DNA of 36,693 nucleotides from a virus. Positions 1 through 36,693 of the stretch are shown piece by piece (the stretch's first letter is position 1; each line of letters opens with the position of its first letter). A program made the translations under genes and the position numbers. The stretch is from IMG/VR virus record IMGVR_UViG_3300035670_000688, positions 1 to 36,693 of that record; one strand, written 5' to 3'. The notes under the pieces are model-generated. The model ran no database searches. It saw only the letters and a list, made by a program, of their open reading frames with translations, and had not been told where the DNA came from.

Positions 1-331
1 TTGCTGTAGGTGCGTAATTTGCGTCAGGAAGAGCGGTAGCAAAATTTAATGAATAAGACCCTGTACCATGATCCGTAATACTCGACACATTCCCATCTTC
101 TCTAATTGCCACAGTGCCAGTGCCGTTAAAGTTCACCCAAGCACGACATCCGTAGGCAGTAGCGACTGAACCGTAGCCGGAGTTGAATTGCATTAGGCCA
201 GCAGCAGTTATCTTAGCCTGCGCAGTTCCATTGTTCTGAAACTCTAAAACCCCGTCATCACCACCAGTAGTTTTAATTCCAGAAGTGCCGGAGACTACTC
301 CGTCGTCACTGTTGATTATGCTGCTTGCCAT
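1..331 (-). CDS. Tail fibre-like structural protein, 3' end cut by the window
   Basis: An open frame starts at ATG (331) and runs off the left edge after 110 codons. It begins MASSIINSDDGVVSG and has short beta-type segments (VLEFQNNGTAQAKITAAG, then WVNFNGTGTVAIRED), which is typical of phage receptor-binding or fibre domains. A motif like SYSLNFATALPDANYAPTA occurs in many phage fibre C-termini, so roughly 50 or more residues are probably missing. It is the last of a run of fibre genes and lies 3 nt after the stop of the small upstream gene. The family assignment is by resemblance only. Confidence 0.75.
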   Translation of the reverse strand, partial: MASSIINSDDGVVSGTSGIKTTGGDDGVLEFQNNGTAQAKITAAGLMQFNSGYGSVATAYGCRAWVNFNGTGTVAIREDGNVSSITDHGTGSYSLNFATALPDANYAPTA

Positions 332-334
332 TTG

Positions 335-511
335 TTACTCCTGTGCGTCAAGTTGTTCTTGCGTGGGTCGAGGCAATGTTGGATGCTCCCACTTGGCAAT
401 GTAGTCACCACGACCATCAGAATCATTTTGTAAAAGAACTTGGCTTCCAACAATAAAGTCACGATCCGTAAGTTCGGGGTACAAGGCTTTGATTTTTTCG
501 TAAAGTGTCAT
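335..511 (-). CDS. Small tail-fibre-associated protein (XkdW-like)
   Basis: A 58-aa frame from ATG (511) to TAA (335). It reads [19 protein letters not shown], then a central W (WEHPTLPRPT) and a QLDAQE end. The pattern of a PELxxxDF segment followed by a W and P-P-T motif is like the small XkdW or fibre-assembly-type proteins found beside phage fibre genes. Its ATG overlaps the TAA of the upstream fibre gene by one base (TAATG), so it is translationally coupled. A chaperone or assembly role is inferred from position. Confidence 0.7.
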   Translation of the reverse strand: MTLYEKIKALYPELTDRDFIVGSQVLLQNDSDGRGDYIAKWEHPTLPRPTQEQLDAQE

Positions 512-1059
512 TATGCTGCCCTCACCATTGAAGCAGAAAAACGAGAATCTGTTGTAAACTTAGCCCCAGATGCAGCATTAATTTGCCCCCAAAGTTCCAC
601 ATAATCTGAAGAACCATTCATATAAACCAAATCACCAATATAGAAAAAGTTCTCGGTTGTTGTAAACAGGAGTGTTACCGCATAAGAAGATCCGTTTTTG
701 CGGATTTCTGCAACAAGTGCTGAAATAGTTGTGCCAGTAAAACTAATTATTCCATTGACTTGATAGTAGCCAGCAACGGTAGGCGTAAACCTGTAATTTG
801 TGGCGTTGTCGTAATTGTTGTTAGTATCAAAAGTCTCTGTGTCAAGAGCAACTTTTGTCCGTACACCAGCAGTAATATTTTGATCGCTAGACAAGGTAGC
901 TCTAAACGCTGGCCCAGTCCCTGCAAAGGTTGACCCAGTAGTGATGATCGTCCCTGTGTTATCAGGGAGCGTAAGTGTGCGGTTTGTCGAGGTGGCGGGA
1001 CTCTCAATCGTGAAAGTAGCCGTACCTGTTGCCGCGCCAGCGATGGAGATTTTGCTCAC
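511..1059 (-). CDS. Tail fibre protein with C1q-like head domain
   Basis: 182 aa, starting at GTG (1057-1059), which overlaps the stop of the preceding gene as GTGA. The N-terminal part (about 1-45) contains [14 protein letters not shown], a frequent phage fibre linker. Residues from about 50 on ([41 protein letters not shown], ending FSASMVRAA) match the pattern of bacterial and phage C1q/TNF-like jelly-roll trimer domains. It probably forms a trimeric receptor-binding tip. It sits in the fibre cluster downstream of MCP. The C1q resemblance is fairly strong by eye; the ligand is unknown. Confidence 0.75.
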
Positions 1060-1232
1060 GGTTGCGCTCCTTGTTCGTCAGCGGGTTCAGGCGTGTTGCC
1101 TTCAGAGAGCCACTTCAAATACTCTTGGTAGTCTGTGTTGGCGGTGTCGAAGGGGATGAAAGCGTTGTCGGCCAAACGAATAACTAAACTTTCTTGTATA
1201 TTTGAAAGATACAACTGTTGTTTTTTATACAT
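1056..1232 (-). CDS. Small fibre-cluster protein
   Basis: 58 aa from ATG (1232) to TGA (1056), overlapping the GTG start of the next gene by four bases. It begins [19 protein letters not shown] and ends [21 protein letters not shown]. The C-terminal YLxWLxEGNxPEPA motif recurs in small proteins encoded between phage fibre genes, so it may be a fibre assembly or linker partner. Coupling on both sides supports expression. The exact role is unknown. Confidence 0.7.
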
Positions 1233-1248
1233 AAAAAAGTAACCTTTC

Positions 1249-2259
1249 TTAAAGTTCTATGCTTGCATCAACAACACCAGTTGCCACTTGATAAGCGTTT
1301 GCTGAAGCCACATTAACAGTTACATCTAATTTATTATTTGTTATGTTTGATATAGCAGTAGATGTGCAATTTGTTAATGTAAATGCAGTTACAATAGAGC
1401 CTGTTGGAGTTGCTCTCATAGTTACAGGAAAACTTACCGTTGCTGCTATTATACCGTTTATAGCAGCATGAGATGATAGAAACCCACTTGTAAATGTCGC
1501 TGTTCTATAATAATACCTCTGACACAACGCCAACTCAGTCCCATAAGGTCTGCGCTCAAAAGGCGTGGCGACACTACCGACTTCTAGTTGGACATCCGTA
1601 ATATAAAGAAAGTCCCCTGCTGTCGTATCAGTTACATCCGACCATATAAACACAATGATGTTCTTGGTGCTGGCAGTATCGACTGCGGCTGATACCGAGT
1701 AGGTCGCATAAGAGGTTGTGACGTTTAAATTTGCTGGTGTGTTCTCGTAAGTTGCATTGGCAATCAATGTTGGGTTGGTTCCTTCTGCGCCCCATGCACT
1801 AATGATGTCGCTAGTCACCGTATCTGCTGTTCCAGACCAAGCCACAATCGCACACTTCACATTGTCTAACTTGGTTGTAGAACTAACCTTTGCCTGAAAT
1901 GACAGATTGACTGTTTTGCCAATCAACCCAATGCAATTCTTTTGCTCAATAATTTGTGCAATGCCAAACTTCTTGTTAGCAGTTTCTACATCTAAAGCAA
2001 TTGCAGTAAGTTGGTTTGTCGGAACAGTAGTGGTGTCTTGAGTGATGTCTACTGCATCGTTACCGTCTGACAAAACATACCATCGGTCTAGGTTGTAAGT
2101 GTCATCATTGTTTGCGCCCGAAGTAAAACTTGTGCCTCGTTGAGCAACAGAAAAATCCCCGTTAATAACACGATTCTTGAAACCAAAATACGCGCCAGAG
2201 AACTGATTCGTACTGTCTGGGAAGGTAATGCCATCGCTACCTGAAATAACCATTGTCAT
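1249..2259 (-). CDS. Tail fibre protein with carbohydrate-binding-like domain
   Basis: 336 aa. After a short N-terminal segment ([16 protein letters not shown]) comes the hallmark [16 protein letters not shown] and, near residue 230, [24 protein letters not shown] followed by [11 protein letters not shown]. This block is common in fibres of marine phages and prophages and resembles CBM-like jelly-roll modules. The remaining ~90 C-terminal residues are probably the variable tip. It lies between the S/A-rich fibre stalk (2271-3425) and the C1q-like fibre. A receptor-binding role is inferred. Confidence 0.8.
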
Positions 2260-2270
2260 TATCTATTCCT

Positions 2271-3425
2271 TTACAGAATTAAGTGCCGCTGACCAGAGTC
2301 AATGGTCAATGTAACACCAGTATCAATCGTAAACGGCCCTACAGATAATCCATTAGTACCCGTAGCAATGGTGTAATTCTCAGTCATTGTCGTAGCATTC
2401 ACAAAGATACCATTGGATGCAACAGGAGCAGCAGCCTTTAACTCACCAGTGCTAGGCTTATAAAGTAACTTGTCATCCGATGTATAGACAGTGGTAGCAG
2501 TGCCAGTAGTAGCGTCAGCAAAGAGCGGGTATACATCCGATGTGGTGCTGGTGTCATTGGTAATTGCAGCGCCACCAACAGAAGTCCAGGCAGTCCCGTT
2601 ATAGCCCTCAAACTCATCAGAGTCAGAGTTAAACCTGAGCATACCAGCAGAAGGAGAGGGTCTTTCTAGGTCTGTACCAACAGGCAGTAAAGCAGCCCCA
2701 TTAGCGGCAGTCTGCTCTACAACAGTAACGCCTACAGCAGCAGTAAATACAGGATCTGTTTCAGTGTAACTAGTTAAATAACCAGCAAGTGCGTGATCAC
2801 CCCAACTATAAGCGTCATCCCAATTAGATATATCGCTTGCAGTAATATTATATGCGTCTGAGTTTAAGAAGTTTTGAGCATCATCTTCAGCCTTTTGTGC
2901 CCAATGAAACGCAGAATAAAGATTAGAAGGAGAAGTTTCTACAGGAACATCTTCAGCCTCTGTAGCCCATTGCTGTGCTTTTGCTTCACTAGCAGCAGCG
3001 TTAGACTCACTAGAAGCCGCATTTGATTCAGACAGGGCAGCAGCCTGCTCAGAGGCTAGTGCGTTTGCTTCAGATGCTGCAGCATTGGACTCAGAAGAAG
3101 CGGCATTAGATTCAGACGAAGCAGCATTAGATTCAGAAGATGCGGCGTTTGATTCAGACAGAGCAGCGGCTTGTTCAGATGCTAGTGCAGCAGAAGCAGA
3201 GGAAGCAGCGTTACTCTCAGAAGAAGAAGCCTGGGATGCTGAAGTAGATGCATTAGATTCTGAAACTAACGCAGCGGCAGCAGAGGCAGCGGCATTGGAT
3301 TGAGAAGTTAAAGCAGAGGCAGCACTGGCTGCGGCAGCATTAGCGAAGTTTTCCGCTAGTTGTGCAGAGTTAGCTTGGTCAGGAACTGCATCACCTGGAC
3401 CACCAGGGCCGCGCCATATTGCCAT
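2271..3425 (-). CDS. Tail fibre stalk protein with Ser/Ala/Glu/Asn heptad repeats
   Basis: 384 aa. The N-terminus MAIWRGPGGPGDAVPDQ is a short conserved start. Residues ~25-155 are low-complexity seven-residue units of the type SESNAAS, expected to form a long trimeric coiled-coil stalk. A WATEAEDVPV segment and a beta-rich C-terminus follow (YNGTAWTSVGG, LLYKPSTGELKA, GPFTIDTGVTLTIDSG). This is the usual layout of podovirus side fibres with repeat stalks. A hairpin terminator lies just upstream (3444-3459), so the gene may be read less than MCP. Confidence 0.8.
   Translation of the reverse strand: MAIWRGPGGPGDAVPDQANSAQLAENFANAAAASAASALTSQSNAAASAAAALVSESNASTSASQASSSESNAASSASAALASEQAAALSESNAASSESNAASSESNAASSESNAAASEANALASEQAAALSESNAASSESNAAASEAKAQQWATEAEDVPVETSPSNLYSAFHWAQKAEDDAQNFLNSDAYNITASDISNWDDAYSWGDHALAGYLTSYTETDPVFTAAVGVTVVEQTAANGAALLPVGTDLERPSPSAGMLRFNSDSDEFEGYNGTAWTSVGGAAITNDTSTTSDVYPLFADATTGTATTVYTSDDKLLYKPSTGELKAAAPVASNGIFVNATTMTENYTIATGTNGLSVGPFTIDTGVTLTIDSGQRHLIL
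2994..3310 (-). repeat. 21-nt tandem coding repeat in fibre stalk
   Basis: Imperfect 21-nt units encode SESNAAS/SESNAAA heptads, clearest between 3000 and 3180, where several consecutive units differ by only a few bases. The heptad period fits a coiled-coil stalk, and unit number could change by slippage and so alter fibre length. Confidence 0.8.
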
Positions 3426-3443
3426 TATTTACCTTTCAAGAAA

Positions 3444-3459
3444 AGCCCCCGAAGGGGCT
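3444..3459 (-). terminator. Intrinsic terminator with UUCG loop
   Basis: On the minus strand the RNA is AGCCCC-UUCG-GGGGCU, a 6-bp GC-rich stem with a stable UUCG tetraloop followed by a short U tract (UUUCUUG). It lies directly after the 107-aa gene and before the fibre stalk gene. The same 16-nt hairpin occurs once more at 3808-3823. Confidence 0.75.
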
Positions 3460-3462
3460 AAC

Positions 3463-3786
3463 TTATACCAGTCGAGCAATAACTACACTGTAAACAGCAG
3501 TTGCTGTAGCAGTGATCGATCCACCAGAATTGTTAACAGCAGTGACAGCAACAGAACCAGCACCAGCAACAGTACCAGAAAGTGTTAGACCATCATTTGC
3601 TGAAGAAGAAACACCAAGAACCATGTCGCCTGCAACTACACCAGGAACAGCAATAGTGTCTTGAGCGTCAGCACCATCAGCAATAGTACCAAAGTCTTTT
3701 ACGCCAGTAGCAACAATCACATTGGAGAAAACTCCAGGAAACTGTTGACGAGCGTTGGACTTAATTTTTACAGAAGTTAAAGCCAT
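3463..3786 (-). CDS. Putative head decoration or minor capsid protein
   Basis: 107 aa starting MALTSVKIKSNARQQFPGVF. The rest is beta-rich and full of G, A, V and T (GTIADGADAQDTIAVPGVVAGDMVLG, then AVTAVNNSGGSITATATAVYSVVIARLV). I do not recognise a named family. Its place immediately after MCP, with identical terminator hairpins before and after it, suggests a highly expressed virion protein made in set proportion to MCP, such as a decoration or head-fibre protein. A small tail protein is the alternative. Confidence 0.6.
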   Translation of the reverse strand: MALTSVKIKSNARQQFPGVFSNVIVATGVKDFGTIADGADAQDTIAVPGVVAGDMVLGVSSSANDGLTLSGTVAGAGSVAVTAVNNSGGSITATATAVYSVVIARLV

Positions 3787-3807
3787 AATAATCTCCTAAG
3801 AAAGGGT

Positions 3808-3823
3808 AGCCCCCGAAGGGGCT
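3808..3823 (-). terminator. Hairpin after MCP, identical to the 3444-3459 terminator
   Basis: Minus-strand RNA AGCCCC-UUCG-GGGGCU, followed by ACCCUUUCUU. The stem is strong but the U tract is poor, so it may act as a weak terminator, an attenuator or a 3'-end stabiliser of the capsid message rather than a full stop. Confidence 0.6.
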
Positions 3824-3832
3824 GTTGAGTTA

Positions 3833-4680
3833 TTAGGCAGGCAAAGCAATAGCAACTGCCGATTTGTCGCGGAGTTCGCCGACACCATACAGCGTATCAG
3901 CAGTCAGCAGCGTGGCTAGGTACTCTTGCTTGTACTGGGTCTGTACGCGAACACCCAACTGCTCAATCAGAACAGCAAACTCAGGGTGAGCCATAACAGC
4001 AACGCGAGCACTACCAGTAGCAGTGGCACAATTAGTAGACACAAAGACTTTTACGCCATAAATGTCACCAATCTGACCATTGCGGATAGCATCGCCAGAA
4101 CCAACAAAGGCTTGCTCAGTAAAGCGGGACAGACCAAGCAGCGTGTTACGGGCTACAGGAGGAATAACAAGGAAGCGACCATCCATCGGCACATCCTGAT
4201 CGTCCAGGGTCTGAATTACCCTACGAATACCTGCGTCAGTCATTGCAGTAGCGTTAGGCGAACCAGAGGTGTACAGAGTAGTACCGTCACCACCGATAAC
4301 AGCCTTGTCATAAGTAGCATCGCCTGCACCGCCCTGAGCCTTAGAAGCCTGAGCCAGAACATCCGTATCGATACGAGTAGCCAGAGCGTAACCAGCGTCA
4401 TCCGTGTAGAAACGACGAAGTGACGACTGAGCCTGAACTTCCGTGATGTCCTCAATCAGACGGCTATACTCATAGTGCTGGTCAATGTTAACAGACAGCG
4501 AAGTACCGCTTTCAGCAATCAGAACAACTTGAGCCTGTGCGGTTTTGCTCTTTGCAGTAGCATTACCACGAACAGGAGCAGGGAAGTAGACTTTATCGCC
4601 TTTCTTACCCTTAAAGTTCATCTTCTTGATAAGGTTTGCAGCTACAAGGTTCTTCTTGTAAGAAGCAATGATTTCATCAG
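3833..4680 (-). CDS. Major capsid protein, exon 2
   Basis: Exon 2 carries the last 282 residues of a 305-aa major capsid protein. The longest ATG-started frame begins only at 4621 (MNFKGKKGDKVYFPAP), but the reading frame continues upstream through DEIIASYKKNLVAANLIKK to the intron boundary at 4681. The segment WSDEIIAxYxxNLVxANLxxKM followed by GKKGDxxxxPAPxRG is the conserved N-terminal region of podovirus major capsid proteins, and the ending GVGELRDKSAVAIALPA also fits. Joined to exon 1 (5281-5350), the splice completes a TCT serine codon. Scaffold lies upstream and a decoration-like gene downstream. HK97-type fold is assumed from the family. Confidence 0.9.
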
Positions 4681-5165
4681 CTTAGGATATTACAATCCTT
4701 TCGACTATAGCTTCCCAAGAGAGATAATATTCTTTCTTGAGCCGTTTCACTTAGTCTGTGCGGGTCACGCTTCATTAGCTTAAGTTCGTCTCGAACTGCA
4801 TTCAACACATCTTGTTGAAGTCTTGTTCCTTTTAAGTTAGTCTCCATCCAGAGACATAACCGAACTTGTTCCCTCTTCAGGAAAAGATGATTTACCACGT
4901 TTCTTAGTACAGGGCAGGACTGTTTATATCCTGATAAAATCCATCCTGTACTATCTTGATGATTGGGTTGTTTTGAAACCCTTTCTTCAAGGTGGCCTCC
5001 AAAGTTCATCTGACACATTACTAGTAAAAACCTACTTGGTTTAACTAAAGCAATTCTTAGCCTTGGCTGGATGTAGAATTGGTCGTTAACTTTGGTGGTG
5101 GCGAGATCAATACATCCTTCGCCATCAATCAATCCTGCTAAATACTTCCAACTTACTCGCTTCAT
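4677..5165 (-). CDS. LAGLIDADG homing endonuclease encoded in the MCP intron
   Basis: 162 aa. Residues 9-17 read LAGLIDGEG, the single LAGLIDADG motif (E16 at the catalytic acidic position), so the enzyme should act as a homodimer. It is expected to cut intronless MCP genes near the exon junction and drive intron homing. The gene has a strong AGGAGG Shine-Dalgarno held in a hairpin just before the ATG. Its last sense codon (AGC) spans the 3' splice site and the TGA stop lies in exon 2, so splicing removes the endonuclease stop codon. The 3' part of the gene also overlaps likely intron core elements. Confidence 0.92.
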   Translation of the reverse strand: MKRVSWKYLAGLIDGEGCIDLATTKVNDQFYIQPRLRIALVKPSRFLLVMCQMNFGGHLEERVSKQPNHQDSTGWILSGYKQSCPVLRNVVNHLFLKREQVRLCLWMETNLKGTRLQQDVLNAVRDELKLMKRDPHRLSETAQERILSLLGSYSRKDCNILS

Positions 5166-5280
5166 ATAACCTCCTGGTTATGAACTGCGTTGTTGGTATT
5201 TCGTGTTCCCTCTGATTAGCCCTTTCTAGTTGGCTTTCCAGTTATTCAGAAACGGTTTTACTTTGGCCTGTCTTACGATA
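4681..5280 (-). ncRNA. Group I self-splicing intron in the major capsid gene
   Basis: 600 nt. Exon 1 ends ...GUUUGGU and the intron contains GGCCAAA about 15 nt downstream, which pairs as P1 (UUUGGU with GCCAAA) and places the required U-G pair at the 5' splice site. The intron's last base is G, as group I introns require. Near the 3' end, AAGCUAUAGUCG (about 4702-4713) looks like the S element; its UAGUC can pair with GACUA of a GGAGACUAA segment (about 4839-4847) as P7. Splicing joins TGGT to CTGATG and restores an uninterrupted capsid frame. P3-P6 and P8 were not folded by hand. Confidence 0.92.
5166..5181 (-). promoter_or_regulatory. RBS-sequestering hairpin before the homing endonuclease
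   Basis: Minus-strand RNA AUAACC-AGGA-GGUUAU directly precedes the AUG at 5165. The AGGAGG Shine-Dalgarno lies partly in the loop and partly in the stem. Hairpins that hide the RBS of intron endonucleases are known for T4 introns (for example I-TevI), so this may limit endonuclease translation from the capsid pre-mRNA. Confidence 0.65.
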
Positions 5281-5350
5281 ACCAAACCTCGGGAACAAAC
5301 CCTGCTGTTTTAGCCTGACCTACTAGTACGTGATTAGATCCAAGTGCCAT
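5281..5350 (-). CDS. Major capsid protein, exon 1
   Basis: 70 nt from ATG (5350): 23 codons (MALGSNHVLVGQAK...FVPEVW) plus the first base of a serine codon finished by exon 2. The start has an AAAGGA-type RBS (in TAAAGGATATTAATC) a few bases upstream. MALGSNHV and VPEVW are typical of the N-terminus of podovirus capsid proteins. Without splicing this frame would continue into intron sequence and reach TAA within a few codons, giving only a short peptide. Confidence 0.9.
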
Positions 5351-5378
5351 GATTAATATCCTTTATATAAAGTTAAGT

Positions 5379-6164
5379 TTAACGAACTCGACCCTCTTGA
5401 TAAGCAGCCATAATTTCTGGTTGCATGGCATCATACCTATCAGGGTCTGTTTGCATCAGTTTTATAATATCCGCGCGCCTGTAAATCTTTTTAGGAGCAA
5501 CTTCTTCGCTGCTTTTCGCTGCTGTCGCAGTAGCACTCCTAAGAACACGATCACGATCTTGTTTTTCTGCTTGAATAGTAGCATCTGCAACTTGCTTACG
5601 CTCTTTCCATATTGTTAGAAGTTCATCAGCGGCATCAAAGTCATAATTATTTGCGGCAGCAAACAACTGTACTCGTACCTTAGAAGACTTCACCCACTCC
5701 TGGAAAGGAGCACTTTCTGCAATCTGCATAAAATCTGGATGCTTTTCTTTAAGCATACTTACTGTCTCAGCGATCTTCATCTGAAGGGCAGCTTGTTCAG
5801 CCTGCTTGATCTTCGGATGGTTCTCAATAGCTTTTGATACTGCTTTCTCAGGATCAGAGAAAAAATCTACTTCTTCAACAGGCTCCTGCGGTTGCTGTTT
5901 GCTTGATGCTTGAGCTTTAATGAAATCGTCTACAATCTTGCGTAGTTCGCCTACCTCTGAGCCTTGACGACCAATTAGCTTTTCAGCCTCTTGATGCATC
6001 CTTGCTATTTCTTTGATATCCTTGCCCCTGTATTTCTCAGGGAGATCGTCTTCTTCGGTTTGTTGAACTGGCTCTGGTGTTAGTTCCTCTGCCTGTTCAA
6101 TCTCTTGGCGCTCTTCACCTTCTTGCAAACTATCATCAACACTGTCATCAATAAATTCAGCCAT
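5379..6164 (-). CDS. Capsid scaffold protein
   Basis: 261 aa, highly charged and mostly helical. The N-terminus is acidic (MAEFIDDSVDDSLQEGEER), with a helical middle and a basic C-terminal stretch (KKIYRRADIIKLMQTDPDRYDAMQ) suited to binding coat protein. There is no catalytic motif. Its position between portal and MCP and its composition fit the internal scaffold needed for procapsid assembly. The segment LPEKYRGKDIKEIARMHQEAEKLIG is characteristic of podovirus scaffolds. Confidence 0.88.
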   Translation of the reverse strand: MAEFIDDSVDDSLQEGEERQEIEQAEELTPEPVQQTEEDDLPEKYRGKDIKEIARMHQEAEKLIGRQGSEVGELRKIVDDFIKAQASSKQQPQEPVEEVDFFSDPEKAVSKAIENHPKIKQAEQAALQMKIAETVSMLKEKHPDFMQIAESAPFQEWVKSSKVRVQLFAAANNYDFDAADELLTIWKERKQVADATIQAEKQDRDRVLRSATATAAKSSEEVAPKKIYRRADIIKLMQTDPDRYDAMQPEIMAAYQEGRVR

Positions 6165-6225
6165 ATTAATTCTCCTGAGCTTGTTAGCTTTATAGAAAGA
6201 ATACTATTTGTGTACGGAGATTCCT

Positions 6226-6477
6226 TTATCCGTTTACTGCTTCAGACCTTCCAGTCTTTCTTTCCCACTTGATGTGAGACTCCCTACGCTGTTCCCATTT
6301 AGCGGAAGCACCAGGGAAATGCCCTGTAATCCCTTCAAGAGAGATTATAGGCGTACTAATAATCCGAGAAGCATCATTACCACAATGAGGGCAAATAATT
6401 ACTTTCTCAGAATCATCAATATACTTTTCTGTTGTGTGTCCCTTGACACAGATAAACTCAAAGATTCGTTTTGTCAT
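6226..6477 (-). CDS. FmdB-like zinc-ribbon protein
   Basis: 83 aa. It opens MTKRIFEFICVKGHTTEKYI and has CPHCG about 20 residues later, forming a small zinc ribbon (CxxxH and CPHC). The end GHFPGASAKWEQRRESHIKWERK is the conserved tail of short FmdB-type proteins found near phage head genes. Its start overlaps the upstream gene by 20 nt. A role in transcription or head assembly is unknown. Confidence 0.78.
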   Translation of the reverse strand: MTKRIFEFICVKGHTTEKYIDDSEKVIICPHCGNDASRIISTPIISLEGITGHFPGASAKWEQRRESHIKWERKTGRSEAVNG

Positions 6478-6703
6478 CTAGTATCTCCTGATATACTTTT
6501 TCTGAAATTTCTTTTAGATTCAGAATATAATCAAGAACCTCGACTTTGCCTTTATTCTTCCACAGTTCTTCTTGACTGTTTATGTTTTCTATTTTGGCTA
6601 GTTCGTTTCTAGATTGTAATAAGTCCTCTACTAACTGTTCCCAACCAATAGAAGCGCATAATGTAAATCTATTATCATAATACTGCTGTAATTCTCTGTC
6701 CAA
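6458..6703 (-). CDS. Conserved head-region helical protein
   Basis: 81 aa starting MDRELQQYYDNRFTLCASIGWEQLVEDL, predicted all helical, ending EISEKVYQEILDDKTNL. Proteins of this length starting MDRxLQxYYxxRFxxxxxxGWxxLxED are common next to portal and scaffold genes in marine and freshwater podoviruses. It overlaps the FmdB-like gene. Function unknown; a head-assembly factor is plausible from position. Confidence 0.7.
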   Translation of the reverse strand: MDRELQQYYDNRFTLCASIGWEQLVEDLLQSRNELAKIENINSQEELWKNKGKVEVLDYILNLKEISEKVYQEILDDKTNL

Positions 6704-6725
6704 GCATTATCTCCTAAATGAGTGC

Positions 6726-7082
6726 TTATTTATTTTTATTACTAATTGCTTTACACATTTCAATAAAAAAAGACAAATCTAAAGTATTTCTAGCTCTATT
6801 AGCACACCAACAAACTAAAATAAAATTATTTTTTAAATAACCAATACTATTATCTTTTCGTTCAATAGATACTAACTTAGGATCTCCTGTGATTGTTGTC
6901 ATATCCCATCCGGTGTATAAACACTTTCCTTCTTGAATTATCCAAGAAGATATGACATCATTAACATCTATATCAAAAGCAAGTCCTTTGTCTTTAGCGC
7001 TTTTTCTTGCGCCTATGACTAATCTATTTAACCTACCTTTTAATGTATTAGTGTACTTTGCTACTTTTTCTGATTGAGTCAT
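6726..7082 (-). CDS. HNH-type (His-Me finger-like) homing endonuclease
   Basis: 118 aa. The core is CLYTGWDM, then SIERKDNSIGYLKNN with CANRARN. This is the same pattern as the HNH gene at 10951-11457 (SIDRIDSSKGYTIGN with RANRIKN). An N-terminal basic region (TLKGRLNRLVIGARKSAKDKG) probably binds DNA. It is a free-standing gene inserted between portal and the small head genes and has its own promoter (7105-7133). No Shine-Dalgarno is visible before ATG 7082. Confidence 0.75.
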   Translation of the reverse strand: MTQSEKVAKYTNTLKGRLNRLVIGARKSAKDKGLAFDIDVNDVISSWIIQEGKCLYTGWDMTTITGDPKLVSIERKDNSIGYLKNNFILVCWCANRARNTLDLSFFIEMCKAISNKNK

Positions 7083-7104
7083 AAATTATTTATTACTAAC
7101 TAAC

Positions 7105-7133
7105 ATGATATCATACTTGAGCAATTTTGTCAA
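7105..7133 (-). promoter_or_regulatory. Sigma70 promoter, TTGACA-17-TATCAT
   Basis: On the minus strand, -35 TTGACA (7128-7133) and -10 TATCAT (7105-7110) are separated by exactly 17 nt, in the gap between portal and the HNH gene. It should start RNA around 7098, only ~16 nt before the HNH ATG, and would also read on into scaffold and MCP. The -10 sequence TATCAT followed by GTTAG or ATTAG recurs in the promoters at 20672 and 23660. Confidence 0.85.
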
Positions 7134-7143
7134 GTACTTTTTA

Positions 7144-9081
7144 TTATTTTTGACGAGAAGCGATTACCTGAAGACGAGCAATGTCTGCTTTGGTATCAAT
7201 ATCCTTATTCTTCAGTGCTAAGTCTGCTACTTTCAACCTACGATCAAACTCTTTATTAGGATCTGTAGCATCTCCTAGATACTTGGAAGCAGAAGCAGTA
7301 ATCTTAGCCTGTACCTCTGCTGGTGCAAGTTGAGCCTCTATCATTTCTTTCTGGGCTTTGGCCTGTTTTAGTTGAACATCAGCCTCTTTTTCAACCATGT
7401 CTAGTTGGATAGCTTGCATTTGCATCTGTTGCATCTGCTGTTCTTGCTCTGAAGGCTGGTTAGCCTGCTGTAACTGCTGGATTAGTTCTTCCCTGTTCTC
7501 CAGACCACTGTTTTCAATGATTGCAGACAGAACAATAGGAGCAATCTTAGAGTCAGGGCCTAGTGTTTTAAGAAGATTAATGAACTGAACCTGCTCAAAC
7601 TCCCTAGCAATAATACCCAAGTGGCTAATAGGCGCAAACACATAATCTTGAACGGGATAACGCTCAGGATCAAACTGCATATAACGATGAGCAGCCTTAG
7701 TAATGAACGGAAGAAGGAACTGCTCTTGGAAGTTAACCAGTGTACGCTTAGATTTCTTGATAATAGCCATCAGAGCAGGGTTAGTACCATACCCTTCTGT
7801 AGTAGATGCTGTTAGATTGCTACTATCGATTGTTCCTGTAGCTTGCAAAAGCATACGTTCAAACTCTTTAGCAGTAGCAAGATTGGCAGGATCAAGATTA
7901 CCAAACTTAAATGGTTGAAGGATCTCTGCTGGATTACCATTAGTAAGAATAGTTTTACCAGGACGAACCTCAAACTTGGCTCCTCTGGGCATCCTAGTGG
8001 CATCAATACCCATCATAGGTACTGTGGTAAGTGCTAGACTATCTAAATGTGCGCGAACCTGTGCGTCAATAGCCTTCTGCATATTGTAGCCCTTCTCAGC
8101 AATGCCTCTACCCCAGAAACGATTGGGCATAGAATCATTCTGAAACGCTACAATAGGACGATCCTTCATCATGTAAGGGTTTTCTTCAGCCTTTAGCAGA
8201 ATACCATCGTTAGCAACTACAACAATAGCCTCTACTAACTCAGAAAACTCAGCCATTTCGTTAGACTCTTTGTCTCCTGCCTTAGAAAAGAGGTCTACAT
8301 ACTTGTTACTATCAACATTATCTAGCAGTTCTTTAGGTACTAGCCCGTAATAACGCAGTAACTTTACCTTGTCTTGCTGATAATCTACTTCTTCTTGGGT
8401 AGGCTCTAGGTCTGTATCACTGGCAGCAGGGCCTATATTAACCTTCCTGTAGGTTCCGTTCTCCATTGCCTGTACTACGCTATGGATAGACACGAAATCC
8501 TCTACAGCACAGCCTAAAGCCTCTTCAATTGAGGACGCATTAGGATCAATCAGGAAGTTTCTAGGATTAACAGGGCGTAGTTCTACCGCTACACGCTCTC
8601 TTTCAATAACACCGATGGCTGCTAGCCCCATTTCAGGCATAGGCTGAGTGGTTGGAACTAGTTCTACCTTTTTGGTAATGACAATCTCGCCTATACCAGT
8701 GCCATATACCGCACCTAGTAGGACAATATCTGATACTGACTTGCGTACATGGTCTTTTTTAAAGTCCCTTGTGAGCAGTCTCTTCATTACTTCTACGTCT
8801 TGTGGGGTGTCATCATCATCCACAATGTCAAAGAACTTCTCACCACGACCAAATATAGCCTCATCTATCTCAGCAGAGAAGGTTTCAATAGCCTGCTGAA
8901 GCATTGGAGTGACAATCCTGGCTCTTTCAGAGTCTCTAGTGCTGTCTTCACCAGACCAGATACCACGCCATAGACGCTCGTACCGATCCCAGTCCTCCAT
9001 GTAGTTAGTCTCCTTGTGAGCGCGCCACTGTTCGCATCGTGCTGTCACCCATTCTACTAACTGATTGTTGGTTTCACTCAT
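7144..9081 (-). CDS. Portal protein
   Basis: 645 aa, within the usual size for podovirus portals. The N-terminus (MSETNNQLVEWVTARCEQWRAH, then DRYERLWRGIW) and AIFGRGEKFFDI are typical. The middle has a beta-rich wing/clip region, and the C-terminal quarter is a long helical, glutamine-rich barrel (QQMQQMQMQAIQLD region). It forms the dodecameric ring through which DNA enters and to which terminase and adaptor bind. It follows terminase large and precedes scaffold, the standard order. Confidence 0.92.
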   Translation of the reverse strand: MSETNNQLVEWVTARCEQWRAHKETNYMEDWDRYERLWRGIWSGEDSTRDSERARIVTPMLQQAIETFSAEIDEAIFGRGEKFFDIVDDDDTPQDVEVMKRLLTRDFKKDHVRKSVSDIVLLGAVYGTGIGEIVITKKVELVPTTQPMPEMGLAAIGVIERERVAVELRPVNPRNFLIDPNASSIEEALGCAVEDFVSIHSVVQAMENGTYRKVNIGPAASDTDLEPTQEEVDYQQDKVKLLRYYGLVPKELLDNVDSNKYVDLFSKAGDKESNEMAEFSELVEAIVVVANDGILLKAEENPYMMKDRPIVAFQNDSMPNRFWGRGIAEKGYNMQKAIDAQVRAHLDSLALTTVPMMGIDATRMPRGAKFEVRPGKTILTNGNPAEILQPFKFGNLDPANLATAKEFERMLLQATGTIDSSNLTASTTEGYGTNPALMAIIKKSKRTLVNFQEQFLLPFITKAAHRYMQFDPERYPVQDYVFAPISHLGIIAREFEQVQFINLLKTLGPDSKIAPIVLSAIIENSGLENREELIQQLQQANQPSEQEQQMQQMQMQAIQLDMVEKEADVQLKQAKAQKEMIEAQLAPAEVQAKITASASKYLGDATDPNKEFDRRLKVADLALKNKDIDTKADIARLQVIASRQK

Positions 9082-9098
9082 GCTCTTTCCTTATAAAA

Positions 9099-10355
9099 TT
9101 AATAAGCACTCTCAATATCCATTGGTGTCCAGTCTTCTTCTTCAAAGTCATCTACATCTACAGTGTTTGCTATCTGTGAGACATAAGACAATGCATCAAT
9201 CAGGTCGTCATGCACTTGAGTAGAAGGAAACATTAGGTACTGGTCCTTAAAGTCAGACCAATCCTGCTTTCTATTTAATATAATCCTGCCATGCTCAAAG
9301 TTACCTTGAAGACTCCACATAATCCTGTCAGTCTTCTTTTGATTCCCATGCGTTAATTCTAGGACATGAAAATAAGTATTGTACTGACGCATTAACTTCT
9401 CTAAAGGTCCAAGGACTGCTTGTCTTGCCATTCCTTTCTCTAGCCCTACAGCAATAGGCTGATACTCATTTACATTCTTAATAATACGCATAGCAGTCTC
9501 ATCGATACCCCACCTGCCATACTCAATCTTCTTTACAAACCATACACCATCATCAGTAGCCTTAACTACACAGATAGCAGACTGGTCTAGTCTCTTATCA
9601 GCAGCAGAGGTGGCATTGTTTACTTCCTTAAACCCTGCTAAGTCTATGGCTATGTACCATGATCCTTCTGATGGTTCATCACCATACTTCAACCATTCTT
9701 CTTTAAATAAACCAGAACCACTATTGGTAAACGATGCTAAGAACTCTTGATTAAAGTGGAAAGTACTGAGAGTCTGTTTAGCTGCCTCAATCTCTTCAGG
9801 ATCAATAGTAGGATTATCGTTAGTGGTTAGATGCCAACTCTTCCAATCCTTATACTTCTCACTCTCACCAGTCTTAAAAGCATCATAGAACCAGTTCCTA
9901 CCATCAGGTGTACTGATTAACACTGCCTGCCCTTTTAAGTCTGCTAGAGCAGGTCTAATAATCTTAGTGAACAAGTCTTCCTTAACGAATGCTGCTTCAT
10001 CAATCACTGCGAAGTACAACTTTAGTCCTCGTAGAGCGTCAGGATTCTCAGCAGACCTGATATGTATCTTTCTACCAGTGACAAGAGTAATGTCTAAGTT
10101 ATTAACATGAGCCTGCTTAATCAGTGTACCGCCTTGCTGTAATAGAGCGTCCCAGGCGATCTGTCGTGCTTGCCCTAGGGTGGGGGCTACATACACCACA
10201 GCAGAGCCTTCAGGAGCCTCTAAAGCCCTTGCAAGGAGCATCTTAATTGCTAGGTTACTCTTTCCACATCGTCTACCAGCAGCAATCACTTTAAACCTGT
10301 GGTTGTCTTGCCACACCTCTAGTTGCCAAGGTAAAAGCGACCAGTTAATTTCCAT
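9099..10355 (-). CDS. terL: Terminase large subunit
   Basis: 418 aa. The ATPase domain has Walker A AGRRCGKS (26-33), Walker B FAVIDE (116-121, with E121 catalytic) and a coupling motif ISTP (148-151). The RNase H-like nuclease has IAIDLAG (D239), VGLEKG (E307) and HDDLID (383-388), giving its metal-binding acidic residues. It pumps DNA into the procapsid and cuts the concatemer. It overlaps the small-subunit gene by 11 nt. All key residues are present. Confidence 0.96.
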   Translation of the reverse strand: MEINWSLLPWQLEVWQDNHRFKVIAAGRRCGKSNLAIKMLLARALEAPEGSAVVYVAPTLGQARQIAWDALLQQGGTLIKQAHVNNLDITLVTGRKIHIRSAENPDALRGLKLYFAVIDEAAFVKEDLFTKIIRPALADLKGQAVLISTPDGRNWFYDAFKTGESEKYKDWKSWHLTTNDNPTIDPEEIEAAKQTLSTFHFNQEFLASFTNSGSGLFKEEWLKYGDEPSEGSWYIAIDLAGFKEVNNATSAADKRLDQSAICVVKATDDGVWFVKKIEYGRWGIDETAMRIIKNVNEYQPIAVGLEKGMARQAVLGPLEKLMRQYNTYFHVLELTHGNQKKTDRIMWSLQGNFEHGRIILNRKQDWSDFKDQYLMFPSTQVHDDLIDALSYVSQIANTVDVDDFEEEDWTPMDIESAY

Positions 10356-10794
10356 TTGATTCTACATCCACAACATCATCACTGGTTTCTATCTTAGGAG
10401 TATTTAAACCACTGATGTTAATAACAATCCCTTGACTACCTGTGCCTTCACTCTTAGTCTCAAAGTAGGACACAGGCAATGCCCTATCCATTAATAACTT
10501 GATTGCAGCCATCTGATTAGGATTACCATCCTCTAGCGCAATCTTAATGGTTTTCTCTAGGACACGATCCCCATTAGTAAGGAGCATCCTAGCCATTAAT
10601 TCTTTTATCTTAGCGGCTTCGCCTGGAGGACGACCAACCTGTCCCTTCCTCTTCTTAGTGCGAGTCTCTATCTCTGATTTCTTTGGTCTACCTTTACCCC
10701 TTCTTTCTAAAGGGACAACAGATGTTAATTTATTCCTACCTTCTTTTAAAGGGGACAAAGAAACAGTATCTATGCTTGTTTTTTCTTCTATCAA
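10345..10794 (-). CDS. Probable terminase small subunit
   Basis: 149 aa with a basic N-terminal half (RGKGRPKKSEIETRTKKRKGQVGRPP) for DNA binding, a helical middle (ALEDGNPNQMAAIKLLMDRALP) and an acidic C-terminus. It directly precedes and overlaps the large terminase gene, as small subunits do. The middle segment is like the DUF5681/terminase-small type of helical region. Assigned from position and composition; no diagnostic motif is seen. Confidence 0.7.
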   Translation of the reverse strand: MIEEKTSIDTVSLSPLKEGRNKLTSVVPLERRGKGRPKKSEIETRTKKRKGQVGRPPGEAAKIKELMARMLLTNGDRVLEKTIKIALEDGNPNQMAAIKLLMDRALPVSYFETKSEGTGSQGIVINISGLNTPKIETSDDVVDVESNGN

Positions 10795-10872
10795 AATTAT
10801 CTTCCATTGAAGGTTTGTCCTTACTATATAGATCTTCGCTGTTATAAAACCCTAAGAACTAAAATTTATAAT

Positions 10873-10884
10873 TAATGATCATTA
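10873..10884. promoter_or_regulatory. Perfect palindrome TAATGATCATTA in the terminase leader
   Basis: A 12-bp perfect palindrome lies between the promoter at 10934-10962 and the small-terminase ATG (10794), flanked by imperfect inverted AT-rich arms (ATTTATAATT and AATTATAATTT). It could be an operator or a leader hairpin. No regulator gene is recognised in the window. Confidence 0.4.
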
Positions 10885-10933
10885 AAAATTATAATTTATT
10901 GTTCCCTGCGACAATCTATATAGTATGGCTTTT

Positions 10934-10962
10934 ATTGTAGCATATTTTTATTATAACTGCAA
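10934..10962 (-). promoter_or_regulatory. Sigma70 promoter for the terminase/late operon, TTGCAG-17-TACAAT
   Basis: Minus strand -35 TTGCAG (10957-10962) and -10 TACAAT (10934-10939) with a 17-nt spacer. The -35 overlaps the last codons and stop of the HNH gene (10951). It points at terminase small, giving a ~130-nt leader that contains the TAATGATCATTA palindrome. Confidence 0.75.
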
Positions 10963-11457
10963 GTTATTTTTTGTTAAGTGTTCCATGTACTTTGCAATCT
11001 TCATTAATTCTTCAGGAGTAGAATCATTTTTTATTCTGTTTGCTCTCCAAGAAATTATCTGTATATTACCTATTGTATAGCCCTTACTACTGTCTATTCT
11101 GTCTATCGAAGGAGAATTATCTGTTCTAGTCCATCCTGATTTCTTTACTCCATCATAGTTAAGAGTTAAACCAAGTATAGGACAAACATCTGGTATTTCT
11201 AATGTTTCAATAAACTTTAACTTCTCTGCTCTTGGAATCTTTTTATTAGTAAGCATTCTATTTAACCAGAATGCTTTAGGAGGTTTATCTTTTAAATAGT
11301 TCTTTCTTTTCTTTATAGGTGTGTCTATGCCATACTTAGTTAAGATCTGATACATTCTTTGTTTGGTCACATCATATTTATCTCCTATCTTTTCTAAAGA
11401 TACGGAGTTTTTTAGCATTTCTTCTATAGTGTCTAATTCTTCTACCCATTTAGTCAT
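10951..11457 (-). CDS. HNH-type homing endonuclease
   Basis: 168 aa. The N-terminus (EELDTIEEMLKNSVSLEKIGDKYDVTKQRMYQIL) is a helix-turn-helix, the kind of DNA-binding module seen in phage homing endonucleases. The C-terminal nuclease core has CPILGLTL, then SPSIDRIDSSKGYTIGN and SWRANRIKN, followed by a short helix. It is free-standing, immediately before the terminase operon, with its own promoter and a GGAG RBS. It likely cuts related phages lacking the gene. Confidence 0.85.
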   Translation of the reverse strand: MTKWVEELDTIEEMLKNSVSLEKIGDKYDVTKQRMYQILTKYGIDTPIKKRKNYLKDKPPKAFWLNRMLTNKKIPRAEKLKFIETLEIPDVCPILGLTLNYDGVKKSGWTRTDNSPSIDRIDSSKGYTIGNIQIISWRANRIKNDSTPEELMKIAKYMEHLTKNNLQL

Positions 11458-11481
11458 AGCATATCTCCAAGTTAAAGATAT

Positions 11482-11510
11482 ATTATAACATGAACGAACT
11501 AAAAAGTCAA
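11482..11510 (-). promoter_or_regulatory. Sigma70 promoter, TTGACT-17-TATAAT
   Basis: Minus strand -35 TTGACT (11505-11510), 17-nt spacer, consensus -10 TATAAT (11482-11487). It drives the HNH gene at 10951-11457, with a TTGGAG RBS following. This is one of the strongest promoter matches in the window. Confidence 0.88.
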
Positions 11511-11526
11511 GTAATATTTTTAGTTA

Positions 11527-11604
11527 CTCTATAGAGGCTACTTCGTAGTGCACATAGTCCTCTATAACCAGACTCTATAGTTCACTATAAGGGCTGCTAC
11601 GCAG
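11527..11604. repeat. Two related hairpins with covarying stems
   Basis: CTAC-TTC-GTAG (11538-11548) and CTGC-TAC-GCAG (11594-11604) are each followed by TGCACAT and preceded by GG. The A-T pair in the third stem position of the first hairpin is G-C in the second, which keeps pairing. CTCTATAG repeats, including the palindrome CTCTATAGAG (11527-11536), lie around them. Possible terminators between divergent operons or protein-binding sites. Confidence 0.5.
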
Positions 11605-11683
11605 TGCACATTTTCTACTTTATAACTTATTGTCTAGTTTTCTGTCTAGTATCAATAACATAAGGTGTGTTTACTCTGTCCCT

Positions 11684-11780
11684 ATTTATTCTATTTATTA
11701 CTTTTTTTAAAAAACCTACTTTACCTTTTTTGTATGTCTATGTTGTTTTTCTTTTTTTACTTTTTTATGTGTTTATGTTG
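11684..11780 (+). other. T-rich tract, candidate DNA-unwinding element
   Basis: About 100 nt, overwhelmingly T with few purines on the plus strand (for example runs of six or seven T), ending ~80 nt before the first DnaA box. AT-rich, strand-biased tracts next to DnaA boxes are typical of replication origins. An apparent 61-aa frame here is a by-product of the T runs. Confidence 0.45.
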
Positions 11781-11857
11781 GATCAACAAAATCACACAGT
11801 ACTCCAGTACCCCTCCCCCCGTCTGTTAGTAAGCAATTACTACGTAGACTAAGTAGC

Positions 11858-11936
11858 CTGTGGATAACTTGTGGATAACTTTGCTAGATCTAATACTGTA
11901 AAGGCATACAGCTGTGGATAACTTGTGGATAACTTT
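11858..11936. other. Candidate replication origin: four perfect DnaA boxes
   Basis: TGTGGATAA, the complement of the DnaA box TTATCCACA, occurs exactly at 11859-11867, 11870-11878, 11913-11921 and 11924-11932. Boxes in each pair start 11 nt apart, about one helical turn, and all point the same way. The pairs form a 25-nt exact direct repeat (11858-11882 and 11912-11936) whose copies start 54 nt apart. The site lies in the only long gene-free region, where the two arms diverge. Confidence 0.7.
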
Positions 11937-11973
11937 ATAGACCTGGGTAGTTTATGGTAATATTGGCATGAAA

Positions 11974-12019
11974 GTTGCTGCGGGACCACTATAGTGTTAC
12001 TATAGCAACAAACTAGCAA
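11974..12019. repeat. Nested inverted repeat in the divergence region
   Basis: CTATAG-TGTTA-CTATAG (11989-12005) is flanked by GTTGCT (11974-11979) and AGCAAC (12004-12009), with AGCAAC repeated at about 12014-12019. The string TATAGTGTTAC recurs near 12263-12273, just before the first plus-strand gene. Possible binding sites for an unknown regulator or an origin component. The rest of 12020-12302 holds no gene and only weak promoter-like strings. Confidence 0.4.
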
Positions 12020-12302
12020 CACTGTGTAAACTTACAGCACCTAGCACAATTTATGCCAGTTAGTATCCGCTAACATAGCCAATTACCCTGGAATGGCTTG
12101 CCACTGTAACTAAGGGAAAACCCTAATATATTCCTGAGTAAAACACTAGGACATACTAAGCCATTGATTAGTCTAAGGATTGTTTAGAATCAGTCCAGGA
12201 ATAATAACCCTATAGAATTTATGGTATGGTTTTCTTACATATATATTATGAAAGGGTTAGTTTTATAGTGTTACAATAAACCATAGTAAAGGAAACCAGA
12301 TC

Positions 12303-12971
12303 ATGCAACAAGTTATAAATTTTGCATTGCCACCTAGCAGGATTAAAAAGATTAAGGTAGCGAAGGCACTAGCTGGCAGTCTAGGAAAGCCTTCTAAAAT
12401 GCCGGGATTGTCTTATGGTATCTCCGCGCTAGCCTGTAACGTAGGATCTAAGCTAGCCCAAATAGCAGGATCGGTCTGCCATGGCTGCTATGCTCTCAAG
12501 GCGAACTATAGCTACCCTAGCGTCAGGAAGGCCCATATTCAGCGTTATAAGGCCCTTACTAGCATTTCATGGGTAGATTCTATGGTTACAATGATCGGAA
12601 GATCTAAGACTGAATACTTTCGCTGGCATGATTCGGGAGACTTGCAATCATTTCAACACTTGCTAGACATTGTCCGCATTGCCGATAAACTCCCGAATGT
12701 TAAGTTTTGGCTACCTACTAGGGAAAAATCACTGGTAAACAAGTTTATCGCTACATTCGGGGATTTTCCTAGTAACCTAGTAGTTCGGGTTAGTGCTGCA
12801 ATGGTAGACGCTAAAGCGCCAGAGGGTTACACTAATACCAGTACTGTGCACACAAGCGACATGGTTGCCAATGGGATAGAGTGTAAGGCATACCTGAATA
12901 AGAATAAGTGTGGCGATTGTCGTTTGTGCTGGGATAAGTCTATCGATAACGTGTCTTACCGTTTGCATTGA
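12303..12971 (+). CDS. GP88-like cysteine-rich phage protein
   Basis: 222 aa. Cysteines at C45, C59 and C62 (in ACNVGS and CHGCYALKANYSYPS) and a C-terminal set C194, C203, C206 and C209 (CGDCRLCW) could bind a metal or iron-sulfur cluster. The CYALKxxYxxPxVxxA pattern matches the phage gene product 88 family, whose function is not established. It is the first gene of the plus-strand early region after the candidate origin, with a GGAAAC RBS and no visible consensus promoter. Confidence 0.65.
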   Translation: MQQVINFALPPSRIKKIKVAKALAGSLGKPSKMPGLSYGISALACNVGSKLAQIAGSVCHGCYALKANYSYPSVRKAHIQRYKALTSISWVDSMVTMIGRSKTEYFRWHDSGDLQSFQHLLDIVRIADKLPNVKFWLPTREKSLVNKFIATFGDFPSNLVVRVSAAMVDAKAPEGYTNTSTVHTSDMVANGIECKAYLNKNKCGDCRLCWDKSIDNVSYRLH

Positions 12972-13037
12972 TTAGAGGCCATTGTAGAGCGTTTTAGAGG
13001 CCTTAGTGGGCATTTTAACATTGAAAGGAACTAAACA

Positions 13038-13175
13038 ATGAGAAAGAAAAACATATTTTATAAAGATCCCTTGGATCAATGGCTAGAGAATCACCCTTAT
13101 CTAGCTACTGTAATCGCTTTTCTAGGCATTTGGGGTTTTATCGTGCTAGTGATTACATTATCGTGGAGTGCATGA
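13038..13175 (+). CDS. Small single-pass membrane protein
   Basis: 45 aa, MRKKNIFYKDPLDQWLENHPY followed by one hydrophobic helix (LATVIAFLGIWGFIVLVITL) and a short end. A positive N-terminus suggests an N-in orientation. RBS GAAAGGAA precedes ATG 13038. It could be a pinholin-type or host-interaction peptide, but its position among early genes argues against a lysis role. Confidence 0.6.
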   Translation: MRKKNIFYKDPLDQWLENHPYLATVIAFLGIWGFIVLVITLSWSA

Positions 13176-13176
13176 C

Positions 13177-13395
13177 ATGCTAAAGAACAATGAAGAGTAT
13201 TTGCCAATGTCTGACATAAGCAGTAAGATTGAGGATTCTCTGTATATACTGTACGAAAAACTATCGGTAGAGGATTTTACCCTATTCGATATGGTGTCCT
13301 CTGATCTTGAAAAGGCATTGGAATTAATCCAGGATTCGATCAGTCACATAGAATCAATCAATACAGGTATTCGAAATGGTGCATACGATGATTGA
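13177..13395 (+). CDS. Small acidic hypothetical protein
   Basis: 72 aa when started at ATG 13177 (MLKNNEEYLPMSDISSKIEDS), chosen over GTG 13168 because a GGAG RBS lies 8-12 nt upstream. Mostly helical (VEDFTLFDMVSSDLEKALELIQDSISHIESI). It overlaps the next gene as ATGATTGA. No family recognised. Confidence 0.6.
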   Translation: MLKNNEEYLPMSDISSKIEDSLYILYEKLSVEDFTLFDMVSSDLEKALELIQDSISHIESINTGIRNGAYDD

Positions 13396-13480
13396 GGTAT
13401 TGTCTTACTTGGTGCTGCCATTATGGGCGGGGTTAGTGGTATGGTATGCGGTATTGATAGAAGGAGATTACGATGAGTAA
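13388..13480 (+). CDS. Tiny single-pass membrane protein
   Basis: 30 aa, MIEVLSYLVLPLWAGLVVW and YAVLIEGDYDE: almost entirely one transmembrane segment with an acidic end. It overlaps the genes on both sides (ATG inside the end of the previous gene, TAA inside the next). The coupling makes it credible despite its size. Function unknown. Confidence 0.5.
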   Translation: MIEVLSYLVLPLWAGLVVWYAVLIEGDYDE

Positions 13481-13715
13481 CAGATTTGAACTAGAACAAG
13501 AGATTTTATCAGTCTGGGGTGTAAAAGATGATATCAAGAGATTACACTGGCTTATGGTCGATGGTGCTGAAGGGCCATTGTCCGAAGATGAGTTATCTAA
13601 TATGCTTATGGCACTGGAGAACATCCTAGAGCTGCGGTGTCAGGTTCTTTGGGATACCTTTTGTAAAACTTACGAGCTTGATCATCATAAACCACTTAAT
13701 GAGGTAAAGGAATAA
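13473..13715 (+). CDS. Hypothetical early protein
   Basis: 80 aa, MSNRFELEQEILSVWGVKDDIKRLHWL, with acidic helices. A strong AGAAGGAGA RBS precedes ATG 13473. The stop is followed at once by the next ATG (TAATGG). Length and acidity are like many phage proteins in the nucleotide-metabolism region; no motif recognised. Confidence 0.65.
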   Translation: MSNRFELEQEILSVWGVKDDIKRLHWLMVDGAEGPLSEDELSNMLMALENILELRCQVLWDTFCKTYELDHHKPLNEVKE

Positions 13716-13906
13716 TGGACATAACAATCGATCATATTAAATCTGCTACACTGCACCCGATTAAAAAGGCTAGTGGTCTTAGTGATAGGGTTTACAGGCT
13801 GCTAGAGATAACAGACGCTAAAGGGCGTATTTACTTTGTTTACCTGTTCGGTGAGGATGCGGAGAGCATAACCCCAACGGAAGAAAACGCGGAGGACTGG
13901 AAATAA
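13715..13906 (+). CDS. Hypothetical early protein
   Basis: 63 aa, MDITIDHIKSATLHPIKKASG, then beta-strand-like segments (VYRLLEITD, GRIYFVYLFGED) and an acidic end. It is coupled to its neighbours by one-base overlaps (TAATG) on both sides and lies just before thyX. No family recognised. Confidence 0.6.
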   Translation: MDITIDHIKSATLHPIKKASGLSDRVYRLLEITDAKGRIYFVYLFGEDAESITPTEENAEDWK

Positions 13907-14583
13907 TGGTCAGAGTATCGGGTGTTCCCTATGAGGTAGATCTGCCAGTGTCCACGGTATCGCTGGTATGGTCTACGCCTAGGATTGAGGATCTTATAGC
14001 GTACATGGCAAGAATCTCTAACCCTGAGAATCAGGACAATCCAGACTATGAGAGGCTCTTGAGGTACTTGATCAAGCATAAACATTGGTCACCATTTGAA
14101 ATGGTCAATGTCTGCATGGAAATTAACTGCACTAGAGACATAGCAAGACAGATTCTGAGGCATCGATCTTTTACCTTTCAAGAGTTCAGTCAGAGGTATG
14201 CTGAAAGTAGTAACTTCATGCTATCGGATGCTAGGCTTCAAGACTTAAAGAATCGGCAAGCCTCTTTAGAGACCGATAGAGCCGATCTGAAGGCTAGGTG
14301 GTACTCTGACCAGTCCGAAGTGCTAGAAACGGCTCTACGGGCCTATAAAGGGGCTTTGCAAGCAGGTATAGCGAAAGAGGTAGCTCGTAAGGTATTGCCC
14401 GAAGGGTTAACCATGAGTAGAATGTACGTTAATGGTACGCTTAGGTCTTGGATTCACTACGTGCAGCTTAGATGTGGGCCTGAGACGCAGAAAGAGCATA
14501 GAGAGATAGCATTAAAGTGTCGTACAATATTGGAGGATTTATGTCCAACAGTAATGAGCAGCCTACAACACCCTGTAGTTTAG
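13906..14583 (+). CDS. thyX: Flavin-dependent thymidylate synthase ThyX
   Basis: 225 aa. Residues 85-98 read RHRSFTFQEFSQRY, the ThyX signature RHRxxSxxxxSxRY that binds FAD and dUMP, and RSWIHYVQLRCGPETQKEHREIA near the C-terminus is also typical. It makes dTMP from dUMP using methylene-tetrahydrofolate, FADH2 and NADPH, for phage DNA synthesis. The ATG overlaps the previous stop (TAATG). The 3' end overlaps the DUF1289 gene by 43 nt. Confidence 0.96.
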   Translation: MVRVSGVPYEVDLPVSTVSLVWSTPRIEDLIAYMARISNPENQDNPDYERLLRYLIKHKHWSPFEMVNVCMEINCTRDIARQILRHRSFTFQEFSQRYAESSNFMLSDARLQDLKNRQASLETDRADLKARWYSDQSEVLETALRAYKGALQAGIAKEVARKVLPEGLTMSRMYVNGTLRSWIHYVQLRCGPETQKEHREIALKCRTILEDLCPTVMSSLQHPVV

Positions 14584-14729
14584 AATGTAACTTTAATTAT
14601 GAGAAAGGATTTTGCCTATCATGCCTAAGAACAATGGACGATCTAAGGAACTGGTCAACAATGACGCAACAACAGAGAAAGGACAGAATGACAGAACTAA
14701 TCCAATTGAGAATACTATTCAACCAGTAA
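14541..14729 (+). CDS. DUF1289-like small cysteine protein
   Basis: 62 aa from ATG 14541 with a TGGAGGA RBS lying inside thyX. PCSLECNFNYEKGFCLSCLRT, followed by DDLRNWSTMTQQQRKDRM, matches the DUF1289 pattern: four cysteines (likely zinc), then W and a conserved helix. Function unknown. Confidence 0.75.
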   Translation: MSNSNEQPTTPCSLECNFNYEKGFCLSCLRTMDDLRNWSTMTQQQRKDRMTELIQLRILFNQ

Positions 14730-14836
14730 AGATTGTAAGCATGGCTATCAACCAGAATGGTGTATTTTTTGGACTTGGTGACGATGGTAAGGTGTACAGG
14801 CTTGGTGATGGTTATAAGTGGGAGACACTACAATGA
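14621..14836 (+). CDS. Hypothetical protein with a small beta motif
   Basis: 71 aa starting MPKNNGRSKELVNN (ATG 14621, preferred over TTG 14612). The C-terminal half VSMAINQNGVFFGLGDDGKVYRLGDGYKW resembles a single beta-propeller-like repeat common in small phage proteins. It overlaps the preceding gene by more than 100 nt in another frame and the next gene by ATGA, so it needs checking. Confidence 0.55.
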   Translation: MPKNNGRSKELVNNDATTEKGQNDRTNPIENTIQPVKIVSMAINQNGVFFGLGDDGKVYRLGDGYKWETLQ

Positions 14837-15045
14837 GGTGCGCCAGCTGCGACTCAATCCTTAGCGACTTCGAGGCTACCAGGAAAGGTGCTTTCAGTGG
14901 ACAGTACATTGATATGTGTAACTCTTGTTTTGCTACCATCAATGACCAAGTGTATGCAATTGAAAGGACTGACTTAGAGCATGATTCCGACTCTTTTGAT
15001 CAAGAATTAGATGATTCACTTGACAATAAGCACGATAGCTACTAA
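14833..15045 (+). CDS. Small zinc-ribbon protein
   Basis: 70 aa. MRCASCDSILSDFEA and MCNSCFATIND give two CxxC pairs about 25 residues apart, a zinc ribbon like those in phage proteins beginning MRCxxCxxxLsdxEa. The C-terminus is acidic (FDQELDDSLDN). ATGA overlap with the previous gene. A promoter begins within its last codons. Confidence 0.7.
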   Translation: MRCASCDSILSDFEATRKGAFSGQYIDMCNSCFATINDQVYAIERTDLEHDSDSFDQELDDSLDNKHDSY

Positions 15046-15048
15046 TAT
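15020..15048 (+). promoter_or_regulatory. Sigma70 promoter, TTGACA-17-TAATAT
   Basis: Consensus -35 TTGACA (15020-15025), 17-nt spacer, -10 TAATAT (15043-15048). It sits at the 3' end of the zinc-ribbon gene and is followed by a ~90-nt AT-rich leader before the gene at 15142. Confidence 0.75.
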
Positions 15049-15141
15049 AATACTATATAGTACTACATAGCTTTAAAGCATTCTAAGAATATAATTATAA
15101 ATATTTATTAATAGTTAACTACATAGAAAGGTAGGGCTTCA

Positions 15142-15330
15142 ATGGATTATGATCAGGAAGTAGATAACTACTGGTGGTGTGTCCAGGATCTTGCAGAACA
15201 TATGCACCATAAAGGGGTCTCAGAGGTTCTTATAGACGTTCTTAGGCAGTACGATAGGGTAAGGCATAGGGAAGTGAACAAAGCCGCTGTAGAGGCTTCT
15301 AAGGCCCTTGCTGAGCATTCACCATTTTAA
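15142..15330 (+). CDS. Hypothetical protein
   Basis: 62 aa, MDYDQEVDNYWWCVQDLAEHMHHKG, helical, ending KAAVEASKALAEHSPF. A GAAAGGTAGG RBS precedes ATG 15142. First gene after the promoter at 15020. No family recognised. Confidence 0.65.
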   Translation: MDYDQEVDNYWWCVQDLAEHMHHKGVSEVLIDVLRQYDRVRHREVNKAAVEASKALAEHSPF

Positions 15331-15342
15331 CTAAGGAAAATC

Positions 15343-15504
15343 ATGAAAAACTTTACTAATTACATCATCGTAGGTCTTATTGTCCTAATTGTAGGCTTCT
15401 TCCTTGGCTTTAAGGCGCAGCAAATAGTCATTGAGAACGAATGCGTCAAGCTAGGTGGCTTCTACTTTGGGAATAATGTTTACCAGTGTGTGTCTTCTAA
15501 GTAA
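15343..15504 (+). CDS. Small single-pass membrane protein
   Basis: 53 aa, MKNFTNYIIVGLIVLIVGFFLGFKAQQ, then a short domain with two cysteines (NECVKLGGFYFGNNVYQCVSSK). One N-terminal helix and an outside pair of cysteines that could form a disulfide. AAGGAAA RBS before ATG 15343. Function unknown; a host-envelope effector is possible. Confidence 0.65.
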   Translation: MKNFTNYIIVGLIVLIVGFFLGFKAQQIVIENECVKLGGFYFGNNVYQCVSSK

Positions 15505-15513
15505 GGGTGAGAG

Positions 15514-15612
15514 ATGAACGGATACGGTGCAAGTTGGTATCGACACTGCCTTGTGGTGCGAGACGGGATGTTGATAATTGTGCTGGATAAAAGACGGAGG
15601 GCTACAGTATGA
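15514..15612 (+). CDS. Very small ORF
   Basis: 32 aa, MNGYGASWYRHCLVVRDG and MLIIVLDKRRRATV, from ATG 15514 with a GTGAGA-type RBS and an ATGA stop/start overlap with the next gene. The coupling is the only support. Confidence 0.4.
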   Translation: MNGYGASWYRHCLVVRDGMLIIVLDKRRRATV

Positions 15613-15887
15613 GCACAGAGGCTATGAAGCAAGCACTGGAGGCGTTGGAAACACTTGACGCTGGCGATACCTACAAAACACACAATGCCGCTACAACATT
15701 ACGCAAAGCCATAGAGCAGGCAGAGAAGCCTTGGGTTAAGACGTATGCGGGAGGAAAGCCTAACTACACAACACCTGTTGTACACTCCAGCGACATATCA
15801 GCAGAATGTGTCGATGAAACGGCAAAACGTAAACATGAGTGGGTTGGTCTGACGGATGAGGAAAAGAACGATGAAACTAACAATTGA
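15609..15887 (+). CDS. Modular phage protein with ALEALE and WVGLTDEE segments
   Basis: 92 aa, MSTEAMKQALEALETLDAG, then TTLRKAIEQAEKPW and KHEWVGLTDEEKND. These short blocks are found in many combinations in small phage and prophage proteins of unknown function. It overlaps the next gene by 17 nt. Confidence 0.65.
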   Translation: MSTEAMKQALEALETLDAGDTYKTHNAATTLRKAIEQAEKPWVKTYAGGKPNYTTPVVHSSDISAECVDETAKRKHEWVGLTDEEKNDETNN

Positions 15888-16080
15888 CATTGATCCAGAA
15901 GAGTATGATAAAATAATATCTAAAGCATTAAGAGAGCATTTGGATCTTAACAAGGCTTTTCTTGAGAACAGAAAAGATGATACAGGGATGCCTATCTTTT
16001 ATGTTGATAAAGAAAAGGATATAAAGAGAATCGAAGAACATATTAAGGCATTCAAACTAATGATCTCATATTATGGCTAA
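15871..16080 (+). CDS. Hypothetical acidic/helical protein
   Basis: 69 aa from ATG 15871 (MKLTIDIDPEEYDKIISKALREHLDL), helical and charged, with a GAGGAAAAG RBS. It overlaps the primase-helicase start by 8 nt, so it is in the replication operon. Sequences of this kind are frequent beside phage primase genes; function unknown. Confidence 0.65.
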   Translation: MKLTIDIDPEEYDKIISKALREHLDLNKAFLENRKDDTGMPIFYVDKEKDIKRIEEHIKAFKLMISYYG

Positions 16081-17656
16081 ACAACTATCTACACATCAAC
16101 CCTGCCCTGACTGTGGGTCTAGCGATGCACTGACAGTCTATGATTGGGGTACGAAGTGTTTCTCTTGTGGTGCAAGGCATTTCAACAACGAAGGCAAACC
16201 AATGGAAAGGAACTTCACTGTGCACACCGCACTGGTAGCACCCACTGATCTATCATATGAATCTGTGCATGATCGTGGTATTACTAAGACTACCTGCCAG
16301 GACTATGGGGTAGGTGTATTCAACAACAGTTACTACTTTCCTTACTATGCTGATGATAATCGTATTGCAGCATATAAGAAGCGTGGTACAACAGAGAAGA
16401 AATTCTCTATCGAAGGATCGTGGAAGGAAGCTAGGCTTTTTGGTCAACAGTTGTTTAACAAGGGCGGTAAGTATGTCACCATTGTAGAAGGAGAGTTTGA
16501 TGCACTTGCAGCGTATCAGATGTTGGGTTCAAAGTATCCTGTCGTATCTATTAGGAATGGTGCAGGCTCTGCACTTGCAGACTGTAAAGCACACTTTGAA
16601 TGGATCGACTCGTTCGAGAATATCGTTGTATGCTTTGACTCTGACGAACAGGGCACAGTTGCTGCTACTCAGGTGGCTGAGTTATTTGGGCCAAAGACCA
16701 GAGTATTCAAGCATGAGCAAGGCTACAAAGATGCGTGTGACTATCTATCCGCATCAGAAGGCAAGCGATTCATAGATAAGTGGTGGCAAGCTGAGCAGTA
16801 TGTACCAGATGGCATTGTAGCTGGTAAAGGGCTATGGGATCTGGTTAACCAACCAGTAGAGAAGGCAGATGTAATGTATCCCTACCAAGGCATGAATGAT
16901 CTTACTTATGGTATTCGTACAGGTGAGTTGATTACAGTCACCGCAGGCTCTGGCTTAGGTAAGTCACAGTTCTTACGAGAAATCGTGTATCATATCCTGA
17001 AGAACAGTAACGATAACATTGGTCTATTGTTCCTAGAGGAATCAGTGAAGAAAACAGCGAAGAGTCTTATGTCTTTGTCTGTCAATAAACCCTTACACTT
17101 GCCAGACTGCGAGGTAACACAAGATGATTTACGAAATGCTTTTGATGATACTCTTGGCACTGATCGCTTATTTTTCTTTGACCATTTTGGATCGACAGCA
17201 GTTGATAACATCATTAATCGTGTTCGATTCATGGCTAAGGCAATGTCTTGCAAGTATGTGTTCTTGGATCATGTGTCGATTGTCGTTTCATCGCAAGACA
17301 ATGGAGACGAAAGAAAAGCACTAGATGAGATTATGACAAGACTTAGAATGATCGTGCAAGAAACTGGCATAGCATTGTTCGCAGTTAGTCATCTGAAGCG
17401 TCCAGACACCAAAGGCCATGAGGAAGGTGCGGTTACCTCTCTAAGCCAGTTACGAGGCTCAGGATCGATTGGTCAGTTGTCCGACATAGTACTAGGTCTG
17501 GAGCGTAACGGACAGGCTGATGATCCTGTAGAGAGGCATACAACCAGGGTAAGGGTGCTCAAGAATCGCTTTGCGGGTTTGACAGGCCCTGCGTGTTCGT
17601 TGTATTATAGTAGGGACACAGGAAGAATGACGGAACGATTCGATGAGCCTTTATAA
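16073..17656 (+). CDS. T7 gp4-like primase-helicase
   Basis: 527 aa. An N-terminal zinc-binding domain has C11, C14, C29 and C32. A TOPRIM primase domain has IVEGEFD (E139) and CFDSDEQ (D189, D191). The RecA-like helicase has Walker A GSGLGKS (292-298) and a Walker B/H4 block KYVFLDHVS (D399). It unwinds DNA 5'-3' and makes primers for the polymerase. It belongs with the family A polymerase, SSB and exonuclease in a T7-type replication set. Length is close to T7 gp4A (566 aa). Confidence 0.95.
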   Translation: MAKQLSTHQPCPDCGSSDALTVYDWGTKCFSCGARHFNNEGKPMERNFTVHTALVAPTDLSYESVHDRGITKTTCQDYGVGVFNNSYYFPYYADDNRIAAYKKRGTTEKKFSIEGSWKEARLFGQQLFNKGGKYVTIVEGEFDALAAYQMLGSKYPVVSIRNGAGSALADCKAHFEWIDSFENIVVCFDSDEQGTVAATQVAELFGPKTRVFKHEQGYKDACDYLSASEGKRFIDKWWQAEQYVPDGIVAGKGLWDLVNQPVEKADVMYPYQGMNDLTYGIRTGELITVTAGSGLGKSQFLREIVYHILKNSNDNIGLLFLEESVKKTAKSLMSLSVNKPLHLPDCEVTQDDLRNAFDDTLGTDRLFFFDHFGSTAVDNIINRVRFMAKAMSCKYVFLDHVSIVVSSQDNGDERKALDEIMTRLRMIVQETGIALFAVSHLKRPDTKGHEEGAVTSLSQLRGSGSIGQLSDIVLGLERNGQADDPVERHTTRVRVLKNRFAGLTGPACSLYYSRDTGRMTERFDEPL

Positions 17657-17673
17657 TTTAATTGGAGATACTG

Positions 17674-18282
17674 ATGAAGGTTTTAGTTGCTTGTGAATAC
17701 TCGGGTGTTGTTCGTGATGCTTTCATAGCAAAAGGACATGACGCAATGAGTTGTGATTTACTTCCAACAGATAGAGAAGGGCCACACTATCAAGGAGATG
17801 TTTTCGATATTATTAACGATGGCTGGGATCTAATGATTGCTCATCCTCCTTGTACTTATTTGACATACGCTGCCACACGGCATTGGAATAAACCTGGACG
17901 AGAAGAATTAAGGAACGAAGCATTAAAGTTTTTTCTTGATTTATATGTTGCAGATATTCCTAAAGTAGCTGTAGAAAATCCAGTTGGATATGTTAACACA
18001 GTTTGGAGAAAACCAGATCAAATTATTCATCCTTATTATTTTGGAGATCCTGTCCAAAAAAGGACTTGTCTTTGGTTAAAGAATTTACCTTTGCTAGACT
18101 ATTCGAAGACTAAATTGCCTAAGCCAGAGCCTATTTATATTTGTAAGGGAGAGAAGCGCAAAGGCAAGGCTATTAACTGGGTAGAAGGTTTGGGTGGAAG
18201 TTCTAAAGAAAACCCTCGTTGGAAGATTCGTAGTACAACCTTTCAAGGAATTGCTAACGCTATGGCAGAGCAGTGGGGATGA
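17674..18282 (+). CDS. SAM-dependent (DNA cytosine-type) methyltransferase-like protein
   Basis: 202 aa from ATG 17674 (preferred over 17662 because TTGGAGA lies 6-13 nt upstream). MKVLVACEYSGVVRDAFI is a Rossmann-type SAM-binding start, followed by DLMIAHPPCTYL and VENP, similar to motifs IV (PC) and VI (EN) of cytosine methyltransferases. TTFQGIANAMAEQWG at the end is typical of this phage family. The target and exact product are unknown; the family is often labelled DNA cytosine methyltransferase. The gene is more AT-rich than its flanks. Confidence 0.7.
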   Translation: MKVLVACEYSGVVRDAFIAKGHDAMSCDLLPTDREGPHYQGDVFDIINDGWDLMIAHPPCTYLTYAATRHWNKPGREELRNEALKFFLDLYVADIPKVAVENPVGYVNTVWRKPDQIIHPYYFGDPVQKRTCLWLKNLPLLDYSKTKLPKPEPIYICKGEKRKGKAINWVEGLGGSSKENPRWKIRSTTFQGIANAMAEQWG

Positions 18283-19922
18283 GAACCTTAATACTTGATA
18301 TAGAAACGAATACTAAACATGATACTATCTGGTGCTGTGTTACTAAAGATATTTATTCTGGTGAGGTTAATGTATGGACGGAAGTAAAAAGTTTGAGAAA
18401 CTATCTAAGAAAGGACGACAAGTTAGTTGGTCACAACATCGTTGGATTCGACATACGGATATTGAATCGGCAATGGAATTTGAAGATAACTTTGAACCAG
18501 TTAGTAGATACGTTAGTGATGTCGAGACTACTAAACCCGAGCCTAGAAGGAGGACACAGTCTAAAAGAGTGGGGAAAGAGGCTAGGGAATTACAAAGGAG
18601 ATTTCACGAACTTTGATGGTGGTTTGTGTGATGAGATGGTAGAGTATTGTAAGCAGGACGTAGAGGTAACGCATCAGTTGTACAATTTATTGACAAATGA
18701 ACTAAAAAGATGGGATCAGAGGTGTATTGATCTTGAACATAAAGTAGCACATATCATAGGAAGGCAGGAAAGACATGGATTTAAGTTGGATATTTCTAAG
18801 GCTATCGGGCTTGTTGCAGATTGGAAGACAATGCTCTCAAACATTGAAGAAAGGCTCCAGAGCGTCTTCCCGCCAGTTGTAGTAGAGAGGTATTCAGATA
18901 AGACTGGAAAGCGTTTAAAGGATCATATAGAGGTGTTTAACCCTGGTAGTAGGCAACAAATAGCGGATAGACTTATTTCTCTTGGTTGGAATCCTAAGCA
19001 GCATACTGAGAAAGGACAGGTGAAAGTAGATGAAACTATCTTGGCAGGAATTGATCTACCAGAAGCAAAATCCATCGCTGAGTACTTACTGCTTCAGAAA
19101 CGGGTGGCTCAGGTTAGCTCCTGGATTGACGCTGTATCTGAAGACGGACGGGTTCACGGTAAAGTCATCACCAATGGAGCAGTAACAGGTAGGATGACAC
19201 ACCATAGCCCTAACATGGCACAGGTTCCTAGTGGATCTAGCCCTTGGGGTAAAGAGTGTAGGGATTGTTGGATCGTAGACGAAGGTAAGTTACTTGTTGG
19301 TGCAGATGCAAGTGGCTTAGAACTGAGAATGTTGGCTCATTATATGAGGGATCAGGATTATGTACGAGAAGTCTGTGAAGGTGATATTCATACCAAGAAC
19401 CAAAATGCAGCAGGTCTTCAAACAAGACCACAAGCGAAGACGTTCATCTACGCATTCCTATATGGGGCAGGTCCAGCCAAGATCGGGTCAATTGTGGGTG
19501 GCGGCGAACAAGAAGGCAAAAAGCTCATTAAGTCTTTTCTGGATAACACACCAGCACTCAAAGCACTCAGGACAAAGATTGAAGGGCTGGCAGAGGAAGG
19601 CTACTTACCAGGATTGGACGGTAGGAAACTTCAAGTTCGTTCCGCACACGCAGCACTTAACACGCTACTACAGAGTGCTGGTGCGATAGTGATGAAGCAG
19701 GCATTAGTATTACTGCACGATAATATTCGTAAAGAGAAACTTAATGCTAACTTTGTCGCTAATGTTCACGATGAATGGCAGTTAGAAGTGGATGCAAAGG
19801 ATGCTGATACTGTAGGTAAGATGGCAGTTGAGGCTATTGAAAAAGCTGGTGTAGTACTGAAGTTACGGTGTCCTCTTACGGGAGAATATCGTATTGGTAA
19901 ATCTTGGGCGGAGACTCACTAA
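18279..19922 (+). CDS. Family A DNA polymerase with 3'-5' exonuclease
   Basis: 547 aa from ATG 18279. The exonuclease domain has LDIET (D7, E9), HNIVGFD (D58) and YCKQD (Y123, D127). The polymerase domain has motif A DASGLELR (D343), motif B RPQAKTFIYAFLYG (K387, Y391) and motif C VHDEW (D498). Y391 aligns with E. coli Phe762, and Tyr is the T7 state. It is shorter than T7 gp5 (704 aa). It overlaps the genes on both sides. Replicative polymerase of the phage. Confidence 0.95.
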   Translation: MRTLILDIETNTKHDTIWCCVTKDIYSGEVNVWTEVKSLRNYLRKDDKLVGHNIVGFDIRILNRQWNLKITLNQLVDTLVMSRLLNPSLEGGHSLKEWGKRLGNYKGDFTNFDGGLCDEMVEYCKQDVEVTHQLYNLLTNELKRWDQRCIDLEHKVAHIIGRQERHGFKLDISKAIGLVADWKTMLSNIEERLQSVFPPVVVERYSDKTGKRLKDHIEVFNPGSRQQIADRLISLGWNPKQHTEKGQVKVDETILAGIDLPEAKSIAEYLLLQKRVAQVSSWIDAVSEDGRVHGKVITNGAVTGRMTHHSPNMAQVPSGSSPWGKECRDCWIVDEGKLLVGADASGLELRMLAHYMRDQDYVREVCEGDIHTKNQNAAGLQTRPQAKTFIYAFLYGAGPAKIGSIVGGGEQEGKKLIKSFLDNTPALKALRTKIEGLAEEGYLPGLDGRKLQVRSAHAALNTLLQSAGAIVMKQALVLLHDNIRKEKLNANFVANVHDEWQLEVDAKDADTVGKMAVEAIEKAGVVLKLRCPLTGEYRIGKSWAETH

Positions 19923-20671
19923 TGAACAATAGGGTAATCAGTTGGTTTTCTTGTGGAGCAGCAAGTGCAGTAGCGACATTGATGGCTGCTGAGAAATATA
20001 AAGATATAGAAGCAGTATATTGTCGCGTTGTTGAAGAACACGAAGATAATCTACGTTTTCTTGCTGATTTTAGTAGAGTTACCAGTATCCCTGTAAAAAC
20101 AATCATAAATGAAAAATATGAAGGATCTATTTATAATGTTTTTATTAAGAAAAGATTCATAAAAGGACCTACTGGAGCACCTTGTACACTAGAGCTTAAA
20201 AAGAACATGAGGAAAGCATATCAAAAAGTCAACGATATACAAGTTTTTGGATATACTGTTGAAGAACAAGATAGAGCAGATAGGTTTTTAGATTCTAATA
20301 TAGATGTTAAAGAAGATTTTATCTTGATTGATAATAATATTTCTAAACAAGATTGTTACGATAAAATAAAAAAGTTAGGTATAGATTTACCAGTCATGTA
20401 CAAACTAGGATATGCTAATAACAACTGTGTTGGGTGTGTTAAAGGTGGTATGGGATATTGGAATCAAATAAGGGTAGATTTTCCAGATCGTTTTGAAAAA
20501 ATGGCAAAACTAGAAAGGTTTTTAGGACACGCTCTTAATAAAGATAAAAACGGCCCTGTTTTTTTAGATACACTAGATCCGACTAGAGGAAATAAAACCA
20601 AAGATGCCCCTGCTGATTGTGGGTTTACTTGTGAAATGCAGCAATTAAATTTTGATTTTTACAAAGAGTAG
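19922..20671 (+). CDS. PP-loop ATPase, PAPS reductase-like
   Basis: 249 aa starting MNNRVISWFSCGAASAVAT. Residues 10-15 (SCGAAS) replace the usual SGGxDS pyrophosphate loop. Mid-protein VEEQDRADRFLDSN and a CxxC (NNCVGCVKGGMGYWN) with a further CGFTC pair near the end could hold a metal. Members are labelled phosphoadenosine phosphosulfate reductase family; the real reaction could be nucleotide, tRNA or DNA thiolation or adenylation. The AT-rich codon use differs from the polymerase beside it, suggesting transfer. ATG overlaps the polymerase stop (TAATG). Confidence 0.72.
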   Translation: MNNRVISWFSCGAASAVATLMAAEKYKDIEAVYCRVVEEHEDNLRFLADFSRVTSIPVKTIINEKYEGSIYNVFIKKRFIKGPTGAPCTLELKKNMRKAYQKVNDIQVFGYTVEEQDRADRFLDSNIDVKEDFILIDNNISKQDCYDKIKKLGIDLPVMYKLGYANNNCVGCVKGGMGYWNQIRVDFPDRFEKMAKLERFLGHALNKDKNGPVFLDTLDPTRGNKTKDAPADCGFTCEMQQLNFDFYKE

Positions 20672-20700
20672 TTGCAGTGTGTAGTAAAACGTGGTATCAT
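20672..20700 (+). promoter_or_regulatory. Sigma70 promoter for SSB, TTGCAG-17-TATCAT
   Basis: -35 TTGCAG (20672-20677), 17-nt spacer, -10 TATCAT (20695-20700). It continues ATTAGTGTA, the same 15-nt string TATCATATTAGTGTA as in the promoter at 23660. It begins at the PP-loop gene's stop and should feed SSB, exonuclease and the genes behind. Confidence 0.85.
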
Positions 20701-20737
20701 ATTAGTGTAGTTTAACTTACTTGTTCAGGAGAACACA

Positions 20738-21151
20738 ATGGAATTAAAACCAATGAAGATTGAAGCAGAGATTATGTGGGCATTTCTTGATACACCTAAC
20801 GAGATGTCTGGTAAGTATCAGGTAGACCTCTGCAACCTCTCTAGCAAGGCTGTGAAGGCTTTGGAAGAGATTGGTGTCAATGTGCGTAAGCGTGAAGACA
20901 AACCTGAGAAAGGCTTCTTTATCACTGCTAAGTCTTCCAATTACCCTATTGCTGCCACTGATGCTGCTGGTAATCCTTTGTCTGTTAAGGTAGGCAATGG
21001 CTCTAAAGGTGTGGCATTGATTAAACCCTATGCCTATAAGTATCGTAACAAAGAAGGTGTAGGCGTAGGCATCAACAAACTTACTGTTACTGACTTGGTT
21101 GAGTATGTCAACGATAAGGCACAGGAAGAAGAAGACGAGGTAGTTCTGTAA
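20738..21151 (+). CDS. Single-stranded DNA-binding protein (T7 gp2.5-type)
   Basis: 137 aa ending EEEDEVVL, the acidic C-terminal tail that SSBs use to contact polymerase and helicase. The N-terminal ELKPMKIEAEIMWAFLDTPNEMSGKYQVDL and GFFITAKSSNYPI fit phage gp2.5-like SSBs of an OB fold. It sits between polymerase and exonuclease and has its own promoter, in keeping with high demand. TTCAGGAGA RBS. Confidence 0.85.
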   Translation: MELKPMKIEAEIMWAFLDTPNEMSGKYQVDLCNLSSKAVKALEEIGVNVRKREDKPEKGFFITAKSSNYPIAATDAAGNPLSVKVGNGSKGVALIKPYAYKYRNKEGVGVGINKLTVTDLVEYVNDKAQEEEDEVVL

Positions 21152-21828
21152 TGTTGGCCCTCCTGGATGGTGATCTTTTTGTGTACCGTATAGGCTTTGC
21201 TTCTAACGAAGAATCCGAAAAGATCGCTATATCTAGGATGGCTGAGTTTGTTGAAGAGTTAGTTATGATGCCTAAGATAGGAGACTATCAAGGGTATCTG
21301 ACTGGCTCTAACAACTACCGTAAACAGATAGCTAAAGAGGCTCCTTACAAAGGCAACAGGACACAAGAAAAACCAGTACACTATGAAATACTGCGTGAAT
21401 ACCTTGTTAAGTCATGGGGCTTTGAAGTACAAGATGAACAAGAAGCTGATGATGCTATCGGTATTAAGGCGTACTCAATGGACCCAAGGGATTATGTGAT
21501 CTATACCATAGATAAAGATTTAGACATGATCCGAGGGAATCACTACAAATTCACTAAGCAAGAGGAATATTTTGTTACTGAATCGTCGGCAATTAGATTC
21601 TTTTACAAACAGATTCTTACTGGTGATAGAGTAGATAATATTCCTGGTCTAAAAGGTATCGGTGATAAGAAGGCAGAAAAGATCCTTAAAGACGCTGTAA
21701 CTGAAAAGGATTTATTCGATGCAGTTCTTGAGGCGTATGATGGTAATATTCAACGCATGACAGAGATGGCTCAGTTACTCTGGATTCGACGAAAGGAAGG
21801 TGAGTTGTGGCAACCATCCGTAAAATAG
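21151..21828 (+). CDS. 5'-3' exonuclease (FEN/T7 gp6-like)
   Basis: 225 aa. MLALLDGDLFVYR opens with the first catalytic acid; QEADDAIG and TIDKDLDMI give the acidic metal-binding cluster, and GDRVDNIPGLKGIGDKKAEKIL is the helix-hairpin-helix of the flap endonuclease family. It removes primers and degrades host DNA. The gene overlaps SSB by 1 nt and the next gene by 22 nt. Confidence 0.92.
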   Translation: MLALLDGDLFVYRIGFASNEESEKIAISRMAEFVEELVMMPKIGDYQGYLTGSNNYRKQIAKEAPYKGNRTQEKPVHYEILREYLVKSWGFEVQDEQEADDAIGIKAYSMDPRDYVIYTIDKDLDMIRGNHYKFTKQEEYFVTESSAIRFFYKQILTGDRVDNIPGLKGIGDKKAEKILKDAVTEKDLFDAVLEAYDGNIQRMTEMAQLLWIRRKEGELWQPSVK

Positions 21829-22118
21829 CGTATGTGCACTGGGTTGATGCTTTTAGTCAGGACGCATGGCATAACATAGGCAGCGTTATCCCTAGTGTGT
21901 TAGATACTTATACGTTTGGTTATGTAGTTGGTGAGAACAAAGAAGCTATCGCTATTGCAAGTACCATTAATGATGCAGGAGACGCTTGTTGTATCATTAA
22001 TATTCCAAAGAAGTGGATTAAAGAAAAGGAAATCATTAAACTTGAAACCAAGCAGCGCAAAAAACAAAGGCAGGATCTTTCAGCAGTGGGTGAGGGATCA
22101 GATCATATCGAAGTTTGA
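21807..22118 (+). CDS. Hypothetical protein of the replication operon
   Basis: 103 aa with a GTG start (21807). IAYVHWVDAFSQDAWHNIGSV is like small phage proteins with VHWVDA near the N-terminus; the middle (GYVVGENKEAIAIASTINDAG) is beta/alpha and the end is basic. It overlaps the exonuclease gene and, by 77 nt, the nuclease gene. Confidence 0.65.
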   Translation: MATIRKIAYVHWVDAFSQDAWHNIGSVIPSVLDTYTFGYVVGENKEAIAIASTINDAGDACCIINIPKKWIKEKEIIKLETKQRKKQRQDLSAVGEGSDHIEV

Positions 22119-22392
22119 CTTGGAGGCAGACGATGTACGATCAGTCAGTATGGGTGCGGGAGGTGAAGATATCCTACTCTCGCCAACAGCAAGAAGAAGA
22201 TGCCCGATTTCTGTGGAATGTAAGTCAAGGGATAGAATTGCAGTTTACGGGTACTACGAGCAAGCGGAAACGAATGCAAAAGGAAAGGGAGAACCTGTCG
22301 TGTTTATTAAGCAAAACAGATCCCGCCCTCTTGTAGTTGTAGATGCCGAGTATTTTTTAACTATGATAGAGAAAGGAAACAAACATGGCTAA
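22042..22392 (+). CDS. Small PD-(D/E)XK-like nuclease
   Basis: 116 aa. The start is taken as TTG 22042 (MKPSSAKNKGRIFQQWVRDQ), with AAAAGGA ~10-16 nt upstream, because the conserved part begins here. SVSMGAGGEDILLSP and ISVECKSRD give the G-E-D...E-C-K pattern of phage resolvase/endonuclease folds, with EQA and VVFIKQNR following. Likely a Holliday junction or debranching nuclease comparable in role to T7 gp3. It overlaps both neighbours. Confidence 0.7.
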   Translation: MKPSSAKNKGRIFQQWVRDQIISKFDLEADDVRSVSMGAGGEDILLSPTARRRCPISVECKSRDRIAVYGYYEQAETNAKGKGEPVVFIKQNRSRPLVVVDAEYFLTMIEKGNKHG

Positions 22393-22687
22393 ATATGTTT
22401 TTAAGTATGATGACGAAGGAGAGGATCATGTAGAAGGTTTTCCTCTACGTAAGCAATTCACACACGAAGTCACTACGTATGAATCAGAAACATGGGAAGT
22501 ACCTCTACGCAGCTTTGTAGACTTCTTAAGCAGTGTCTATGGGTACGATATTTCTCAATCGCTTACAGTAAGTTCTCTTATGCCTTCTCAACACTTTGAC
22601 TTTACTCTCAGGGAAGATGACATTAGTAAGCGTGTTCGTAAGTCTCTAGGAGAGGTTGATGACGAAGACACATCTGATAATCCCTGA
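22385..22687 (+). CDS. Hypothetical acidic protein
   Basis: 100 aa, MAKYVFKYDDEGEDHVEGFPLRK, ending EVDDEDTSDNP, rich in acidic residues. Middle ETWEVPLRSFVDFLSSVYGYDIS. A GAAAGGAAA RBS precedes ATG 22385. It lies between the nuclease and phosphoesterase. No family recognised. Confidence 0.6.
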   Translation: MAKYVFKYDDEGEDHVEGFPLRKQFTHEVTTYESETWEVPLRSFVDFLSSVYGYDISQSLTVSSLMPSQHFDFTLREDDISKRVRKSLGEVDDEDTSDNP

Positions 22688-23438
22688 CTGTCAAGTAAAG
22701 GACGGAGTTGATCTGTCTTATCTTGAATGGGTGGGAAAGTATATAGCTGATAAACAGCCAGATGTGCTTGTCAACATTGGAGACTTTGCTGATATGCCAT
22801 CACTGTCCAGCTATGACGTAGGTAGGAAGTCTTTTGAAGGTAGGCGGTACAAGACTGATGTAGAAGTCGTTAGGAAGGCTATGGACACCCTTCTAGGGCC
22901 TATGAGGGAGTTAAATGAGCAACGAAAAAAACGAAAAGAAAAGCAATATAGACCCAGAATGGTTCTCACGCTTGGCAACCACGAAGACAGAATTAACAGA
23001 GCAATCGAAGGAGATCCTAAACTCGACGGCACTATTAGCATCAATGATCTCGGATACGAACAAGCTGGTTGGGAGGTGTATCCTTATCTTAGTCCTGTTG
23101 TTATTGACGGAGTGGTTTATTGTCATTTCTTCACTAGTGGGGTAATGGGTAGGCCAGTTGCTTCTGCTGCTGCATTGTTAACGAAGCGTCATATGTCTGC
23201 TGTCATGGGACACGTGCAAGGAAGACAGATCGCTTACGCTAACAGAGCAGATGGCAGGCAGATAACTGGTTTATTCTGTGGCTGCTGTTATCTACATGAT
23301 GAAGACTATCTAGGTGCACAAGGTAATAATTACTGGCGTGGTATCTGGATGCTGCATGAGGTAGAGGATGGGCAGTTCGATGAAATGCCAGTCAGTCTTA
23401 GATACTTAAGGAAACGATATGGACAAGAGCCTGGGTGA
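22659..23438 (+). CDS. Metallophosphoesterase
   Basis: 259 aa from ATG 22659 (after GGAGAGG). Calcineurin-like motifs: DCQ (10-12), GDFAD (41-45), GNHED (106-110) and GHVQG (184-188). These hold two metal ions for phosphomonoester or diester hydrolysis. Phage members probably act on nucleotides or DNA ends; the substrate is unknown. The gene overlaps the upstream gene by 29 nt and the DUF3310 gene by 20 nt. Confidence 0.88.
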   Translation: MTKTHLIIPDCQVKDGVDLSYLEWVGKYIADKQPDVLVNIGDFADMPSLSSYDVGRKSFEGRRYKTDVEVVRKAMDTLLGPMRELNEQRKKRKEKQYRPRMVLTLGNHEDRINRAIEGDPKLDGTISINDLGYEQAGWEVYPYLSPVVIDGVVYCHFFTSGVMGRPVASAAALLTKRHMSAVMGHVQGRQIAYANRADGRQITGLFCGCCYLHDEDYLGAQGNNYWRGIWMLHEVEDGQFDEMPVSLRYLRKRYGQEPG

Positions 23439-23682
23439 TATGTTGAAAGATGCTTTAGCAAAAGAAGTACAGATTGGCGGTAATCACTACAAGTCAGGAA
23501 GTATTGAACCCTGGGATGTGTTTATGGATTGGAGGCTAGACCCTTGGTTGTGTAATGTAATAAAGTATATACAGAGACACAACAAGAAGAATGGCATTGA
23601 AGATCTAAAGAAGGCACAGCACTATCTCAGTTTTGTGATACAAAATTATGACGAAGTAGTTGACAAGTTCTATTCAAAGTAG
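23419..23682 (+). CDS. DUF3310 protein
   Basis: 87 aa. VQIGGNHYKSGSIEPWDVFMDWRLD, then CNVIKYIQRHNKKNGIEDLKKAQHYL, matches the DUF3310 pattern GGxHY...P......N..KYI.R...K.G..DL.KA..YL, which many phages encode as a nucleotide-metabolism-associated helper of unknown activity. Start ATG 23419 lies within the phosphoesterase end. Confidence 0.85.
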   Translation: MDKSLGDMLKDALAKEVQIGGNHYKSGSIEPWDVFMDWRLDPWLCNVIKYIQRHNKKNGIEDLKKAQHYLSFVIQNYDEVVDKFYSK

Positions 23683-23688
23683 TATCAT
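23660..23688 (+). promoter_or_regulatory. Sigma70 promoter upstream of RNR block, TTGACA-17-TATCAT
   Basis: Consensus -35 TTGACA (23660-23665), 17-nt spacer, -10 TATCAT (23683-23688) followed by ATTAGTGTA. It shares the string TATCATATTAGTGTA with the promoter at 20672. It drives two small ORFs and the ribonucleotide reductase. Confidence 0.9.
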
Positions 23689-23733
23689 ATTAGTGTAACA
23701 ATTTTTCGTGTAGTATATTTAAAAGGAGAAACT

Positions 23734-23898
23734 ATGTACGTTATCAAACTAAAGAATCGTAAAGTAACAACCAAAGCATTTAAAGAAGGCTTTAAAAGCT
23801 ACGAAACAGCACGACAAGCCCTTCGTAGGTTCTTACGCAGCAAAGGTGAGAATGCTATTTCTTACTCTGGTCTTGGGTATTCCATTAGTAAGGCGTAA
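23734..23898 (+). CDS. Small basic protein
   Basis: 54 aa, MYVIKLKNRKVTTKAFKEGFKSY, then ARQALRRFLRSKG and a small beta end. AAAAGGAGA RBS before ATG 23734. Very basic, possibly nucleic-acid binding. First gene behind the strong promoter at 23660. Confidence 0.65.
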   Translation: MYVIKLKNRKVTTKAFKEGFKSYETARQALRRFLRSKGENAISYSGLGYSISKA

Positions 23899-23901
23899 GA
23901 A

Positions 23902-24060
23902 ATGCTCACTCTAACAGAGGTAGTAGAGAGATTAAAGGAATTAGATGAGATCGATCTGTTAGAGGCTTTGAATATAACATCGGAGGACTTAGTAGATAGG
24001 TTCTCTGATGTTATTGAAGACAAGATTGATAAACTACAACAACTAGTAGACTGGGACTAA
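23902..24060 (+). CDS. Small conserved acidic phage protein
   Basis: 52 aa, MLTLTEVVERLKELDEIDLLEALN, then ITSEDLVDRFSDVIEDKIDKL. The tail ITSEDLVDRFxDxIEDKxDxL is a motif I associate with small proteins common in aquatic phages. Just 1 nt separates it from the RNR start. Function unknown. Confidence 0.7.
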   Translation: MLTLTEVVERLKELDEIDLLEALNITSEDLVDRFSDVIEDKIDKLQQLVDWD

Positions 24061-24061
24061 C

Positions 24062-25951
24062 ATGGATATTTATCAAGAATTTATTGCAAAGAGCCGTTAT
24101 GCTAGGTTCTTGCCTGAGAAGAATCGTCGAGAGAATTGGATAGAAACAGTAGAGCGTTATTTTAACTTTATGGAAGACCATCTTCTTAAGAATAACAACT
24201 ATGCTTTGACAAGAGAGTTGCGTAAAGAATTAGAGGAAGCAGTAAAGAACCTAGAGGTAATGCCTTCTATGAGGGCTATTATGACGGCTGGTAAGGCACT
24301 GGAGCGAGACAATACTGCAGGGTACAATTGTTCTTATCTTCCTATTGATGATCCTAAAGCCTTTGATGAGGCAATGTATATCCTGCTCTGTGGTACAGGG
24401 GTAGGTTTCTCTGTGGAGCAGAAGTATGTTAATCAATTACCTGAAGTCCCTGATCAATTATTTGATAGTCAAACTACTATCGTGGTTGCCGACAGCAAGG
24501 AAGGATGGGCTAAGTCTTTACGTCAACTCATTGCTCTACTTTACTCTGGCGAGATTGCAAAATGGGATCTATCAAAAGTGCGTCCTGCAGGCCAAAGGCT
24601 TAAAACATTCGGAGGCAGGGCTTCAGGGCCAGCACCACTGGATGAACTATTTAAGTTCACGGTATCGAAATTCAAAGGTGCAATTGGTCGTCGTCTGTCA
24701 TCAATCGAGTGCCATGATATTTTGTGCAAAATCGGGGAAGTTGTTGTCGTTGGTGGTGTGCGCCGTTCGGCAATGATCTCTTTGTCGGATCTTCAAGATG
24801 ATAAGATGCGTAATGCTAAGTCTGGTTCATGGTGGGAACAGAATGGGCAACGCGCACTAGCCAACAATTCAGCCACATATGAGCAGAAACCAGACACTTC
24901 TCAGTTCTTGCATGAGTGGACTAGCCTGTATGATAGTCATTCAGGTGAGCGTGGTATCTTCAGTCGTGAAGCATCAGTTAATCAGGCTAAAAAGAATGGT
25001 AGACGCAATCCTAATTATGAGTATGGTACTAATCCCTGTAGTGAAATCATTCTACGACCATACCAATTCTGTAATCTTACTGAGGTTGTTGTACGCTCTG
25101 GCGATACTGTGGATGATCTTGCTCGTAAGGTCCGTATTGCTACAGTTTTAGGCACTTTCCAGGCTACAATGACACACTTTCCCTACCTTCGTAAGATCTG
25201 GCAGAAGAACACAGAGGAAGAGCGTCTGCTTGGTGTATCATTAACAGGTATCTTAGACAACGAATGGATGGGGAAAGTAAGCGATGAAACTGCACAGAAC
25301 TTGGAACGGCTTAAGAATGTCGCCGTGGATACCAACCTTCAGTATAGCTCTGCTCTCGGGATTCCTCAGTCAGCTGCTATCACTTGTGTCAAACCTAGCG
25401 GTACTGTGTCTCAGCTTGTTGATTCTGCCTCTGGTATTCATACTAGACATAGCGATTATTATATTCGCAGGGTTCGGGGAGATAAAAAAGATCCTCTTTC
25501 GCAGTTTATGAGTAATGCTGGCATCCCTGCTGAAGACTGTGTTATGCGTCCTGAGTCTACTGTGGTGTTCTCTTTTCCTCAGAAAGCACCCACAGGAGCG
25601 CGTACTAGAGAGGCTCTAACAGCTATCCAGCACCTAGACCTATGGATGCAGTATCAAAGGCACTTTTGTGAGCATAAACCTTCAGTAACTATTTCTGTTA
25701 AAGAAAACGAATGGTTAGATGTAGGTGCTTGGGTTTTTAGAAACTTTAACGAAATAAGCGGTATTTCCTTTTTGCCTTGGGATGGTGGTTCTTATCGGCA
25801 AGCTCCTTATGAAGAGTGCACCAAAGAACAATATGAAAGTTTTTTATCCAAAATGCCTAAAACAATTGATTGGGATTCTTTGAACGAAATGGATGACAAT
25901 GTTGAAGGCGCTCAACTTTTAGCTTGTGTCAGCGGACATTGTGAAATCTAA
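24062..25951 (+). CDS. nrdJ: Class II (B12-dependent) ribonucleotide reductase
   Basis: 629 aa, a monomeric class II enzyme like Lactobacillus leichmannii RTPR. Conserved redox and radical residues: C90 (GYNCSY), NPCSE with C326 and E328, FCNLT with C337, and a C-terminal CVSGHC pair (C622, C627), matching C119, C408, E410, C419, C731 and C736 of that enzyme. It reduces ribonucleotides to deoxyribonucleotides using adenosylcobalamin, without oxygen or a second subunit. It depends on B12 from the host or environment. It overlaps the HNH gene by 26 nt. Confidence 0.95.
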   Translation: MDIYQEFIAKSRYARFLPEKNRRENWIETVERYFNFMEDHLLKNNNYALTRELRKELEEAVKNLEVMPSMRAIMTAGKALERDNTAGYNCSYLPIDDPKAFDEAMYILLCGTGVGFSVEQKYVNQLPEVPDQLFDSQTTIVVADSKEGWAKSLRQLIALLYSGEIAKWDLSKVRPAGQRLKTFGGRASGPAPLDELFKFTVSKFKGAIGRRLSSIECHDILCKIGEVVVVGGVRRSAMISLSDLQDDKMRNAKSGSWWEQNGQRALANNSATYEQKPDTSQFLHEWTSLYDSHSGERGIFSREASVNQAKKNGRRNPNYEYGTNPCSEIILRPYQFCNLTEVVVRSGDTVDDLARKVRIATVLGTFQATMTHFPYLRKIWQKNTEEERLLGVSLTGILDNEWMGKVSDETAQNLERLKNVAVDTNLQYSSALGIPQSAAITCVKPSGTVSQLVDSASGIHTRHSDYYIRRVRGDKKDPLSQFMSNAGIPAEDCVMRPESTVVFSFPQKAPTGARTREALTAIQHLDLWMQYQRHFCEHKPSVTISVKENEWLDVGAWVFRNFNEISGISFLPWDGGSYRQAPYEECTKEQYESFLSKMPKTIDWDSLNEMDDNVEGAQLLACVSGHCEI

Positions 25952-26423
25952 AACCTGTACTCTCTGTAAAAAAGAAAAGGCTCTTTCTTTCTTTAACAAA
26001 AGAGGAGGGAGAGAGCCTGGTTATAAATCTTTTTGTAAACAGTGCCAATCAATAAAAGATGCTGTTAGATACAACCCGCAAAAAAGAAAAGATCAATATA
26101 TGTCAAATCACAAAGAAGAAAAACAAAAACGCAAAGAGTACTACAAAAGAAATATAGATAAATATTATGTTAACAAAGCAAAGCGTAGATCTTCTTTATT
26201 ACAAGCTACTCCAAAGTGGTATGATTCTTTTGATGATTTTGTTTTATCTGAGGCGCATAGCCTATGTAAACTCAGGGAGGGAAGAACAGGAATTAAATGG
26301 GAAGTAGATCATGTTGTGCCACTAAAAGGTAAAACAGTTTGTGGGTTACATTGGCATCAGAATTGGTCTGTTATACCTATGTTTAATAACAGATCTAAAG
26401 GAAATAAACATTCGCTGCTGTAG
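25926..26423 (+). CDS. HNH homing endonuclease
   Basis: 165 aa, GTG start 25926 (or GTG 25941, giving MKSKTCTLCKKEK) inside the RNR end. An N-terminal CTLCKKEKALSFFNKRG and FCKQCQSIKD make a zinc finger of two CxxC pairs. The HNH core is EVDHVVPLKGKTVCGLHWHQN, followed by SVIPMFNNRSKGNKH. This is a free-standing HNH of the kind inserted beside phage nucleotide-metabolism genes. Its TAG stop is at 26421-26423, inside the tRNA-Thr gene. Confidence 0.88.
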   Translation: MSADIVKSKTCTLCKKEKALSFFNKRGGREPGYKSFCKQCQSIKDAVRYNPQKRKDQYMSNHKEEKQKRKEYYKRNIDKYYVNKAKRRSSLLQATPKWYDSFDDFVLSEAHSLCKLREGRTGIKWEVDHVVPLKGKTVCGLHWHQNWSVIPMFNNRSKGNKHSLL

Positions 26424-26487
26424 CTCAAGTCTGGTAGAGTCCTGTATTGTAAACAGGGGTGTGGTGGTTCAAATCCATCCAGCAGCG
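26414..26487 (+). tRNA. tRNA-Thr (UGU anticodon)
   Basis: 74 nt. Acceptor arm GCTGCTG (26414-26420) pairs with CAGCAGC (26480-26486), discriminator G at 26487. D stem GCTC/GAGT, anticodon arm CCTGT-ATTGTAA-ACAGG with anticodon TGT (reads ACA and probably other ACN codons), T arm GGTGG-TTCAAAT-CCATC. The 3' CCA is not encoded. The HNH stop codon overlaps its 5' end. It is the only tRNA I found. Confidence 0.92.
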
Positions 26488-26508
26488 TAAATTAACTTAA
26501 GGAAAAAT

Positions 26509-26643
26509 ATGGAGATAACACTAAACTTTATTACTGGTATTATGGCAGGCATGGAATACATTGAACAGTGCGACGAAGACGGGCCATTTAAGACCCTTGT
26601 ATTTGATCTACTCTTTGTCAGGATCTGTTTTATGTGGGAGTGA
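26509..26643 (+). CDS. Small conserved phage protein
   Basis: 44 aa, MEITLNFITGIMAGMEYIEQCDEDG, then LVFDLLFVRICFMW. A TAAGGAAAA RBS precedes ATG 26509. Short proteins of the form MxIxxxxxTGIMxGxE...xVxDLxxxRIxxxW occur in many phages, often near tRNAs or RNR. It overlaps the spanin gene on the opposite strand by 36 nt. Function unknown. Confidence 0.65.
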   Translation: MEITLNFITGIMAGMEYIEQCDEDGPFKTLVFDLLFVRICFMWE

Positions 26644-27057
26644 TTTTATAGCCTCATACTGAACATAGCAAGAACCAAGGGCCTGTCTTAGTCTTTCTGC
26701 TCTGGCAGCTTCCCTTGTAAGAAATTCTGCATCCTCTCTTGAAAGTTCTCTCCCAGTGGTTCCTTTACAATCGGTGGGATTGTTATTGGTGGTGTTACGA
26801 CTGTTGCGCTCTGACAACTCGCTAAGAGCAACACGCAGACGGGCATTAACATTAGCGATTTCACCGTTCTTTTTCCTTTCTATCTTCTCTATCTTCTTAA
26901 CTAATTCAGTTTCTACTTTCTTAGCCCTCTCATAGGCAATGGCTACATTCTGAGCATATTCTTTCTCTAGGTTTGATAGTTTAGTTTGTAATCTCCATCC
27001 TTGGACAAACCATCCAATAATACACCCAATAACAACCAATCCTATTTTCCAATACAT
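26608..27057 (-). CDS. Rz-like inner membrane spanin (i-spanin)
   Basis: 149 aa. One N-terminal membrane helix (WKIGLVVIGCIIGWFVQGW, 3-21) followed by a long periplasmic helical region with heptads (EKEYAQNVAIAYERAKKVETEL) and an NPTDCKGTTGRELS segment. This is the Rz topology. It follows the endolysin (16-nt overlap) and contains the o-spanin in a second frame. It spans the periplasm to fuse inner and outer membranes at lysis. Confidence 0.87.
   Translation of the reverse strand: MYWKIGLVVIGCIIGWFVQGWRLQTKLSNLEKEYAQNVAIAYERAKKVETELVKKIEKIERKKNGEIANVNARLRVALSELSERNSRNTTNNNPTDCKGTTGRELSREDAEFLTREAARAERLRQALGSCYVQYEAIKSLPHKTDPDKE
26688..26864 (-). CDS. Rz1-like outer membrane lipoprotein (o-spanin) nested in Rz
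   Basis: 58 aa from GTG 26864 (MKSLMLMPVCVLLLASC) to TAA 26688, entirely inside the i-spanin gene in another frame. A short basic signal is followed by lipobox LASC (Cys17), then a proline-rich part (TPPITIPPIVKEP), as in lambda Rz1. An ATG at 26852 is an alternative start, but GTG adds the lysine and has AAAGGA upstream. Rz1 genes nested in Rz are known in lambda and relatives. It is too short to stand out in routine gene calls. Confidence 0.87.
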   Translation of the reverse strand: MKSLMLMPVCVLLLASCQSATVVTPPITIPPIVKEPLGENFQERMQNFLQGKLPEQKD

Positions 27058-27494
27058 TGTTTGTACTCCGCTTCTCTACGGTTTACAAGCCCTTGGACCA
27101 CTCGTCCACTTGCGCGAGTCCATCTAAGTATCTCTTTACAAGCGGCATCGTAATTTCTCTCGTTAAGTCTTCTAACAAGCGTTGATTGGCAGAATGCACC
27201 TGGGCCAATGTTATAAGCCAAGGATAGAAAGGCATCATATTCATGTTGATGTAACTCCACTTTTACACATTGTTTAAGAGCGCCTTCAAACTTAGATACA
27301 TCATCCATTTTTCGTTTTAAGGCAGAAACAGGATCTATTGTGTCCCCCATCTTTACACCAGAGGTAGTACCAAAGCCAATAGTAGGGACATCACCAGGGA
27401 CAGGAATGTAGGCTTTTGGCTTAAACCCTTCCCAAGTGGCTATCCCTACTAAGGCAGAGGCACTGAGCGATAACGCTGCTATTGCTACTCTCAT
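27042..27494 (-). CDS. SAR-type endolysin, GH24 lysozyme family
   Basis: 150 aa. The N-terminus MRVAIAALSLSASALVGIAT is a weakly hydrophobic signal-anchor-release segment. Catalytic residues E22 (WEGF), D35 (PVPGD) and T38 (PTIGFG) fit the GH24 Glu-Asp-Thr triad, and ALLSLAYNIGPGAF-like text (FLSLAYNIGPGAFCQS) and RVVQGLVNRREAEY are family hallmarks. It cuts peptidoglycan and is released into the periplasm when the membrane is depolarised. No holin is recognised beside it. Confidence 0.92.
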   Translation of the reverse strand: MRVAIAALSLSASALVGIATWEGFKPKAYIPVPGDVPTIGFGTTSGVKMGDTIDPVSALKRKMDDVSKFEGALKQCVKVELHQHEYDAFLSLAYNIGPGAFCQSTLVRRLNERNYDAACKEILRWTRASGRVVQGLVNRREAEYKQCIGK

Positions 27495-30202
27495 TGCTCC
27501 ATTTCCGTATCAAAGTAGCCTCCTTCAAACATTTCTTCTTCCGCAGGTTGTGGTTCAGATCCTTGCAGACCAGCTTCTTTGACACCGACATAGAAATACT
27601 GAGGTAACAATGATTTTAATCTTTCAGTGTATTTTTGAATAGATATAGGATTGTCAATTCTAAAGTTTATTTCTTTGGATGTTTTTTGTAATGCCTTTAA
27701 TCCTTGTGGGTTTAATAAAAGATCAGCAATAGCATCATCTGTTGAAGAGGCTAGTTGAGAAGTATTAACCCTGGTGGCAAGCCTTACTATTTTCTGAGGA
27801 ACACTGGCAATCCTATCTCGTAAAGTAGAAGTCACAAAAGGAATATCAAGACCTGGAACAACTTTAGCTAATGCGTCTAGTTCTGCTCTTTCAATAACAG
27901 CACCAACTTTGGTAATATCTGCCCTGTTTACAGCATCAGACATTTTTATCAAGTCTTTTACGGCACTTATATATCCAGGACCAAACACATCATTTATTAC
28001 TTTTGTATTCTTAGGATCAGTAATAAAAGCGACTCCTCCATCAGGATTGTTTCGTGCCTTCTGAACAATTTCTGCTCTAATAGAATTACGAACTGCTCTA
28101 GCAGATACAGGGTCTAAATCCTTTAAATCCTTTTGTATCTTTTGGAAGAAGCGAGTATCAGTAAACATTCTATTAGTAATTTGCTGATAATCAGGAATAG
28201 AACTGCCATACTGGTCCTTTGCTTGTAAAACAAAGTTATCAGCAACGCGTTTCTCTGCTATTTTAACAGCATCGTCGATTCGTTTTTTCTGAAGTAAAAG
28301 AACACTCTGATCTACAGATGCTTGTTGTAGTTCATTACGAACAGAAGGTAATTGATTTAATACACCTTCTTTTTGAGCAATAAATCTACGAAGTTTAACA
28401 GGATCAAGAATACCATCCACAACGCTCTTACTATACGCCTCAGATAAAAGAGCATTTCGTGCTATAGGCTCACCACTTTCCCTACCAACAGCACTTAGAA
28501 ACTGACTCAAAGAAGATTGATTCTTCACAATAACAGGAGCAACTTGCTCTGCGTATTTTTTAGCATCAATGTCTTTTATCCCTTGAGCAGAGAAAGGAAC
28601 ACCAACTCTTTCATAATATGCTTGATCTGCTTGTTGTAGTCGTTGGCTGAAATCACCAGGAATATTTCTACGCTCGTTGTTAACAAGTTCCTCTAGTTGG
28701 TTTAGTTTCCGAGCCTCATCACTTGTTAAACGACCACGCTGTAATTCATTGATCCTACGCTTTAGAGATTCTACTTCATTAAAAGGAGCAGCATCAAAAA
28801 CCTGCCTAGGTACAGCGGCTGCTGGTTCTTGTCCAGGAAGTATAATCCTAGATGGCTGAGACACAACTTCTCTAGGACCCCAAACTCTCATTACAGCATT
28901 ATCTACAGCAGTACCTCTACCAAAAATATCTCTTAGATTGTTGGTACGAATAAAGTTATAAATATTTTCTACAGATTCCGCAGGTAAACGAGCATTAGCA
29001 GAAGCAGCCTCATCTAATATACTTCTATACACAGGAGCCATTTCTGCCCTTGCAGCAGATACCCGTGCATTTACTAGATTAGTTATTGCTCTACCTATAG
29101 CAACTTCATCTGCTCCTGCATCAAGCCTAGCACCTAGTCCTTCTATTTGGTTATCAATTGCTTCTCGTCTGTTAATGGCGTTCTTTACGCTTATTCCAGA
29201 CACTCCACCAACAGGAGCATAACGCTGACCAAAGATTAAGTCTGCTCTATCATCAATACTTTGAGCAAGTTTGTTTAGTTCAACATTAACCCTGTTACGG
29301 AAATCAGGATTAGTTTTAGCAAGTCTAGCTACTTGTTGACGAACAGCAGGATTGTCTGCCATAGCAACCATTAAAGGCAAATCTTGTTTATTGATAATAT
29401 TACTAATACGATTAAACTCAGTTACTATATCATCAATCTTTGTCCCTGGTTGTTCTTTAGCGATTATCTCTAATAAACGCTTTGCTGCTCCAGAAGCATA
29501 TGCTTGATTGGCTGCGTCAGGATCTGTCTTGAAGGCTTTATATTTATCATAAACTTGTCTCCGTATATTACCTACAGAACCAACTCCCTCTTGAACAGCA
29601 GCGGCTACAGGAGCGCCCTTAACAACGGCAGTAATAGAACCTATAGCCCTGCCTACTCCAGTATCTTCGCCTGTAACAGCTTTTTCTACTTGTTCGCCAA
29701 CTATACCGCCTACCTCGGCAGTACCTCCAGCAGTTAACAAACCAGCAGAACGAGCAGTTAACGCACCTGCCTTCAAAGGAGCACCAACATAACCCAAAGG
29801 ATCTGCTGATGCTCTAATACCGCTTCCTATAACACTAGTTAAAACATCAGGGGCTTTTTGACCAACTTCAGCACCCACCACTTGTGTCGCTACTCTCTGT
29901 AGTCTTTGTATGTTTTGACCAAACCTTTCACCTATACCTCCTTTAACAGATGATGGTTTACCTGTTACATAAGAATAACCCATCTTAAAAGGATCTAGGA
30001 CAAAAGTATCAAGCAAAGCCTGCGCTAATACAGGAGTATCAACCAAACCTAGTTTAGCTTGATTAGCTATATAATCAAACCTACTTACTTGCTGTCTTGT
30101 TGCAAGACCTTCTTCTGCATCAACAGAAGGATCTAAAGCAGCGGTAGAAGGATCAAACCCAGAAGTTGTTTCAAGTTTTGCTGTAGACGGATCAAATACC
30201 AT
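27491..30202 (-). CDS. Large internal virion/ejection-type protein
   Basis: 903 aa, long and mostly helical with no enzymatic motif seen. N-terminal FDPSTA repeats (residues ~3-25), then a region with Gly/Ala-rich hydrophobic stretches (~95-205: VLTSVIGSGIRASADPLGYVGAPL, AAVQEGVGSVG), then a coiled, Arg/Asn-rich body. Position between two other internal-type proteins and the lysis genes matches the DNA-ejection protein slot (gp14-16) of T7-like phages. It lacks the lytic transglycosylase domain of T7 gp16 as far as I can see. It overlaps the endolysin by 4 nt. Confidence 0.6.
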   Translation of the reverse strand: MVFDPSTAKLETTSGFDPSTAALDPSVDAEEGLATRQQVSRFDYIANQAKLGLVDTPVLAQALLDTFVLDPFKMGYSYVTGKPSSVKGGIGERFGQNIQRLQRVATQVVGAEVGQKAPDVLTSVIGSGIRASADPLGYVGAPLKAGALTARSAGLLTAGGTAEVGGIVGEQVEKAVTGEDTGVGRAIGSITAVVKGAPVAAAVQEGVGSVGNIRRQVYDKYKAFKTDPDAANQAYASGAAKRLLEIIAKEQPGTKIDDIVTEFNRISNIINKQDLPLMVAMADNPAVRQQVARLAKTNPDFRNRVNVELNKLAQSIDDRADLIFGQRYAPVGGVSGISVKNAINRREAIDNQIEGLGARLDAGADEVAIGRAITNLVNARVSAARAEMAPVYRSILDEAASANARLPAESVENIYNFIRTNNLRDIFGRGTAVDNAVMRVWGPREVVSQPSRIILPGQEPAAAVPRQVFDAAPFNEVESLKRRINELQRGRLTSDEARKLNQLEELVNNERRNIPGDFSQRLQQADQAYYERVGVPFSAQGIKDIDAKKYAEQVAPVIVKNQSSLSQFLSAVGRESGEPIARNALLSEAYSKSVVDGILDPVKLRRFIAQKEGVLNQLPSVRNELQQASVDQSVLLLQKKRIDDAVKIAEKRVADNFVLQAKDQYGSSIPDYQQITNRMFTDTRFFQKIQKDLKDLDPVSARAVRNSIRAEIVQKARNNPDGGVAFITDPKNTKVINDVFGPGYISAVKDLIKMSDAVNRADITKVGAVIERAELDALAKVVPGLDIPFVTSTLRDRIASVPQKIVRLATRVNTSQLASSTDDAIADLLLNPQGLKALQKTSKEINFRIDNPISIQKYTERLKSLLPQYFYVGVKEAGLQGSEPQPAEEEMFEGGYFDTEMEQ

Positions 30203-30211
30203 TTTTATTCC

Positions 30212-31516
30212 TTATTGAAGAGGAACCCAGTTACCATTAACATAACGAGCACGATTTCCGTTAGCATCTGTATACACTTTTCCTTCTTGAAACTGTGGTG
30301 CTCTTGCCTCTGGTTGTTTAGGCCCACGACCACTAGGAACTTGTCTACCTCTTTGAGTTTGCTCTTGCTGTTGTCCTGGTGTTCTTAATACATATTCAGG
30401 AGGAACTAAAGCATTTACTGTTGGTTCAGACAAAGCCCCTTCTCTCAAAACAGTCTGTGCTCTTGTACGACCTCGATTATAACTATTTGCATTTTCTCGT
30501 TCAAGAGCATTAAGTACTTTTTCAACAGAATTTAACTTATCTATTGTAGGGACACCTGTCATAAACTTATTAACAGCACTAATCGTATCCCCAACAATAC
30601 CAGCAGATCCTAAAGCGTCACGAACCTCTCCCATGCCAATTTGACTGTCACCTACAAGTTTAACTAATTGCCTTTGAAGTTGTGATAACGCAGCTCCATT
30701 TCCTTGTTTAGCTAAAATTAACTGTGTTCTAGCATCTCTAGCAGTGGATAATTTTTCTTGTGCAGGTTTTGTAAACCTGTCTACTATCAGAGTTGCCGTG
30801 TTTAAATCAGTAACTTTTACTTCCCCAGGCGGAGGTACACCAGCGGCTTGAGTACGTTCTCCCCTAAGTTGAAGCAAGTTATTTATAGCTGCCATTTCTG
30901 CTTGACTATAGTCTTCAAGATTTGGACGAACACCAAAACCCAACTCTGATGCAGCAGCAGCAGTTTTTTCGCTTGTTTTTACCATTTCTGGTTTTTCTGG
31001 TTTTGCAGGCGCAGTAAATATTATGTTGCCTTCTTCATCTAATACACTTGAAGATGGAGCAACAACTGTACGTGATGCTTTAGAAGGCGCAGTAAACACT
31101 ACTCTACCTTGTTCATCTATTACAGTTGAACCAGGAGCAACAACTGTACGTGATGCTTTAGTAGTTAAGGACCTTGCTCTCTCACCCAACTGCATAGCAA
31201 CATCAGGGAGACCTGCCTGAGAAAAAGCCTGTGCCATCCTAGTCAATACAGCAGGATCATTGAAGTCTTGTCCTTGGAACTGCTGAACAATACCTTGAGT
31301 TGTGGTAGCCCTCTGAAGCATAGGATCTTGTGCCCTTGGAAATAAACCACGACCAAGCACATCAGTACCCATCATGCTTAATCCCCTTGCCTGTTCAAAC
31401 AAAGGAGCCCACCCACCACCAACACGACTGGCCTCAGCAGCGGCTCTCTCTTGCATTGCTGCCTGCCTTGCCTGTAGTATCTGCTCTGGGCTGTAACCAA
31501 ATAATGACTGTGCCAT
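30212..31516 (-). CDS. Internal virion-type structural protein with tandem repeat
   Basis: 434 aa. A low-complexity N-terminal half carries two near-identical 26-residue units (ASRTVVAP...VFTAPSK and ASRTVVAP...IFTAPAK), then a helical middle and a C-terminal KVYTDANGNRARYVNGNWVPLQ, a tail common in phage virion proteins of this slot. It is placed between the 342-aa and 903-aa proteins. Probably injected with DNA or part of the inner core; this is inference. Confidence 0.6.
   Translation of the reverse strand: MAQSLFGYSPEQILQARQAAMQERAAAEASRVGGGWAPLFEQARGLSMMGTDVLGRGLFPRAQDPMLQRATTTQGIVQQFQGQDFNDPAVLTRMAQAFSQAGLPDVAMQLGERARSLTTKASRTVVAPGSTVIDEQGRVVFTAPSKASRTVVAPSSSVLDEEGNIIFTAPAKPEKPEMVKTSEKTAAAASELGFGVRPNLEDYSQAEMAAINNLLQLRGERTQAAGVPPPGEVKVTDLNTATLIVDRFTKPAQEKLSTARDARTQLILAKQGNGAALSQLQRQLVKLVGDSQIGMGEVRDALGSAGIVGDTISAVNKFMTGVPTIDKLNSVEKVLNALERENANSYNRGRTRAQTVLREGALSEPTVNALVPPEYVLRTPGQQQEQTQRGRQVPSGRGPKQPEARAPQFQEGKVYTDANGNRARYVNGNWVPLQ
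31004..31160 (-). repeat. 78-nt tandem duplication in the internal virion gene
   Basis: Two 78-nt units encode the two 26-aa repeats. The string ending GTGATGCTTTA, with its preceding 16 nt, is identical in both copies (starting 31056 and 31134), while the rest has diverged. An in-frame duplication. Confidence 0.8.
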
Positions 31517-31525
31517 GTTTACTCC

Positions 31526-32554
31526 TTACATTCCATAATAAGTGTAGCCTTGAGGACCGACAGTGCCGCCCAGGTTCTGTATAGCAGCTATTTCATCATA
31601 AGTTAGACTTCCTCCACCGCTTCTACCACCACCAAACAACCCAGGTCTGGTTAATAGACCAAGAACATCTCTAGCCGCACCATACTGCATACCCAATGCT
31701 GCTTGTTGTCCTGCTAGTTGTGTCTGTGCAGCACCTAAACCACCACGAAGTAGTGCCTCACCAGCTTGAGCACCTGCTGTAGCAGATCTACCACCCAACT
31801 GAGCACCAATATCCAGAGGCTGCTGACCAAGTTGTTCAATGGTTTGAGCAAGACCAAGTTGTGTTTGGAATGGCCCAAGCGCAGCAGTCTCATAAGCAGG
31901 TACAGTACTAAGCATCTGTGCTCCTGTACCAAACAAACCAGCACCAAAGCCAATCTGTTGCTGTGCTGCCGCTTCTGCCTGCCTTGCTAGTTCTAGGTCT
32001 TGTTGCCTACGAGCAGCCGCTAAAGCAAACAACTCTGGTTGCCCCATATCGCCTATATTCAGCCCTGCCCTGCCCCTACCAAACACTGAAGCACCTAGCC
32101 TTCGCTCTTCCCTCTGCCTGATAGGATCTAGCAATGCCGTTTGCTGGGCCATAAAACGCTCTCTAGCGGCTTCTGGAGATTCTGCTAGGTATCCTCCACC
32201 AAGTCCAAACAAACCCTGTGCAGCCTGTTCTACAGGGGTTATACGCTCTCTTGCAAGCAGTCCTCTCTCTAGAGCACCTGGAGCAACTCCTAACAGTCTT
32301 TCCTGTAGTGCTCGTATCTCTGGATCAACAGAATAACCAGCACTGGTAAGCCTGCCTTCAGGATCAAAACCAAATTGACTCTGACCAAACCTAGTAGTAA
32401 TTCCTACTGGCCTAAAGCGAGCCTCTTCAGCAGCCAACTCTGCTGCTCGTAGTTGAGCATCGGCAGAAGTTCTTGCTGCTCTTTCAGCAGAGCGTCCTGC
32501 TAATGCACCACCAAGTATAGCACCGCCTGCCGCGATTAATGCTGGAATTGCCAT
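31526..32554 (-). CDS. Internal virion/tail protein, Ala/Gly/Gln-rich
   Basis: 342 aa. It begins MAIPALIAAGGAILGGALAG, a Gly/Ala-rich hydrophobic helix like those of membrane-inserting ejection proteins. Middle ERRLGASVFGRGRAGLNIGDM and ELFALAAARRQQDLELARQAE are helical. It ends GGTVGPQGYTYYGM. This size and style is frequent downstream of podovirus tail genes and is usually annotated internal virion protein. Confidence 0.6.
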   Translation of the reverse strand: MAIPALIAAGGAILGGALAGRSAERAARTSADAQLRAAELAAEEARFRPVGITTRFGQSQFGFDPEGRLTSAGYSVDPEIRALQERLLGVAPGALERGLLARERITPVEQAAQGLFGLGGGYLAESPEAARERFMAQQTALLDPIRQREERRLGASVFGRGRAGLNIGDMGQPELFALAAARRQQDLELARQAEAAAQQQIGFGAGLFGTGAQMLSTVPAYETAALGPFQTQLGLAQTIEQLGQQPLDIGAQLGGRSATAGAQAGEALLRGGLGAAQTQLAGQQAALGMQYGAARDVLGLLTRPGLFGGGRSGGGSLTYDEIAAIQNLGGTVGPQGYTYYGM

Positions 32555-32555
32555 A

Positions 32556-32822
32556 TTATATCTCCTGCTCCTGTAGTATCTTACAATGTTGCTCGTTTAG
32601 TTTATAAAAATCTTCTTTACTCATCAAATGTTTAAACCACACTTCATACCCTTTATCAATGTTACATACTAGCGGTCTTTGTTCATAAATAGAGCATAAA
32701 TTATCTGCTGTTAAATATTGACAGTTTAATGCTCTACAACAAGCCCCACACTGAGTACAATTAAATTTAGTACTGTCTTTGTTTACTATCGGTATTATTT
32801 TAATCAAGCCACCCTCTTCCAC
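32556..32822 (-). CDS. YkgJ-like cysteine-cluster protein
   Basis: 88 aa. Cysteines C22, C25, C28, C29, C34, C43 and C53 in the order CTQCGACCR, NCQYL, LCSIYEQRPLVC match the YkgJ family (CxxCGxCC...C.Y......C.IY..RP..C), thought to bind iron-sulfur or zinc. A metabolic or regulatory gene in a virion block, overlapping the collar fibre by 19 nt. Its function in a phage is not known. Confidence 0.75.
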   Translation of the reverse strand: MEEGGLIKIIPIVNKDSTKFNCTQCGACCRALNCQYLTADNLCSIYEQRPLVCNIDKGYEVWFKHLMSKEDFYKLNEQHCKILQEQEI

Positions 32823-33487
32823 ATATAGACAGTAATATATGGAGGTAGGTTAGCGTTAGTGCCGGAAGAGCCAGTAGATGCTGTGGTAAAGGTGTGGTTG
32901 TGTGAGCCAGCGGTAGATGTTGTTGCGGTAGCTCCGAGATCATGAATCAATCCTATGTTGCCACCACCTGCCCAGTTTGAACTACTATCTCTGTTATATG
33001 TATGTGTATGGTCACCATTTGTGTTTGTTGTTCCTGTATGCGTATGGCTTACAACAATAGCATCTTTGCTACCGCCAGTCTCTTCAGCACTATCAAACAA
33101 AGGATCAGAAGCATTAAAGCCTACAGGAACACGACCAGCACCAAAGGCAGACCATGTGCCAAAACCAAGCAATGTTGCAGGATTGGTGCTATTTGTTGCG
33201 TTCATATAAATAGAACCTACAGGATAAACCCCTTGCAGAGCAGCAGTTGCAGCAGCCGCCGCAAAAGCAGTGGTAGCTAGTTGAGTAGTAGTAGTACCTG
33301 GAGACGCTGTTGGTGCAGCAGGTGTTCCTGTAAAGGTAGGATTATTAACATCTGCTTTACTAGAAATAGCAGAGGCTATACTATTAAACTCAGTATCAAT
33401 CTCTGTACCTTTAATGATCTTTGCTGGATCACCAGTAGTAAGAGTGTCTTTGGTGGCAAAGTTAGTTGCTTTTACGTAAGAACTCAT
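32804..33487 (-). CDS. Tail collar-domain fibre protein
   Basis: 227 aa. An N-terminal helical/beta part (KIIKGTEIDTEFNSIASAISSKADV) attaches to the virion. PVGSIYMNATNSTNPATLLGFGTW opens a phage tail collar domain, which continues with GRVPVGF, metal-type histidines in SHTHTGTT, HTHTYNRD and HNHTFT, and ends LPPYITVYMWKRVA. Likely receptor-binding. It overlaps the nozzle-like gene by 4 nt and the YkgJ-like gene at its 3' end. Confidence 0.85.
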   Translation of the reverse strand: MSSYVKATNFATKDTLTTGDPAKIIKGTEIDTEFNSIASAISSKADVNNPTFTGTPAAPTASPGTTTTQLATTAFAAAAATAALQGVYPVGSIYMNATNSTNPATLLGFGTWSAFGAGRVPVGFNASDPLFDSAEETGGSKDAIVVSHTHTGTTNTNGDHTHTYNRDSSSNWAGGGNIGLIHDLGATATTSTAGSHNHTFTTASTGSSGTNANLPPYITVYMWKRVA

Positions 33488-35331
33488 GTTGTTTTACCTT
33501 TTGCAATATATACATCTAGTTTCTGAATAGAAAAAGGATCACCGTTTATGTCAGTCTCTAAACCAATCTGCATAACGACACCTGATCCACCTACGTTTAC
33601 AAAGAACTTATCTAAAACAATTCCGTTAGAAAACTCTGCAATATTATATTCACCTACATTATACTCGTATACTGTCGCCGTGTCAAGTAATTTTGTCACT
33701 GCTTGGAAGTTTTCTGTATAATCGAAAGCATATTTTATAGCAACACCTGCGTTAGAACCACCAATAACCACAAACCCTAGCTTCTTAAGAATCTTTAATG
33801 TAGTAGGAGCACCAAAGTCAAAATAATTAGTAAAGTATTCTAAACGGTATGTAGCAGTATTATCTTTATGCCCAAAGTATTTAGCAATGTAACCAGGTTT
33901 ACCTATTAATAATTCTTTAGCACTGCTTACGTGCAATGCTTTAGGATTTAGATTAGTCCATTTAGTTACTCTAGAAGCACCATCTTGTAACATACCTCTC
34001 ATGTCAAAGCAGTAGATTACATTAGTGGCTGGTAGGGTTAGTAAATAGAAAGCATCACGATCATAATATATAGACTTGATGTTAGCGGCTGTTTCAGATG
34101 CTATATTAGTAATTAACTCATCACGAACATTCTTGGACAAGTCACGCATAGGTAATGACTTCTCTTGGATTACTCGCTGAAGACTTCTAACTCCAGAGTC
34201 CGACAAGAATATAATATCTGTGCCTGTGTTTTGTACTGAATCTCTAGCAATACAACCAACATTAGGAATATAATCTGCTAACACTAGTTCTGTTACATCA
34301 ATAGGATTACCATAGATAGCGATATTGTTTCTACCAAAGATAATCAAGAAGCCGTTGTGCGCGGCAAGTGCTACGATCTGATCATTATTAGGAAACACTG
34401 CATTCAAGGACAATGATCCAGAATCACCACCACTAAAGTCTGATCCATCTAACAACCTACTAAAGTAAACAGTTTGTCTATCTCCTACAATATCTGCTAC
34501 CCATATACGACCATAAGCGGCTAATGCACAGTTTGGTTTAAAATCAGAAGAAGAATATCCAGTAGGCAGTGTACCTACATCAGATAGTTTCTGAAATCCA
34601 AAAGAACCGCTATGACTGTGAGGATTAGCATTAGTAGTTACAGTGCTTGTTAGAACATCTGATGCAGTATATCCTGTACCAGCATTAGTAATAGTTACAG
34701 TAGCAATACCAGTACCAGTTAATGTTGCTACAGTTAATATAGCACCTGTTCCTGTACCACCAGCAAGTGTTAATACATCACCAATGTTATAACCACTACC
34801 AGCAGTAGTAACAGCAATAGCAGTAATGTCTCCACCACCACCAATCGTGGACACAGTAAAAGTAGCGCCTGTACCCGACACAGGTAGATTATGATATACC
34901 AGCATTTCGTGTGCCGCTTGTACTAGATAGGCGTGTGCCTTGGCATCTTGTCCGTCACCGAAAGGCAGTGCCGCTGCTTGCCAGTTATTACCTGTAATGC
35001 TGTAGGTAGCGTTACCAGTATTAGCTTGGTTCTTTACTGGTGAAGTAGTCATGGTTGTAGTGCCAGTAAAGAGTTTATTGTTTCCTGCGCTAATAACATC
35101 AGCGCCAATAACATCATAAATAAACTCTACAGCATTACCAGAACCTAGATCAGCGTTAACAGAAGTATTGACTGGAACCCATCCACGCCTAGCGCCAATA
35201 CGACCATACCTATCAATGATACAATTGTTAGCCCTAAGAGCAAATCCAGAAGATAACTGAATACTGCTATCTTGAGTATTTAACCCTAAGAATCCAGGTG
35301 CAGCAATAGTATCAGTTATGATTTGTTTCAT
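33484..35331 (-). CDS. Tail nozzle/tube-type protein
   Basis: 615 aa, following the adaptor as T7 gp12 follows gp11. APGFLGLNTQDSSIQLSSGFALRANNCII with RYGRIGARRGW is a typical start of nozzle-type tail proteins. Around residues 160-235 there is a Gly/Thr-rich insertion with GYNIGDVLTLAGGTG and GYTASDVLTS units, a beta-repeat found in several phage tail proteins. The rest looks like beta-propeller strands (IIFGRNNIAIYG, IFLSDSGVRSLQ). Head-proximal tail tube component. Confidence 0.72.
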   Translation of the reverse strand: MKQIITDTIAAPGFLGLNTQDSSIQLSSGFALRANNCIIDRYGRIGARRGWVPVNTSVNADLGSGNAVEFIYDVIGADVISAGNNKLFTGTTTMTTSPVKNQANTGNATYSITGNNWQAAALPFGDGQDAKAHAYLVQAAHEMLVYHNLPVSGTGATFTVSTIGGGGDITAIAVTTAGSGYNIGDVLTLAGGTGTGAILTVATLTGTGIATVTITNAGTGYTASDVLTSTVTTNANPHSHSGSFGFQKLSDVGTLPTGYSSSDFKPNCALAAYGRIWVADIVGDRQTVYFSRLLDGSDFSGGDSGSLSLNAVFPNNDQIVALAAHNGFLIIFGRNNIAIYGNPIDVTELVLADYIPNVGCIARDSVQNTGTDIIFLSDSGVRSLQRVIQEKSLPMRDLSKNVRDELITNIASETAANIKSIYYDRDAFYLLTLPATNVIYCFDMRGMLQDGASRVTKWTNLNPKALHVSSAKELLIGKPGYIAKYFGHKDNTATYRLEYFTNYFDFGAPTTLKILKKLGFVVIGGSNAGVAIKYAFDYTENFQAVTKLLDTATVYEYNVGEYNIAEFSNGIVLDKFFVNVGGSGVVMQIGLETDINGDPFSIQKLDVYIAKGKTT

Positions 35332-35987
35332 TAATTATCAACCCAAGTAATTTCATCAGGATAACGATTAGCCTCAGCAGCAATATGATCTGCTAGTGAC
35401 TGTAGATATAACTGATAAGCCTCTACACTAGAGATACCAACATCCTCACCACGCTCATTTAATGCCTTAGCATAAGCAAGAAAGATAACAGGCTCAGAAG
35501 GAATCTTCAGAGGATCACTATTATTAGCCAAAGGCTCTTGTGGTTTAATTACGTTAAAGAATATGTTGTATACACCATCAGGAATAGGATACAGATCAAC
35601 CTGGGTGTCCCCATTAGTATCTACACCATTAAAGTTATAACGATCAGGAGGACCCTTTACTACTGCTTGGTTAAGAAATAAAGCATTCATTCTGCTACTA
35701 GTTTCTAACTCTAAGAAAGAATCTTTTTCAGAGTTAATAACATCAAGAACCCTGAACCTTTGTCCAATGTTTGTTAAGACATAATTAAAAAGATTATCGC
35801 TAGTCTGAACAGTTATGGTTTCGGACAAAGCATTCCAGTTATAAGCATCTTCTACTTGTCTTTTAGCATCATTAACAAACTTAGATATTAGACGAGCATA
35901 AGAATTATCTGTAATAGAAGATACTTCAGGCTCTCGTAGCCTAACCAGCACATCATTTACTAATTGTATGTATGTAGGATTTGCCAT
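35331..35987 (-). CDS. Head-tail adaptor (T7 gp11/tail tubular A-like)
   Basis: 218 aa, MANPTYIQLVNDVLVRLREPEVSS, then FVNDAKRQVEDAYNWNAL and a mid beta region (VLTNIGQRFRVLDV), with a helical end (SSVEAYQLYLQSLADHIAAEANRYP). The start and the helix-beta-helix layout are like gp11/P22 gp4-type adaptors that join portal to tail. It shares one base with the downstream nozzle gene (TAATG). Confidence 0.82.
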   Translation of the reverse strand: MANPTYIQLVNDVLVRLREPEVSSITDNSYARLISKFVNDAKRQVEDAYNWNALSETITVQTSDNLFNYVLTNIGQRFRVLDVINSEKDSFLELETSSRMNALFLNQAVVKGPPDRYNFNGVDTNGDTQVDLYPIPDGVYNIFFNVIKPQEPLANNSDPLKIPSEPVIFLAYAKALNERGEDVGISSVEAYQLYLQSLADHIAAEANRYPDEITWVDN

Positions 35988-35991
35988 TTAA

Positions 35992-36273
35992 TCACCATTT
36001 AACTTTATGTGACCAATACCTTGCAGATAACTTATCTGGATTAGGATCTTGGGCGTTGTGTCTAGCATAATAACTTTTCTTCCTTGCTTTGTCCTTTTCA
36101 CTAGTAGGGTTCTTACCTGCACCAGTTACTCCTTGCTGTCCAAACCTAATAGTCTTTACTTTATCTCCACTTTTAGCAACAACAACATGAGACTTAGTAG
36201 GATGATTAGGTGTACGCTTAGGCTGGTTATATCCAGATACCCCTGCTCTTTCTAATCTAGAATCTTTTTTCAT
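35992..36273 (-). CDS. Small basic hypothetical protein
   Basis: 93 aa, MKKDSRLERAGVSGYNQPKRTPNHPTK, then SHVVVAKSGDKVKTIRFGQQG and a basic end. This style (RLERAGVSGYNxPKRTPxHPxKSHxV) recurs in aquatic phages between adaptor and portal-associated genes. Highly basic, perhaps DNA- or virion-associated. It overlaps the next upstream gene by 4 nt. Confidence 0.7.
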   Translation of the reverse strand: MKKDSRLERAGVSGYNQPKRTPNHPTKSHVVVAKSGDKVKTIRFGQQGVTGAGKNPTSEKDKARKKSYYARHNAQDPNPDKLSARYWSHKVKW

Positions 36274-36464
36274 GTCTGATCTTTGTTAGTAATCGGAAGA
36301 CAAATACCGTCCATAAAATCTAGCGGTAATTCTTCATTTGCTTGTTTCATAAAAGACACAAGAGAGATAGCGCACTCGTTTTCGCTATAGAAGTTTGTAT
36401 CTGGCTTCATAAAAACACATTGGTCTTTAATGCACAAAAGTACTATAGCGACCCAGAAGTTCAT
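36270..36464 (-). CDS. Small protein with N-terminal hydrophobic segment
   Basis: 64 aa starting MNFWVAIVLLCIKDQCVFM, a short signal or anchor, then an acidic part (FYSENECAISLVSFMKQANEELP). One-base overlap with the upstream stop. Function unknown. Confidence 0.6.
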   Translation of the reverse strand: MNFWVAIVLLCIKDQCVFMKPDTNFYSENECAISLVSFMKQANEELPLDFMDGICLPITNKDQT

Positions 36465-36607
36465 TATTTTTTCCTTGTCTTAGCTGCCTCTTTAAACGCT
36501 TTAGCAGTTGGAGCGCCTTTACTACCTACCTTACGCATCTTCTCACCACTACCTTCTGCAATACGTTTACGTTTAGCATGAATATTAGCGTACAATCCTT
36601 GTTTCAT
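36464..36607 (-). CDS. Small basic hypothetical protein
   Basis: 47 aa, MKQGLYANIHAKRKRIAEGSG and KGAPTAKAFKEAAKTRKK. Such MKQGLYANIHAKRxRIxxGSGEKMRK proteins are common in podoviruses in this position. Basic and disordered, possibly packaged. Coupled to both neighbours (ATGA and TAATG overlaps). Confidence 0.72.
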   Translation of the reverse strand: MKQGLYANIHAKRKRIAEGSGEKMRKVGSKGAPTAKAFKEAAKTRKK

Positions 36608-36693
36608 TTCTTTTTCTTCCTTGATTTACCAGCAGCACTGAGAGCAATCGCTATAGCCTGCTTCTGTGGTTTACCTGACTTCATCTCTTTACG
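36604..36693 (-). CDS. DUF6496-like basic protein, N-terminus cut by the window
   Basis: The last 29 codons: RKEMKSGKPQKQAIAIALSAAGKSRKKKK. KxxKQAIAIALSxAGKS with a lysine tail is the end of DUF6496-type phage proteins, which usually start further upstream with a KVMHEFK-like segment. The 5' part lies beyond the right edge. Confidence 0.7.
   Translation of the reverse strand, partial: RKEMKSGKPQKQAIAIALSAAGKSRKKKK

Follow-up and report, generated by a model that had tools for sequence, protein, structure and literature searches.

A candidate mobile group I intron encoding a LAGLIDADG endonuclease in a phage major capsid gene, one of a family inserted within 10 nt of a capsid sequence motif

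The Capsid Gene and Its Interruption

The window, by which we mean the whole 36,693-nt stretch of viral DNA analysed (IMG/VR record IMGVR_UViG_3300035670_000688), carries on its minus strand a major capsid protein gene in two parts. Exon 1 (5350–5281, 70 nt, i.e., 23 codons plus 1 nt) encodes the start of the protein from 5350 on (MALGSNHVLVGQAKTAGFVPEVW), and the interruption follows TGGT at 5281. Exon 2 (4680–3833), which begins at 4680 with CTGATGAAATC, is assigned to the major head proteins by phrog_267 (E = 1.2e-41) and by its relatives. Between the two lies an intron of 600 nt (5280–4681). When the exons are joined, the DNA at the joint is GAGGTTTGGT followed directly by CTGATGAAATC, and the protein is MALGSNHVLVGQAKTAGFVPEVW followed by SDEIIASYKK..., 305 aa in all. 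The terminal intron nucleotide is G (4681) and the final U of exon 1 pairs with a G of the internal guide in P1, as is expected of a group I intron. An in-frame UAA (5275–5273) closes the reading frame of exon 1 after two intron codons, shortly upstream of P10 and P1. Such a stop, after at most two codons, is found in all of the family introns measured (56/56). The intron of contig L240, which lacks an early in-frame stop, is an exception.

The boundaries are fixed by an empty allele. The capsid protein of contig L002, which is 90% identical to that of the window, is encoded by an uninterrupted gene, and the two DNAs can be aligned from the upstream gene into the downstream gene without a gap at the junction. 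An alignment of this kind, with intron-free capsid genes, had been proposed in the initial annotation, which had also predicted the removal of exactly the segment 4681–5280 after TGGT and with a final G, an exon 1 of 70 nt, and a joint that restores the conserved capsid N-terminus; L002 bears out each of these points, and the contiguous N-termini of other capsid relatives agree with the last. Of 80 such relatives compared, 77 have a readable 5′ end, and in 76 of these the N-terminus runs without interruption through the motif F(I/V)PE(I/V)W-S. The remaining one (L042) bears an intron of the same family as that of the window. An identical 600-nt intron is present in a second contig (L082/L173).

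The Ribozyme Core

A complete core can be drawn for the intron, comprising P1 and P3 to P10 with the endonuclease in the loop of P6; a P2 is not apparent. All core coordinates given here refer to the minus strand. Relatives were gathered via the endonuclease, via exact matches to a 26-nt pattern of the core (74 contigs), and via a pattern of the 5′ core. Across more than 60 related cores, covariation is seen in P1, P3, P7, and P10.

P1 is formed by the end of exon 1, UUUGGU (5286–5281), and the internal guide GCCAAA (5267–5262), 6 bp with U·G at the splice site, just as had been claimed. Nine different combinations of P1 strands occur in the family, for example AUCCCU/GGGGAU, AUUCCU/GGGAAU, GUCCCU/GGGGAC, ACGCCU/GGGCGU, UUGCCU/GGGCAA, and UUUGGU/GCCAAA; the few entries with AUUUUU in our tabulation are nearest-match artefacts from T-rich stretches. 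Directly upstream of the guide, CAG (5270–5268) pairs as 5′ strand of P10 with CUG (4680–4678) at the start of exon 2, and among the introns inserted at the same position as that of the window (site A, below) there is a compensatory change, CUG/CAG vs. CAG/CUG. In P3, CCGUUUC (5255–5249) and GAAACGG (4748–4742) form a helix of 7 pairs that is complete in 43 of 45 distinct cores, with 12 combinations of strands, and several of the pairs covary. The strands of P7, GACUA (4756–4752) and UAGUC (4707–4703), are changed on both sides, to GACUG/CAGUC, in three cores, and they lie near the 3′ end of the intron where the initial annotation had suspected them. P3 and P7 together give the pseudoknot of the core, with the conserved R and S strands, that is typical of group I introns. 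A complete P1 of 6 bp is present in 62 of 64 distinct cores, whereas shuffling the letters of the guide gives 11.9 on average (maximum 21). P10 has a mean run of 3.5 bp vs. 1.5 (maximum 2.9) in shuffles, which the long runs at one of the other insertion sites (site B, below) exceed, and P3 is perfect in 10/10 distinct strand combinations vs. a shuffled mean of 2.9. Since the sequences are related, these comparisons overstate their independence, and more weight attaches to the compensatory changes that recur in P1 and P3.

The other helices were drawn by hand or by folding. P4 (CUG 5241–5239 with CAG 5214–5212) and P5 (GCC 5234–5232 with GGC 5221–5219) are joined by A-rich segments, and the motifs flanking them are conserved across the family. 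The 5′ strands GGG of P6 and CACG of P6a (5210–5202) have their 3′ strands in CCC (4764–4762) and CGUG (4769–4766). The helices P4 to P6 can be drawn (CUG/CAG, GCC/GGC, GGG/CCC) and are putative, the strands of P4 and P6 being so nearly invariant that covariation is uninformative. The hairpin P8 (CUCAAGA...UCUUGGG, 4741–4714) can be folded in all cores; the folding energy of the segment is below −2 kcal/mol in 45/45, with a mean of −9.4. P9 is a hand-drawn hairpin GGAU...AUCC (4698–4685).

The profile that is generally used for such introns would have overlooked this one. With Rfam Intron_gpI (RF00028) the window yields 16.2 bits (E = 0.18), far from the gathering cut-off of 50 and for the 3′ half only, the match overlapping the 3′ strand of P7, and at the gathering score there was no match in the window or in the loci of 20 relatives. 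The initial annotation had named this search as a check, and taken by itself the check would have failed. We judge the miss to be a problem of sensitivity that results from approximately 430 nt of the endonuclease ORF in the P6 loop, which part the two halves of the core. It should be noted that the gathering score of RF00028 is a threshold for detection and not a defining property of group I introns.

The LAGLIDADG Endonuclease

The ORF in the P6 loop (5165–4677, minus strand) encodes 162 aa with a single LAGLIDADG motif, YLAGLIDGEG, and is preceded by AGGAGG (5175–5170), judged from the sequence a likely ribosome-binding site. That the intron has a LAGLIDADG endonuclease of its own, as had been predicted, is borne out by profiles and by the predicted fold: the protein scores 25.5 bits with PF00961 (cut-off 23.1) and E = 6.8e-17 with phrog_5046, and the closest solved structures in a PDB profile search are I-CvuI, I-CreI, and other LAGLIDADG enzymes. 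The AlphaFold model has a pLDDT of 89, and Foldseek assigns a probability of 1.00 with a TM of only about 0.45 and a poor rmsd (mostly 15–17 Å), so the match in fold supports the family and not the details of the model.

The ORF extends slightly beyond the intron. The reading frame passes through P6′, P7, P3′, P8, P7′, and P9 and then runs 4 nt into exon 2 (stop 4679–4677), thereby spanning the entire 3′ half of the ribozyme plus the splice site. The coding region for the C-terminus doubles as P6′, P7, P3′, P8, and P7′, and the nucleotides for KRDPHRLSE are nearly invariant.

Among 50,697 phage records the relatives of the endonuclease have at most 36% identity, and many are located at methylase genes of Gordonia phages. 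The best relatives from isolates, in the Gordonia phages Whitney, Getalong, Ailee, and Lennon (33–35% identity), are annotated as LAGLIDADG proteins within or beside DNA methylase genes. The window itself contains three further ORFs (6726–7082, 10951–11457, and 25926–26423) that match HNH/endonuclease VII families (phrog_3322, phrog_1035) and are probably free-standing homing-type endonucleases. One is found between the portal gene and the gene in the scaffold position, one beside the terminase genes, and one overlapping the end of the ribonucleotide reductase gene. A tRNA-Thr (TGT) on the plus strand (26413–26488) overlaps the end of the endonuclease VII-like ORF 25926–26423.

Related Introns and Their Insertion Sites

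The intron of the window is one of many related ones, a fact that had been missed in the initial annotation. They form a widespread and previously unlabelled family, found in at least 74 IMG/VR contigs, which from its sequences seems to be confined to viral capsid genes. All members with readable flanks are in capsid genes, including very divergent capsid types, and when the 56 distinct introns whose ends are defined are removed in silico, the joined exons encode capsid proteins. Their lengths are 569–601 nt, many of them not divisible by 3. A search with the 5′ core motif, which overlaps no codon of the endonuclease and could thus find members in other genes or without an endonuclease, gave structured matches that, where the flanks are readable, are all in capsid genes; four further candidates (L272, L273, L276, and L291) proved to be chance matches without a core. 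The intron DNA was not found in 50,697 phage records or, in two scans, in 84,980 bacterial and archaeal genomes, which therefore give no clue to the host.

There are at least three insertion positions, all within 10 nt of the motif FIPE(I/V)WS. Site B, directly after the codons for FIP, is occupied by 43 distinct introns. Site A lies 10 nt further downstream, after TGG-T, and has 12 distinct introns including that of the window. Site C, after the V codon GTT, is seen in L119, and L233 suggests a fourth site between the T and the GG of the W codon.

Contig L233 (the same contig as L280) has what appear to be two tandem introns in one capsid gene (around L233:1830–3400). The first is the one at the possible fourth site, with a P1 of AAAUCU/GGAUUU; the second is at site A, contains an ORF with two LAGLIDADG motifs, and is separated from the first by an apparent exon of 3 nt, GGT. 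The P1 of the second intron would need a U from exon 1, and this need would fix the order in which the two are spliced. In L132 (8160–9780) a second group I-like core, likewise with a two-motif LAGLIDADG ORF, begins about 50 nt past the first intron of the capsid gene.

Presence, Absence, and Phylogeny

Capsid genes that are nearly identical can differ in the intron. For example, exon 2 of the L085 group (site A) and of L136 (site B) is 99.8% identical and the introns only 64%, and exon 2 of L083 (site A) is 95% identical to that of the empty L002. The window and L083 share 92% identity in the intron and 82% in exon 2. Empty alleles are interspersed among the occupied capsid genes, and on the capsid tree site A requires 8 changes and all states together 17. 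In a tree of the introns built after the guide, P1, P10, and the 3′ end had been taken out, the introns at site A form one clade (92/87, a support below the stricter threshold; 93% of bootstraps) inside a clade of A and B (97/99), and 2 changes are needed in all. In the tree of the endonuclease protein alone, only 28% of the bootstraps show such a single A clade. Occupied and empty alleles in nearly identical genes, together with histories of intron and host gene that disagree, are what is expected of homing introns, and the sequences point to recurrent homing among capsid genes. They also point to one move from B to A over 10 nt, in which the guide and P10 would have been rewritten, followed by horizontal spread; the direction is taken from the nesting of site A among the introns at site B, and the mechanism may have been a fixed endonuclease target that spans both sites.

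Interpretation

The observation of an interrupted major capsid gene is confirmed, and its reading as a group I intron that carries a LAGLIDADG endonuclease is supported by the empty allele, the complete core, the covariation in P1, P3, P7, and P10, and the presence and absence of the intron throughout the family. We estimate the probability that this is a mobile intron, with splicing, homing, and a shift from B to A, at about 95%; splicing, cleavage, homing, and the direction and mechanism of the shift are what we infer from the sequences.

The transcript would fold to a ribozyme in which P1 presents the end of exon 1, ...UUUGGU, and P10 the start of exon 2, CUG. Two transesterifications initiated by guanosine would excise the 600 nt and restore the capsid protein of 305 aa. 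The stop codon two codons into the intron would keep ribosomes off the core, and the endonuclease with its single motif would be translated from unspliced RNA. Acting as a homodimer, it would cut the capsid genes of intron-free co-infecting phages at the stretch encoding FIPE(I/V)WS, in DNA of the L002 type near TTYATYCCTGAAATTTGGTCTGATGAA, and repair would copy the intron into the cut gene. In the lineage of the window, an intron at site B after FIP would have shifted 10 nt downstream to A with a new guide, a new P10, and a related endonuclease, and would then have spread among capsid lineages.

An insertion removed at the level of the protein, i.e., an intein or a similar in-frame element, deserves mention since inteins also carry LAGLIDADG domains and 600 nt is divisible by 3. 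This reading is refuted by the stop codons and by the covariation of RNA helices, and we give it practically no chance: the frame of exon 1 is not continuous but ends after two intron codons, the endonuclease begins in a different frame, with an ATG and a ribosome-binding site of its own, and many of the related introns, at 569–601 nt, have lengths not divisible by 3. A reading of the capsid locus as a split gene was also rejected. Somewhat less remote, and still very improbable, is a dead intron or remnant that is not spliced, the capsid protein then being a shortened one translated from the open 262-aa ORF that starts at 4621. The splicing of the window intron is deduced from sequence, and the endonuclease ORF overlaps the 3′ core and might disturb its folding. 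However, the pairs of the core are all intact and the endonuclease ORF is of full length, the 43 N-terminal residues are matched in every relative whose 5′ end can be read, no relative starts at the internal Met, and the capsid intron of mycobacteriophage LittleE is spliced in infected cells (PMC3706429). The two readings differ in what the virion contains: the spliced capsid protein would include the peptide FVPEVWSDEIIASYK, the shortened one would be without it.

With respect to the several sites, a serious if rather unlikely alternative to a local shift within one lineage is that the introns were inserted independently, by reverse splicing or as separate homing lineages. Group I introns are known to relocate by reverse splicing with a change of guide, site A is also occupied by the two-motif LAGLIDADG intron of L233 and thus attracts other lineages, and in the tree of the endonuclease protein site A is not clearly one clade. 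Against this, the intron DNA outside the guide and the 3′ end forms one A clade nested among the B introns, and all sites are within 10 nt of one motif, as would be expected if the target of one endonuclease served as anchor.

Starting from the shift of a mobile intron from B to A, a wider reading may be put forward tentatively, to which we concede somewhat less than an even chance. A family specialised in capsids could have tracked the conserved motif FIPE(I/V)WS, which belongs to the N-arm of HK97-fold capsid proteins, across very divergent phages. By moving 10 nt within the same endonuclease target and rewriting P1 and P10, introns at A could replace or exclude those at B in the same allele, so that the target would anchor homing while the position of splicing drifts, and rivals would compete for one site with the intron as a weapon between co-infecting phages. 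The family offers a test of such intron-borne competition, and its natural sets of alleles (empty, A, and B in nearly identical genes) lend themselves to the study of how group I introns change their insertion site. Capsid genes are, moreover, common markers in counting and classifying environmental phages. As the intron splits these genes and is missed at the Rfam cut-off, annotations of such capsid proteins probably lack the N-terminus.

Comparison with Known Systems

I-CreI and I-CvuI are from rRNA introns of algal chloroplasts. The endonuclease of the window resembles them in size, in having one LAGLIDADG motif, in its profile, and in its fold; it differs in sequence, with approximately 20% identity, and in that its function is predicted. 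I-TevI of the T4 td intron is a GIY-YIG enzyme. Its ORF likewise resides in the P6 loop and extends into P6a and P7, the host gene being a different one and only the last 20 nt overlapping the core (PMC3073962), whereas in the window the overlap takes in the entire 3′ half together with the splice site. An early in-frame stop that keeps ribosomes out is present in most group I introns (PMC3073962).

Introns in phage capsid genes had been regarded as rare in the initial annotation. This rarity was overrated, as two cases had already been published. In Lactococcus phage Tuc2009 (mp4, a capsid group I intron as cited in PMC3706429) the major head protein gene is also split early, and an endonuclease gene separates its two coding parts; the endonuclease is, however, an HNH enzyme of about 310 aa, and the first coding part has about 168 nt. 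In the major capsid gene of mycobacteriophage LittleE (gp13/gp14; GenBank JF937101), splicing was demonstrated by RT-PCR and N-terminal sequencing (PMC3706429). This probable group I intron, too, has a LAGLIDADG-related endonuclease, and its splice point, between GG and YAVPPLW, is in the same N-terminal motif of the HK97 fold, about 12 nt upstream of site B when YAVPPLW is aligned by eye with GFVPEVW. It differs in its length of 819 nt, in its host (Mycobacterium), in an assignment to group I that its authors consider tentative, and in an endonuclease that is encoded on the opposite strand and is no more than a distant relative (hhalign 92% over 71 columns). The LittleE intron (L271, approximately 816–1670) may be a case of convergence on one conserved target. 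In the full-text literature searched for phage capsid introns, mostly outside subscription journals, no description of the family of the window was found. Phage capsid introns as a kind are thus already known; new are an intron family seen only in capsid genes and, within it, a relocation by 10 nt that can be traced.
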